From: Rugalucina vietnamica
Taxonomy: Eukaryota > Mollusca > Bivalvia > Lucinida > Lucinidae
Assembly: GCA_964017185.1 (NCBI GenBank)
Contig: OZ024876.1
Location: forward strand, 12,835,726 to 12,899,725
Reading direction: 5' to 3'
Length of the DNA stretch: 64,000 nucleotides
The notes under the pieces were generated by a model that saw only the letters and a program-made list of their open reading frames with translations, was not told the origin of the DNA and searched no databases. Below are positions 1-64,000 of this stretch, piece by piece (the stretch's first letter is position 1; each line of letters begins with the position of its first letter). Position numbers and translations under genes: made by a program.

Positions 1-1029
1 AGTCGGTATTTTTACTTATTTTCTTAATACATGTATGTATCGGCGCATCACGAAAGCACGGTTGACCATATCAAAAGCGGGAAGAATTATCTAAGAGTTT
101 GTAGTGAAAAGCGCGAATGTTTTCATGACTAAATAGAGTGGAATTTCATTTTATCAGAGTTAACTATAAATAAAACATAGATCCTTTAAGAGCATATTAA
201 TGAGAAAAAATATGGGCCATACCACATTTGCTGTTAGAATCTGGCACCCCTTCTGTTTAATAGCAATGCAATAATAGTCGAGACGGAGCAAAACAAGAAA
301 AATACCCCGGCCTGTAAACCCAGATTCAACAATATTTAAGTGGGGTAAAACGGGGTATACTTTTCATGGACATGTTGTTCTGATGGCTGTATGACTAAAC
401 GGATGTTCCCATGCAATTCGCTCTGCATAAATATTCATCATTGTCACATGAGCGTTTATAGGATCTTGGGGCTTTGATATCTTAAATGCAATTAATGGTA
501 TAAGGCAGAAAATAATGCTAATTATATTGACCATCTGGAACATTTGACCGCCAGCTAAACTCCTGCATGCAGCATGAGTTCAAGCGACCAAGAGAAACTT
601 AGATACAAGTTAAATTTCGTTCGTTTTAATTTGTTAAAATATATAGTTCCAAAATTTAAGCAGTACTAGTTGCTTATGCAATACCAATTGTCAGAAAACA
701 ATAACTTGCAGTCGTCAGGAGTCTTGAAGAGTCATTTCGATTCCATGGCTCGGTTTCGAAACCGACAGCATTTTACTGCTATACGAGTGTAGATTATTCA
801 TCGGTTTGGTTTACCAGTTGAAGCATCAATTATGTTTCACAATTAGATCTTTATCAATACGTGTGCTTTTCATCACTTGCTAATTGCTTCATTGTAGGCG
901 ACTTTGATCAACATCATTAGCTTCTATTGGACTTCATCGATTCATCTCAAGAACTTGGCTAAATATTTGTGAAACTGAATCGGGGACAATCTAAGAGCAA
1001 TTGGTGAATATAATGATCGGGCATTTAAG
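1..1029. other. No gene or clear repeat seen
   Basis: AT-rich sequence with stop codons in all frames. I see no exon with convincing splice sites and no recognisable transposon ends. A weak match to the hairpin MITE-3 family (GGGGTATAC followed by a CATGTT word) lies near 350-390 and is too short to call. Confidence 0.4.
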
Positions 1030-1280
1030 GGAAGAGTTTGCATCAAGAAAACATGTTCGTGAAATGTATAACCCCTTAAACCCCACTTTTATATAGAAAA
1101 AACGGCTGGGGTTTGCAGAGATATACCTAATCTTCCTATTTTTGATCCAAAACATAGATTGTGGTTAGAACCTCCTCGTTGAGGCTGAATCATTGTTTTG
1201 ATAAAAAAATATCAAAACTAAATTAAATTTTCAACTTGTACAACTGAAAAAATCGTTGTATATTGCATTGGCAAGTTTTC
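1030..1280 (+). repeat. MITE-3 family copy, degenerate
   Basis: Shares the family order: an AAACATGT word, ACCCCTTAAACCCCAC, a TATATAGAAAAA run, a GGGGTTTGCAG word, TTTTTGATCCAAAACATAG, ATTGTGG, then the AGAACC...GGTT hairpin. The hairpin is eroded here. The right-hand part (TGTATATTGC...TTTCGTAATG) is shared with the copies at 35128 and 52978. Homology among copies in this window is directly visible; classification as a non-autonomous DNA element is inference. Confidence 0.6.
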
Positions 1281-1756
1281 GTAATGAAGAGATTTTAGGA
1301 GAGATTTAGCAAGTTTATCGGACCAGGGAACAACAGCTGTCGCAAAAATTAACGAATGATGTTAATTAAGAAGAGCTATCCCTTAAGATAAGCCAGGAAA
1401 TAAGAGGAAATTTGGTTTGGTGGCATTCTGTACCTGTAAGCCATATTCAAAAGTATATGCCAATTTTTATATTTTGTGCAACATTTCGTACATACATACA
1501 TATACATACATATTTATTTATTAAAGTCTCACCTCATGTACAAAATAATACAATCAATTTCATAAAATATAAAATGTAAAAGATTGCATTAAATTTAAAA
1601 AATGAGTGGCTTCGTAACACCAAATGGACCAAGCTAGCTGAAAACATGGCATGTGTCAAGGCCCTAGACATACATCTGCATACGCATGCGAAAAATGCAT
1701 GAAAGAACTTTTTATATTTGAACCAACTTGATTCATAATGGTATGGACAAAGGCCA

Positions 1757-1811
<55 letters not shown>

Positions 1812-2409
1812 AAATACAGATAAACGCCGCATCTGCAGGCTAATGTATACATTTTTCGTATAAGAGTATGAGAATGTTATCGAGAAAATAATCAAAACGT
1901 GAGACAAAAAGGCCTTTATGTCTCTAAAATGAAGTTTGACTCATTTAAATGATATACACTGAAAGGCCCTTTCGCCAACAATGAGTTAATCCACAAAATT
2001 TCTTGACAGAAACTGCGTGTTTGGTATGTCACAAAACTGCCATAGTAGATTTACATCATGTACGGTAATAGGGAAATAATACTCCGTTCTCGCGTCTAGC
2101 GTTGTGTTTGGAACATGATAAAGTGGTGTATAATTATGAATAAATTTGGGTTATGTTTCGTGTTTAAGAGAATGAGATAAAATTTGCATAATTTTATCTC
2201 ACTTAAGCCAATATACTGTCAAACTTTCCGTCAAAACATGCAATTCTGACACGAAAGGGATACACTGTAGGACGAAACAGGAAAAACAACGTTGTGCGTA
2301 ATATGTATTTTTAAAGACTGCTAAGGAAACTTTATATTGTTGTTACTTTTTATATGCAACGTTTGGCCTGTGTGGTTTTTGGAAATACAAGTCAAACAGA
2401 TAGCCGAAT
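1281..2409. other. No gene seen; poly-A tract and small hairpin
   Basis: Contains a poly-A run at 1758-1809, which produces a false poly-Phe reading on the minus strand, and a short perfect hairpin around 2172-2201 (GAGATAAAATT...AATTTTATCTC). No coding potential or recognisable element was found otherwise. Confidence 0.4.
1758..1809. repeat. Poly-A tract (about 52 nt)
   Basis: Uninterrupted A run. It may be a retroposon tail on the + strand, but no element body with recognisable features could be assigned to its left. Confidence 0.9.
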
Positions 2410-2421
2410 CAGCCGGACAAT

Positions 2422-2697
2422 GTGATATGTTATAAGACGCTTTTACCTGAGGGCCTTTCGGAACCACAATTTTATGGTGACTTGGTTTACAAATTTAAGA
2501 AACTTATAGGAAGGAATGATTTTTCTTTTCAGTTCAGAAAAATCATAACACGCTACAGACGTATAGGTTATAACTTGAATGATATGCGACAGTCTGCATG
2601 CTTAGTTTTTAACCCAATCATGGTTGATGGCAATGCTGCCTTCTTTAATTGCACGCCGGTGGGTCGGGCGTCAGACTCTATGATGACCCCGACATAA
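2422..2697 (+). pseudogene. Coding remnant at the 5' edge of the LINE-A copy
   Basis: An open frame of 91 codons containing EPQFYGDLVYKFKK and VFNPIMVDGNAAFFNCTP. The same peptide is recognisable, with stops, in the minus-strand copy ending near 28120 (EPEFYGDLVYEFK), and its DNA end is repeated near 35490. The frame therefore belongs to the repeat family and is probably the C-terminal end of its ORF. I cannot name the protein domain. There is no sign that this copy is expressed as a host gene. Confidence 0.5.
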
Positions 2698-2931
2698 AAC
2701 TATTCATTTTAGTTGATTGGGGTCGGAGCTTCTTGTCTGTTGCTTGGCCCACCGGGGTTCAACTGGTGTTTTTCCTTTGCTTCGGGTTTCAGTAAGTTAT
2801 TCGGCGCCCAGGGATCTCCTTCGTCGAGAAGCTTACTGAATCTCTTGAGTCTTCATGCCAGGGTGGTTATCATGATTTATTCGATTCATTGACTAGTTAG
2901 AGATTCCCCACGAGGACCGAACAATTAACTT

Positions 2932-2934
<3 letters not shown>

Positions 2935-2963
<29 letters not shown>

Positions 2964-3225
2964 CTTTTTCTTTTTTTTTTTTTTTGATTCAGTTTAACGT
3001 CCCTTTCAAGATTATTTCAGCTCATATGAGACGGGCCAATCAGTAGGTGGGGCGAAAACGGGAGAACCCCGAGAAAAACCACCTGACACACCCGCAAGCA
3101 GAACTTGGCTTGTCTCACATGTGGCCAGAGCGGAGCGCGAACCCACACCAGCGGTGAGATGATCGAATGGTTAAGTGCGGTATTGAAATATCAGCGCTCT
3201 TAACCACTCGGCCACGGGGGCCGCC
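2935..3225 (-). mobile_element. tRNA-headed SINE (SINE-1) with 8-bp target duplication
   Basis: On the minus strand: a GGCGGCCCCCGTGGCCGAGT head resembling a tRNA-Ser/Leu A box, GGTTCGCGCTCCG in the B-box position, then the body GTGAGACAAGCC...GCGGGTGTGTC, ...CGTTTTCGCCCC, and a tail GAGCTGAAATAATCTTGAAA...GGACGTTAAACTGAATC followed by poly-A (poly-T on +). The insertion is flanked by AACTTAAT at 2927-2934 and 3226-3233, a perfect 8-bp target-site duplication inside the LINE-A copy. Confidence 0.85.
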
Positions 3226-3292
3226 AACTTAATGTTGTGAACAACTGCAGAAGATGAGGGTGAGGTTAGGCGCCTGAAAAACGATTTAAGCC

Positions 3293-3307
3293 CCCCCCCC
3301 CCCCCCC
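3293..3307. repeat. Poly-C run
   Basis: About 17 consecutive C within the LINE-A body. The same place in other copies (for example 14850) is also C-rich. Confidence 0.8.
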
Positions 3308-3544
3308 AGAAATTTTATATTACTGATCGTTCCAAAGCGATACTTACTTCTTTTGTGGTTCTTATTGTTTTGTGTTTTGGAGACGAATAGTTGTGCTGTT
3401 TGAGTCTTATGTACGTTTTCATATCTCATAAGTACCTACATGGCTTTGTTATTTTTTCCCACCCCTCAGTTTGTGGAGTGGGGATTTCTTTCTGATTGCG
3501 ATATTGCCTACTTTTACCTCCAAATAACTTACATTATGAAAACA

Positions 3545-3765
3545 CGCCCATGTAATATACTGATTTTCCTCAAGTTGTCAAAATTGAAAATGGTCTACTA
3601 AAGGTTTTCATATTTTTCTTATTTTGCTCAAAACGTAGATTGTGGGTACACGTCAGACGAGTACTCACAACCTATGTTTTAGAGCAAAAATAAGAAAAAA
3701 TAGCTATATCCCTGCAACCCCCCAGCTTTTCTATATAAATCTGGGGTATAAGGGGTTACATAAAA
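3545..3765 (+). repeat. MITE-3 family copy
   Basis: Contains GATTGTGGGTACACGT then CGAGTACTCACAA, a shortened version of the family hairpin GTGGGTACACGTTAGAACC / GGTTCTAACGAGTACCCAC, flanked by the AAAATAAGAAAAA and ACCCC...TATATAAA words. Confidence 0.65.
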
Positions 3766-3879
3766 CATGGATATATGTTCCTGATGGACATTGAGCGAAA
3801 GTACGAGGTTGTTTCACACATTCCTTTTTTATATTTGCAGCTTTACCACGTGTATATAAAATTATATGAAATAATACGT

Positions 3880-3978
3880 TGGCTACATCTTCGCAAGCCA
3901 AGTGTACTAAGTCCACTTTGTTCCTTGCGTAAGGAACGAAGTGGACTTTGTACTCTTGGTTTGTGAAGATGCGTTGGC
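3880..3978. repeat. Near-perfect palindrome
   Basis: The left arm runs TGGCTACATCTTCGCAAGCC to GTTCCTTGCG; the right arm starts TAAGGAACGAAGTGGACT and ends GAAGATGCGTTGGCT. The arms are about 48 nt and differ at a few positions. No family ends were recognised outside it. Confidence 0.75.
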
Positions 3979-4244
3979 TATTGCTTTATTTATTTAAATT
4001 TAAATGACGCCTTAAACATGAAAATACGTTTACCGGAATAGACAGGATATTGTTTCTTGTAAGCACAAAATACATGGATATCAGTAGAGTTTTCTAAAGA
4101 GACGAATACTTGTGGCCATCATCTGTAGAACTTTATGGCACAATCCAGTCCGTCCTTGAGCAAGACTCAGGAAGCAGTGACTTCGTCCCGACATGACTGA
4201 AAACCTCGATAAACACACAGATACATGTGTATAGTTTTGATCCA

Positions 4245-4447
4245 CCGTAGAAGCTGAGAGCGAGGTTGGCCCGTAAAATCGATTTATGCCCTCAGTGAGT
4301 TTATATTACTTACCGCTCCAAGGCGGTATCTTTGTTGTGTTTCTAATGGCTTAATTTTCGTGCTGTTTGCTAGTTTGTTCATTAATATATTTAGTAAAGT
4401 TCAGGTACATTCAACAGATTGGCCACTTTTAGGGGAATATCTGCTAT
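4245..4447 (+). mobile_element. LINE-A fragment (internal)
   Basis: Matches the family from AGAAGCTGAGAGCGAGGTT through TATATTACTTACCGCTCC to GGCCACTTTTAGGGGAATA. It lacks the usual 3' end. Confidence 0.6.
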
Positions 4448-4593
4448 GTCTGCTAACGATGTGTTCTCTTTTTACTTGATCCTTTAAACTTTCAGACTTT
4501 CCCATCTCGGTGTTCAGGGAGGGACTGGTCGCTGCTTCCTTTTACATTTTAATGCTACACAGGATGGATAGATGCTTGAGATTCGTATTAAAT

Positions 4594-4832
4594 GAGTCTT
4601 CACATGAGAAACCCAATAATTTGGGTTTCCGACCAGGTCTGACACAAACCAGGCTGTACAGTCACAGAAGATGGCTAGAGGCTGGAAATTTTGTATTTAG
4701 AAAGTAGAGGAGTAGTAAGTACGTGTAGCGAAAACAAAGGCGCTGATCAGCTTCGCAGTTACTGTGAAGCTGATCTGATCTGCGCCTTTGTTTTCGCCTA
4801 TGCAGATCGTTGGTATTCCCATGCAGTGTCTC
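4594..4832 (+). repeat. MITE-1 family copy
   Basis: The ends are degenerate versions of GAGCCGCCTCGTGAGAAAAC. The body holds GACCAGGTCTGACACAAACC, GGCTAGAGGCTGGAAATTT and the palindromic core GCGAAAACAAAGGCGCTGAT / ATCTGCGCCTTTGTTTTCGC. A hairpin-type non-autonomous DNA element; family structure was read from about 18 copies in this window. Confidence 0.8.
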
Positions 4833-5964
4833 ATTTAGAAAAAAAATCCGGATTGTGCTTTCCTAATATCGCCAATCAGAAGACTGTAGAGTCCAGTTTC
4901 GACTTTGTTTTCGCATTTTTCATATAAAACATGTTCTTTCACGACATTACACTATTCTGTTTATTTTATTCCCAAGTTTGATCCTTTGATATTGTCCTGA
5001 TTTTCTTCACACATTTTTCTTGTTCAGAATTTTCTTGTCAACCAATTTGCATATATGGGTTCCGGCAGCAATACATCACATGAAATTGTATGAGGGTTGA
5101 ATGGCGCGGAAGATATTGTGAAGCTCTTAGAAAGAGCCATAACCATACAAAAAATATAACCAACAAAATCACTTGTCGTTATACAAATTTAATTTAATGT
5201 TAAACACATGTGGAAATCAGCCGATTCGTCGTTAAAGTGCCATGTAACATAAATTGTATATAAGTGCTTTGGGGGGCGGGGGGTGGGAATACACTCATGC
5301 ATGATAAGCAAAGCCCCAGTATCAAGCATGATAAGCCAAGCCCCATTATCCAGCATGATAACAGTCAAGCCTCAGTATCAGAATTTGTTTCCTCTCCAAC
5401 AATAATCACAATGTATTTTGACAAAAATGTAATAGTACATGCACGGATTATAACTCGATATCCAAAGTCAGTGTATATGTTTTAATTTTTGGTGTTCTGT
5501 TTTCAAAGTTAGCGTATTGTTCCAAATTTATCATCGAAAAACGCATACATAACGCTAATTTCTAGTTGTCTCTGGATGGGCGTTGATGTGAAACAAAACG
5601 CCACGTGATCTTATGGTATCATCACGGATGCAACCTACGCAAAGAAAAAAAACTTTGAAAGAGTATACTAAGAAATCTTCAATTTTATGCTGGAATGGAT
5701 AATCAGTGTCTTTAATCATCGTGTCTAAAATTGTCTACAGTAAGAAAGAAAGTTTCACAGAAAAGAAATCCAATTTCCTTATGAATGGTCTGAACCGTGT
5801 AGGAAAATTGAATGTCCCAAATTATCTGGCTTAAAACATTTTATATTCTTCAATTCATTTTTCCATGACAACGGTTTCAATTTCCGTTTCCACGTTGGGA
5901 GTAATCAAGATTAAGATATTCATGCTCCTAGACTTGTGATTCATGACATTACCAACATGAGTTA
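4833..5964. other. No gene seen; short tandem repeat at about 5299-5380
   Basis: Three imperfect copies of a 27-28 bp unit (GCATGATAAGCCAAGCCCCA...) lie at about 5299, 5326 and 5354. The rest is AT-rich with no recognisable element or coding frame. Confidence 0.5.
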
Positions 5965-6135
5965 AGTCAGGAAGAATCTTGTCTTCGAGGTTTCCAAGCA
6001 AGATCGCACAAACAGGCCTGTACAGCCACAAAGAATTCTTCTAAAAGCTTGATTTTCTGGGTTTAAGAAGAAGAGATTCAATTGTATTATCCTTGAAGCG
6101 AAAACAATGCGCTTATCAGCTGTGAAGTTTCTACA
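5965..6135 (+). repeat. MITE-1 family copy, degenerate
   Basis: Shares GAGGTTTCC, ACAAACAGGCCTGTACAG, GGTTTAAGAAGAAGAG and GCGAAAACAATGCGCTTAT with the family. The right half of the hairpin and the end repeat are missing. Confidence 0.6.
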
Positions 6136-6251
6136 CATATCAGAAAAACATGTCCATGAAATAAATACACCCCTTAAATAGCAATCACACATTAAGCCAA
6201 AGGCGCACCGGGCTTGTTGACAAGAATGTAAAATTCAACATACGTGTACGC

Positions 6252-7175
6252 CGGTAGCACGTCGGGGACACACTAGAAACGCGTTATATGCGCGTTTTGT
6301 TCGTTTGGTGTACGCTGATAGACGTCGCTGTGGGTGAACGCTCCACGCACGTTTGGGTTCAAAAGAGTTTTTAAACACATGCTAAGCTCGGCGTGTCTCG
6401 GGCATGTGTCCTTATGCGTTTCGAATAAGCTCCATGCCCGTGGCAGGCGCGTTGCATGCGCTTTGAACGCGTTTAGCGCACGTTTTAGACACGCCAGTGT
6501 ACGCTACATGCTAGATCAGTTGGCTAGCCTTCACTCCGCTCCAATTCGGTACCTCGTCCCACTTTTGTGACAGCTTAGCATTGGTTGCCGTCAAACTAAT
6601 GTCGAACTGTTTTTTTAATTAACTTGTAGCTGCATTATTTGGTATTAAACGTGTGGTTTGTGTTTGGTATTTGTAGCAGTAGCCAAAATATTCCAGTAAA
6701 TAAAAAACTAAAATTGTCTAATATAATTATAAATAAACGTAGACAACAAACTATTTATAAATTTAGTTGCCATACAAAACATGAAGAAGTTTAGGAACCC
6801 ACAAACTTTTAGAATTGCTTTAATTATCATTTTAGTCATATGTGTCGGAAAAACTAAAATAGCACGGTTTTCCTTGTATTTGCTGTACTCTCTGGTTATT
6901 CGTTTTCGACAAAGGCCTCAGTGTAAGTCATCTCCGTCGGTGTGGAGAAGTATAACGGAACACCGACGGGAACACCCTGTCTGACTCGATTTTAAGAGAT
7001 ATTGCTTCAGTAACGTGCCCCAAGCGTGTATGAGACGCACATTTAACGTATGCTGTGCACCTATAGCGCGTCCTAAGCGTGTCTGGAACACAAACGTACT
7101 CCATTTTTCAGCGTTTTGAGATTTTTTTCATACGACCGGTATACGCTTCAGACACGCGTTAATGTGTGACTACCG
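6252..7175. repeat. Putative fold-back element rich in ACGCGT/CGTGT words
   Basis: Two GC-rich flanks (about 6252-6540 and 7010-7175) made of variants of GTGTACGC, AAACGCGT and AGACACGC surround an AT-rich centre. The left flank starts CGGTAGCAC and the right ends GTGTGACTACCG, a candidate inverted end with weak extended pairing. The same architecture is clearer at 7425, 26899 and 54164. Boundaries are uncertain. Confidence 0.4.
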
Positions 7176-7333
7176 AAACGAGTTTAAGAAAAAAAAAAAT
7201 TATACGTCCAAAATCTTGAGCATGTTGAGAGTTTTCATACGCCCAGCTCGCGTTTGGATAAAAAGCTAATGTATGGCTGCTCCTTTACACCTCACTTTTC
7301 TATGGTACAACTTGGGTGTACAGGGGCATGCCT

Positions 7334-7334
<1 letters not shown>

Positions 7335-7365
<31 letters not shown>

Positions 7366-7366
7366 C
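7335..7366. repeat. (ATTT)n microsatellite
   Basis: About seven consecutive ATTT units followed by ACATGTATTTTAATT. Confidence 0.9.
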
Positions 7367-7424
7367 ATGTATTTTAATTAAAAAAAGTAGATTGTTGGTA
7401 CTCGTTAGAACCGTATCGACACCT

Positions 7425-7536
7425 CGCCCAGCAGGCACATGACGTCACAATGACGTCAGATCGACGTCGATGCGACGTCATGACGTCGCATCGACGTTGA
7501 TATGACGTCATTATGACGTCATGTGCTCGCTGGGCG
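7425..7536. repeat. 112-bp fold-back element packed with GACGTC
   Basis: The ends CGCCCAGCAGGCACATGACG and CGTCATGTGCTCGCTGGGCG form inverted repeats. Nearly the whole interior is variants of TGACGTCA/CGACGTCG, so the unit reads almost the same on both strands. TGACGTCA is the consensus cAMP-response element recognised by CREB/ATF bZIP factors (established knowledge); any regulatory role here is untested. Confidence 0.8.
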
Positions 7537-8088
7537 GTGTTGCGGAAAAATTTTGATCGGATTCATTGAATGTATTCCTTTGGATACTGCCAGACGTTTC
7601 TGGTTAGGATGAATGCTGTCCTATATGGCTCCAACATTTCACTTATTACGTCATCTTTGCGTAAGCAGGAAGGATATCCCAAACGATAGTCATAAATGAC
7701 CACCACATATTTATATTTGTTATTGTTTACCCACATTTGTATGGTGTCGTGTTTGGGGTATAGGCAGACGGACAAGTTCCAGCGATTTGGTTTGCTTAGA
7801 AGGGTGTTATCTAAGAACCATTGGGATAAAAATAAATCGACCCCGGCCCCCTTGATCACGCTAAATATAATAATTTGTACTCGCCCAATTAATGATGGAC
7901 AAGACCATTCAGTCTCTTATGTATAAATTGAACATTTAATGTACATTTCAGAGTCCTAATGATCTGAAATAAGCCAAACGAGGTTTCTTGTAAATCGAAT
8001 AGGGCACGTCGGCCTCACTAGAATACATGCACAACGTTATTGAAGGTGATGGTTGATCAAGTGGCTAATAGTTATGTCCACTGACTGT
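7537..8088. other. No gene or element recognised
   Basis: Opposing open frames of about 76-98 codons overlap here, but neither has recognisable motifs, splice signals or repeat homology. Confidence 0.4.
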
Positions 8089-8189
8089 ATAAGTACCTGA
8101 TTACAAATTTAGTTTTTCCCCACCTCGGTTTTTGGAGTGGAATTTCTTTCTGATTGCGCCATTTCCTAATGATTGCCTTCTTTTACCTT
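8089..8189 (+). mobile_element. LINE-A 3' end (5'-truncated)
   Basis: TATAAGTACCTGATTAC, CCCCACCTCGGTTTTTGGAG, GATTGCGCCATTTCC and GATTGCCTTCTTTTACCTT, the last about 100 bp of the family. Confidence 0.75.
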
Positions 8190-8258
8190 CATCTAAGGCG
8201 ATTACAATGAAAATGTTAATATCTATCATTAAATATGGTTAATATGGTTGACAATTAA

Positions 8259-9204
8259 GGATGTTCGCTGCCAATGAAAAAAGTATTCAAACTTTTTTTT
8301 CTAACCACTCTTTTTTGATTCCAAATTACAACACAAGACATTTGAAAACAAAATAAATATAGGGTAGTGTGCATTTTTTCAAGCTACAGGCCTCTGAATG
8401 AGACTTCTGAGCACCATGTTTTAAATTTGGTAAAATTAATTTAATTTATAATTCTTTGAAACATACCTGTCTTGAACAAAAATACACCTAGAATGCTTTC
8501 AAAAGTCATAATAGTTACGTAGCGCAGACAATTTTGGACCAAAAGCATAGAAAAATTTGCAACTTGGAGTGGATGACAAAATTTTACGATTCCTTTTCTA
8601 ACTCTACACCCATATTTGAAAAGTCGAAAGAAATCAATAGTTTGAAATGTACCAAACCCATATTTGTTGATTCAAACTGTTTCTGGTATTTTCACCCAAC
8701 ATAGAACTTGGTTATGCTGTTCGAATAAAAGAAAGAAAATTATAGGGTAGTTAGCATATAAGAAAGAACCAACAACTTGAAAATCGCCATTTTCGGCCTT
8801 TTTTCGGCTGTTTTGTTTCTAAAAGCCCATTTCATAAAACCACCTTAAATTTTAAAACCAGCACACCAAAGACACAAAGAATGACTCAGAATACCATGTA
8901 CACATATACTGCTGCTAAAATAAACATCGAACTAGTGCAATTAATTTGAAGATGTGTAATATTCAAGTTTAATCTACCCTACCCCCTAAATTTTACTGAC
9001 AACTAAAATTTTCTGAAAAGTTGCAGAAAATGGGGTGAAAAAATGAAGTGTCTTAGATTGACAATTTTCATGGCTCATTCGATGCATATTATCAACATGT
9101 ATCCAAATATAAAATATTAGGAAAATATCTGCAACCGTTTACGAGATATTCAAGAAAAGAAAAACCGGAAGTTCCGAAATGTCAAATGTTAGCAGCGAAC
9201 ATCC
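8259..9204. mobile_element. TTAA-flanked non-autonomous DNA transposon
   Basis: A perfect 13-bp terminal inverted repeat GGATGTTCGCTGC (8259-8271) pairs with GCAGCGAACATCC (9192-9204). It is flanked by TTAA at 8255-8258 and 9205-9208. The 946-bp interior has no transposase-like frame. TTAA target sites are typical of piggyBac and Kolobok superfamilies; the GGATG end does not settle which. Confidence 0.75.
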
Positions 9205-9704
9205 TTAAGTCTGTAATATTTAGATGCTTTATACATGTAGGTTGAAGCTCGCCTAATGGCCACTTTGCTGGGTAAGAGCTAGTTATCATGTTATACACAC
9301 GTAATTCATTACTGATTTTTTAATTATCCGATATTTAAAGACGATACACATATTGTAGCCGTACCGAATCATGTTCATGAAAATGATTTGAGTATTATAA
9401 ACTTGATACTAACTTAAAGCCAATTTAGTTCCTCATCGATTGTAACGTTAAAGTTTTTATCAAGCACATGACTGTGACACCAAACCTAATAAGTTGCGAA
9501 ATGTATACACCATTCAGAGGAAGTGTAAAAAGCCTTTTTGTCATTACAGGCCAAATAAAGTGAACCATAGATTGTAACGCCATTTTGAAGGTTCACTTTA
9601 TCATATCCAGAAGTTTTTCTTTAATCAGTTTATGTGGCAATGTGGTATACAGAGTAGAAAAATCATATGTGGAAAAGCTCGTCGCACGGAACCCTATACA
9701 CTTC
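9205..9704. other. No gene seen
   Basis: AT-rich. A short open frame from 9585 runs into the LINE-A copy and shows no recognisable domain. Confidence 0.4.
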
Positions 9705-9777
9705 AATTTACTGAGCACATCGCCAGAAATAGCTGCTCACTGGACTTACCATATGTTTTCTTGGTATAAGTGCCTGG

Positions 9778-10030
9778 GGCCAGTGGTTCAAAACTTCGTT
9801 AGCTTAACGTCATCGATAAGACCTCAACTCGTTAATTAATAGAATGCCGACTTCATAAGCAAATACACTGTCATTGTTTGTTGATAAAATGTGAGAATCT
9901 TGGGCAATGCAAAGGATTCTCACATTTTATCAACAAAAATAACAGTGTCAAATGATTTGCAATATTCATGTTTGAAATTTTAACTAATCGTTTACAATCG
10001 ACATCGTTAATTTTGAACACTCAACTGTGC
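9778..10030. repeat. MITE-4 copy 1
   Basis: The ends GGGCCAGTGGTTCAAAAC and GTTAATTTTGAACACTCAACTG carry TTAGCTTAACG-like subterminal words. The centre is a hairpin ATAAAATGTGAGAATC / GATTCTCACATTTTATCAAC flanked by ACACTGT...ACAGTGT. It is adjacent to copy 2 in head-to-tail arrangement. Confidence 0.75.
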
Positions 10031-10033
10031 CCT

Positions 10034-10276
10034 TGGCCCAGTTGTTCAAACCATCGTTAGCTTAGCGATATCGTTAAGACATAAATTTGTTAAGCAAATA
10101 TCAGCTAAAGTAACAAATACACTGTTATTTTTTGTTGAAAAAATGTGAGAATCCTTTGCACTGCAAAGGATTATCACATTTTTCAACAAAAAATAACAGT
10201 GTATTTGTAATATTAATGTTTGAAATTTAAAGAAACGTTAACTAACGACGTCGTTAGTTTCGAACAACTGGGCCCA
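10034..10276. repeat. MITE-4 copy 2
   Basis: The ends GGCCCAGTTGTTCAAACC and GTTTCGAACAACTGGGCCC form clear inverted repeats. The central hairpin is AAAATGTGAGAATCCTTTGC / GCAAAGGATTATCACATTTT within AATACACTGTTATTTTTTGT / ACAAAAAATAACAGTGTATT. Confidence 0.8.
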
Positions 10277-10384
10277 GATTGATAATTTTATTTTTCCCAC
10301 CTCGGTTTCTGGAGTGGGAATGTCTTTCTGATTGCGCCATTTCCTGATCATTGCCTACTTTTATTTATTTTTTTTTTTACATGT

Positions 10385-10655
10385 ATCTTTGCAATGAGTG
10401 TAAAATATAGCATCGTTAGCATATAAATCTGTTTTACAAATCTTAAGGACCAAGTGCAGGTCGTTTATAAATTAGAGTGTTGGGCCATGGATTGAGCCCT
10501 GGGGGACCCTGCATCTCATATCGGTATATTTAGATAGCCCTTTGTCACTTATTACATTCAAGATATGATTCAAACCATCGATTATCAATAGCAATAAAAT
10601 CACACACGTGAAGTTTTTGTTTAAGGATGTGATGGTCTCCTACTTTTTTTTTCGT
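10385..10655 (-). pseudogene. Non-LTR reverse transcriptase relic
   Basis: On the minus strand the translation gives DHHILKQKLHVCDFIAIDNR then WFESYL, the usual spacing of the finger/palm region of LINE reverse transcriptases. In another frame follow RVPQGSIHGPTL (family signature GVPQGS.LGP) and YANDAIFYT, in the place of the catalytic YADD box. Frameshifts and in-frame stops separate these blocks, and the second Asp position reads Asn-Asp. This is a dead fragment of a LINE of unknown clade, whose relation to LINE-A is not established. Confidence 0.7.
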
Positions 10656-10679
10656 AGAATTTTAAAATAGTTGGTAAAT

Positions 10680-11446
10680 TTGAAATCGGGCGATAATTTG
10701 AAGGGTCTGATTTCGTCCCTCCCCCACCCCCTACACACACACTTTGTTAATTGGAAACCTTTGCAGTTGTCAACTGTATCGGAAATGTACCAGCTTTAAT
10801 ACTTTTGTTGACAAGAATAGCAACTGAGAAGGTGGGGGGGGGGGGAGTCTGAAACATATGTTTCCCCCTTTTTGTAACAGTGTAAATTGGCCTTTTTTAT
10901 AAGCTAGAATACCAGATATTTTCTGTTGTACTATCGAGATAGAGGAGTAATATACATTTCAGTTTTAAAAGATTTTACACTTTTGTAGACACGCCCATTT
11001 TAACGCCTTGTGGCTAGGCAAATGTAGAATATAAAATACAAATATTCCGCAGCAAATATTCTAGCCCCAGTAGCTAGTCTAATTCAACATGTATGTGATG
11101 TTTTCTTGTTTTATTGACTTCCCCGCCTTAATTTGAATATAACTGCGGCAATGTTTTTGATTTTAATTTTACTTTCTTCTTGAAGTTAAAGCTGTACTAA
11201 CGAGCGACAATAACTGGCATTAACATTGTTCCAAAGTGTATAATTCAAATAGCTAAATTCACTTTTAAACCCCGAACCGCACGGAAGAATTCCATTAGTA
11301 CATAAAGCGAGGCAATAAATCATTCAATAATACTCAAATCCTTCGTTTGCTGAATGCCTTTGAAATAATATTTGATCAGTTGTGCATTTGCAACCCATTG
11401 CATCTATTTTTTTTTTTTCTTTTTCATTGCTGAATCTTGCACATCT
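10680..11446. other. No gene seen; G- and C-rich runs
   Basis: Contains CCCTCCCCCACCCCC near 10720 and a long G run near 10835, but no recognised element or exon. Confidence 0.4.
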
Positions 11447-11678
11447 GGGGCCAGTTGTTCAAATTTAACGATGTCGTTAGTTAGCGATTCGTTAAAAATT
11501 CAAATGGCAATATTACAAATACACTGTTATTTTTTTGTTGTTGAAAAAATATTGCAAGGGATTCTCACATTTTATCAACAGAAAATAACAGTGTATTTGC
11601 TTTTGAAGTCGATATATAGCTAACAAGAGGGCTTAACCGTACAGAGTTAAGCTCACGATGTTTTGAACAACTGGGCCC
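11447..11678. repeat. MITE-4 copy 3
   Basis: The ends GGGGCCAGTTGTTCAAAT and GTTTTGAACAACTGGGCCC enclose the family hairpin ACACTGTTATTTTTTTG...CAACAGAAAATAACAGTGT, with one arm partly deleted. Confidence 0.8.
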
Positions 11679-11740
11679 TGGTGTGAAAATATCAGAATGC
11701 CAAGGCTTTGTACAGGTTCGGATATTCTCACCCATCAGAC

Positions 11741-12635
11741 AAGCATATCCCATTGTGTGCTCGTCCTAGATTTTTTTTTTATCTCAGTAATAGTAGATTT
11801 TAGCTATCTCAAAATGCAAATCATTTCTGTATTTGGCCAATAGAAATGTACATCTTAATGTTTACTACCATATAAGGAAGTGATAAGCTGGGTGTCAACT
11901 ATCAGTGACAAAAATAAACTTCTAGGTGTTAATTTCATCAAGTTTGCAGGGGTTATTGTTGTCTGCTGCTTTGATAAAATCTGAAAATATAATTTTGCTG
12001 ATCATTCTATGTAAAAACAAAATACTGATTAAATATTTTTGTAAGGTTAGTACATATACGTACATTTTTTTCTCATCCTTGACAGAGCCTCGGATGAAAC
12101 TTGAATAATCTGAAAACTTGTCTGAGATTTCCAGAGAAGCATATCCCATTGTGTGTCAGTCCTAGATTTTCTGTCTCAGTACTAGTAGATTTTAGCTGTC
12201 TCAAAATGCCAATAATTTCTGTATTTGGCCAAGAGAAATGTACATCTTTATGTGTACTACCACATAAGGAAGTGATAAGCTGGGTGTCAACTGCCAGTGA
12301 CAAAAATAAACTTATAGGTGTAAATTTTCAGCAAGTTTACAAGAATAACTGTAGTCTGCTGCTTCGATAAAAATTTCGAAATTTAATTTTGCTGAGCATT
12401 TTCTGCCAAAACAAAATGCTGATTAAATATTTTTGTAAGGCTAGTGCATACAGTATACAAATTTATATTTACTTTTATTTCACGGGTTAATTTGCATATT
12501 GTTTCATGTAAAACAAAAATGGCTGCCTGAACAGTACTTGAAGCCTTTCAGAGTCAAAATGTGGGAAAAATAATCAATAATCAACGGTAGAGCCTCGGAT
12601 GATACTCAAATAATCTGAAAACTTGAGATTTTCTT
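11741..12635 (+). repeat. Diverged tandem duplication, unit about 390-500 bp
   Basis: AGCATATCCCATTGTGTG at about 11743 recurs at about 12138, followed in both by TAGATTTTAGCT..CTCAAAA, GGAAGTGATAAGCTGGGTGT, CAGTGACAAAAATAAACTT and CTGATTAAATATTTTTGTAA. The segment GAGCCTCGGATGA...AATCTGAAAACTTG at about 12086 also recurs at 12591. The copies differ at many positions. Opposing short ORFs in it are by-products. Confidence 0.85.
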
Positions 12636-12726
12636 GTCTAAGCCTCAACCCCATCATAGATTCTTTTAAACTCTACTCGGTCCTGGTTGTCTTGCCGTTC
12701 GGTCACGTGTTTCCGTTTAACATTTA

Positions 12727-12938
12727 AGCCGCCTGACTAGAAAACCAACAATCTGCATATGCGAAAACAAAGACGCAGATCAGCTGTGCACAGCTGAGCA
12801 CAACTGATCCTTTGTATTGCTACAGGAATAGTACAATTCTCCGAATTTTTCAGACTCTAGCTGTCTTCCGTAACTACACACAGCCCGATTTGTGTCGAAT
12901 CAGGTCAGACACCACAATGCATATTGTTGATTTTCTCG
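12727..12938 (-). repeat. MITE-1 family copy
   Basis: Begins AGCCGCCTGACTAGAAAACC, has GCGAAAACAAAGACGCAGAT, ACAGCCCGATTTGTGTCG and a diverged right end TTGTTGATTTTCTCGAG. Orientation is given by the GACACAAATCGGGC block being on the minus strand. Confidence 0.75.
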
Positions 12939-13302
12939 AGTATTTTCGCATTTGAACATATGCCTCTCACGTGCACGTTCGATTTTGTATTTGTATATTA
13001 GCACTAGCTAACTATGTGTATCATGCATTTGAGAAGAGGAAACTTATGTTAAATTGACTGTATTTTTCATCATTGTGTGTTTATTGTAACATTGTATATG
13101 TATATTATTCTTTCTATGTTCATATATGTTGCATGCGCATGTCTGTATTGTATTATACTGTTATTTGTGTAATGGGCCGGTGGCCTTAATCACTATTAAA
13201 TAAAGTTAACGTAATGTTTTGATTGCTTGTTGACGTCACTGCGCATTTTCCACATGAGTGTTTCTTTGAAGACCGCCAAAATCATTACACCAAACACTAT
13301 TC
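12939..13302. other. No gene seen
   Basis: AT-rich with a GTATATGTATATTATTC stretch; no recognised repeat ends. Confidence 0.4.
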
Positions 13303-13537
13303 GAGCCGTGACGTGAGTAAACCGGTCTTCGGGGTTTCCGACCAGGTCAGACACAAACCGGTCTGTGCAGTCTCAGAAAATGGTTAGAAGCTTGAAATTT
13401 CGGATTTAGGAAGAAGAGAAATTGTACTATCCGAGTGGCGAAAACAAAGGCGCTGATCAGCTTCGCAGTTACTGCGAAGCTGATCTGCGCCTTTGTTTTC
13501 GCATAGGCTAAATTCCGGTTTTCTCACGATGCGGCTC
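13303..13537 (+). repeat. MITE-1 family copy, near full length
   Basis: Begins GAGCCGTGACGTGAGTAAAC and ends GGTTTTCTCACGATGCGGCTC. The core AAACAAAGGCGCTGATCAGC...GCTGATCTGCGCCTTTGTTT is an almost perfect 30-bp-arm hairpin. Confidence 0.85.
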
Positions 13538-13564
13538 AATGTTAACAGTCCGGGATAAATCACT

Positions 13565-13799
13565 TGAGCCTTAGCGTAAGAAAACCAAGAGTTTAGTTTT
13601 CGACCCGGTCCGACACAAACCAGCCTGTACAGCCATAGAAGCAGACTAGAGGCTTGACATTTTGGATTTAAGTTGAAGAGGAATCATACTATCCGAGAAG
13701 CGAGAACAAAAACGCTGATCAGTTGTGCAATTACTGCACAGCTGATCTGTGTCTTTGGTTTCGCATATGCAGATAGTTGGTTTTCTGGTGCGGAGGCTC
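13565..13799 (+). repeat. MITE-1 family copy
   Basis: Begins GAGCCTTAGCGTAAGAAAAC and ends GGTTTTCTGGTGCGGAGGCTC. The core is GCGAGAACAAAAACGCTGAT / ATCTGTGTCTTTGGTTTCGC. It lies 27 bp after the previous copy in the same orientation. Confidence 0.85.
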
Positions 13800-13959
13800 A
13801 CTTCTTTCAGAGAAAACACACCCCAAGCAATGGGAAAATTAATTTTAGCTAATGTTATCTGACAAGGTAGTACTCCCATATTTGGCTAGAAGACTTGAGA
13901 TAGCTAATTTTATTAATGTTTTATATGGCAGATTGCATTACTAGAGTCGCGACGTTAGA

Positions 13960-14170
13960 TATCGGGATTATTCCCTGTGCGAAAACAAAGGCGCAGATCA
14001 GCTGTGCAGTAACTGCACAGCTGATCAGCGCCTTTGTTTTCGCTACATAGTATAATACCTCTTCTACTTAATCCCCAATATTACGCGTCTATCCTACATC
14101 TGTACCGAGCGGTTTGTGTCGGACCTGGTCGGAAACCCTGACTGAGACCGGTTTTCTCGCGTCGCGGCTC
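13960..14170 (-). repeat. MITE-1 family copy, one end lost
   Basis: Core GCGAAAACAAAGGCGCAGAT / ATCAGCGCCTTTGTTTTCGC, then AGCGGTTTGTGTCGGACC and the end TTTTCTCGCGTCGCGGCTC. The left terminal repeat is missing. Inverted relative to its two neighbours. Confidence 0.8.
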
Positions 14171-14352
14171 ATTTGGAGTCTTCGTATGAAGTAGGCTAAA
14201 CAGCATTTCTCTGTCACCAAAGAAAGTTTGAGCGTGAAAAAATAAATTTCAGATTCATCACGACATTACTTGGATTAATTCTTTCTTAACTCAGAGTTCC
14301 GTTAATTTATATACAGTGTTTGTTCCTGTGAGCAAATACATGCTATATTGTA

Positions 14353-15520
14353 CGAGGGCCATCCAATAAGTTCTGACAATGGCCTCACAAAACAAAATAT
14401 ATTACCCTAAGGAGTTATTCAGTTATATTCACATGTACCTGTATGGACCTACATCAACTGGAAATAATATTAATCATGTTGCCACTGCAACGGTTGCTAG
14501 GCAACTAAAGGCCAGCAAGAAAAAAGGCCATGGTCTCGACATTATAAGCCATTTTCATGACCCATTGGGATAAACAAAGCGAATCCTTTTTAAAGCTTTT
14601 TTTATTTAAATATGTATGTCAAAATTGACTGCCATAGTGAGAGGTTTTGTACTTTTCAGTTGTTGACTGCAATTATAATTTTGTCGGGTTTTCTGCTCAC
14701 CCTGCTTTCCGTTACATATGTTATACATTGGTATCTATGTTTTATATTTCTTGGCTTGATTTTTCTTATTAATTGTTTATATTCGTGTATATTAGAGCCA
14801 CTGCAGAATGTGAGGGTGAGGTTAGGCGCCTGTAAAATCGGTTTAAGCACCCCCCCCCCCACACACACACACCGTAATTTTATATTACTGATCATTCCAA
14901 GGCGATACTTCTGTTGTGGTTCTATTTGTTTTGTGTTTTAGAGTCGATTTTTGTGCTGTTTGAGCCTTATGTACGTTTTCACACATTTTTAGTTCAGTTC
15001 GGGTAACAAAGAGGCCGCCTACTGGGGAATAGCTGCTCACTCGGCTTACGATATGTTTTTTGGTATAAGTACCTAAGTGTCATTTTAGTTTTTTCCCACC
15101 CCTCGGTTTATGGAGCGGGAATTTCTTTCTGACTGCGCCATTTTTAGATCATTGCCTACTTGTACCTTTTTGTTTGCGACATGTGACCACTTTGGCCATG
15201 GAATTTTACCATAAAATTAGGGTTATACTACGAGGTGTAGTATATTTTGTATATAACAGTCGATTGTAAGTCGCTTTTATTGGTGTTCAGAAGACAATAC
15301 AACAGCTGTGTCAAAGAATGTATCCATTAATATGTTAACTGTGTGGTATAGGTTACGGGAGTGTTCAAAATATACTGTAAAACTTATAGGATAAAGACAT
15401 TATATTTCACACACCAGTAGGCATCATCCATGGTCACATTTGATAAGCAAAATTATTCTGATTTTATACACCGTTTGGGAGATACGAGGCCATTGTCAAA
15501 ACTTATTGCACGACCCCCTG
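14353..15520. mobile_element. Mariner-like non-autonomous element flanked by TA, interrupted by LINE-A
   Basis: The left end CGAGGGCCATCCAATAAGTT CTGACAATGGCCTC (14353-14386) pairs with GAGGCCATTGTCAAAACTTA TTGCACGACCCCCTG (15487-15520) as a terminal inverted repeat of about 34 bp with few mismatches. Both outer flanks are TA (14351-14352, 15521-15522), the target duplication expected for Tc1/mariner. No transposase frame is visible. LINE-A occupies 14797-15168 inside it. Confidence 0.75.
14797..15168 (+). mobile_element. LINE-A copy nested in the mariner-like element
   Basis: Runs from CCACTGCAGAATGTGAGGGT through a C-rich tract and (CA)n, TTACTGATCATTCCAAGG, AATAGCTGCTCACTCGGCTT, to TTGCCTACTTGTACCTT. 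It shares the family 3' end, with the 5' part missing. Confidence 0.75.
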
Positions 15521-15522
15521 TA

Positions 15523-16283
15523 AAAATTGCTGACACCGAACATTTTCAAATGTTCAGTTTTTTACTATAATTTCTGAACTGTTTTGGAGGAGGTATATTG
15601 CCAAGAGTTGGAATGATAATTATCGTTCCTTAAAGTGAAGAATCACGAAATTCATCCTTGTGCAGTGGCCCGTGACCAAATGTGTTGTTTTGCATAAATT
15701 GCTCGTACGTTTTTAACGACATTGAATATCGAAAAAAAAAATCCAAATATATTATGCGATGCATGACGACACGCTTGAACGAAGTCAAGCTATTGAAATA
15801 CGCCGCTTGCATGTCCTAACTCGTAATTTTATCAATATGTTTCTGACATTGCACTTGGAATCGAATGTTTTTTTTTTCTTTTTGTTTGTTTGTTTGTTTG
15901 TTTTGTTTTGTTTTGTTTTGTTTTTTTAATTAGCCAGAAAATGCCAAGTAAATTCTCAATTATTCCTGTCTAGTACCGCAAGTTGCAGACTGAGCCCCAA
16001 AGTATGAATGACCTCTATCCACTCCTTGAGGCAGCGGCGACAGTCTGGCATTAACGCTTGGACTCTCCCCCGTGCAGGACCACATGCGTTTTCTAAGAGA
16101 ATGTTCAATGCCAAAAGATTCTGAAATATAAAAACATCGTTGACATTTATAAACATCACCCTTGTGTTTATTTATTGTATCTTTAGAAGTAGTGTTAAGT
16201 TTAAGGTTCAATAAACTGTGTTTGATCTATTTGCATGTGATGTTTCTCTCTAAACCAAGAGTGTTCAGTGCCTCGTAAATAAT
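15523..16283. other. No gene seen; (TTTG)n/(TTTTG)n run
   Basis: A TTTGTTTG and TTTTG repeat lies at about 15883-15924. Two overlapping minus-strand open frames at 15956-16211 show no motif and no splice or repeat support. Confidence 0.4.
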
Positions 16284-16400
16284 AGCAGTTTTATATTACT
16301 GATCGTTCCAATGCGCTACTTCTGTTGTGGTTCTATTTGTTATATGTTTTGGAGTCGAATTCTTGTGATGTTTGAATCTTATGCACGTTTTCATATTTTT
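16284..16400 (+). mobile_element. LINE-A fragment (internal)
   Basis: TTTTATATTACTGATCGTTC through TTCTGTTGTGGTTCTATTTG to CACGTTTTCATATTTTTAT, then abrupt transition to the MITE-5-like segment. Confidence 0.7.
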
Positions 16401-16864
16401 ATTTATCATATGACGCCGCTGTTTTCCAGTGGATAACGTCATGTCATAAAAATCGTATGACCACACGTGTAATAACACTTTTGCGGGAATACGTAACGTC
16501 ATTGTCGACGTCCGTAACAACAATGTAAAGGGCTGGAGTCTATAAGACGGGATTTTGGCCTCAAAATTCGTGAAAAAATTATTGAATCATATTTCTGTGA
16601 GTTATACTCACACATATAGTACAACGTACCGTGTTTCTAGAAATGACGTCAGAACGTCCGAAAAAGCACGTGACCACGCTATGGCGACGTCACTAAGCAA
16701 GATGGTCGCGCCATTTTCCTCAATTTTCAGCTATTTTCAAATGTTCATGTCGAAAATTAAGTACCGCACCACCCCTCGACCAAAATGAGATTTCGCATAA
16801 TAAAAGAATAACGTCTGAACTTCTTATCACCAAAGTTTTGTTTTGGTCGAGGGGTGGTGCGGTA
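16401..16864. repeat. MITE-5-related element ending in a 24-bp-arm palindrome
   Basis: 16401-16540 (CATATGACGCCGCTG...ACGTCCGTAACAACAATG) is homologous to 53855-53980. The following GGGCTGGAGTCTATAAGACG recurs in inverse orientation near 22625. TACCGCACCACCCCTCGACC at 16762 pairs with GGTCGAGGGGTGGTGCGGTA ending at 16864 (24-bp perfect arms including AAAA/TTTT). Confidence 0.65.
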
Positions 16865-17625
16865 TCTAAAATTAGTAAAAACGACATCGGCTTTCATGCA
16901 AAAAGACATAGAGCGTCCTTGACAACGCTACGGAAACGTAAGAAAACAATTGTGCAACGTGATAAATTTTGCCTGTAAAGTACTGTTACTTCTTTGTACG
17001 AGTGATTTTCTATCTATGCTGATCTTTTTAGCTCCTAATTGTTCTTTTTAATCTAATTAAGATCAAATCTATGCCTACAGTATTATTATCGTAGCCTACT
17101 ATAGCCTATACCCATGCGCTTAGTGCAAATGTCAGCGGGCGCAGGTGTTTGACTGTGTTTGACTAACAACAATTGTCTTAGTCGGTTATAGAAAGGGAAA
17201 CGTATACATCAATAATTAAATTTGCTATAAAAGGGCTACAAGTTGCATGTTCTTTTTATTTGAGCATCTCTCACGGCGTTTCCAACAAATGACGTCACGG
17301 AAAAAAAAACACGCACGCTGTGCTTGACGTCACGTCGCACTTGCTCGAATCAATTAAAATTATTTCGCAAACTATTAAATTTAGTCTGTTCTGTAGCCCT
17401 GTGTCGTTTTCCACGTACGGCGGTCCTTATTGCCATCAGAGTGGTAAAAGCCGTTGATGAATCATTTGACCATCTCATCTCGGGTTCGAGCTGAGTGTGT
17501 GTGGGGACACGTGAAACAAGCAAAGCTCTACTTACGGGTGTGTCGGTATTTAACAGTAATAAAAGCCGCCTCATCTCATACGATGAAACATAAAAGGATA
17601 ATCAAACTGAATAAAAACAAAGCGG
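16865..17625. other. No gene seen
   Basis: Includes several GACGTCA words (17289, 17327). Frames of about 74-81 codons overlap on both strands and run into the SINE, so they are not considered genes. Confidence 0.4.
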
Positions 17626-17870
17626 CGGCCCCCGTGGCCGAGCGGTTAAGAGCGCTGTCTCTTAATCATTCGATCATCTCACCGCTGTGTCTGGTGTAGG
17701 TTCGAGCCCCGCACTGGCCACATGTGAGACAAGCCGTTCTGCTTGCAGATGCGCCAGTGTTCTCCCGTTTTCGTCCCACCTACTGATTGACCCGTCTCAT
17801 ATGAGCTGAAATAACCTTGAAAAGGACGTAAAACTTCAAATAAAAGAAAAAAAGAAAGAAAGAAAGAAAT
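17626..17870 (+). mobile_element. SINE-1, full length, with A and B boxes
   Basis: Head GGCCCCCGTGGCCGAGCGGT then TAAGAGCGCTG (A-box-like) and GGTTCGAGCCCC (B box), body GTGAGACAAGCCGTTCTGCT, tail CATATGAGCTGAAATAACC and AAAAGGACGTAAAACTTC ending in an (AAAG)n tract. The tRNA-like head is a SINE promoter, so I do not call a functional tRNA gene. Confidence 0.85.
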
Positions 17871-17924
17871 ATAAACAAAGTAAATAAACAAAACATGGTG
17901 ATGCACCCCGTTTGATCTTTCTAT

Positions 17925-18285
17925 GTGACGCTTTCCGTTGGGTGGTCGGATGGGAATATGGGCCCCGCCAACTGGGGCCTAGGAGCAATTGATGGAGTGA
18001 TTGTGCCCCCAGGCAAAGCTTCTAATCTCCTGAACGACCATCTGATTACTGGTTTACCGCTAATGTCTGGTTCTGCCCAGGAAAAGTGGTTTAGTCAAAC
18101 GCATCCATACATATAAGCCTTATTGGCTTTGTTGGGTGTTTATATTTATGAAGCATATTTTGAGTGTCATGTCATCCTAATATTGGGTAAATGTCTCATA
18201 AAAGGGAGTTGTCGTCCCGACATGGCCATTGCTGTTGACTGGGACGTAAAGCATCACTTTAAACAAACAAACGAACAAAGCTTTC
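17925..18285 (+). mobile_element. SINE-2 family copy
   Basis: Runs from GGTCGGATGGGAATATGGGCC through CAGGAAAAGTGGTTTAGTCA and GTCGTCCCGACATGGCC to a tail TTGACTGGGACGTAAAGCAT followed by (AAAC)n. Homologous to the minus-strand segments at 20075-20345 and 31225-31540. The tail resembles that of SINE-1 in position but differs in sequence. Confidence 0.65.
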
Positions 18286-18289
18286 GCTT

Positions 18290-18814
18290 GGTTTTGGTAT
18301 ACTGATAGCGCATTGTTTTGTCTAGAATTTGTAAGAACAGACGACACAGAGATTATACAATGAAATTTACAATCCCAAACCAAACACAGGCGGGTACGTA
18401 CATCACAGAAATGTTATAACGACAGAATGACTGGCAAACTGAAAACGCATTAAATGTGTAATTATTTATGTACGTCTGTGTTTTTAAAACAGAAAATGTT
18501 TTCGTTTACATGGTTATAGAATTTAAATATTTTCATCTTCATGATTAAATCATTTATGCATTTTATCATATTAATGAACTTAGAGCATCGATTAAGATAT
18601 TTCATCTAAAAGAAAACAATCATTAATAGTTTAAAGACTTAGATTTTCAAGGGAAGCAACTAATAGAACGCCCACAAACTCATCACTGTCGGTAAACTGT
18701 TCCGCGGGCAAATGTTTAGTGAAGCTGAAGTAGGCATATCCAGCTATCTTTTATATGGTCAAAAAATGTTGGCAGATCTCTTAGTCAATCTCATTCATTA
18801 AAGCAAAACGTGGA
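18290..18814. other. No gene seen
   Basis: AT-rich with no recognised repeat or exon. Confidence 0.4.
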
Positions 18815-19880
18815 CAGAGTGAGGCGACAACAACTGACTTTTTCCTCAAAATATACTACTCAAAGTTTGATAAGCATCAAAAATTTATTTTTGTTCACAG
18901 GACACACCTGAAATTTTGCTATAGATATGAAGCAGAACCATCACTGTGCAAATATTCCATCTTTTTTCGCGTTGCCTGTTAGTGCTTTTCGCAGACTTGC
19001 AGAAACGATGGAAACCCCCTGAAATTAAAGTTGCCATTGTTCATTGATTGTTGTCTACCCTATCCAATTCTGTCATTTACCTCCTCTAACTGGTTTATTC
19101 AACTGCAAAACTGTTTTCATAATCGAAATGTCGATACTTATGCGTCTAAAACGCACTTTTGGATAATTTAAAAAATCTGTGATTTTTGGTTAAAAACACG
19201 ATTTTTTACCCAAAAATTTTTTTTTCGCTTAAAACGTTGCCATTTAGGCTGCAAGTATGGAACAGAAAACCGATTTGAGTTCCGGCATTGGTTTAGATTT
19301 TACAGCGTTTTAAAACATTTGTCATTGGACTGAACGTTTTCTTAATGGAAATTTGCATTATGTGATTAAAACATCTGACAACAAATTTTTTAAAACGCTG
19401 GTTTTAGCAAACCAGAGTGCGTATTCAAAAACAGTTTTCAGTTTCATGATCACCATGCAAAGGACAACATTTTAAGCGAAAAAAAGTTTTGGGGTAAAAA
19501 ATCGTGTTTTTAACCAAAAATCACAGATTTCTGAAATTTTCCAAAGTGCATTTTAGACACAAAGGTATCGACATTTCTATTATCAAAACAGTTTTGCCGT
19601 TGAATGAACCAGTAAGAGGGGATGAATGACAGAATTGGATAGGGTAGGAAACAGTGACAACTTCAATTTCAGGGGGTTTCCATTGTTCCTGCATGTCTGC
19701 GAGAAGGGCTCGCAGGCAACGCGAAAAAAGATTGAATGTTTGCACGGTGATGGTGCTGCTATATATCTATAGCAAAATTTCGAGTGTTAGATTACCAGTA
19801 TGTCTTGTAATCAAAAATGTACTTTTGATGCTTATCAAAGTTTGTGTAGTATATTTGATTTGGTTTGTCGTACAGCGTCG
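18815..19880. repeat. About 1.05-kb imperfect palindrome
   Basis: The left arm (about 18815-19345) and right arm (about 19350-19880) are reverse complements over most of their length. Examples: TTTGATAAGCATCAAAAATT vs ATGTACTTTTGATGCTTATC, CACCCTATCC-type words around GACAGAATTGGATAGGGTAG, TTTTTCGCTTAAAACGTTG vs CAACATTTTAAGCGAAAAA, and CAGCGTTTTAAAACATTTG vs CAAATTTTTTAAAACGCTG near the centre. The arms differ by scattered substitutions and small indels. A transcript would fold into a long hairpin. All short open frames inside are by-products. Confidence 0.85.
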
Positions 19881-20074
19881 CCATTATAAGCATGCAATGA
19901 AATAAACAAACTAAGGAAAGGAAAACAAATCTGAACACACGTTTTTCACGAGAATCTATTTTATTGGTATTCGTATATTTGACACGGGAATGTGCATGTA
20001 CATGAATAATTTGATATTGAGTTGTATACATGTACATTAAGGCATATATGTTATTCTGGGTTTGTTTGTTATTA

Positions 20075-20345
20075 CATGTACTTTTTGTTGGCCACTGGGG
20101 AGCGGGGTTGCGTTTTATGGTCATGTGACGCTGCCTCCATTTTATTGGACTTTTACCCAAAATTTGAATGCCATGACATCCAAAATGTGCTTTAAATATA
20201 CATGTAACCACCAAAGTAAACCACTAAGGTTTATATGTATGGCTGGTTGACTTGAAACCACTTTTCCTGGGCAGGCTTAGACCTGCGCTGATCTGCGGCG
20301 TACGAGCTTTGCCTTGCACCTATTTCGTTATGGCCCATATTCCCA
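20075..20345 (-). mobile_element. SINE-2 family copy (minus)
   Basis: In minus orientation it matches 17925-18285 and 31225-31540: GGTCATGTGACGC, GGACTTTTACCCAAAATTTG, ATGCCATGACATCC, GTATGGCTGGTTGACTTG, CCACTTTTCCTGGGCAGGC, and ends GGCCCATATTCCCACCGA. Confidence 0.65.
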
Positions 20346-20349
20346 CCGA

Positions 20350-20410
20350 TCGCCCTTCTTTCTTTCTTTCTTTCTTTCCTTCTTTCTTTCTTTCTTTCCT
20401 TCTTTCTTTC
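20350..20410. repeat. (TTTC)n microsatellite
   Basis: TTCTTTCTTTC repeats with a few CCTTC interruptions. Confidence 0.9.
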
Positions 20411-20454
20411 AGTCTAGATATTCATTGATTTATTTATTTATACTAAAACGCGCT

Positions 20455-20610
20455 GGAAAGGTCGGTGGGAGGGATATTGGCCGCCGCAAATCGGGGCCTT
20501 AAGAAATAAATGGGTAAAACTAAAAAGTCTTATTTAAGTGGAGGGGGCGTCCCCCGACATGACCATAGTTGTTGACTGGGAAGTAAAGCATCAATTCATA
20601 AAAAAGCAGG
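20455..20610 (+). mobile_element. SINE-2 short copy (plus), inverted to its neighbour
   Basis: GGTCGGTGGGAGGGATATTG, GGGGCCTTAAGAAATAAATG, CGTCCCCCGACATGACC and TTGACTGGGAAGTAAAGCAT. It lacks the middle of the element. Confidence 0.6.
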
Positions 20611-20759
20611 AAAAATCTTTGCCTCGGCGTTAAAGTGTTTGACTTGCTCCATACTCCTATACGCCACTTTTATGATAATGCGGTACCAGTGAAGTTTATT
20701 CCTACGCATGTACATGTTATGACATACACACAATTTCACCTCTTTAATACGTTAAACGA

Positions 20760-20850
20760 TAAAAGTAGGCAATGACCAGGAAAGGGTACAATTAGAAAGA
20801 AATTCCCACTCCAAATACCGAGGTGAGAAAAAATCAATTAGCATCATATG
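20760..20850 (-). mobile_element. LINE-A 3' end (minus)
   Basis: AAAGTAGGCAATGACCAGGA and TTCCCACTCCAAATACCGAG are the reverse complement of the family 3' end. Confidence 0.7.
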
Positions 20851-21243
20851 CTGACGTTGAAATGAAAACGTTTTCTTTAGGCCCACTTGCAAACGAAGCA
20901 GACAGCACAGGCTGATCTACCGATTTTACATTGGCGTATATGTGGTGAAGGCAAATAATAGCTCATAATATATATGTAATGGAGTAGCCATCTGTGCCAA
21001 AAATGAACGTACACGCAGGCAGACAAATTGGCCAAGCCAAACGAATGGATCGACGATCTTACCTTTATTTTGTTTGAATTGTTGCTTTACGTCCCTGTCA
21101 ACAGATATGGTCAGCTCCGAACTATCTATATTTTATACCCACTGAAATGGGCAGGGTGCAATCTGCCATGCCTGGTATCGATGGAATTGGGGGTTAACGC
21201 AACAAATGGAAGTTCTTAGTTTTTCTTAACTTATTACATGTAA

Positions 21244-21475
21244 AGGCGGCCCCCGTGGCCGAGCGGTTAAGAGCGCTGTTTCTTAATCACTCGATCGCTG
21301 TGTCTGGTGTGGGTTCGAGCCCCGCTCTGGCCACATGTGAGACAAGCCAAGTTCTGCTTGCGGGTGTGTCAGGTGTTTTTTCTCGGGGTTCTTCCGTTTT
21401 CGCCCCACCTACTAATTGGCCCGTCTCGTATGAGCTGAAATAATCTTGAAAGGGACGTAAAACTGAATTAAAAAA
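21244..21475 (+). mobile_element. SINE-1 copy
   Basis: GGCGGCCCCCGTGGCCGAGC head, GGTTCGAGCCCCG B box, GCGGGTGTGTCAGGTG body and tail GAGCTGAAATAATCTTGAAA ... CGTAAAACTG then poly-A. Confidence 0.85.
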
Positions 21476-21569
21476 AAATACATGTAAAAGGCCTCTTCAC
21501 ACATAATCGTGAATCTCTCGACGTAGGCTTGCGTTTAATTACGAAAAATAGTTTTTGATTGTTAGATTT

Positions 21570-21655
21570 ATTGCTATACGTCGCAAACAACAGCTATGGA
21601 CATGTCGGGACGTTAGCTGTTGAAAGGGACGTAAAACAATAAATCAAACAAACTA
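21570..21655 (+). mobile_element. SINE-2-like tail fragment
   Basis: ACAGCTATGGACATGTCGGG ACG...GAAAGGGACGTAAAAC followed by an (AAAT/CAAA) tail. Only the last part is present. Confidence 0.5.
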
Positions 21656-21961
21656 AGCTCCTCCAAAAGGTGACCGATAAACATTCATGTTATATGTGCA
21701 ATATTATGTGAAGTTCCAAGTAGTTACTTTGCAAGTAGGTGTCATTGTTGACTTCGCCAGCCATCATTTTAGTTTTCTATACGGTATGTTTGGCGATACC
21801 CATCTTACAATATTTCAGTTGCCATGGGAACCACAATTAAAACATGACTCTCATCAAAATCTTGTGACTCTGCAACTATGGCATTGTTATTTATCCTTCT
21901 AAACTGTAAACATAAGTTAGCACCACGCTTATTTTGGCATGTATATTGAAAACATTAACCG

Positions 21962-22610
21962 TTGCTAAGGCATGTCACGCGTTGCTATGTGACTTTTTAT
22001 GGAAAAAAATGACGTGCGTGAGGGTCATTCCTAACCTTAATGCATACATCATCTGCTTTATAACATGCAATGGCAATTTATGTTTCGCATTGCTACTAAA
22101 ACCTTAGAAATGACGTATTAACCTACCAAAACTTGGAATCATTGTAAAACACGTTGCTATGGTAACCGACAATGAAACGAATTAAAAACACCATGTTTTG
22201 ACACATTACATAACCATTACTATAAAAAGGATAGATAATGAGTAATTTTAAGTTCAAGTCCATTAATAAAATAACCCATTTCTTATTTTCGTCATAATTG
22301 TGGTTATTTTTCATGTTGCTAAGGAATGCTACGTGTTGCTATGACACTATTGTTTTGGAACATTGACTCTCATGGAGGTCATTTTCATTCTTAATGTATT
22401 CTTTATCTGCTTTAGAATGTTTTATGACAAAATATGTTTTGTTTCTGTCCTAGCACCTGAGCGAAACGTCTTATCGCTTCAAAACAGTAATCTTTGAAAT
22501 ATGTGCGTTGCCATGGTAACCAGCCATGCAACGAATTAAAATCACCATTTTTGTAACTGACAAATCTAGTACTATCAAAACGAGTAACATCAGCAATTTT
22601 GAAGATGAGG
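21962..22610 (+). repeat. Diverged tandem duplication, unit about 350 bp
   Basis: GTTGCTAAGGCATG at 21961 and GTTGCTAAGGAATG at 22315 start two units that share GTTGCTATG, TCATTC..AACCTTAATG, ATCTGCTTTA.AA, GTTGCTATGGTAACCG / GTTGCCATGGTAACCA, and AACGAATTAAAA.CACCAT. The copies are strongly diverged. Confidence 0.75.
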
Positions 22611-22809
22611 CCAAAAACGGCGTCTATAGACCCCAGCCCTTTCAATCGGAAATATGTCCACTTTAAAAGCGATAAAAACCTATTTTAGAAGTCATATGAT
22701 AAAACGAATCTTACACTCGTGGTAATTTCATATGAAATTTATTAAACTCGCCGAAGGCTCGTTTAATAAATTTCATATGAAATGACCACTCGTGTAAGAT
22801 CCTCTATTT
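22611..22809. repeat. MITE-5 copy with terminal hairpin
   Basis: Shares AATATGTCCACTTTAAAAGC, AAGTCATATGATAAAACGAA with 53990-54040. 22707-22802 is a hairpin: CTTACACTCGTGGTAATTTC...ATTTATTAAACTCG against CGTTTAATAAAT...CACTCGTGTAAG. Confidence 0.8.
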
Positions 22810-23092
22810 AAGTTCGGGTAACTATTGGGAAATAGCTGCTCACTCGGCTTACTGTGCACGTATCTTTAATTATATTATTGTCTTTTTGTCCATGATCAGT
22901 GTATATTATCTCATATGTTGTATTGTATAATCTGAGAGTTAATAAAAGTATGTTCTGTTCTGTTCTGTTCTGTTCTGATATGTTTTCTAAGTATAAGTAC
23001 CTAATTGTCAATTTAGTTTTCCCCGTCTCGGTTTTTAGAGTGGGAATTTCTTTCTGATTGCGTATGTTCCCGATCATTGCCTACTTGAACCT
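22810..23092 (+). mobile_element. LINE-A copy with a nested insertion
   Basis: AGTTCGGGTAACTATTGGG...CTCACTCGGCTTAC, then after the insertion GATATGTTTTCTAAGTATAAG to TTGCCTACTTGAACC. In the family, CGGCTTAC and GATATG are adjacent. Confidence 0.75.
22852..22977 (+). mobile_element. 3' end of another retroposon with a (TGTTC)n tail
   Basis: A roughly 125-bp insert in LINE-A ends GAGTTAATAAAAGTA followed by four TGTTC units. A short tandem-repeat tail after an AATAAA-like signal fits a 5'-truncated non-LTR element. The family is unknown. Confidence 0.5.
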
Positions 23093-23130
23093 ATTTATTC
23101 TTTAATTATTACTTTTAATTATAAACAGTA

Positions 23131-23276
23131 AATAACTACCCCGTGACCAAAAATAAACCGATTTATCACGTGAGGATTAGTAAGCAGATGAAAGGGCGAG
23201 CTTCCAGCGAGCCCTTTCATCTGCTTACGGTCCGAGCGTGATAAATCGGTTTATTTTTGGTCACGGGGTAGTTATT
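23131..23276. repeat. 146-bp near-perfect palindrome
   Basis: A 40-nt left arm starting AATAACTACCCCGTGACC matches the right arm ending GGTCACGGGGTAGTTATT with no mismatch that I can see. An inner stem TAAGCAGATGAAAGGGC / GCCCTTTCATCTGCTTA extends it. Between them lies an unpaired bulge (GTGAGGATTAG / CGGTCCGAG). Confidence 0.9.
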
Positions 23277-24803
23277 CACTTTATAATGCAAAGAAAACCG
23301 ACAAATTTTGCGAAAAAACTCACCCGATGTGAGGAGATTTGTTTTCCGCCATTTTGTTTATTTAGTCAACAGCTCAGCAATCACTCCGCAGAACGACTCC
23401 CAAAATTCGCCTCCATAGCAGTACATTCTGTTGATAAATTAATTTTTTTCGATGTCCATTGTTTCATCTACGTAACGTTGCATAACAATGGCGGAGACTG
23501 ACGTCACAAAACGTGACTAAATTTGACGTCACTGACGCGCTCCTTTTTGTTGCGTTAAACAAAATTGCAACGCGGTCTTTATTTGGTCAGTAGAGATGGC
23601 CTTTATTCGGTCAGTAGCTAAATAAAGCTTCTGTTTATGAACCCACCTTTATTATGCCAATATGTAGGGTTGTTGCATTATAATTATAAGTTATGTTTAC
23701 TGTCGCCGGAATTAGATTTAATTAAATCTAAATCTAATTTACATACAAGACATCAGTGATATTTAATAAGTTCAAAAACTGATTTTAGTATAAGACGGGT
23801 GTATTTTATGCTTTTGTTTTTTAATTGGCATCCTTATTTTTCCATGAATGTCATAAGGGAGAATGTGTCGACTTAACATAGTATATTGTAATTACAGATA
23901 TAAAATCATAAATCGTTTTACATACTCGTATGTATGGATACATACTCGTATGTATGGAAAAAATCAAGGTTATCAAAATAAATTCTGCATGTCGTACATT
24001 AAGTACCTACTTAATATTGTACATATACAGCACTGGGCTTATGTTACATGTTGTGAATATTCGACAAAAATGAAATTTCTATGTCTATGTCTATGTCTTA
24101 ACACACATATGGAGTATTTTCGTTATGCTTCCACTCCTGCTATGTTTTCAAAATACGAGAACAATGTATTTTACCCCGTCGCAATATCGATTTGAACTGA
24201 ATGGAGCATGCCAATATTAATTCCTAATCAATAAATATCAATACGAACTATATTCAGTCGAATGCAAAGATATGCATGCCGAACAGATATCAAAATATTA
24301 AAGAAATGCAAGGTGGACATATATTTAATTTTTAATATCAAATATCTTAGTGCCGAGATATGCCAGGTATGTAAATTCTCCAGTATAGGCATTCATTAGT
24401 TGCCTATTGAAATCTCTAAGCAGTTCTAAATCATACCGTCGTGCTTTACTTTGCTACTTTCGCTAATGTTTCTTTCAAGTTGGCATTCTTCGTTTCGCCA
24501 CTAGTGTTATCGATATTCCTTGTAATTAAAAACTGTGTGCAGACCATATAAAAAAGATTTGCATGACATTTTGGTACATGCAACGGATTTTGTTCGTTAA
24601 AACAGTAAAACTCCAACTACATCAATTTCATAATTTTATTTTATATTAATTATAACAAACAAATAAATACAATAAAATTGCATTCAAACAATTCATGAAC
24701 TATCTTATGACACTGAAATTCTTTTAATGACGTCATAACTGAGAATCTAATAAAATAACTGTCCAAATTCTAGGAAGTATTGTAGAAAAAATCTGATACC
24801 AGA

Positions 24804-24839
<36 letters not shown>

Positions 24840-26544
24840 ATCAGGACCCATATAATAAACACAAAACCTTTTATATCAGGACGAAGACTGCACCTATTGA
24901 GACAAAGGGCGAGGATCGATTCAAAGTTATCTTTGAGCCCTCCCACTCACTGACCCAGTGCAGTGCGGTGCTGATCATTTTTCCTTTACGTCGTCTGTTT
25001 ATTCTGCCTCTCTGTCATTCTGTTGCACTCGCCCTCTTTGTTGTTGAATGATGCTTGTCACATGGCTATCATGCAGGAAATGTTTACTTATTTCTCTTCA
25101 AGTGTGTTGATAAAACTTGCCTTCTTCTATTATTAGGTGTTATCATTTTGTTCCCGCCATGTGTCAGGTTTGAGATTTTAAATTTAATAATACATGTATA
25201 TATTTCTGGTCTTTCTATGTCACAAGAGCAAAAAAGGTGTATGCCCTAATAACTATACATTAAGTGCTTTTCTATGCTGTACTTTCTTCGCGACGGACGA
25301 AATCATCACGCGCAAGAACGGACTGTTACAAACTAGATAAGAAAAATAAATAGCCACGAACTGGTACAATTGAGCCTTCGCGTGAGAAAACCAACCATTT
25401 GTGCCGACACAAACCAGGCTGTACAGTCACAGAAGCAGGCCAGAAGCTTGGAATTGAGGGATGGGATTGTACTATCTAAGCCCGTATGTAGCGGAAACGA
25501 AGGCCAGTTATCGTGCAGTTACACACGTTGGGGAAATTTCATGTTATTTAATAAAATATTCTTACGAGAAACTACATGCGTAAAAGAAAAAAATGGTCGA
25601 CAACAAAGCAAACAGATTACTATTTAGAAAGATTTTCTAATTTACAAAATATCATACTTGTACATGTAGTCGCGCAGACGTCCAAGACGTCAGTTTTACG
25701 CTTGTCACCTAATTGTTACATTTTTCAAATTTCACACAGATGCCATAAACAGTAATTTTACAGTATTTTAACCAATGAAACCCAATACTTTTTACTGGTA
25801 GCAAACACAATATGACAACAGATTAAGCCTTAGTACAATGCATGCCTTTTTATCACGATCGAAATAGAGATGACGCTATTATATTAACTGTCACAAAACT
25901 GTTACACTTCGTAAATTTACAATGTAGCACCTTTGGTACCTTTCATTACAAATTCCATTCAGTTTATTATAAAATTGCTTGTACTTTTTATTCGTTGAAG
26001 AAAATAAGCACATAATTTACTTAATTTTACTCATTCTTTTGTATTCCAAACGTTTTGATAATTTGAATTCTCATCTACTCGATGACATTGACATATTTTG
26101 TTCGACTAGTATTCTTGGCAAATTTCAGAGAGTTTCGACGATGCATTCAGAATTTATCGACAATCCAATTAGGAGACTCTTATTAAGATAATACGTTACT
26201 CATTGCGTTTTCAAACAGTTATTTCGTATTGAGACTCAGTTCATCTTATTTCTATGACACCTTAAAGGCACATCATAGAGCTAATGAAAGCTTGTTGAAC
26301 CACCGAATTGTGTTGAAATTCATAAATCCTATCCATTTTTGAATGCATACACTATACAGTAAAGCACAATTTGTGGCAATACCTTGCGTAACGTCCATGT
26401 AAACCTGTCCATTTGCATCCCCTGCATCCAATGACTTCATATCAAGGCGTATTTTTACGGGTTTGTATTCTCCTTCTCCTACGGTTATAACAAAGCTGTT
26501 ATTTCAACATTGCCCTTAAAATTTGATCTTTTTATGTTCCCTAG
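23277..26544. other. No exon recognised; poly-A at 24807-24838, MITE-1 fragment at 25372
   Basis: Immediately upstream of the first visible solenoid exon. A missing 5' exon should end in phase 2 before a GT donor; I examined this stretch and found none I could defend. 23919-23958 holds two copies of a TACATACTCGTATGTATGGA unit. The open frames at 23238, 23863, 25055 and 25979 carry no recognisable motif. Confidence 0.4.
25372..25524 (+). repeat. MITE-1 family copy, truncated
   Basis: Begins GAGCCTTCGCGTGAGAAAAC, then GACACAAACCAGGCTGTACA; the core hairpin is broken after GCGGAAACGAAGGC. Confidence 0.75.
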
Positions 26545-26690
26545 GCCAAGCAAAGCTGGGTGATATCATTCGCAGCATTGACTTTACAAGCATCAAAAGT
26601 TACGACGGCAGTCCCAGTCATCCGATTACTAAGCTGAAGGATATCAAAGAACGGTGTTTTGACGACAGTATCCCCTTTGAAGAACTTAAG
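26545..26690 (+). CDS. Solenoid gene, first visible exon
   Basis: Acceptor TTCCCTAG, donor GTATGG, phase 2 in and 0 out. Reads QAKLGDIIRSIDFTSIKSYD, continuing to FDDSIPFEELK. It enters mid-codon, so at least one upstream exon exists. The upstream start was not found in the window. Confidence 0.7.
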
Positions 26691-28392
26691 GTATGGTTCT
26701 AGGGAAGAAGCTGGTGATAACAAGGTACAAAATTTTAACAAAGTAGCAATAAGTGAGTCTAACTCAGTTATCTCACCATTGCCCGGTGAGTAATGACACA
26801 TTGCTGGGGGATTAAACTGGTTTTGCAGGACCCTTAACTAACCTACAGCTTCTGCAGTGGATCACAACATTGAGTTAGCTGTACTGTCCTCACAGTGAAT
26901 CTCACTGGCATGCGAATTTCTCGCGACTGTTTCGCGAATTTTGTCGCGGACTTTCGCACGACATTCGTGCGAGTGTCGCGCGAGTGTCGTGAGAATTTTC
27001 TTGTGTCGCGAACTAGTCGTGAACTGGTCGCGAAGTTTTTCAACATGTTGAAAAATTTTATGCGAATTTTTTCTCCAAAATATTTCGCAAGACTGTCGCG
27101 CGACCGTCGTGCGACGGTCGCGCGACGTTCGTGCGAGTGTCGCGAACTTGTCGCCGCGAAATTTTGGCGAATTTACAATGCGAAATTTTTGCGACACTCG
27201 TACGAATGTCGCGCGAGTGTCGCACGACGGTCGCGCGACAGTCTTGCGAAAACCTCGCGACTATCTGGCGAGAAAATAAAACTAAGCGACATTCGTACGA
27301 ATGACGCGCGACACTCGCACGAATGTCGCGCGACTGTCGTACGAATTTGAATGAAAATAAGTTACATTCGCTGGAAAGTCGTGAGACACTCTCACGAATG
27401 TCGCGCGACTGTTGTGCGACAGTCGCGCGACTATCGCGCGACAGTCGCGCGATATATTTTCAAAATTAGACCGAAATTCGCGAATTTGTCGCATAAATGT
27501 CTATTCAATGAGACTGCAACGTGAAAGTTGTGTTTATATCGTTTATCTTTGTCGCGAAATAGTCGCGAACTATTCGCGAACTAGTCTCCAGTTGTCGCAT
27601 TCCAGTGAGATAGGGGCTTAAATAGTCAAAATCTCTAAATAGACAACCAAATAGATTATGATAAACACCAAAATGAATGAAAAAGAGGACACATATACAA
27701 TATGCTGCCCGGCAGTTGAAGATCCCTGGAAAACCAATCAACGTCACTGAAAATCCGGAGCAAAACACCAACTGAACCCCGGTGGACCAAGCAACAGACA
27801 AGAAGGATCGGTCCCAGCCAGCTTAAAGCAATATAGTCATCCATCACAGAGTCTGACGCCCGACCCATTGGTGTGCAATTAAAGAAAGAGGCATGTAGTA
27901 AAACTGTGGGTCGGTGTGCAATTAAAGAAAGAGGCATATTGTAAACCTGTGATTATGTTTAAAATTAAGCATGCAGACTGTCGATCATATTTCAATTATA
28001 TCCTATACTTTTGAAACATAAAATATGTATTTTAACTGATGAGAAAAATCATTCATTCCGGAAAGTTTTTAAATTCGTAAACCAAGTCACCATAAACTCT
28101 GGTTCTGAAAGGCATTCACGCAAAAACGTCTTTAACACAACATTCAATTTCAAGTGAAATATTTATTTCGCGCATTGAATAAAATATAAAAGTAGATCCT
28201 TTGGAAGCGTTGAACACTTTCAAAGGGAGATCGTATGGGACATATTGCACAATTTCGGGTAATGAAGCCTGTAACATCATAGTATGTTAATATCCTATGC
28301 ACTTGGAGTTTACGTACAACAAACCATTATAACTCTTTTTATTCAAGAGCGTAGCGGAAACCATATAGCTGGACTGGTAGAAAAACTAATGA

Positions 28393-28427
<35 letters not shown>

Positions 28428-31400
28428 CACACTTACGTCTGTGTAACTTTAATTCATTTCAGGATGGTTACAAAGCTTTCGAGAAGAAAATTTGCGTTAA
28501 AGATTTCCCTGAAGCGGACAAGCCTGGGAGTGGAGTGGCTTGTAAAACAGCGAAACTACTCAACAAAATAACAGAGTAAGTGTAGGGTGGAAACTACACC
28601 TAGAGGATCTTATACGAGTGGTCATGTCGTATGATATTTATTAACTGCGCCTTCGCAAAAAAATAAATAAATTCACATGAAATAGCCACAATTGTAACAT
28701 AAAAAATAAAAAAAGAATAAAAGCGAAACCTGCGTCGCTCTTATGGTCGAACGTGTTTAAAATGTTCTGTTCTAATCTGCACTTCTGTTCAAAGGTAAAA
28801 AAATAAATCTTTCGTCAACCGGAACCGGAATTGTTATTTTTGACGTCCTCGTGACGTTGCAACACGCGCTGCTGCAATATACTAATTGATCAATTAACTT
28901 TCCATTATAGGTTTACGTGGCTGTCACGTTTCGACACGCGCTGCATTGTACTAACTGATAATCTAACTTTCCATAATGGTAATGGTCGGCTATGGTCACC
29001 AGGGTGAGGAAGCTGTCATATATGTAGCTTATTTTAAAAATATCTCCGCAATGGGAGTAGAGCGTCGCGACAAAGGTAGTGCCTTATTTCATATTAGGGC
29101 TATGTAAAACTTTAAGACTACTGCAAGGTACACCGCCCATGTACATTAAGTTTAAAGAACATGAAACGTCAATCACAAAGTAAAACTGGGGATTGATAGT
29201 GTATTCCAATTTTTTGCTGTTTTAGATAATTGTGTGTATACTTTTACGTAATAATGATACACGTTTACTCAATTATCCATAATAATTGCACCCTAAAAGT
29301 TAACATTTGGATTCATTCAATCTCCAAATGGCACAGACTGCATCAAATCGATCTAATGAAAACAAACTTTTTTTAATTCAGTCTTACGTCCCTTTCAAGA
29401 TTATTTCAGCTCATATTAGAGGAGACGGTGGGTAGGGAATTTTTTCGTTTCGCACAACACCCTCCACATACTAGGTTTGATACTATGGGTGGCTTCTTTG
29501 ATCAATATAAAGAGCTTCTAGGCACGTTGTCGCCCTGTGATATGGTGCATTTGTCCTCCAGAAGCCGTTACGTATTTTACCCATTCAAACCAGAAATGCG
29601 CTCTAAGTTTGTAAAAAACACTCTGAATCTCTAATCTAAATTCCAAACCTAAATGTATCAATATCATCTGATGAAAGAATGTTACGGGCACATATATTGA
29701 TATATTTAATCATTTTCATGCATCGATGGTGTTACGTATGTTACATTTTCAAAACAGCCCGTGTAAATGTTAATTACAGAACAGTAAGCTATTTTAATAT
29801 ACTTCTCTTTACGAATTTCACTTTTAATACACTACGGGTGGCTTCGTTTATCAATATAAAGATTTTCTAAGCACGTTGTCGCCCAATGGTATGGTGCATT
29901 TGCCCTCCAGAAGCCGTTACGCACGTCGTATGTTACCCGTTCACAACAGAAATATACTCTAAGTTTGAAAAAATGCACTATGAATCTCTAAAATAAATTC
30001 CAAACCTAAATATATTAATGTAATCTGATGAAAGAATGTTACTGGCACATGTGTTGATACTTTTAATTACATATATGCATCGATGGTGTTACGTATGTTA
30101 CATTTTCAAAACAGACTGTTCAGAGATTAATTACAGAACAGTAAGCTATTTTAATATACTTGTCTTTGCACATTTATACTTTAGATACACTTGTCTAAAA
30201 GACACGTATTCTTATTCTTTTACAAACCTGAAAAGCTAATCATCATGTCATTCCTTAGTCGAAAGTTATTGATATAGTCCACAGTAACTCACTTCAGATT
30301 GTGAAAGAATAAAGTGTTTAAAGTCAACTATGTACAGACAAGTTTAAAGAAAAGAAGAAAATATATACAATCATCTTGTTGTAGATCAATAACATATATG
30401 CCTTCTTGAAGTTGAATGCTCACTGCTTTGCCAGAAATGTGTACTTTTGATTGGTAAATATAACGTATGTAACACATAATAATTAGATATCAAAAATCAG
30501 TTTTAATGATTTTAATGCCGATTAAATGCTCATCGCTGTATGTAATTATGATTTAGCACTAATTTAGAAATCATATAAGATATAGCAAATATTCAAGAGT
30601 GTAATCCGGTTGTCAGTGAACTGAAAGCGCGCACACCCAAACCACAAAATCCCAAAGCATGTTTTACACCATTATTAGTATCCAGTGTTATGAAATGACA
30701 TTATCAACACCGTCGGTCACTATTTCTTAAGTTACCTTTCACAAAGCTTGCCAATATTAGTAAGCAAATATCAATATGCGGGTGACGGGCGATTTAATGG
30801 TAACGTATGTAACACATTTCATTTTTCACTTAAAATTTTAGGTGTTAAAACCTAAGGAAAACAAATAGTAATAAGATATAATAATCGTCACCTTAAGATT
30901 GTTTTCCGATTTCCGGATATTGAAATGACTCGCTGGCCATACAAAAGCACAACTCTGCGCATGCTAGTTCATTTTGTCTGGGTTCGGGGCACATGCGAGA
31001 CAAGCCAAGTTCTGCTTGCGCGTGTGCCAGGTGTTTTTGTTTTTTCTCTCGGGGTTCTCCCGTTTTTGCCCCACCTACCGGTTGGCCCGTCTCATGTGAG
31101 CTGAAATAATATTGAAAGGGACGTTAAACGGAACAAAAATTGTTCAGTCCATGGTCATGAGCACTGCTTCAATATAAGTACCATTGATGTTCCAGACATA
31201 GCCTGATGCGGTTGTTTTGATTTTGAGTTGATGCTTAACAGCCTAGTCAACAGCTATTGTCATATTGAGACGTTGACTCCATTTAATGGGACTTTTTCCC
31301 GAAAATCGGATGCCATGACATCCAAACAATGCTTTAAATACAACCACCCAAGTAAGCCACTACGGCTTATACGTATGGATGGTTTGATTTTAGATCTTCC

Positions 31401-34400
31401 TGGTCAGGCTCAAACCTGAGCGGTTAACCAGTGATAAGATGGTCAGTAAGTAGCGTATAAGCTATGCCTGGAGTCAAAAGAAACACATCTATTTCTTAAG
31501 GACCCGATGAACGGGGCCCATATTCCTACCCGACCAAACTTCTGAGGGATTCTGCTTAGGCTGATACGTTTGAGCGTTTCTGCTAAGGCTGAAAACATGT
31601 TTTTGAAGTTTTCACGTTATAAATGTGTCATCAAACGATCATGCTGTGGTGGTACATTTTCATTTGTGTAGCGCTAATGGCAACAGAACAAGTGACGGAC
31701 AGAAGCATCGTGGTTGTTATGAAAATTCTCGTATCTGTGTCTTCATTGTCTAAAATGCAGTTATGTCATCCCTGGCAAGAAAGCATTTTCGTGTAAAAAC
31801 GCTTACACGTTGTTTGCATATCCTGTTCTATGTTCGGATTTCACACCGAGGGCCCTCAAGAAATTCACATTTTGTGTTATTACTGCTTTACATTGCATTT
31901 TGCCACTCCCGGGGAACTGGTGTCGCCGGGCTAGATAATGTCCTTTCTCGTTCATCCGATCTGATGGATTTACTCTACAGGTTATATCAAACACTACATC
32001 AAATCAATAGTTTCGAAAGGCGCACACAAGCTGTAAGGAATACCACATATATTATCAAATAAATGGGTCCAGGAGTTTGAGGATAATATCTGCATCTAGT
32101 CGGATGCAACTGTCAGTGTGATATTTGCGAAGCCTTTGTCTTCCTAAGTCATTAAGTTCGCACATGTGAAAGATTCGTCGTGGATCGTGAATCTTGTTCA
32201 AGGACACAACATGGCACCTCGCAATCAGGAGCGGACGCTTTAACGATGGGTCACCAACGCATCATATATACCTTACAGTGCCCTATATGAAAATGGTGTT
32301 ACATACGTTACCATGAGCATACTGACAAGTCACCAGTGTGTCAACATATTCCAAACACCTTACTGTGTTCTATGCGAAAACCTTTGCAGATAATTATGTG
32401 AGACCTCTTTCATGTGAGCCGCAGCGCGCGAAAACCACTCTTCCGACAATTTTCCTTCTACAGAGTCAAAGAATTTAGACGCTTGAAATTTCGGATTTAA
32501 GAAGAAGTTTGAATTATCTGTGTAGAGTAAACAAGTGTTTTCATATAGGAATAATCTGGTTTTCGCATGAAGCGGCTCACTATATATACATTTATAATCA
32601 CCAAAATGAAATCTACCCATGTTTGAACATTAAGGTATTACATACGTTACCATGAGCATACTTGCAAGTCACAGGGTGTGTATTTTAGCACACTAAACAT
32701 GTATTTATCATAGGGTGTGTAAACTAGAACTAAATAATTTACAGAAACATATAACAGTTATTCATTTTGATATTTTTGTTGAAACGCCTACTTTTCAAAT
32801 GTTACAGCATACGGCGGTACCCTTAGGAAATGTTAAATTATCTAAATAAAATAGATTAAATATTTAATATAAATATATGATTTTGTGTAATAGCCAAGTT
32901 GAACTATTGGTCAATAAGAAAGAAGCTATCGTTTTTGGAATATAAAGAAAGAAATGCCAAAAACAAAAACGTTTTTAAACCCAAACCCCTATTTTCACGC
33001 CATAGATATAGAAGTAACGTTTGTAACACCGTATAATGCCTAATTTCAACTTTTAAAGATCATAAAGCATGTCCGTTAAATTGTTCTAGTACGTGATATA
33101 ATTAGTGTTGTTGCATGATTAAAGTGGGTGGAACATAGAAGGTTTCGCTATTTTGTTGGTACAAATATATTTTGAACATGTAACTTATGTAACGAGCTAC
33201 AGAAATATTGTGCACCACTTGCCGGGGCGACAACGTGCCTAGAACTCATCTAGGATAACCAATGGACCAATTGCATACTGCAAACAAAGTATGTGGAGGG
33301 TGTTGTGCGATTTCGTTAAATACGGTAGATACAGAATCTAGCGTCTCGCCTATATGAGACGGGCCAATCAGTTAATGGGCGAAAACGGGAGAACCACCTG
33401 GCACACCCGCAAGCAGAACTTGGCTTGTCTCACGTGGCCAGTGCGGACAACATAGTCTGCATGTTGTCTCAGAACCAATGTTAGATTACGGGAACTGTCA
33501 CATGAAGTTACTAGTTTACGAACACATGGCATTGTCTTTTGTGTAAAACCCCCATTTCTGATTTGCACAGAGACTCAGAAGAAGGGGTTTATGACATTTT
33601 GACCATTTATTTTGTTTGAAGACATTAAACGTCGACATCTTTTGCTACAATATGAAGGAAATGCTTATAACATGAAACGGTCATAGTTGAGATGCAATTG
33701 TTGAAATACATCTTATATCTTCTGTTGTAGCTCGTTCTTGGAGAGGAATGGAGATTTGTTTACAGAGGTGTCAGAGTACCGCCTCCACGCTCTCATGTCG
33801 GTATTACAAGCTGGTCTGAACTCTACCCACGTGACCTTGCTTTGGTCTTTCACGAATGGTTGGGGTGGTTTGGAGAGCTATCTAAGGGTAAAAACGATAG
33901 TTTGACGTCAAACAACACAAATCGGAAATCACTAAACTGATGAGCCAGTGACTGCACAGCTGTTCAGCGCCATTTTTTTCACTACACGGATAGTACAACT
34001 CCTCTTCTACTTAAATCCGAAATTTCAAGCTTCTAGCTCTTTTCTGTGACTGTACAGGTCGGTTTGTGTCGAACCTGGTCGGAAACCACATTGTTGGTTT
34101 TCCCACGAGGCGGCTCATATATTAGCCTGTTGTGTTCTGTGTGGGACATGGGCAGACAGTAACGCCCCCAGATAAAATGCCGCAAAACGCGGTGTCTCAT
34201 CTAGATGTATCACCCATTTGCGTGGAGAAATTTCATCGAAACATGGAATAAACAAACTAAAATCACCACTAACAGCCCTACATGAAAGTGACCCAAATGA
34301 TAACGATGAGCAAGTATATTTAAAAAAAAATTTAATCGAAGACAGTTGGACAGACCGGGGTCCAACTGATGTTTTTCTTTTGCTCCGGAGTGAGTAAGTT

Positions 34401-37400
34401 ATGATGTTTTTCTTTTGCTCCGGAGTTAGTAAGTTATTCGGCGCCCAGGGATCTCCATCGTCGGGCAGCTTACTCAATCTGTGAGTCCTGATTTTTGATT
34501 CATCATGATGTTTATCATGATTTATTTGTTTGATCTTGATGATTCATTGACTAGTTAGAGATTCACCACGAGGACCGAAGAACTAACTAAATGTTATGAA
34601 CCACTGCAGAAGCTGAGGGTGAGGTTATGGCCATGTAAAATCGATTTAAACCCGCCAGTAACTTTGTGTTACTGATCGTTCCAAGTCGATACTTCTGTGG
34701 TGGTTCTTTTTGTTTTATTTTTTGGTGTTTAAAATATTTTTGTGCTGTTGGCGCCTTATGCATGTTTTCATATTTTTAGTTAAGTTAAGGTAACTGAGTG
34801 GCCACCTATTGGGAAAATAGCTGCTCATTCGGCTTACGAAATGTTTTCATGGTATTAGTACCTGGTGTTAGTTTGTTTTTTTCCCACCTCGGTTTTTGGA
34901 GTGGGAATCTTTTTCTGATTGCGCCTTTTCCTGATCTTTGCCTACTTGTACCTTATTTTAGATGCTGGAGACGGAGCAGCTGATACAGTTATTAAAAGCA
35001 TTGAAAATAGCGTTCCGTTACCCACGAAATAACGCACTGGACGAGGCTGAGTATAGTGATAGAGTCAGGTTTCGCTTGGCGGAGATCTTCGAGAAAATCG
35101 GGTAGGTAACGAGATAACTGTTCCTGGCATGGGGAAAACATGTCCGTGCAATATATACCCACTTAAACCCCACTTTCATATAGAAAAACTGGGGTTTGCA
35201 GGGGTAAACCTAATTTTCTTATTTTTGATCCAAAACATATATTGTGGGTACCCACAATTTTTGTTTTGAGCAATACTATTAAAATATTCGAATTTTCTGA
35301 TGAAATTTTCAATTTTCACAACTTTGGAAAAGTCTGTATATCACATGGGCATGATTTCGTAATGGACAAAACGAGTCCTAAAGAAACTGGAAAACGAACT
35401 CATAAAAAGGTTAAGTGGGATTCTGAGCAATAAAGATAAAAAAATCGCATTACACGTTACAAATGTAGAGTATAAAACTTAAATGTGATGCGACAGTCTG
35501 TATGCTACATTTGAACCCAATCACGGTTGATCACTATGCTTCCTTCTTTAATTGCACGCCGATGGACCGGACGTCAGATTCTATGACTTACATATAGTTT
35601 GTTTGGACCGGAGCTTCTTGTTCGTTGTTTAGTCAACCGGGGTTCAACTGGTGTTTTTTTGGCCGGGCAGCATATGATTCTTCATGGTCCACAATTTATT
35701 TGTTTGCCCATGATGATTCATTGACTAGTTAGATATTCGCCACGACCGAACAACTAATAAAATGCTGTGAAGCACAGCGGAAGCTGAGAGTGAGGTAAAA
35801 CCGGGTTATTGACAAAAAGGTTCTAATAAAATCAGAACATATCGTTAACCGAGTGAGCAGCTATTTCCCGAAAGGTGGTCACTCAGTTACTCGGACTTTA
35901 CTAAATATACGAAAACGTACATAAAATGTGCAAATAGCACGACAATTCAACACTAAAACATAAAACAGTTCGAACCACAACAGAAGTATCGCCTTGAAAT
36001 GGTTAGCTATATAAAATTACTGGGGACTTATTTAGTTTTTTTTCCACCACGGTTTTTGGAGTGAGACTTTCTTTCTGACAGCGCAATTTCCTAATCGTTG
36101 CTTACTTTTGCATTTTAATAAAAGCCCAAATGTCAGTTTTTCTACATAGGCATACTGTTAAATAAAATAAGTTAAATTGTTTATTTAAAAAAATTCACAA
36201 ACTATTGACAACGCTTACCCAATCCATGTTAGACAACAACATCTAAAGATCGATTACATAAAGGTTCAAGTTAAAATACAGATTCTCTTTTGATATGTGT
36301 TTTTATTATTCGAGTGTCCAGGCGTTCGCCAATTTTACATCTACTGAATTATGTGTCACTGTATACAAAACTTTCTGAAGTAAATGAAAAAATGAAAACC
36401 TGCCCATTTTCAAGAATATTTCATGCTCTATTACTGAAAATTGCATGTTAAAACGTTTTCTCATTCAAAAGTTTAGAGGAAACAAATTTGGAGGTTTTTG
36501 AGAAAACAAATATGAAACCAAATGGAGATTTTTTTATTATTATTATTTCTATGGTTAAATTTCAACCGCCATGGATTAACATACTTTAGCAAGTTTAATT
36601 TCAAAAGACCGATATTCGTTACCAATATGTATTGTACGAGTTATTATATATCTGTACAAATTCATTATTTTATGGGTAGTTTCGGTGTATGTGAGATGAA
36701 ACAAGTGTACATGTACATATAGAAGAGGCGTTTATAACATTAAAGTTGTCCCCCCCCCCACGACTCCGACCGGCATTGTCCGGTTTAAATGATGACCTTA
36801 ACCCAAAGCCGTTATAGAAATGGCATTTCAGATACCTTCAGCAGGTACAAATGCCTATTTTCCCCCCGAATGTTAAATATTGGAATGACCTCCCTGATTC
36901 TCTGATCTCTGCTGAAATGTCAGATGATTGTGTGTCTAAATTTACTTTTCTTGTGAGAGCTTGGAACTTATCCCCTGCGGCCAAGCCCCGTCCCCGTCCC
37001 CAAGCCCCGTCCACTTGGTGTGGTATTGTCAGTTTGAGGCTTCACCAGTAAACTATTCTGATTCTGTTAACGGAACACGAAACCACCATGACCTTTGCCA
37101 CGACAGGTTTACAAAATGGTGGATATGCGCCTTTGTTTTCGCAGTTTCCGAAAATTATGAGCCTCGACTTGTATATTGGTATTTTACATAAATGTTATAC
37201 ATAAAATACCGCATTAATTTGTCACATTAAAACAAACTTAAATGGCTGAACACTATTTGCAACGATTGGAACAATTATATTACATCGTCATTGATTTTGG
37301 CATGGTTCTTTCAGCAATTTATGTATTGTTTTCGTTTTTGTGCTCTTATCAGAAAGAGTTTTCGTTACATTAACTTTTTGAAAGTTATTTTGAAAAGGTT

Positions 37401-40400
37401 AAGCGCATTGTGCGCTTATTAGAACGATTACGGTAATCATAAGTTCTGGACATATCTCGTAGTTATTTCAGTATCACCCGAAATTGCAAGCCGCATCACA
37501 TCATTCTGTGGCAGATCGATTCGGTTTGTTTCATTTTTCAATGAATCCCCTAAATAAGAATATCTACGAATATGACGCCGCGTCGATACTCCTGATTTTC
37601 TCTAGGTTAGACCAGTATGAGCCAGATGTAGCACATAGAGCATTCCTGGACCTTTATCAGTATTACCATACTCAGATCCCTGGTCTAACAGACAAGCTGG
37701 CCAATGAAATTTATTTCCTGACTAGAAACATGGTGGAGCAATTCCAGGACGAAAATCCTTACCTGGTATGTTGTATTTCTTCCTTTACAGTACGTCGCGA
37801 AGTTCTGCTCTACAAATAAACAGCGCTGTCAATTGTTGCATTACCCTCTGTTCTGCCTACAAATATTACGAGAAAAGATCACGATACCTATGTTCTATTA
37901 TATATGCAAACACCTTCAAAAGCATGAATATGAAAGATATTAAGCATTGATAATTCTTCTTCGAAAGTCACTCAATTAAATTTATATGTTGTAAATAAGA
38001 ACACTGTATTGTTAATATTGTTTATAGATGTAAATACAGAAAGTATTATTTACCCAAAATACATACGAAATCGAATTTCTTTTCACTTCGCTTGCAAAAA
38101 AAAAGATTTTTAATATTTTCGCTCAATACCTACATTGTGGGTACACGTTAGAACCGCATCGCCGAGGCGGTTCTAACGAGTACCCACAATATAGGTTTTG
38201 GATCAAAACTAAGAAAATTAGGTATACCTGCAAACCACACTTTTTCTATATAAAACTGGGTATACATTACACGGGCATGTTTTCCTGATGTTTCGGTCAT
38301 TACAGGACTTCAAAGATGTGGCGATATTGAAGCATCATCTTAAGACTATGCAAGAGATGGTTTCTAGTAAGCGGTATAAGACGGACGGTCCCATTGATGA
38401 TGCCGTAAAAGCTATGATTGAAAACCTCATGAAAGCTATCATGTAAGTAATATAATTGATCACTCGCAGTCTGTATATGGGCCTATGATCTTTTTAGTGG
38501 GAGGGAAACGGTTCCTTATATTTGAGCCGCCTCATGGGAAAACAAACATGGGTAACCGCGAAGCTGATCAACGCCTTTGTTTTCGCTACTCGGATAGTGC
38601 AATTCCTCTTCTACTTAAATCCGAAATTTCAAGCTTCTAGCTCTTTTCTGTTCTTGTACAGGCCGGTTTGTGTCGGACCTGTTCGGAAACCACATTGTTG
38701 GTTTTCCCACGAGGCGGCTCATTTATGGCTCATTTATGGTAGGATTGTGAGGCTGTAGAACTTTAAAACAACCCCGTATCATATCAAAAAGCATACCTTA
38801 TCACCTAATTTGTAAAACCTACACCCTATCCAGTTTTACTCGAAGGAACAGTTTGCTAAATTATGTACAAATTTGGGGAGGTCCGTCGCAAATTCCATTA
38901 AGTCATTTTAATCATATTCAGAGAAAATGACTTGGTGTCAGATTTGTTCGATCCTACTATGGAGATGATCATAGAAGTGTATCGTCATGGCAACGCTAGG
39001 GCAGAGGCGGGGCTTGTCATCAATAAGATAAGGACATATTTGATCAGGGAAATCGGAGAGAGAAAGGTAATAGAACTTTTTCTGAAGTAAGATTTGGCAT
39101 ATTAAGCATCGAGGTGTGGCCTTTTCAGAGCAGCAAGCAATGACCAAGAACAGACAAATGCTGCTGACGCTTTTGACTAATTATATGAAAATAACAGCTG
39201 ATGGCATCATGGCGAGATTATGTTTAAAAAGAACACCGTGGTTTATTTGATGAGAATTATTATTGTTGTGTTAATACTGTGATTGTCATATACTGTGATA
39301 GTCATTTAGACAATCACAGTATTAACACAACAATAATAATCCATTCAAGGAATGGGGACTCTGTCATGCCGTTTCCTACCATTGCTTTCATTTTACCTAT
39401 ATTTTGTATTTATTCTTAATTTTACTATCATATTTTATATGAAAATACCCTCGTGATTTATTAATAAACAATACGATTATGTTTCCCGCTTTAACATATT
39501 TTTTTTTGTATCGCAGATTCCAATCGAGCCACTGTTTAAAAGTTGTCTGCGCATGGTACAAGCAATTACTGCCAAAGGGACGCTGTCGGATGATTCCCGA
39601 CTTATGGCCGAAGATGTTATCGACATATTTATCAAACAAGTTGAACATCCGTAAGGAATTCTTATTTGAATACTTGATTACATTAACTTAAGAAGATTCC
39701 GGAAGGTTCACGATAAAAACGGTAACCTATACCAAACAGCAGATGGAAGTAGAGTCTCCCGTAAATATTAGCTTAATGCTTACTATAAATCAAATTAATC
39801 CCTGTCACACAGGACAGCTTTCTCACTGCACTCTCACGGCGTTCAAAAAACGCCGAGGTGAACGCGGTGCGACAGCAAACAACGCCGTAGCAGCTCGATG
39901 GTATTGCCATCATATATGACGCCGAGGCTCGGTGTTCGGTGTTCTAATTAGAGCGCTATGCGAACGCCGCATTGTCTCCGTGGAAACGCTGTAAGATCTC
40001 CATCAACGCAACAAGAGCTCCGCGGGCGCGCAATGAAGTCGTAGTGCAAACGCCTTGGTAGTCCCATGGCGTTTGCATGGAGATGATGCTGCATCCATCG
40101 CGATCTCACTGCGTCTATAGTGTGCTTATACGGTGTGTCTTCGGCGCTTATACTGCGTGTAATTTAGTTTGTTGTGCTCCTGATGCGTTTGCAAGGCGCT
40201 GGCACAGCGTTCGTTGTGAAGCTTTTGCCGCGTTCCTGTTGGCGCTGCCACGGCGTTCATTGCGTTCCCAAGAAGCTTTCACTACTCTAAATGGCGTTTT
40301 GAAACACTAACATATTTCGAAAAAAGATATATATTTTCAAATATGACGAAACCAATTAAAACAGTGTAAAATGATCTGCACATATTCTTTGATAAGTATT

Positions 40401-43400
40401 TATTTCACTATGTACATTGAACACGAGCGAGCCGGATTACTACATGTGTATATGCAGGTCCAGCAAATTCCAACTGCTGGTGCCGCTGCCCGCATAACTC
40501 TGCAAAGACGCAGACGAAGCATTCTACGCCTTTGGGACCGGTCATGATTGGAGGCAGCCAGACGTTTTGAGCATGAACGCTTTCAAAAAAAGACGGGTGC
40601 CAGAGCAAACATACAAATGACGGAAACTTCTGTTTTGCCTACACGCCGTCAGCGCATTGCGAATGCCGTGAAATCACACTGCACGCGCCAAGAGTGCCGC
40701 GCAAGCACAGTGAAGATGTCGTGAGAGCGCGATGGACCGAAAGCTAGAACTCCGTAAGAACGTGGTAGAACGCCGTGTGAACTGCTTAGTAACACCTTGG
40801 TCGCGGTGAAGATGCAGAGAGGAGTCCACCACTGGATTTTATTTTCACAAATAAGATCATTTTTCCTAGCAGTCTCTCGGCGCTCTGGAAAATTTAAGAA
40901 CTCCGTGCCAACGCCGTAAGAACGCCCCTTAGTCTGACAGGTGCTTTACGACAACACACAAGCATTCAAAGTGTAACATAAAAACAGCCTCTTTTTCACG
41001 CCGGAGGCATACTGAACTTCTGTGCACCTAACTGCCATGGGAAATAACACAGAATTTCCGTCAAATAAGCTTAATCCGATTAAAGAAGTTATGTCCCTGT
41101 AGACCGTCGAAACGATATACCTGAGTTTCACCTGTAGCTACTAAAAGTTTTGTCTGATAATTAATTTACCTGTATTTTCCTTACCTGCGCCAAGAGGACG
41201 AGAATCTCGCACAGGGCGAGAATCTCGCTTAATGACTGAGATTTAGTAAGCCCGTTTTCCATGGGACTCAACGGCTCAATCTGGATTTCGTTTCTTCATA
41301 CATTCAAAACGTGTTATTTTGTTTTAAGAAGCATCTTATCTAGTAAATGGGCTTTAGAATAATCTTTGTCTCAGTCGTTGTCACAGCATTTGCGTGGCAT
41401 GATACAGAGACTATACACAACCATGGTGAAAATTATGCCTGCATGGCACAAAAATAAGACAATTTTACTTGTTAATCTAAAAGTACAAGAACACACTTCC
41501 CTATCATTTGACTGAATCGGTATGATACCGAAAAGGATTGGTAGAGGCAATTTTATGTGTCATTGATGCCAAGGCCTCAGAGTACATGTACATCTAGAGA
41601 TAAAGCATCATAGAAAATGTATTTGAGCTGCTAACGCGGACATTCTCTGACGTTTCGTATATGCTGTGTAACGACTTAGATGAAGAAAATAAGGTTATAT
41701 TTTGTACGCACAACATCGAATTCTAATTAAATGCACTTTGGTAATTCCTATCTATTGGCAAATGCAATTGAATTTCCTTCACGTCAGTTTGTGAAAATGA
41801 ACATTTAAAGTCATCATTACAAAAACTTGCTGAATATATTTTTTCAGCTGTAACAATGAAAATTTCATAAGAAAAAAGAAGGACATTTTTAATCATTTAG
41901 CTCCAAATATTGATTGTTGGTACATGTTAGAACTGCCTCGGCAAGGCGGTTCTAACGAGTACCCACAATCTATGTTTTGGAAAAAAAATAACACAAATAG
42001 GTATACCCCTACAAACCCCAGTTTTTCTGTATAAAAGTGGGGTTCAAGTGGATTATGTTTTCCTGATAATTAAAAAAAACTGGCGAATTTCTCAAGGTGC
42101 AGTCTTCATGGTCAAATGGTCATTTTAAGCTCCTATTATTCATAAAACACCCGATGTGTTTTTCTAAATGATTATTTTTGTTATGTCCAAATCAAAATCC
42201 TCTGTCCGACAAAAGCCACTGTCTGGCAAAACTGCCTTTTGTAAAATTAATAAAATAAAGTAATAAAATTATTATAAACTTCAAATGCCTGATCAAATAT
42301 TAATAATATCAATAATAACAAACATAATCATAATAATTAAAATGATAATGATAAATTATATCGTATATACATGTAATTCTGTACTCCGTTATTGACCGCA
42401 CATGAATTCTTGAAATATTCAGTTTTTGTAAAATAAGTGTATAGGACATAATGTCAGCTTTTGAAAGTGCAGACATACAATATTTAATCTCAAAGATAAA
42501 ATTTTGAGCATTTTTATAGTAAAGTATGGTATTAAACTAAAGTACTTTCTTGAATCTCTCACATATTTCCATTACCTGTGGCAACCAATTGCGCATCGAT
42601 ATAACACAGTTACCTGTAATATTCATGGTGCGGACTTAGTCAAATTCCAAACAAAAATAATTTCCAGAAAGAGTTGAAACTGGTATTATCTTGTATTAGG
42701 GAAGCAAAAAGGACTATTACTAGAGTCATTAAATTTATACGTATGTAAAGTATGGAATGTGCAGATTACAAATATAACAGCATCCTAAATTTCCATAAAA
42801 TATTTTTTTGTTTAATTAGACGTAAAAATGGTGAAACACGCGTTTTGACCCTTTCTCAATAGTTTGATATAGGGTAACAATATGCCATCTTCCGACGACT
42901 CGGGAAGCAAAAAGATCAAACTCAAATCAAATAAAATTTATATCATCAGAAAGCTGATAAATTGTATAATATGGATATAACAGCATCCTGTTTCTAACTT
43001 TTTAAATAAAAATAATATAATTGTATAAAAACTGCTTTCCATAGCAATATAATGTTAATTGGTAACCAAATTGGACAGGTAAGGTCTACCTGTCATTGCC
43101 TACGGAAATCCAATAATTCATCGGTATTTTCCGGTAAAAATGCAGGTAAGTTTCACATGGTTATTTATCGTGCACCAACACTTCGCGACAAAAGTGCATA
43201 TACGTAGTCATTATCAATGACTGAATTAAAACAAGGGGTCGTTGGCAAATAATGAAATTATGTCCTACCGTTTTAACGTTTAAAATAAAATTCTTGAAAA
43301 GATAATAAGCTAGTGCTACTTCAGCTTACCATATGATCAGATTGAACCTAACTTATATATGTGCCTGTGCGTGAGAAAACGAACAATTTAGGTTCCGACC

Positions 43401-44793
43401 AGGTCCGACACAAACCGGGATGTACAGTCACATAAGATGGCTAGAGGCTGGAAATTTTGGATTTAGAAAGTTGACGAATTCTACTATTTGTGTAGCGAAA
43501 ACAAAGGCGCTGATCAGCTCCGCAGTTACTGCGAAGCTGATCTGCGCCTTTGTTTTCGCCTATGCAGATTGTTGGTTTTTCCATGCGGTGGCTCATATTT
43601 GTATTTTTCTACACCATTGTATATGTTTGTTAATTATTGTGCCCATCACTAACATTGGATATCCTTTAATCGTTCATTCAGATCGTCAGACGACGTGAAA
43701 CAAATACTGGGATTTCTCAGATGCATTGTATTGTCTGGCAGCCGGGATCTTCTCATCACCATTAAAGGGATCCTGGCAGCTCTAAAGACACGAGGGGTTC
43801 TGGATTGGAAGGTAGAGCATAATTATAAAAACTAGCAAGTTTAGATTGTAACAAAACTCGACGGTAAACAAATTCAGCTGTGAGTTGTGAATTCGCAGAA
43901 ACTCCTGAATTTAATTGTGAATTCAGCTCTGAGTTGTGAACGGTAACGGCGAAGCTGATCAGCATATGGATAGTACCCTTCCATTTTCTTAAATCCGAAA
44001 TACCCAGCCACTAGCCATCTTCTGTTACTTTACAGCCTAATTTGTGTCGGACCTGTTCGGCAACCGCATAGTTGGTTTTCTAATGAGACGGCTTAAATAT
44101 TGTTATCCATCGGCTTGTACTTCATTTCTTGTTTCTGATCTTGCACTGTGATCTTGTTTCTTGTATTGTCAGTGCTCACGTTTTATTGTTAGAAATATGA
44201 AAGCGAAGCTAGAGGGATACTCGAGGCCGTGGGTGAAGTCACAGTACAGAGTATTCGTGATGATGGCGACGTACCACGTACACAAATGGAGTATGGCGAC
44301 TTCGTTGAAGATTACCTTAACATTCTCAGGTAAAATGATACGAGCCGTCTCGTGATAAATCAACAATGTGGTTTCCGAAAACGTCCGACACAAACCGGGC
44401 TGTGCAGTAACAGAAACATGCTTGAAGCTTTTTTGGATTTAAGAATAAGAGTAAGTGTATTATCCGTGTAGCGAAAACAAAGGCGCTGATAAGCTTCGCG
44501 GTTACTGCGAAGTTGATCTGCGTCTTTGTTTTCGCCTATGCAAATTGTTGGTTTTCTCACGAGGCGGCTCGTATGTCAACGCATGTTAGTAGCTTTAGAT
44601 TTGTTAAATATCAATGGTATCTGCATGAGTTCATTGAACTAGGGCAAATGTGATTGAATATTATTTTCCTATTTCATTAAATGTCGCCTAATCCATATTT
44701 TAATTAGTAAGTTTCTCCTGCAGAGTTAATGTAAATAAGTTCATGAAACTAACCAAACGTTTGAATCATGTTGCTTTATTTTCAGTGTGTGTG

Positions 44794-44832
<39 letters not shown>

Positions 44833-47800
44833 ACTGGAAGCGTTACTTGAAGCGTCATTATCAACTTATGAGAAGTATTTTAAGTGTAATTCGCCGAGAC
44901 TTGGCACAACGATCAGCCACAATTAATCTGAGTTGATTGTAAAATATTGTGTTTAAAATGCTATTTTAAATTGTCTTAGATATACGTATGTAGCGTCGTA
45001 CCTAAATTTTCTCTCTGCATTGTGTTTATCATTGTCAGTAAAACTGAGATAAAGCGTGACATTCAAAGCAGTCTCGTCAGTGTGTTCTTCAACTGTGTAG
45101 AGGATGAGACGATGACCAAAGTACGGATAGCTGATGCTGTTGCAGATAGAGAAGGCTGGGATCTTTCTGTAAGTGGCTACTGGGTGAACGTCTAGTTGTT
45201 AACGCATTTCATTTTGCAGCTGTAGTGCATTTACTCGAATAGTCGAGAGATAAGAGCAATATCAATGTAAACTAACTTAAGTGTTTAGCTCATTTGAGCC
45301 GGGGGCTCATAGGTGAGCTTATAGTATACCCATGATCCGTCGTCAGTCGTTGTCGTCGTTCTTGTCCACAATGTTAAAACATTTTCTTCTCTGAAACCAC
45401 CGGGCCAAACAAATCGAAAATTCACGTGAAGCATCCATACATGGAGGAACCATACTATGTATAAATGGTCCAGGTGGACCATTTTACAAACCAAAAACCT
45501 TGCCTCAGATTTTGCTAAAAATAGATTTTGGAATTTAGGTGAGAAAACTATTCCTGAAAACAGCCACAGGTCTCGTTTTTAAAGAACCAGAATAAGAACT
45601 TCTTTTATCATACAAACGTTGCCTTGACAACGTGCCGAAGAACCATAGATAGAGCACATTTTGCACTATTTAGTTTATTTTTGATCATTTCTGAAAATTT
45701 TTTATAATATTTAAGTGCCGGCCCACACGACAATCAAAAAGATAGTTTGCATACAATATCTCTAGATGATACTTAATCGTTATTTCATAATAAGAAATTG
45801 TTTGTCGCGTGGGCCGGTAGTTGAAAATGATGTTAAATGTTGAAAAATAGACCCAAAGTGGCTAAAAAGTGGGGTTTCTGTGTTTTTCGTAGCGTTGCTA
45901 TGGCAACATGTGTTATTTGAATGTGATAGTTTTGCTAGAATTTATAAGCAGGGACCTATACCTGCTATTTGCAATACTTTCTCCTCAAAATACCAAATTT
46001 CATTTTTTAACCAACGCATGAGGCCGAAATCAGGCCTTAAAGCTTCTAGGCCTTTGGTATGTAGCATTGGGGACTGGCTCATCATACATATAGTTTGTTG
46101 AATCATGACCTGGGGTTGATCTTAACCAATTTTACGGCAAGGTCAGATTTGGTCACATAGGCTTTTAAATGGAAAAATGAAAACATCGGATTTGTCAGTA
46201 TGTTTTGTTGTCTGTGACATGAAAGTTGGTAGATACAGACAACTCATTGAATTAATTAAGTTATGTAAGTATTCATGGTCAATGTCATTGCTTGACCTTG
46301 GCCAAAGGTCATTTACATATCAAATCTTAAACCCAATTTTCTCTGAAATCATTTGACCAATCAAAACCAATTTTTGTGTAGTATCCTTAGAAAGGTAGAT
46401 CAAAATATTAAATAACTGGTCCACTGAGGTCACGTGACCAAGATGGTCGCCATTCTTATATATGATAAAAAAAACTTTAAAAATCTGCTTATGTGGAACC
46501 GGTGGACTGATTTCAGTGAAAGTTGGTATGTAACATCATAGTTCGCATAAATCATGACCTTGGGTTGACATTGACGTATTTAACGGCATAGTTAAGGTAA
46601 CTGAGTGGCCACCTATTGGGAAAATAGCTGCTCATTCGGCTTACGATATGTTTCATGGTATAAGTACCTGATTGCTAGTTTGGTTTTTTCCCACCTCGGT
46701 TTTTGGAGTGGGAATCTTTTTCTGATTGCGCCTTTTCCTGATCTTTGCCTACTTGTACCTTCAAATATGGTCACATGGGCTTTTCACTTTGGGAAAAAGT
46801 GCAAACATTGGGTTGTCCACAAAATTTTGTAGAATGTGACCTGAAAGGAGGTAGATGCAAACAACTTACTGATTTAATAACGCTATGTGGACCAGTGGAC
46901 TGATTTCAATGAAAGTTGGTATGAAGCATCAGGGACTCAAGATCAAAGTTACTTTTAACCTTAACCAACATGACCTCAGCCAAAGGTCATTTATCAAAGA
47001 CCATTTCTCAGGTGAGCGTTTACATGACCATAGGTCCTCTGGTTTTAATTTGTTATTTTAATTACACGTACCAGTTTATGAATTAAAAGAAACATGTATG
47101 TAGCAAAGAAGTACAAGTTAACAAGTTTATTTTTCAATCTCTCAATCCTCGTTACCGTGGCAACATGAGGTACAATGAATATACAGCATGATGCGAGCGT
47201 ATTGTACAAACTGCATAAATATACATTAAATAAACATGCAAAATACATACAATACAATATGATTCACAATTATTTAAACATCTTCCCTCTAGATAATTTA
47301 GATAACTGATAAAAGGTTTAAGCATATTTCAATGCACAACGCGTAGCTTTCGTATTGTATAATGTTATATGCTGTAAATTAGAAGATATTTTAATTTAGT
47401 GGTTTCTGTTGTTTAAGAATGAGAAGAGACTGAGGTTAGAAGTCCTGACCAAATGTGACAGAATGCTGAAGAATGTAAACCTAGACTGGCAGAACCCATA
47501 CCTAATTGGAGCGGTCGGACAACTTGTAAACACCGTCATAAATTCTTACAAAGGGTATGGTCCGACACCTTATTTGGATGATAAATACATATTAAAGCTA
47601 TTCATTTTAGTTGGTTAGGACCGGATTTTCTTGTCTGTTGCTTGGCCCACCGGGGTCCAACTGGCGTTTTTTCTTTTGCTCCGGCGTTAGTAAGTTATTC
47701 GGCGCCCAGGGATCTCCATCGTCTGGCAGCTTACTCTATCTGTGAGTCCTCGTTTTTGATTCATCAAGATGTTTATCATGATTTATTTGTTTGTTCTTGA

Positions 47801-50800
47801 TGATTCAATGACTAGTTAGAGATTCACCACGAGGACCGAAGAACTAACTATATGTTATGAACCACTGCAGAGGCTGAGGCGGGTGAGGTTATGGCCATTT
47901 AAAATCGATTTAAGCCCGCCAGTTATTTTATATTACTGATCGTTCCAAGGCGATACTTCTGTGGTGGTTCTTTTTGTTTTTTGTCGTGTGTTATTTTTTT
48001 TTTTTTTGCTTTTGGTGTCTTATGTATGTTTTCATATTTTGGTTAAGTTTATGTAACTGAGTGGCCAACTATTGGGAAAATGGCTGCTCATTCGGCTTAC
48101 GATATGTTTTCATGGTACAAGTACCTGATTGTTAATTTAGTTCTTTCGCACCTTGGTTTTTGGAGTGGGAATCTCTTTCAGATTGTGCCTTTTCCTGATC
48201 TTTGCCTACTTGTACGTTCCTAAAGAGGAAATGCAAAGATCTGAAATGATTTCGCGGAACTACAAAAAAGACTCACAAATGACAATGTCTTGAGATCTCA
48301 TTAATGTTTCAAAACAGCGCCTCATGAATATGTTACTGTCATCCATATACAAATGATCACAAATAAGTTTAATACAAATAATTTTACAATGTTTATAGCA
48401 TAGTTCGATTTCAATTTAAACTTGCTGCAACTGGGAGCGTCAAAACTTAGATTAATAGGAAAATCATGTCTCCTATTCAATCCTGGACCTATGATAATCA
48501 AAGTTACAGGCTGTCGCAATTAAACTGTTTAAAATTAATAAATATTGTTGACACAAAGATATATGCGCATGGGCATACACGTGTTTATACTTTAAGTAAG
48601 TATTGTGTTTTTACATTTTGCGTCTTATTCCAGTGATTTAGTTCAATTCTACAATGTGATGTTTACAGGGATGGGGCGACTCTTACTGAGGAAGATAACA
48701 AGCTGTTTGTGTCAATCTTCCTGACCGTTAGTGAAGGGGGAAAGTCTGTCACTAAACACTGGTACCAACTACAGCACCCAGATAGATCAAACGTCAAGTT
48801 TAGGATTTGGAACGGAGCTTTGAGGACGTTTATAGAACTGGTAAGAGACATAGAACAGCCAGATAGATCAAACGTCAAGTGTAGGATTTGGGACGGAGCT
48901 TTGGGAAGGTTTGTGGAACTGGTAAGAGACATACAAACATGTAGTCCAAGGGCAACGATCGCTCACCTGAAAGTCAGGAAGTACAGTCATTGGACAAAAG
49001 AGAAGTAGTTAGGGTTTTACATTATACGAGCATATGGGCATTGTGGCCATCTTGGTCAATATGTGACCTGGGTTTTTACATACATATTGGTTCCACCTTC
49101 CTATAGATGCTTCATACAAACTGCGAAGGTGATCATCTCCTTTGTTTTCGCTAGTAGAACAGTACAATTCCCCTACTTTCTAAATCCAAAATTTCCAGTC
49201 TCTGGTCATCTTCTGTGTGTTGTACAGCTTGGTTTGTGTCAAGATACAAGAAATTTTATTTAGCGTCGGTTTTGAGTAACAAGTAAAATTAGTTCGTAGA
49301 ACTATTTTTCGAACGTGTTCGAAAATCACATTGTTGGTTTCCTCATGATGCGGCTCATTTGATATTTGTAGCACCAGAAATCATCGACGTTGTCCTGCCT
49401 CGCCCCAGTGATGCCCAACATAATGAGATGGACACACATAGCCGTTAACGAGAAACACGAAAACATGATCGACTGCATGCTGCGTATATTGACAGCAATA
49501 GGGCGCAATCCTCCATCAGAGTTCAGCTGCTATTTGTCCGAGTTATTGGACTTACTCCTTAAATCAGACAAGTGCCAGGATTTATACAGTAAGCATGTTG
49601 GTCCGCTCAGTTTTGACAGACTCATTTTCTGGATAAAGACAATGAAATTCTTTACTAAAAAAACAATGTGGTTTATAGAAATCACACACTTGACACGAAG
49701 TCTATCATTTCATTTGAACTCCGATAGGGGTTCTTTCTCGATGATTTTTCTAAAACTCCACATGCTCAACTGTTCGCTTGATACAGGTGTGGTCGCAGAT
49801 AAAAAGTGAAATGTTAGGATACAACGTTACAAAAGACAATAATGAATAAAAGATAGTTTGAGACTTTTGCGTGCAAAATGATTCGCCTGACAGAGTTTTA
49901 ATCATTTCAGGCTTGATAAATGAATTATACCGACACAATCCTGATGCAGTGCACCAGAAATTGAACGATATCTTTAAAGCGCTTAACAAGTCTACTGGGA
50001 AAGGCGAGACAACTATTCCCTGGGTTCTCCACTCTGTCGCGGAGCACCATCCAGAGGTTCTGTGATTCATAAGCCACCTCGTGGAAAAACCAACAATGTG
50101 GTTTCCGAACATGTCTGACTCAAACCGAGCTGTACAAGCACAGAAGATGGCTGGAGGCTGGAAATTTTGGATTTAAGAAGAAGAGGGTTTGTTCTATCCG
50201 AGTAGCGAAAACAAAGGCGCTGATCACTTGTTTTCGCATATGCAGATTGTTGGTTTTCTCACGAGGTGGCTCAATATTATTATTATAATTCTTACTTTTT
50301 GTTGCTTTGAAGAAAAAATATCAAATTAAAAATTTCATGAACATATTTCTACTGAATCGAATTTTTATGTCCGCTTTGTTTGAAACTCATCTCGTACGTG
50401 TATATCGATTACAGTTTGCCAGTTTAAGTGCCTGATTGTTAGTTTGGTTTTTTCCCACCTCGGTTTTTGGAGTGGGAATCTCTTTCTGATTGCACCTTTT
50501 CCTGATCTTTGCCTACCTGTACCTTTTTAAAACGATTGCTTAATACAGAACATATTGTATTACCAATTGTATACACACGTACACTGATACTTAAGCATGT
50601 TTCTCAGTGTTTATTTATTGCCTTGGCTTTTAGCTCACCTGAGCCGCATACCCCGTTGTCCGTCGTCGTTGTCGTCATCGTCCACAATGTTCAAACATCT
50701 TCCCTGAAACCACTTGGCTAATCAAATCCAAATTTCATGTTGAGCAACCTTGGGAAGGGGAACATAAAGTGTGTAAAGATGGTCCAGGTCACATTACCAA

Positions 50801-53800
50801 GCAAGCCGCAGGGGCTATAAATAACAAAAACCTTTAAAACCGATGAACCAATTTCAACCAGACTTGGTATGTAGCATCGGGGGCTCTGACCAACCATAGT
50901 TTGTATAAATCATAACCGTGGATTTACCTTGACAGATTTTACGGCAAGATCATTTGGTCACATGGATTTTTCAATGTAAAAAGTGGAAACATTGGCTTTT
51001 TCAAGACGTTTTGTAGCTTTTGACCGGAAAGTTGGCAGATACAACTTTTTGAGTCAATAAAGTTATGTGAGTATTCAAGGTCAAGATCATTTCTTAACAT
51101 TGGCCATTAAATTTAAGATTTAATTTGCTCAAAAACAACTCAATCAATCAAAGCCAAATTATATGTGTAGTATCATTTGGAAGGTAGATCTAAATACTGT
51201 ATAAATGGTCAAGGTCACATGATCATGATGGCCGCCATGCCCATAAATGGTATAAACCTAAATAAAAACTTCTCTTGAACGAGTAAATCGATTTCAGTGA
51301 AACTTGGTATATAGCATTAGTAACTCTGGCCCATCATAGTTTGTATAAATAATGACCTTGGGTTGACCTTGACCAATTTTAAGATAAGGTCAAATATGGT
51401 CACATGGATTTTTCAATGGAAAGACGTGGAACCATCGGATTTTCCAGCTTGTGTAATATTTTGTAGCTTGTGACCTGAAAGTAGGTACATACAGACAACA
51501 TATGAGTTAGTGAAGTTATCTGAGTGTTTAAGGTCAGTGTCATTTCTTGGCCTTTGCCAATGGTCATTTACAATTAAAATCAAAACGTTCTTCTCCTCTG
51601 AAACCACAGAGCCAACCAAAGCCAAACTTCAAAGAAGGTGGAATACCAAGATGGCGGCCATGCCAAACCTTTAGCTCCTTTTCTCCAGAACCAGTGGACT
51701 GATTTCAATGAAAGTTAGTATGAAGCATCTGGGACTCAGGGTAAAGTTTATTTTTTTTACCTTGTCCAACATGACCTTAGCTAAAGGTCATTTATCAAAG
51801 ACCAAATCTTAGGTGAGCGTTCTCAGGACCATTGGTTCTCTGGTTATGATGGCTTTTTTTCGCATCAGGTATTTAACAAACGTCATATTGGGACAATATT
51901 TGAGAGGGCAAAGAAAGGCAATTCGCAAGAACAATCAGTTATGCTGATGGTCATAAAGAATATATCAGATAAACACCCAGCTATGCTGAATGACTCCTTT
52001 CCATTTCTTTGTGATGCGACTATATTTAAAGAAGACACTGTGCCAACAAGAAGTGTTATTATTGCTGCAGTTGCAATGGAAAACAAAGTGAGTTTAATTT
52101 AGATTACAACGTTTTGACATAGTGCTTGCATTTGTTAGGTTTGCCTCATAGTTTCACAACAATATTCTAAAGCAATCATTTCTTTATTTCGTTTATACAG
52201 TGTACACCATACAGATTCATTGTACCCCGTAGACACAGTTATTGAAACAGTACCAGTTACTGAGTGCATTTTTGACAAACATTTGCGAGATAGTGGTAAA
52301 AATTTTGCATGTTTTCTTGTAATCAGATTTCTTCTGTGTCAAATTTGTCAGTTGATCGCTTTGATACGTTTGATTTGTTCTCGCGTCATCTTATGGTTGA
52401 CAAACCGCAAAAAGGGTCCGTGGGGGCATGCCGAAGACATTCGTTTTGGATGATACTGTTGCAATAATTGATTCAGTCTATAGGGTAGTGCATACTATTT
52501 CGCCGTGCGGTTTAGCGAGTTACAATTTTCTGAAAAGAGTCTCTTGGGATTTCACAAAACCCTGTAGACAGCTGGCTCAATTGGGCTAAAGTTAAAGTTC
52601 CCGTATGTTTGACTTCAATATTTAAACTATTGAAATCACAAAAAAAATTAATATGTTCTGAAATGGAACATGGAAGCGTTCCCTTATTCCAATATGCATT
52701 TAGATGCGTTGTAACTACCCGTATCATTATACTTTGTAGGCTTTAGGACAGAAGGCAGTGGATTACTTGATGAAATTTGCCTTGTTCAGCGGCCCACCAA
52801 TTAGTACATGTGCATTATCTGCGGTATGTACATTGACAGACGCCCATCGTGACTGTGTCTTACCGTACAAGGCCAAACTGGAAAAATTGGAGAAATCGTC
52901 AAAAAATCCGCAAGTCAAACAACTAATTCACTCAATGCTACAAATGCTCAAAGGGGACACGTAAGTACGTATACATGAGGATAACATGTCCCTGTAATAT
53001 TTACCCCCTGAAACCCCACATTTATAAATGAGAAAATGGGGTTTACAGGGGTATAAATGTTTTCTTATTTTTGATCCAAACATCGTGGGTACACGTTAGA
53101 ACCGTTAACGAGACCCCACAATCTATGATTTGAGCAAACATAAGAAATATATCAAAATTTATCTTCAGTTTTTTGTTGTTACATCCCTAAAACACCTCTG
53201 TATATTGCTGAATTTCGTAATGATATCTGAGCTGACATCCTCTTGGTGTTCGAATGTTATCACATAAAAAAGGAACACTCGGCACTGAAGTTTTTGTCGT
53301 TTTGTATTTGAGCCACCACATGGGAAATCCATCAATCTGCATATGCGAAAACAAAGACGCAGATCAGCTTTGCGTAACCGCGAAGCTGATCAGCGCCTTT
53401 GTTTTCGCTACTCGGATAGTACAATTCCTCTTCTACTTAAATCCGAAATTTCAAGCTTCTAGCTCTTTTCTGTGCTTGTACAGGCCGGTTTGTGTCGGAC
53501 CTGTTCGGAAACCACATAGTTGGTTTTCCCACGAGGTGGCTCACTTGTTGATAACTGATGTGATAAACTCCTGCTAGCGGTTGAATTGTGTCTACAAAAA
53601 TTACCTGGAAAATATTTCCATGAAAAATATGCCCCCTTAAACCCCACCTTTTATAGAGTGAAAATGGGGTATTAGACAGGGTTATAACTTTTTCTTGATA
53701 ACAAACATTATCACTGTTTTGAGGAGTCAACTCTTCACACAAGACTGAGTGTCAATACTAGAGTCATAAATCTAGAATACCCGTGCTGTGATTAAATGTT

Positions 53801-55634
53801 ACATATAAATCAACAAAATTGTTTCTTCTCCGACAGGTGCATGTATTTCTAGTTATCATATGACGTCGCTGATTTCCAGTGGATAACGTCATGTCATAAA
53901 AATCGTATGACCACACGTGTATTATTACTTTTGCGAGAATACGTAACGTCATTGACGACGTCCGTAACAACAATGTAAATTTTCATTGAAAATATGTCCA
54001 CTTCGAAGGCGATGAATCCTATTTTAAAAGTCATATGATAAAACGAATCTTACACTCGTGGTCATTTCATATGAAATTTATTAAACTCGCCGAAGGCTCG
54101 TTTAATAAATTGCATATGAAATGACCACTCGTGTAAGATCCTCTATTTAAGTGCAAAGAAAAGGGACCGTGGAAACACCCTAAACCACTTCAAAACCACC
54201 CCAAACCACCACATAACACATTCAAACCATCTCAAAACACATTTTTGGTAATCACAAAACAAATATTTTAGCGATGCAACACTCAAACCTTATCATGTAT
54301 ATCCCCAAACCACTTCAAAAACATCCCAAACCACATCAAAGAAACTCCCTTAAACGCACAAATATTACAACGCTTCAAAACATCTCAAACCTCCTCAACA
54401 ACACCCAAACCACACTAAATCACACCCAAACTACGTTAAACTCCCACATAAGCTCACACAGAAAGATCCCAGATATGTCCAACATACACAGATCACATGC
54501 ATATATGTATATGGGTTTATATGGACATTTTCTAGGCAAACCCATAGGCTATGTGTATACCCATATTAGCCTCATATGAGGCTAATTTGTGAATTTAGAG
54601 TTATAAATCCCATCAAGACCTGGTTTGAGACATGTTTAGAGTGTTTCAGGTTGTTTGGATGTGTTTAAGATGAGGTTTGGGGTGGTTTTGAAGTGGTTTG
54701 GGGTGGTTTGGGGTGGTTTGGGGTGTTTCCACGGTCCGTATTTATTAACTCATGCAAATCTGGCTTCCTTTTTATGAGACATGTGCAAACAGTATAGCCC
54801 CAGTATCGGGGCGAAGTTGTATACTAGAAAAGTGTCATGTGTTTTCAATGAAGAAAACCGTGAAGGTTGCAATCTTCTTTTATATCTTGGGATATTATAA
54901 CGAGTCAGCAATTTTTACAATGACATGTACAGTTAAGATAGAACTTAAGATTACAGTCAGTGCACCACTTATGCACATGCTTTGAGAGCATTGTGCTTTT
55001 TGTTGAGAGGGACATCTGAACATGATGTACAAGTAGATTTGCATGGGAGTTTGCACCATAATCAAACATTGTAGTGCTATTAGAGCGGGATCTGAACATG
55101 TACGAGTGAAATTTCAAGCTTCTACCCTGCTTATGTCACTGCCTGGTTAATATCGGACCTGGTTGAAAAGCCAGATTGTTGATTTTCTCATGTGAAGGCT
55201 TATGTTATTTTCTGTTATGTTACAGAATGGAAACTGACCCAGCGGATGCAGCAAATGTTGATCCAAACCATTCTGCCAAGGAATCTCAACAAAATATTCA
55301 AAAAGATGACAATGGTCAAAGTGTTGACATTGCACAATCTGTGAATAAAAAGAAACCTACCGACAATGAGCTAAAGAATGAGACATCCACCGTAACAACG
55401 ATAGATAGGGATGGCTATGGACCTCATAGGAGTGACCTGGATAAATATAATCAGTCAGAAGAAAAACACAAATATAACGTTCAGAAAAAGGGTGCCAATA
55501 TTGAATCAGAGAGCGCAGAATCAGCTCAGAGTAAACAATCCAAACAAAAGGTGTGCGATGTAGAAAATAATACCTCTGTGAAGAAAACGAAAGATGGGTC
55601 TATAGAGTCATCTCGGTCATGTGTTTTGCTGTAA
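26545..55634 (+). CDS. Alpha-solenoid (HEAT-like) protein with C-terminal CaaX box; 18 exons, 5' end missing
   Basis: Join: 26545-26690, 28463-28575, 33731-33887, 34962-35101, 37606-37765, 38306-38442, 38922-39066, 39517-39650, 43682-43811, 44193-44329, 45039-45168, 47418-47554, 48669-48840 (or to 48921), 49372-49588, 49911-50056, 51869-52087, 52740-52960, 55226-55634. Phases agree at every junction and the joined frame is open for about 1,015 codons. The body is leucine-rich helices of about 15-20 residues in pairs of about 45, resembling HEAT/ARM repeats. The last exon gives a polar tail ending SCVLL; by the CaaX rule the final Leu favours geranylgeranylation. No signal peptide or membrane segment is seen, so a cytosolic, prenyl-anchored scaffold is likely. 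I do not recognise the family. The N-terminus is not visible. Confidence 0.75.
26899..27611. repeat. Fold-back element built of GTCGCGCGAC-like words
   Basis: Inverted ends ATCTCACTGGCATGCGA (26899-26915) and TCGCATTCCAGTGAGAT (27595-27611). The interior of about 680 bp is almost entirely variants of TCGCGCGAC, TTCGTGCGAGTG and TCGCGAA, with a few AT-rich interruptions. It is strikingly CpG-rich against its AT-rich intron and nearly the same on both strands. Open frames of up to 151 codons on both strands (Arg/Ser-rich) come from the word repeats and are not genes. Confidence 0.85.
27618..28120 (-). mobile_element. LINE-A copy (minus) with coding remnant
   Basis: On the minus strand: EPEFYGDLVYEFK with later stops, GGGCGTCAGACTCTGTGATG, TTGGTCCACCGGGGTTCAGT and GGATCTTCAACTGCC. 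A 43-bp direct duplication (CGGTGTGCAATTAAAGAAAG at 27869 and 27911) lies within it. It matches 2410-2820. Confidence 0.7.
28393..28425. repeat. (AAT)n microsatellite
   Basis: Eleven consecutive AAT units, about 40 bp upstream of an exon. Confidence 0.9.
28463..28575 (+). CDS. Solenoid gene exon 2 (visible)
   Basis: Acceptor AATTCATTTCAG, donor GTAAGT, phase 0 to 2. Reads DGYKAFEKKICVKDFPEADK, ending KTAKLLNKIT. The shortest of the modular exons. Confidence 0.8.
28600..28700. repeat. MITE-5 hairpin relic
   Basis: GATCTTATACGAGTGGTCAT ... TTTATTAACTGCGCCTTCG ... AATTCACATGAAATAGCCAC is a decayed version of the hairpin at 22707-22802. Confidence 0.55.
28700..29367. other. Intronic sequence, short internal duplication
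   Basis: ACACGCGCTGC...TACTAA.TGATCAA and ACTTTCCATTATAG / ACTTTCCATAATGG recur about 60 bp apart (28862, 28934). Otherwise nothing is recognised. Confidence 0.4.
29368..29416 (-). mobile_element. SINE-1 (minus), left half split by a 3.9-kb insertion
   Basis: Poly-T, AATTCAGTCTTACGTCCC, TTTCAAGATTATTTCAGCTC ATAT. The SINE sequence resumes at 33353 exactly where it stops here (GAGCTGAAATAATC...CATATGAG consensus). Confidence 0.75.
29486..30189 (+). repeat. Two tandem copies of a roughly 346-bp subterminal unit
   Basis: GGGTGGCTTC.TT.ATCAATATAAAG, AGCCGTTACG, AATCTGATGAAAGAATGTTAC, GCATCGATGGTGTTACGTAT and AACAGTAAGCTATTTTAATA occur in the same order at 29486-29832 and 29833-30189. The short open frames at 29428, 29679 and 30036 arise from these units. 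Confidence 0.85.
29731..29745 (+). repeat. Motif copy GTTACGTATGTTACA
   Basis: First of the eight clear copies of the 15-17 bp motif inside the 3.9-kb element. Others: 30088-30102, 30461-30476, 30800-30816, 32296-32312 (inverse), 32634-32651 (inverse), 33013-33030 and about 33179-33195. The core ACGTATGT is conserved in most. Confidence 0.75.
30975..31135 (+). mobile_element. SINE-1, 5'-truncated, inside the 3.9-kb element
   Basis: ACATGCGAGACAAGCCAAGT, GGGGTTCTCCCGTTTTTGCC, GAGCTGAAATAATATTGAAA and GGGACGTTAAACGGAAC then A-rich. The tRNA head is missing. Confidence 0.75.
31225..31540 (-). mobile_element. SINE-2 copy inside the 3.9-kb element
   Basis: GGGACTTTTTCCCGAAAATC, GGATGCCATGACATCC, GGCTTATACGTATGGATGG, CTTCCTGGTCAGGCTCAAAC and ACGGGGCCCATATTCCTACC, homologous to 20075-20345. 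Confidence 0.65.
32416..32578 (+). repeat. MITE-1 copy inside the 3.9-kb element
   Basis: Begins GAGCCGCAGCGCGCGAAAAC and ends TGGTTTTCGCATGAAGCGGCTC; the central hairpin is deleted. Confidence 0.7.
33353..33450 (-). mobile_element. SINE-1 (minus), right half after the insertion
   Basis: TATGAGACGGGCCAATCAGT, GGGCGAAAACGGGAGAACC, CACACCCGCAAGCAGAACTT and CTCACGTGGCCAGTGCGG. It ends before the tRNA head. Confidence 0.75.
33731..33887 (+). CDS. Solenoid gene exon 3 (visible)
   Basis: Acceptor CTTCTGTTGTAG, donor GTAAAA, phase 2 to 0. Reads SFLERNGDLFTEVSEYRLHA then LMSVLQAGLNSTHVTLLWSF and GLESYLR, a helix pair. Confidence 0.8.
33942..34116 (-). repeat. MITE-1 family copy, core partly deleted
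   Basis: GAGCCAGTGACTGCACAGCT, AAATCCGAAATTTCAAGCTT, GGTTTGTGTCGAACCTGGTC and the end GTTTTCCCACGAGGCGGCTC. Confidence 0.75.
34350..34953 (+). mobile_element. LINE-A copy abutting an exon acceptor
   Basis: Starts at the GGGGTCCAACTG block and carries a 36-bp tandem duplication (TGATGTTTTTCTTTTGCTCC twice), then the GAGGACCGAAGAACTAAC, TTACTGATCGTTCC and GTGGCCACCTATTGGGAAAA blocks, and the 3' end TTTGCCTACTTGTACCTT. The element ends 8 bp before the AG of the next exon. Confidence 0.8.
34962..35101 (+). CDS. Solenoid gene exon 4 (visible)
   Basis: Acceptor CCTTATTTTAG, donor GTAGGT, phase 0 to 2. Reads MLETEQLIQLLKALKIAFRY then DRVRFRLAEIFEKI. The first Met is internal, not a start, because the upstream exons join in frame. 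The pyrimidine tract before the acceptor is largely LINE-A sequence. Confidence 0.85.
35128..35410 (+). repeat. MITE-3 family copy
   Basis: AAACATGTCCGTGCAATATA, CTTAAACCCCACTTTCATAT, TTTTGATCCAAAACATATAT, with the hairpin reduced to GTGGGTACCCAC; right part TGTATATCACATGGGCATGA as in the copy at 1030. Confidence 0.7.
35486..36116 (+). mobile_element. LINE-A copy with its middle segment inverted
   Basis: 35486-35800 is in plus orientation (GACAGTCTGTATGCTACATT ... AAGCTGAGAGTGAGGT). 35815-36010 is the reverse complement of the family middle (CCGAGTGAGCAGCTATTTCC, GAAGTATCGCCTTGAAATGG). 36011-36116 is again plus (CCACCACGGTTTTTGGAGTG ... GTTGCTTACTTTTGC). Confidence 0.75.
36117..36770. other. 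Intronic, nothing recognised
   Basis: AT-rich; a C run at about 36750. Confidence 0.4.
36800..36985 (+). pseudogene. C-terminal end of a non-LTR reverse transcriptase (relic)
   Basis: Reads PIFPPNVKYWNDLPDSLISA then DDCVSKFTFLVRAW. A phrase of the type FFP..V..WN.LP followed by a short helix is the usual last segment of LINE ORF2 proteins after the reverse transcriptase domain. An upstream stop and missing domains show it is a fragment. Confidence 0.55.
37606..37765 (+). CDS. Solenoid gene exon 5 (visible)
   Basis: Acceptor GATTTTCTCTAG, donor GTATGT, phase 2 to 0. Reads LDQYEPDVAHRAFLDLYQYY then GLTDKLANEIYFLTRNMVEQ. The open frame runs on upstream to 37472, where another AG exists, but only the acceptor at 37605 matches the phase of exon 4. 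Confidence 0.8.
38090..38300 (-). repeat. MITE-3 copy with intact hairpin
   Basis: ATTGTGGGTACACGTTAGAA CC...GGTTCTAACGAGTACCCAC AAT hairpin, then TTTTGGATCAAAACTAAGAA and GGGTATACATTACACGGGCA. It ends within 20 bp of the next exon. Confidence 0.8.
38306..38442 (+). CDS. Solenoid gene exon 6 (visible)
   Basis: Acceptor TCGGTCATTACAG, donor GTAAGT, phase 0 to 2. Reads DFKDVAILKHHLKTMQEMVS then DDAVKAMIENLMKAI. Aligns by position with the other 0-to-2 exons (an L..L helix followed by a V..MI..LMK helix). Confidence 0.85.
38524..38720 (-). repeat. MITE-1 family copy, half hairpin lost
   Basis: Begins GAGCCGCCTCATGGGAAAAC and ends GTTTTCCCACGAGGCGGCTC, with AACGCCTTTGTTTTCGCTAC and CCGGTTTGTGTCGGACCTGT. 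Nearly identical over its right half to 53400-53542. Confidence 0.85.
38922..39066 (+). CDS. Solenoid gene exon 7 (visible)
   Basis: Acceptor ATCATATTCAG, donor GTAATA, phase 2 to 0. Reads ENDLVSDLFDPTMEMIIEVY then AGLVINKIRTYLIREIGERK. Confidence 0.85.
39256..39340. repeat. 85-bp palindrome with 32-bp perfect arms
   Basis: ATTATTATTGTTGTGTTAAT ACTGTGATTGTC pairs exactly with GACAATCACAGTATTAACAC AACAATAATAAT; the 21-nt loop contains a further ACTGTGATAGTC word. No mismatch in the arms. Confidence 0.9.
39517..39650 (+). CDS. Solenoid gene exon 8 (visible)
   Basis: Acceptor TTTGTATCGCAG, donor GTAAGG, phase 0 to 2. Reads IPIEPLFKSCLRMVQAITAK then RLMAEDVIDIFIKQVEH. Confidence 0.85.
39801..40941. 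repeat. Fold-back element built of AACGCCGT/GCGTTC words
   Basis: Begins CCTGTCACACAGGACAGC and ends CCTTAGTCTGACAGG (inverted CCTGTCAGAC). Both flanks are made of variants of GGCGTT, AACGCCGTAAGAAC, GAACGCCG and TGCGTTC, GC-rich against the AT-rich intron, with an AT-rich middle near 40310-40420. Open frames inside are by-products. Ends are less certain than for the 26899 element. Confidence 0.6.
40942..41879. other. Intronic, nothing recognised
   Basis: Contains a short GGACGAGAATCTCGCACAGG / GCGAGAATCTCGCTT doublet at about 41197-41230. No element ends were identified. Confidence 0.4.
41880..42070 (-). repeat. MITE-3 copy
   Basis: ATTGTTGGTACATGTTAGAA CTGCCTCGG / AAGGCGGTTCTAACGAGTAC CCACAATC hairpin, then ATAGGTATACCCCTACAAAC and TATAAAAGTGGGGTTCAAG. 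Confidence 0.8.
42071..43360. other. Intronic AT-rich DNA, nothing recognised
   Basis: GGGAAGCAAAAAG(G/A) occurs at 42700 and 42902 with loosely similar surroundings, possibly an old duplication. No element ends or exon were found. Confidence 0.4.
43361..43594 (+). repeat. MITE-1 family copy, full length
   Basis: GCGTGAGAAAACGAACAATT at the left, GGTTTTTCCATGCGGTGGCTC at the right, core AAACAAAGGCGCTGATCAGC / GCTGATCTGCGCCTTTGTTT. Confidence 0.85.
43682..43811 (+). CDS. Solenoid gene exon 9 (visible)
   Basis: Acceptor ATCGTTCATTCAG, donor GTAGAG, phase 2 to 0. Reads SSDDVKQILGFLRCIVLSGS then LLITIKGILAALKTRGVLDW. Confidence 0.85.
43945..44093 (-). repeat. MITE-1 family copy, left end lost
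   Basis: GCGAAGCTGATCAGCATATG, TTAAATCCGAAATACCCAGC, TTTGTGTCGGACCTGTTCGG and TTGGTTTTCTAATGAGACGG. A repeated GTGAATTCAGCTCTGAGTTG / CAGCTGTGAGTTGTGAATTC pair lies just upstream (43870-43940). Confidence 0.75.
44193..44329 (+). CDS. Solenoid gene exon 10 (visible)
   Basis: Acceptor TTTTATTGTTAG, donor GTAAAA, phase 0 to 2. Reads KYESEARGILEAVGEVTVQS then MEYGDFVEDYLNIL. Confidence 0.8.
44342..44570 (+). repeat. MITE-1 family copy, full length, 12 bp after an exon
   Basis: Begins GAGCCGTCTCGTGATAAATC and ends TTTTCTCACGAGGCGGCTC; outside, TAC and GTA extend the inverted ends. Core GCGAAAACAAAGGCGCTGAT / ATCTGCGTCTTTGTTTTCGC. Confidence 0.85.
44785..44830. repeat. (GT)n microsatellite
   Basis: About 23 GT units with one GC interruption. 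Confidence 0.95.
45039..45168 (+). CDS. Solenoid gene exon 11 (visible)
   Basis: Acceptor TTATCATTGTCAG, donor GTAAGT, phase 2 to 0. Reads KTEIKRDIQSSLVSVFFNCV then KVRIADAVADREGWDLS. Confidence 0.85.
45280..47042 (+). repeat. Long GAGCC-hairpin repeat (LR-1), with LINE-A inserted
   Basis: Opens with TTAGCTCATTTGAGCCGGGG GCTCATAGGTGAGC and the GTCGTCGTT/ACAATGTTAAAACATTTTCTTC words. The body repeats CAATTTCAATGAAAGTTGGTATG..GCATC, GACCTTGGGTTGACCTTGAC and CAAAGGTCATTTA, and it ends CAGGTGAGCG...GACCATAGGTCCTCTGGTT. The LINE-A piece at 46588-46762 interrupts it. Same family as 50633-51846 and 56615-58802. Confidence 0.75.
46588..46762 (+). mobile_element. LINE-A 3' end nested in LR-1
   Basis: GTTAAGGTAACTGAGTGGCC, AATAGCTGCTCATTCGGCTT, TTTTTGGAGTGGGAATCTTT and TTTGCCTACTTGTACCTT. 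Confidence 0.8.
47418..47554 (+). CDS. Solenoid gene exon 12 (visible)
   Basis: Acceptor CTGTTGTTTAAG, donor GTATGG, phase 0 to 2. Reads NEKRLRLEVLTKCDRMLKNV then YLIGAVGQLVNTVINSYK. Confidence 0.85.
47578..48216 (+). mobile_element. LINE-A copy starting 24 bp after an exon
   Basis: GATGATAAATACATATTAAA, TTGGCCCACCGGGGTCCAAC, GTTATTCGGCGCCCAGGGAT, AGATTCACCACGAGGACCGA, TTACTGATCGTTCCAAGG and the 3' end GATCTTTGCCTACTTGTACG. Confidence 0.8.
48217..48668. other. Intronic, nothing recognised
   Basis: AT-rich; ends at the TGATGTTTACAG acceptor. Confidence 0.4.
48669..48840 (+). CDS. Solenoid gene exon 13 (visible), with duplicated 3' part
   Basis: Phase 2 to 0. Reads DGATLTEEDNKLFVSIFLTV then SVTKHWYQLQHPDRSNVKFR and GALRTFIEL. 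The donor GTAAGAG at 48841 recurs at 48922 because the last roughly 81 bp of the exon are tandemly duplicated. Using the second donor adds 27 in-frame residues (VRDIEQPDRSNVKCRIWDGA, then LGRFVEL) and keeps the phase. Which donor is used cannot be told from sequence. Confidence 0.75.
48781..48942 (+). repeat. 81-bp in-frame tandem duplication spanning a splice donor
   Basis: GATAGATCAAACGTCAAGT, TAGGATTTGG, ACGGAGCTTTG and GAACTGGTAAGAGACATA occur at 48781-48852 and 48862-48933 with few differences. The second copy continues ACAAACATGTAGTCCAAGGG, which is shared with the start of LR-1 at 56615. Confidence 0.9.
48936..49010 (+). repeat. LR-1 start fragment
   Basis: GTAGTCCAAGGGCAACGATC GCTCACCTGAAAGTCAGG and AGTACAGTCATTGGACAAA match 56618-56685 nearly exactly. 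Confidence 0.75.
49113..49357 (-). repeat. MITE-1 family copy ending 14 bp before an exon
   Basis: GCGAAGGTGATCATCTCCTT TGTTTTCGC, AAATCCAAAATTTCCAGTC, GGTTTGTGTCAAGATAC, an AT-rich insertion, then GAAAATCACATTGTTGGTTT and ATGATGCGGCTC. Confidence 0.75.
49372..49588 (+). CDS. Solenoid gene exon 14 (visible)
   Basis: Acceptor TGATATTTGTAG, donor GTAAGC, phase 0 to 1. Reads HQKSSTLSCLAPVMPNIMRW then ENMIDCMLRILTAIGRNPPS and LSELLDLLLKSDKCQDLY. The first exon to leave the alternating 0/2 phase pattern; longer than the earlier modules. Confidence 0.8.
49911..50056 (+). CDS. Solenoid gene exon 15 (visible), weak donor
   Basis: Acceptor AATCATTTCAG, phase 1 to 0. Reads LINELYRHNPDAVHQKLNDI then FKALNKSTGKGETTIPWVLH and SVAEHHPE. 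The only donor that keeps the downstream frame is GTTCTG at 50057, a poor match to GTAAGT. Reading on gives Val-Leu then TGA. A MITE-1 starts 14 bp later. Confidence 0.65.
50071..50272 (+). repeat. MITE-1 family copy just after exon 15
   Basis: AAGCCACCTCGTGGAAAAAC, GTTTCCGAACATGTCTGACT, GGATTTAAGAAGAAGAGGG, GCGAAAACAAAGGCGCTGAT, end TTTTCTCACGAGGTGGCTC; the right hairpin arm is shortened. Confidence 0.8.
50425..50525 (+). mobile_element. LINE-A 3' end (5'-truncated)
   Basis: AAGTGCCTGATTGTTAGTTT, CCCACCTCGGTTTTTGGAGT and GATCTTTGCCTACCTGTACC. Confidence 0.8.
50633..51846 (+). repeat. LR-1 copy
   Basis: Opens AGCTCACCTGAGCCGCATAC and GTCGTCGTTGTCGTCATCGT. The body repeats CAATTTCAACCAGACTTGGT, TTTGGTCACATGGATTTTTC, GATGGCCGCCATGCCCATAA and CAATGAAAGTTAGTATGAAG, and it ends TTAGGTGAGCGTTCTCAGGA and CCATTGGTTCTCTGGTT. 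It stops 22 bp before an exon acceptor. Confidence 0.8.
51869..52087 (+). CDS. Solenoid gene exon 16 (visible)
   Basis: Acceptor TTTTTTCGCATCAG, donor GTGAGT, phase 0 to 0. Reads VFNKRHIGTIFERAKKGNSQ then EQSVMLMVIKNISDKHPAML and SVIIAAVAMENK, two helix pairs. Confidence 0.85.
52740..52960 (+). CDS. Solenoid gene exon 17 (visible)
   Basis: Acceptor ATACTTTGTAG, donor GTAAGT, phase 0 to 2. Reads ALGQKAVDYLMKFALFSGPP then STCALSAVCTLTDAHRDCVL and QVKQLIHSMLQMLKGD. Last solenoid exon. Confidence 0.85.
52978..53235 (+). repeat. MITE-3 copy
   Basis: AACATGTCCCTGTAATATTT, GGGGTTTACAGGGGTATAAA, CGTGGGTACACGTTAGAACC GTTAACGAGACCCCACAATC and CCTCTGTATATTGCTGAATT. Confidence 0.75.
53310..53542 (-). 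repeat. MITE-1 family copy, full length
   Basis: Begins GAGCCACCACATGGGAAATC and ends GTTTTCCCACGAGGTGGCTC; core GCGAAAACAAAGACGCAGAT / ATCAGCGCCTTTGTTTTCGC. Confidence 0.85.
53852..54150. repeat. MITE-5, longest copy
   Basis: CATATGACGTCGCTGATTTC, GTATGACCACACGTGTATTA, ACGACGTCCGTAACAACAAT, then the hairpin CTTACACTCGTGGTCATTTC ... CACTCGTGTAAGATCCTCTA. Joins the 16401 and 22611 fragments into one element of about 300 bp. Confidence 0.8.
54164..54737. repeat. Fold-back element built of AAACCAC words
   Basis: Ends GGACCGTGGAAACACC (54164) and GGTGTTTCCACGGTCC (54722) are perfect 16-bp inverted repeats. The left flank is made of CAAACCAC/TCAAAACATC words and the right of their complements (GTGGTTTGGGGT). 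The middle has TATATGTATATGGGTTTATA and CCTCATATGAGG. The open frame at 54274 (Thr/Asn/His-rich) is a by-product. Confidence 0.85.
54738..55098. other. Intronic, nothing recognised
   Basis: AT-rich, no exon-like frame with splice sites. Confidence 0.4.
55099..55204 (-). repeat. MITE-1 family fragment before the last exon
   Basis: GAAATTTCAAGCTTCTACCC, TAATATCGGACCTGGTTGAA and GTTGATTTTCTCATGTGAAG, ending 21 bp before the acceptor. Confidence 0.65.
55226..55634 (+). CDS. Solenoid gene last exon: polar tail with CaaX box
   Basis: Acceptor TTATGTTACAG, phase 2 in, stop TAA at 55632-55634. It encodes about 135 residues rich in Lys, Asn, Ser, Asp and Gln with no hydrophobic helix (for example NKKKPTDNELKNETSTVTTI), ending SIESSRSCVLL. 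Cys-Val-Leu-Leu fits the CaaX rule; Leu at the last position is the usual geranylgeranyltransferase I preference (established knowledge). Basic residues upstream of the Cys would help membrane binding. An ATG at 55176 lies upstream of the acceptor and is not part of the exon. Confidence 0.85.
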
Positions 55635-55869
55635 TTTATTGAACAATTTAATGAGGAATAACCAAGATATTATATACCTGACAAAATATAAAACGCAATG
55701 GTGCCATTAATCAATTTTTCATAAAGCTCATAAAATTAACAAAATTCCATTTATACCATTTCAAAGGTATTGCATACACTTTTAAACATGGGACTAAACC
55801 TGTGCTTCAAAAAATGACCTTCAACCACAAGTCAAATGTTAAAGTTACATAAAACTTGCACCGTTTTTA
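55635..55869 (+). other. 3' flank / possible 3' UTR
   Basis: AT-rich; no canonical AATAAA seen within about 200 bp of the stop, only ATATAAA and CATAAA variants near 55686-55730. The transcript end could not be placed. Confidence 0.35.
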
Positions 55870-56614
55870 TCTTCTCTTGGGGTATTTACTATAGATGGTT
55901 GGAATTCGAGTACGCCTCAAGGACCCCAGACACGTACCTTTTCCATCTTTTATCTGCATTCTGTTCAAACATGGGCACATTAGGCTACCAAACCACCCCT
56001 TCGAGGTATGAATTCCTTTACAAAATTTGAAGAAAATCGGTCTACAAATGCTCAAGATAGAGCCCGGAAACGAAATTTCAACGTAAATCACGGGCCATAA
56101 CTCATGATTTACCCATCTTCGGTCCAAAACCATTCCTTCCTGATATTAACACCTATACAAGTTTAAAGAAAATTGGTCAATAAATGCTCAAAATAGAGCC
56201 CAGAACGAAGATTAATGCAAATCAAGGGCCATTTCTCTGTACTTATTTGACTAAATTTACCCATCGTCAATCCCAAACCACTCCTTCCTAATATGAACTC
56301 CAATAGAAAGTTTGAAGAAAATTGGTCAATAAATGCTCAAGATAGAGACCAGAAAGGAAATTTTAACGTAAATCAAGGCCATAACTCTGTACTTATCTGA
56401 CGAAATTTACCCATCTTCAATCATAAACCACTCATTCCTGAGATGAACTCCTATGCAAAGATGGAAGAAAATTGGTCAATAAATGCTCAAGATGGAGCCC
56501 GGAAACAAAATTTTAATGTAAATATAGGGCTACAACTCTTTACTTATTTGACAAAATTTACCCATCTTCATTCCCAAACCACTCCTTCCTGATAGAAAAC
56601 TTCTATACCAAGTT
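55870..56614 (+). repeat. Tandem array, unit about 148 bp (left part)
   Basis: AAATTGGTCAATAAATGCTC with AAGATAGAGCCCGGAAACGA, TAAATCAAGGGCCATAACTC, CTTATTTGACAAAATTTACC and CAAACCACTCCTTCCTGATA recurs with starts near 56025, 56160, 56308 and 56456. Units differ by about 10-20%. The array continues at 58803. Confidence 0.85.
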
Positions 56615-56694
56615 TGAAAACAAGTAGCCCAAGGGCAACGATCGCTTACCTGAGAGTCAACAAGTACAGTCACTGGACAAAGTGAATTTTTTTC

Positions 56695-56725
<31 letters not shown>

Positions 56726-58802
56726 CCTAAATGGGTATGACGGCCATCTTGGTAATGGGTGGTTTTTACCATATATGTGTGTGGCGGCAATCTTGGTCAT
56801 GTGACCCATATTTCGTGATCAAATTTTCATCCCCACTATCCAGGGATGCTCCACATAAAATTTCACTTTGATTGGCCTGGCCAAGCGGTTTCAGAAAAGA
56901 AGACCTTTGAAAAGTGTGTATGGATGACAGACCCTTCAATGTCAAGAGATGACCTTGGCCTAAATTAATCATATACCTTCATCTACTCCATTAGTTGTTT
57001 GCATCTACCACTTTTCAGGTCTCAGGCTGCAATAGTTTTCAAAAAATTGCAATTTTCCGCTTTTCGTCTTATAAGTCAGTGGAAACTTTAAGTTGCCATA
57101 GCAACCAAAGTAGTGGAACACAATAAAAAACATAAACTTTGTAGAGGCTAATATCATAAGCATGTATGCAAAGTATCATCTTTATCCGCCTTACAGCTTC
57201 TGAGAAGAAAATTTTTGAATATTTTTTAGAATATTTACCCTTTACGTTGCTATAGCAACCAAACGAATAAAGCGATTTTGACAAAAATTGCCTAAAACGG
57301 GGAGGACTACTTAATAAACATTTATGTAAAAACAAAATTTCAATATCCTCAATGAAACGGCAGAAATTGCAAATTTCCACTTTTTGCCTTATGAGTCAAT
57401 GGAAACTTCAAGTTACCAAAGCAACCAAAATATATAATTGGACAAAGACAATAAAAAACACAAACTTTGTACAGGCTAATGTCATAAGCATGTATGCTAA
57501 ATTTCAGCTTCATCCCCCATACGGCTTCTGAGAAGAAGATTTTTGAATATTTTTTTCGAAAATTTACCCTTTATGTTGCTATAGCAACAAAACGAATAAA
57601 GTGATTTTTTACAAAAGTTGCCTTAACGTGAAGGACTACTCAATAAACATTTATGTAAAAACAAAATTCAAATATCCCCAGCCTGACAACGGAAAATGCC
57701 AATTTCCACTTTTTCTCCATACAAGTCAATGGAAACTTAAAGTTGCCATAGCAACCACAGTACTTATCCGATCGAAATAAAAAACACGAATATTCGTTCC
57801 CCCCACCTGAAGATGCTATATGTGAAATATGAAAAGATTTGGCCTGGCAGCTTCAGAGGAGAAGTCATTTTAAAATGTTGATGACGACGACGGACGACGC
57901 ACAGATGCCAGCTTGACCACTATACTATAAGCTCACCTGTGAGTCTTTGGCTCAGGTGAGCTAACAAGAGGACCAATGGTCCTGTAAACACTCACCTGAG
58001 AACTGGAATATGCAACCTAAGCTGACCTAGCCATAAAATAGGTCAAGGCCATCCCAGGGTTATGATTTATACAAACTTTGTACAGCTGTATTCATTGATG
58101 CTCAGACCAAGTTTCAAAATCAAAGGCCTTCTGGTTCTAAAGAAGATTTATAATGGTTTTTACTATTTATAGCCATGGCGGCCATCTTGGTTATATGACC
58201 TGGACCATTTATATTAGCTTTCACTCGCCTTTCCTGACAATGCTTCACATAAAGGTTTTGCTTTGATTGGCCAAGGTCAAGAAATGACCTTGAGTTTTTA
58301 TACTCATATCACTTCATTAGCTCAACATGTTGTCTGTGTCTACTAACTTTCAGGTCACGGGCTACAAAACTTCCTGAAAAATTCAATGTTTTCACTTTTT
58401 TCCATTGAAAAGCCTATGTAACCAAAATTGACCTTGCCATAAAATAGGTCAAGGTCAACCCAAGGTCATGATTTATATAAACTATGATGGGCCAGAGTCC
58501 CTGATGCTACATACCAAGTTTCATTGAAATCGGTCCACCGGTTCCAGAGAAGAAGACTTTTTTATGGTTTTTACCATATATGGGCATGGCGGCCATCTTG
58601 GTCACGTGACCTGGATCATTTATATAAACTTTCGTTCCCCCTTCCTAAAGATGCTCCACATGAAGTTTGGCTTTGATTGGCTCAGGGGTTTCAGAGGAGA
58701 AGGTCTTTGAAATTGTGAACGGACGACAGACGACGACGGACGGACGCCAGAGCATGGCAATCCTATAAGCTCACCTTGTGAGCCTTCGGCTCAGGTGAGC
58801 TA
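56615..58802 (+). repeat. LR-1 insertion (two units) splitting the tandem array
   Basis: Starts GTAGCCCAAGGGCAACGATC. Includes a T run at 56698-56723. At 57940-57962 AGCTCACCTGTGAGTCTTTG GCTCAGGTGAGC marks a junction of two units, and it ends GTGAGCCTTCGGCTCAGGTG AGC at 58802. CATGGCGGCCATCTTGGTCA and CAAGGTCATGATTTAT words are typical of the family. The 57060-57780 stretch holds two diverged copies of a roughly 350-bp AAAACACAAACTTTGTA.AGG unit. Confidence 0.75.
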
Positions 58803-59330
58803 AAAATTGGTCAATAAATGCTCAAGACAGAGCCCCGAAATGAAATTTTAACATAAATCAAGGGCCAAAAATCTGTACTTATTTGAAGAAATTGACCCAT
58901 CTTCAATTCCAACCACTCCTTCCTGAGATGAACTCTTTTACAAAGTTTGAAGAAAATAGGTCTAAAAATGCTCAAGGTAGAGCCCAGAAAAGAAATTTTA
59001 GCATAAAATCATGGTCCGTAACTCTGTACTTATTTGACAAAATTTAACCCCTCTTCAATCCCAAACCACTCCTTCAGATATGAACACCTATGCAAAATTT
59101 GAAGAAATTGGTCAATAAATACTCAGGATAGAGCTCAAAAACAAAATTTTACAGTAAATCAAGGGTCATAAATAACTATGTACTTCTTTAACAAAATTTA
59201 CCCACGTCAATCTCAAACCATTCCTTCCTGATATGAACTTGTATACAAGTTTGGTCAAAATTGGTCGATAAATGCTCAAGATAGAGCCCGGAAACAAAGT
59301 GCAGATGGTCGGACGGATGAACAGACACTC
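58803..59330 (+). repeat. Tandem array, unit about 148 bp (right part)
   Basis: Resumes with AAAATTGGTCAATAAATGCT; further units start near 58942, 59096 and 59250. The last ends GATAGAGCCCGGAAACAAAG followed by GGTCGGACGGATGAACAGAC. Confidence 0.85.
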
Positions 59331-59448
59331 AAATGCATTTTTTTTTCAGAGGGTATAACATAATACCCCACACGTTTCGAGTGGTGGGGTATGAAAAACT
59401 TAATAGCGAACAACTAGGTCCATCGAAAATCGGCCATAATTCTATTGG

Positions 59449-60035
59449 ACTACTATGTCTACTCCTGTACCAATTACAAGTACAGTATGCTCAAACTGGT
59501 AGACCTATTGGTTTCTATGACACAGCAGTCCACTTATCTTTTGCACAATGAGCCACGACGCAGGAACCCCGGTCTTCTGGGTACCCGACCAGGTCCAACA
59601 CAACTGGCCTCTTCAGTCTCAGAAAAAGGCTAGAAGCTTAAAATTGTACTATCTTTGTAGCAAAAACAAAGGCGCTGATCAGCTGTGCAGTTACTGCACA
59701 GCTGATCTGCTAACTGCACAGCTGATCTGCACCATTTGTTTTCACATGGGCCATATCCAGTTTTCTCATGAAAACACTAAAACAACTGCCAACATCTCAA
59801 TTTTCATGTTTATTATCACTCAAATGATGAAACACTGTGTTGATTACAGTATGTTCAAACTGTGCTGATCGCCTGTTGTCTAATGATTACACAGTCCATT
59901 ATCTTTTGAGAACTAACACAGCTTCTAACATCTTAAGTTCCATGTTTCATCTCTCATTCTGTCAGTATCTCTACTCCTGTATCAGTGATGAGCACAGTAT
60001 GTTCAAACTGTGCAGATCTTTTGAGAACTAAAGAA
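59449..60035 (+). repeat. Dispersed direct repeats of a roughly 100-bp unit
   Basis: CAGTATGTTCAAACTG (or TATGCTCAAACTG) with TCTACTCCTGTACC, CACAGTCCATTATCTTTTG-like words occurs near 59457-59545, 59838-59925 and 59967-60035. A MITE-1 lies between the first and second. Confidence 0.65.
59550..59770 (+). repeat. MITE-1 family copy
   Basis: GAGCCACGACGCAGGAACCC, CCGACCAGGTCCAACACAAC, AAAACAAAGGCGCTGATCAG, a duplicated CTGCACAGCTGATCTGC, and CCAGTTTTCTCATGAAAAC. Confidence 0.75.
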
Positions 60036-61200
60036 CTAAAACAAGGCTGAAAATAAAACTTTGTTTGTTTGTCCTCCACCTACCTACCCACTTTTTAACC
60101 TGCAACCCAAAAACTTGTATTGCAATTTTGTGAGGTAAACTATTTTTCTTATTTGATAATTTGGTAGGAATCCAGTTTTTATCAACCATTTTTCCTGCAA
60201 GTGCATCCTGTCTACCAAAAGAATTGTTGAGCAGGTTGTTGCTGCAATGAATTGTCACGGACTGACTCTACTTAATATAAAGTCAGAGGATACAATGGCT
60301 TGTTGTGCCCAACAAATCATGTATCGAATGACCAAGGGTATACGCTTCCTGCTATGAATGACCAGCAAATCTATGGGAGGGTTCAATTAAACAGAATTTT
60401 CAAATTATGATGATTTATTTATAATGATGTTTAAAGTGAGAAGCAAAGAAGGAGAAAAAAGATAGAAAGAGACTACAAAAAGAAATTACTGAGAAAAGAA
60501 AAAAAAAATACGTCCTTTGTTCATCAATGTCCCACACACTTTCCCATTGGCATCTCCGGGTATACTGTCACACGTTCGTCTCACTAGTACACTCGACACC
60601 ACTGCTTGCAAAACAGTCCAGTGTTCCCAAAACGAACTGTAGACCACGCCCGTCCATTGTAAATCAAACACCAATGATTTTATATCGTCCCGTTTATACC
60701 GTCACTGCCACCCCATATAGTTTAGCCCAGTTTAGTTTCAGGAATTCAGATTACGTCCATAGATTACAATTTCAGCTTCAAGGCCTGAAATAAAGTAACT
60801 GTCTTAACAACAAAATAACTGATAGTGTCGCAATTTATCATAACGAAATCTCCTGCAGCTATGCACGTCACAACATCCAATTGCAAATAACCTCCCACAA
60901 TTCCGTACCCCGGAACTGTATTAGTTTATTCGCTAGATTGCTTGTACTATACATATAAACTATAATACTCCAGTATCTACATTGAAACATTTATTCACAT
61001 GTACGATACAGTTAAACCACATATGTCGCGAACTAACCCTAGTTCCTTTCCCAGCGACATCACAAGCAAATCTCCGACATGCATCCACAATTCCTCACCC
61101 AGGAATTGGTCCTGCCAATCTATGACCAAATTCATAGAAAGCCATTTCTCAGAATACGATAAATCTTGCGAGACAATCTTGTTACAATATTAAACCTTTC
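60036..61200. other. No gene recognised
   Basis: The minus-strand frame around 60520-60780 reads FTMDGRGLQFVLGTLDC and further Cys-containing stretches with stops in between. It could be a decayed retroelement segment, since the integrase at 63-64 kb is on the same strand, but I could not tie it to a domain. Confidence 0.35.
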
Positions 61201-61580
61201 TTAAATGACATCACTAATTTCAGTAATAGCAAATATTCTTAATGACGTCATTAACGTCAAATTTAAGCGTTACGTTACTATAACGTAAAACTTAAAATCT
61301 GAAATTTCCAGCCTTACAGCTTTGTTCCTTTAACTTCCTTTATGATGAGATGATTAGATAACATAACATAACATGAAACTAAATGTACGTCAACGACAAT
61401 AACGTCGCTACAAGTAACGTAGCACATAACAGAAATTTCCATTTTACAACTTTGGTTGACATACATACCGCGCAATGTCATTCTTACGCGAAATTTAATA
61501 CATAAAAACTAAACCAATGCCGCTTCACGGCAACGTAGCGTGCAGAAATATAGAAATCTTCATTTTTACAACCCTATCAA
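61201..61580. repeat. Three degenerate direct repeats of about 110-120 bp
   Basis: An AACGTA word followed by (C)AGAAATTTCCA..TTTACAACTTT occurs near 61265-61325, 61380-61455 and 61510-61575, with TAACGTCA/ACGTCAACG words between. Confidence 0.5.
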
Positions 61581-62460
61581 TGTGCTTTCCACCATAATGA
61601 GCTACATTATTATGGCTATACAATCTCACTGTACAAAATGTATATTTATGAACTGTTATAACTTACCGACGGCCGACTACTCAGACTGGCGCTGACCATA
61701 ACCAGGTGTACCAGATAAACCCATATCCAAACATCTCAAATTCATGCCCAATCTTTACATTCTTCCGATAATTCATATTGATTCCACACAAAATAAGCTG
61801 CCTATTTATACGCATAAGTTTGTGAACATTTCCCTGAAAACCATACCGTTTTCCATCATATATTCCAAAACCATTCATCAGAACATGTGAATAACCCACC
61901 GTGAGCAAGTGAATAACAATTCTAAATGCACATCCACTGACAACCACACCCAGATCAGCTTGCAAAAAGTTATATTGCTAACCATAAAATCGGCAATACA
62001 AATTTTCTCTGGATTATACCTCAAGGTGTAAATCATATGATTCAAATCCCCGGACTTCATGTTTTCGTTAAAGCCGTGTCACTCTCAGAAACCATTTATG
62101 GCAAACTGATAAAACACGAATCTGAGCCCAGTACAGAATCCAATTAAACTGCACATAATGCCAATTTCCACGCCACAAATCAACAAATACCATAACACAA
62201 AAAGAATGTTAAAATATCACAATTGAGCATAAAATTCTTCATGGCACAAATATTTTTTGCCGTGTCTAACATACATAGATATCCTTGACAATGCAGTAAA
62301 CATGTCATGTTTACTCCTGTGTAAGAGTTTCCAAGTACCTATTATGCTCAACTAAACATTTAAAAGAAATCAAACAAATTATCCAAACCCCACAAACAGC
62401 AAAAGTACATTTTTTATCGTGACATACCTTCCCCCTTTTGAAGTGTGAAGCATCTCAAAA
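61581..62460. other. No gene recognised
   Basis: The minus-strand open frames of 94 and 60 codons (61681-62060) have no recognisable motif. Possibly part of a minus-strand LTR element, unproven. Confidence 0.35.
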
Positions 62461-62852
62461 ATGCGTAACACTAGATCTACGCGATAAAAAATTTACTAAA
62501 TGAAGTCATATCTAGAGAATCATACTTGCAAAAACCTGCTTCCACGTATCGCAATCTAAATCTTTTATGATAAATGGAACATACTCGGATCTCGGAGGAA
62601 ACTGCAAAGCTGCTTTCTTGCCCTTGATTCACTACATACGCAACAAATAGATAACCTTAATGCACAATACTCATGTTTCACAGAGTAACACTAATTGAAG
62701 TCATATTTAGAAGATTATACTTTCAAGAACCATACCCCGATTACCGCGAACTTAAACTTTCCATGACAATCGGATCTATACTCGGATTCCGGAGGAAACA
62801 GCAAAAGCTATCGGCGTTAACCGTAATCCACTAAATACGCGACAAATAGTCT
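62461..62852. repeat. Diverged tandem duplication, unit about 200 bp
   Basis: TAACACTA...TGAAGTCATAT.TAGA, ATACTT.CAA.AACC, CTCGGAT(C/T)..GGAGGAAAC.GCAAA and CACTA.ATACGC.ACAAATAG occur in order at about 62466-62655 and 62686-62852. Confidence 0.75.
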
Positions 62853-64000
62853 GTTCCGCCTTCCTTGCTTTCCATCTTACATATTTCCATTCAACGTCAC
62901 AGGAACACTCCGCATTACTACATGTAGTATTAACCTTATTATTGGGCTTCCGTCTATGCGGCCACAGCCACCAGTTAGTCATTACACTGACTACACTTAC
63001 CCAAATAAAAGATATATGCCAGTCAGTTACAATACTGTCTACCCGCAACGCCACGGTAACCACCGCAACAAACGTGACCACGTTATTACATATCGACAAA
63101 AACCAAACCATGAATACCAATATATCTCCTGGACATTGGGAAGTAAGGAACAACATTATACTGATACGAATGTGTACCCAACCTGTGAAAGTAAGATATT
63201 GTCTACCTGCCAAACTCTCGTTAAATCTTAAACCTGGATGATATCTTGTCTCTAAACTACAACTTCCGGTGTCGGTCTCGTTAACGTCGGAGCTGAAAAT
63301 ACCAACCATACTTTGAGCATAACACTGTGTTACATCCTTTGCCGACGTTTCTTCTGTCGATCTTTCTGGTAACAAACCTGCATTCGCTCCCACTGGCAAC
63401 GTTGCCACACAATCTCCATCTCGGCCATTCTGACTCTCCATGTTTCTGTAAATGATAAATGGTAACTTACCACAATCTGCTGATTTCTCCGTATAGATTC
63501 TTATCAGCATGCTGTTTATCGTCCACCTGAAATGTTCCCCAAATACGTCATGTACCGTAGAATACATGGCGGTACACGGGACGGTATACAGAGCGATGTA
63601 CGGGTTGATGTACTGGTTGGTGTACGAGTTGGTGTACGGGTTAGTGTACGGTGTAGAGTGCGGGCCCATCACTGATCGCCTGAAAAACATCCTAGTACTC
63701 ACTTCCTTCATAATGGATGACGTAAATTGTGATCCTAAGTCTAAGCTGATCTCATAGGTTACTCCAACTTGATTAAAAATACTTATCAATGCATCTGCAA
63801 CAGCTTCCGTGTCAATTGACGCCAATGGCACTGCCTCTGGATATCTCGTTGCATAATCAACTACTGTAAGTATGAATCTATTCTTACTGTATGTCACAGG
63901 TTTCAAAGGTCCTATCAAATCAGTTGCAACTCTCTTGAATGGTACATCTATTCTAGGCATCTTTCCTAAGGGTGCTCGAATTATCTTACCCTTGGGTACA
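62776..64000 (-). pseudogene. Ty3/gypsy-type integrase fragment, degenerate, runs off the window
   Basis: Open frame from the window edge leftward. The N-terminal part reads RIDVPFKRVATDLIGPLKPV, RFILTVVDYATRYPEAVPLA, then DLGSQFTSSIMKEV: the rve integrase core with its first Asp (in ATDLIGP) and second Asp (in LDLGSQFT). After STPYT the expected NG..ER segment with the catalytic Glu is replaced by a YTNx repeat and unrelated sequence. The remaining roughly 270 codons have hydrophobic stretches but no recognised domain. The integrase is therefore catalytically dead here, unless the frame continues elsewhere. Upstream pol domains lie beyond 64000. Confidence 0.75.
63599..63658. repeat. 12-bp minisatellite, five units, inside the integrase frame
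   Basis: TACGGGTTGATG, TACTGGTTGGTG, TACGAGTTGGTG, TACGGGTTAGTG, TACGGTGTAGAG. On the minus strand it encodes Tyr-Thr-Asn-X tetrapeptides directly after the conserved Thr-Pro-Tyr of the integrase. Confidence 0.9.

Follow-up and report, generated by a model that had tools for sequence, protein, structure and literature searches.

A 3.9-kb non-autonomous DNA transposon with mirrored arrays of a GTTAC-N4-GTTAC motif, and recurrence of the motif and its spacing in further families

Non-autonomous DNA transposons often retain short ends only; the target duplications of canonical PIF/Harbinger elements are of the TWA type, and Helitron-type elements are not known to make any. Among described systems, CACTA elements carry subterminal units of 10–20 bp that lie close together over several hundred bases (excerpt of PMC8978399), and target duplications are given as 3 or 4 bp for the AcademX lineage of Academ, as 3 bp for Zator and as usually 6 bp, with TA..TA termini, for IS3EU/GingerRoot (all in an excerpt of PMC10045372). 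Excerpts of further reports record Academ elements in bivalves (PMC10294476), a separate Myb/SANT DNA-binding protein encoded by the Nuwa families of PIF/Harbinger (PMC12730594), and oyster non-autonomous Helentrons with satellite-like arrays (PMC7492417).

In the window (the whole stretch of 64,000 nucleotides of the Rugalucina vietnamica genome analysed here), a 3.9-kb element, one copy of what we call family 1, interrupts a SINE. Its features, with the motif sites numbered inward from each end and primed in the right arm, are as follows:

29368..29416, minus strand: host SINE, left part, ending with the left target duplication TAT (29414–29416)
29417..33352, no strand assigned: whole element, a non-autonomous DNA transposon (ends, duplication, empty sites)
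29417..29566, plus strand: left end, reading TAGAGGAGACGG.., with the subterminal inverted repeat of that side, as far as the first motif
29482..30190, plus strand: two tandem units of about 357 bp, each with M1 and M2 (tandem repeat at 29482–30167: period 357, 84% matches, 1.9 copies)
29567..29580, plus strand: M1a, GTTACGTATTTTAC in the window copy and GTTACGTATGTTAC in the remaining 18 of the 19 copies aligned
29731..29744, plus strand: M2a
29916..29936, plus strand: M1b, in the second tandem unit, interrupted and 7 bp longer than the others
30088..30101, plus strand: M2b
30460..30473, minus strand: M3, in opposite orientation, one mismatch in the window copy
30800..30813, minus strand: M4
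30984..31139, plus strand: SINE1, nested, from the host SINE's family (in all 20 fetched copies and none of the 3 divergent ones)
31215..31536, minus strand: SINE2-like repeat, nested (18 of the 20 fetched copies have it complete, none of the 3 divergent ones has it)
32298..32311, plus strand: M4'
32414..32580, no strand assigned: MITE with 24-bp inverted ends, between M4' and M3' (20 of 20 fetched copies)
32637..32650, plus strand: M3', one mismatch in the window copy
33014..33027, minus strand: M2'
33180..33193, minus strand: M1'
33194..33352, minus strand: right end, whose reverse complement reads TAGGCGAGACGC.., with the subterminal inverted repeat of that side
33353..33447, minus strand: host SINE, right part, starting with the right target duplication TAT (33353–33355)

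The boundaries given in the original prediction, 29417–33352, are exact, and its clean cut of the SINE with TAT on both sides is borne out: the left half of the host ends in ..CAGCTCATAT, the right half starts with TATGAGACGG.., and the insertion reads CAGCTCA^TAT^GAGACGG, with which three further SINEs in the window (2975–3140, plus strand; 21320–21480 and 17700–17855, minus strand) agree as empty sites, being uninterrupted at the insertion point. The predicted subterminal inverted repeats are also present (29450–29549 and 33211–33310, 75% over 102 columns), and the stretches between the end and M1 of the two arms align with z 10.3 against shuffles. Beyond the window, the genome (1.09 Gb) contains many family-1 copies, the scored places resolving to 88 loci; on first look there were 669 left-end and 627 right-end candidates, of which the best 40 of 669 scored 97–100% and the best 40 of 627 scored 98–100%. 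This end search, proposed earlier as a check on whether the element has relatives, showed that many copies share both ends, and the empty sites also fit the predicted boundary, so that neither observation named earlier as refuting the prediction was made; the window element is a complete, mobile, non-autonomous DNA transposon, with defined ends, target duplication, many copies and no transposase gene seen.

The TAT repeat is one instance of a general pattern, since all 19 examined copies having both ends carry the termini TAG..CTA and are flanked by an exact 3-bp target duplication, whose sequence varies; this count omits L129, where the right-end match is 15 bases short and the flanks are TAC and GTA, and L144, for which no right end was obtained. 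Duplications of 2 bp (TA, AT) and 4 bp (ATAT) were rejected on reading the ends, because symmetric ends arise with 3 bp only, and other copies support 3 bp; the single longer flank match (6 bp, in L141) sits within TATTAT repeats. ATA flanks both sides of two divergent family-1 copies, and one divergent copy starts with TAA instead of TAG.

CACTA, canonical Harbinger and IS3EU each depart from family 1 in at least one respect. As in CACTA/EnSpm elements, the target duplication is 3 bp and short subterminal motifs are repeated on both sides, direct and inverted, but the CACTA (or CA..TG) termini are replaced by TAG..CTA in 19 of 19 copies, so that membership in CACTA is not supported; moreover, whereas CACTA units are closely spaced, the family-1 element has about nine motifs in steps of roughly 165–387 bp, out to about 1.1–1.4 kb. 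PIF/Harbinger, including Nuwa, shares the 3-bp duplication, but the canonical TAA or TTA occurs in only 3 of 19 family-1 copies, and no protein was found for family 1 to set beside that of Nuwa. IS3EU/GingerRoot shares the TA..TA termini but differs in its usual 6-bp duplication from the 3 bp of 19 of 19 copies. AcademX (3–4 bp) and Zator (3 bp) resemble family 1 in target duplication, and no transposase gene, nor for AcademX a nuclease gene, was seen in family-1 elements. The oyster Helentrons resemble family 1 as non-autonomous elements with tandem units, but family 1, unlike Helitrons, has a target duplication.

The repeated motif is GTTAC-N4-GTTAC. All six exact sites in the 64-kb window lie inside the 3.9-kb element, as do three of the six one-mismatch sites and one interrupted copy; the description of the motif as near-palindromic fits less well than two direct half-sites 9 bp apart. 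Across nine sites in 19 copies, the commonest form keeps both half-sites while the 4-bp spacer varies from site to site. Exact motifs number 146 in the 87,722 bases of 19 elements versus one in 94,162 bases flanking 18 of them, and divergence of the motif within family 1 is only slightly below average (43/2779 versus 1587/73,389).

The spacing of the sites is mirrored in the two arms. The left/right distances in family 1 are 150/159 bp from end to M1, 164/166 bp for M1-M2 and 376–387/375–382 bp for M2-M3, with single exceptions. Among arms in which the two sites concerned are exact, M1-M2 measures 164 bp in all 17 left arms and 164–166 bp in 15 of 16 right arms (172 bp in L145), and M2-M3 is 376–387 bp in nine left arms and 375–382 bp in 13 of 14 right arms (351 bp in L138); the left arm of the window copy has 372 bp. 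The uniform spacing of 335–380 bp that had been predicted does not describe the array, as the outermost pair of each arm lies 164–166 bp apart; nor is the 339-bp interval of the right arm native, for it holds the nested MITE and thus measured about 170 bp before that insertion. An apparent mirror symmetry of M3-M4 (340/339) was therefore rejected, the right interval including the MITE, and the inner spacings vary (338, about 370 with the MITE, 394 and 199 bp). Between arms, the M2-M3 and M3-M4 spacers have no similarity; spacer similarity was seen in two pairs, namely an M1-M2 pair compared across the two arms (z 3.4) and the right M2-M3 with the right M3-M4 (z 4.5).

The motif and a similar spacing recur in further families; motif orientation differs from family to family. 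Family 2 (4656 bp) has left/right spacings of 150/141, 165/182 and 371/370 bp and shares with family 1 the terminal TAG, often TAGRC, but no similarity beyond the motif is detectable between the two (register identity 28.0% versus 26.8% ± 1.8). In the single family-2 copy whose two ends were read, the flanks are TTA and TAG, with no matching 3-bp duplication, four of its eight sites have one mismatch, and the 182-bp interval is its right-arm M1-M2. In 400,000 trials of random placement, one came as close as the family-2 left arm and 112 as close as the right arm, M3-M4 being omitted and the window copy (M2-M3 372 bp) serving as reference; because other family-1 copies have M2-M3 of 376–387 bp, the figure of 1 in 400,000 somewhat overstates the coincidence for the left arm. 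Family 3 has spacings of 164–169 and 359–374 bp, and of the 37 pairs listed for C1 below 84.4 Mb, 21 connect to a third motif 359–374 bp away, with sequence for 10 of these 21; no similarity to the other families was detected in a comparison of two 66-base pieces. Across the genome, 390 and 1105 motif pairs have such spacings, versus 2 and 12 for reversed-pattern controls, in searches that covered 150–180 and 356–386 bp only and in which many matches are homologous copies rather than independent events.

We consider it rather likely, judging from sequence, that the motif arrays are bound, at a constrained spacing, by a common transposase or accessory protein. The transposase-binding array suggested earlier has gained weight from the sharing of motif and similar spacing by families in which, where compared, no common sequence is detectable. 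A transposase encoded elsewhere in the genome would recognise TAG..CTA and the subterminal inverted repeats, excise the element and reinsert it with a 3-bp target duplication (cut-and-paste). The transposase or a DNA-binding partner would bind the paired GTTAC half-sites, 9 bp or about one helical turn apart, at sites placed mirror-wise about 150 bp from each end, then after about 165 bp and again after about 360–385 bp, and this set spacing may allow the bound proteins to join two long arms, perhaps across one and two nucleosomes lying between the sites. Given the common motif and similar spacing, the same or closely related proteins probably serve at least two further families.

An alternative that we regard as unlikely is that the families are deep relatives of one ancestor, in which the motif sites were kept by a protein's need of them and the spacing was merely inherited, unconstrained. 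The shared TAG, often TAGRC, termini of families 1 and 2 and the likeness of the two in mirrored layout and in length (4133 bp for one divergent family-1 copy, 4656 bp for family 2) speak for such descent, but between sites no sequence similarity is detectable from family to family, and for the most part none from arm to arm, and the outer intervals stay within about 1–15 bases of one another in most arms although neutral indels should alter them; other intervals did change (199, 394 and 338 bp). Less probable still, we think, is that the motif is a host-factor site, not a transposase site, at which a transcription factor or nucleosome-positioning protein aids expression, replication or tolerance of the element. 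Some motif copies do resemble bZIP-type TTAYGTAA sites, and intervals near 165 and 370 bp could match one and two nucleosomes; the set distance from the termini, the mirrored arms, the lack of a long shared ORF and the rarity of exact motifs in the flanks argue against it. Very improbable is an origin of the arms as tandem satellite remnants with a CENP-B-like box trapped between inverted repeats, for which the 357-bp tandem unit, M4' units repeating at 73–88-bp steps in one divergent copy, family-2 tandem units (one of about 196 bp, another of about 381 bp) and the weakly similar right-arm spacers might be cited, but most other spacer pairs are dissimilar, the two arms mirror each other in the placing of the sites, and the three divergent copies that were read lack the 357-bp unit. 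The motif has no evident resemblance to the human CENP-B box.

Gene-less elements longer than 4 kb thus hold to one sparse layout of motifs in each of their arms, and a similar layout recurs in families that have no detectable sequence in common, as if measured by a shared machine. If the spacing is functional, the transposition complex must organise about 0.7–1.1 kb per arm, perhaps over nucleosomes, and such arm-scale organisation would depart from short-end models in a way that can be tested. Functional spacing could also explain why such families spread as long elements with other repeats as passengers (two SINEs and a MITE). More tentatively, and with considerable doubt, the families may belong to a superfamily or distinct lineage with a long-range ruler, paired half-sites 9 bp apart lying near-constantly about 150, 315 and 690 bp from each end although the rest of the sequence has turned over, in which 4–5-kb gene-less families with no sequence in common are mobilised by one protein system and unable to shrink to ordinary MITE size. 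Motif and spacing together offer a practical, pattern-only handle on members and on the missing autonomous partner.

Nearly all nested cargo is common to the 20 fetched copies. The MITE occurs in all three divergent copies at 72–75% coverage, while the SINE2-like repeat is partial in L143 and lost in L142, and the window copy is without about 350 bp at 31700/31701 that are present in most fetched copies. The tandem pair described earlier holds, its unit being about 357 bp by repeat period rather than 346 bp. An 18-kb divergent copy was rejected as an autonomous element, its excess length reading as nested insertions within a family-1 backbone.

No relative with a transposase was found among the copies read. 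Six frames of the window element gave no Pfam match at E up to 1, and Rfam gave nothing at the gathering threshold; of six individual frames searched against Pfam, one had a weak Mos1-type HTH match and another, taken from host sequence, a weak match to a phosphoesterase, neither of them reaching the curated cut-off. Our own Penelope-like reading of other pieces drew no Pfam match. The 22-bp inverted-repeat core had no match in viral contigs, where a loose motif-pair pattern returned at least 120 stretches that we took as chance and did not use. Literature searches with exact motif and end strings gave nothing related, TAGAGGAGACGG alone appearing under an unrelated title; an excerpt of PMC11071193 held nothing pertinent, and BIV160-type satellites (excerpt of PMC5139131) are a possible lead from the literature. 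The copies have no long shared ORF; a frame of 113–116 codons lies at offset 223 in 8 of 19 copies, and L148 has one of 224 codons.

The element is one of many copies in the 1.09-Gb, 47-contig assembly examined, in which the window occupies C8:12835726-12899725. At 29417-33352 it splits a minus-strand SINE between CAGCTCATAT and TATGAGACGG, and three other SINE copies of the window are uninterrupted at the insertion point; these empty sites bear out the boundaries originally proposed. Its two ends match at 9 of the 11 outermost bases (TAGAGGAGACG / TAGGCGAGACG); another inverted block pairs 29450-29549 with 33211-33310 (75% alike). Tandem units are present at 29482-30167 as predicted, with a unit of about 357 bp in place of the 346 bp first given. 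The left 384 bp and right 339 bp returned 669 and 627 first-look candidates, respectively, which are not confirmed copies; the best 40 scored for each query had identities of 97-100% (all full length) and 98-100%. The ends recur genome-wide: searches with the left end, the right end, and the end of a divergent copy gave scored places that, clustered at 8 kb, form 88 clusters on 16 contigs.

Besides the window copy, 20 further copies of this family (family 1) were retrieved, 18 of them with a whole right end (L129 is without its last bases, and L144 gave no right end). The target duplication, previously proposed from the window copy, was found as an exact 3-bp repeat in 19 of 19 (these 18 plus the window copy); it varies (TAC, TTA, CAA, CTG, CGA, AAG, etc.) and is A/T-rich with no fixed sequence. 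All 19 copies with both ends start with TAG and end with CTA. Twelve of the 19 measure 4.1-4.45 kb and the remaining ones span 3.9-6.8 kb, with roughly 350 bp of most further copies missing from the window copy. Mean pairwise mismatch is 3.9% (171 pairs).

The motif GTTAC-N4-GTTAC is concentrated within the element. All six exact sites of the 64-kb window lie inside it, as do three of the six one-mismatch sites, and across the family, 19 elements totalling 87,722 bases hold 146 exact sites, versus one in the 94,162 bases flanking 18 of these. At nine sites the commonest form has both half-sites intact, with the central four bases differing from site to site; a tenth is longer by 7 bp. Numbering sites inward from either end, with orientations mirrored between the arms, and counting only pairs in which both sites are exact, M1-M2 is 164 bp in 17 of 17 left arms and 164-166 bp in 15 of 16 right arms (172 in L145). 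M2-M3 is 376-387 bp on the left (nine copies, from the last tandem unit) and 375-382 bp in 13 of 14 on the right (351 in L138), while left M3-M4 is 338 bp in the eight copies free of insertion. The distance from the end to the first site is 150 bp on the left and 159 bp on the right (149 and 153 in L131). In the window copy, left M2-M3 is 372 bp and right M3-M4 339 bp, the latter from a shortened MITE interval. Between the arms, no similarity was found for the M2-M3 or M3-M4 spacers, and the M1-M2 spacers were similar in one of two comparisons (z 3.4); the right M3-M4 spacer resembles the right M2-M3 spacer (z 4.5). Within family 1 the right inverted-repeat core stands out for its constancy (1 change in 492 cells vs 1587 in 73,389 overall) and the motifs as a group are barely below mean divergence (43 in 2779), in a count whose left end was chosen by the search itself.

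A second family has similar spacings. Its 4656-bp element (L158:6826 to L160:2481) adjoins the family-1 copy of L158, with ends beginning TAGACG (left) and TAGGCT (right) and an inverted block of its own (80% over 101 bp). Allowing one mismatch, the 6.8-kb stretch examined holds eight motif sites, four of them exact, and every one belongs to this element; they lie 150, 315, 686, and 1080 bp from the left end, and 141 bp from the right end followed by inward steps of 182, 370, and 199 bp. The motifs alone match family 1, with in-register identity of 28.0% vs 26.8% ± 1.8 in other registers. Among 744 candidates genome-wide, the best 40 scored at 86-100%; 37 of these 40 start at query base 5-8 and 20 at base 7, the TAGACG end, which places this end independently of the motif. 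The flanks of this family-2 copy gave no matching 3-bp duplication (TTA vs TAG). When four sites were placed at random in 1200 bp (400,000 trials), with the window copy's family-1 intervals as reference, one trial came as close as the family-2 left arm and 112 as close as the right arm (26 and 1034 on two spacings alone); an M2-M3 interval of 376-387 bp would make the left-arm coincidence somewhat less striking. Beside this element, L160 2569-2997 holds a 143-codon open frame that weakly matches a calcineurin-like phosphoesterase (Pfam E 0.00082, short of the curated cut-off), possibly a host-gene exon outside the element.

Genome-wide, opposed motifs 150-180 bp apart occur at 390 places vs 2 for a reversed-pattern control, and like-oriented motifs 356-386 bp apart at 1105 vs 12, these being places that include many homologous copies, in ranges set round the expected spacing. 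Among the first 50 opposed pairs listed, 49 are spaced at 164-169 bp and one at 177, and all 19 listed places whose sequence was read belong to a third family. Of the 37 opposed pairs listed on contig C1 below 84.4 Mb, 21 extend to a third motif 359-374 bp away; their first spacings are 164-169 bp, and 10 of the 21 are among the family-3 places read. Set against the family-1 and family-2 M1-M2 spacers, two 66-base family-3 pieces showed no similarity in 20 comparisons, a single one of which was reached by just 1 of 200 shuffles. Other listed places, including C1:34143806-34148522, carry like-oriented mirrored pairs (378 and 371 + 357 bp), perhaps a fourth group or a family-1 relative. At C1:44800805-44822564, two like-oriented chains stand 9.3 kb apart with another pair 12 kb on; a long element at this locus might be a candidate for an autonomous member.

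The motif is best read as a putative binding site of the transposition machinery for which distances matter, because the intervals have outlasted the sequence and reappear in families that share no detectable sequence similarity. The explanation as a whole, a gene-less transposon with a motif bound at distances that matter, appears reasonably probable to us, with confidence slightly reduced because the M2-M3 interval is less exact across copies than first thought, and with two of the rival readings rated very slightly higher. Direct half-sites 9 bp apart suggest a dimer or a protein whose two DNA-binding domains are alike, and the intervals near 165 and 370 bp may reflect one nucleosome and two nucleosomes, respectively, lying between sites.

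Stop-to-stop frames in family-1 copies reach at most 171 codons, except one of 224 (L148); 8 of the 19 copies share a frame of 113-116 codons, and a six-frame Pfam search of the window element found no match. The element is very likely a gene-less transposon moved in trans, and we claim no superfamily membership because it has no transposase. AcademX and Zator, as described in PMC10045372, agree with it in duplication length alone. IS3EU/GingerRoot is opposed by that length (3 bp here), canonical Harbinger by the varied target duplication, and CACTA and the CA..TG group by the TAG..CTA termini. Helitron is opposed by the very presence of a duplication. A search of literature text with the motif and end strings found no relevant paper, and the families may stand in Repbase or Dfam under another name.

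Among the 20 further copies, the nested SINE1 and MITE are present in all and SINE2 is complete in 18. The window holds these related repeats:

13384-13538, MITE-family match, ends close to GAGCCGC..GCGGCTC
33973-34122, MITE-family match, similar ends
38515-38721, MITE-family match, similar ends
43442-43595, MITE-family match, similar ends
50154-50277, MITE-family match, similar ends
53399-53547, MITE-family match, similar ends
17943-18263, second SINE-like repeat (SINE2, about 320 bp), distinct from the first SINE family
20124-20604, SINE2
31215-31536, SINE2

A piece of SINE2 also matches within family 2.

Three divergent copies were read, all without either SINE yet with matches to 72-75% of the MITE; for this reason the MITE probably came first and the SINEs later, followed by amplification of the composite. 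They are among the places without the second tandem unit to which a search with a divergent-copy end led. In all three, 150 bp separate the left end from the first motif, and the second follows another 164-165 bp inward. ATA flanks both sides of L158:204-4336 (4133 bp) and of an 18.1-kb copy, which reads as the same backbone stuffed with nested repeats. The third site of L159 (869-909) comprises five GTTAC/GTAAC half-sites in 9-bp steps, the first three oriented one way and the last two the opposite way, perhaps an ancestral compound site that could account for either orientation of the third site in later families. The divergent copy of L158 carries four M4' motifs, one mismatched, in 73-88-bp steps (2872-3124). 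Elsewhere in the window, 27091-27586 contains 11- and 22-bp tandem repeat runs rich in GTCGCGCGAC-like units.
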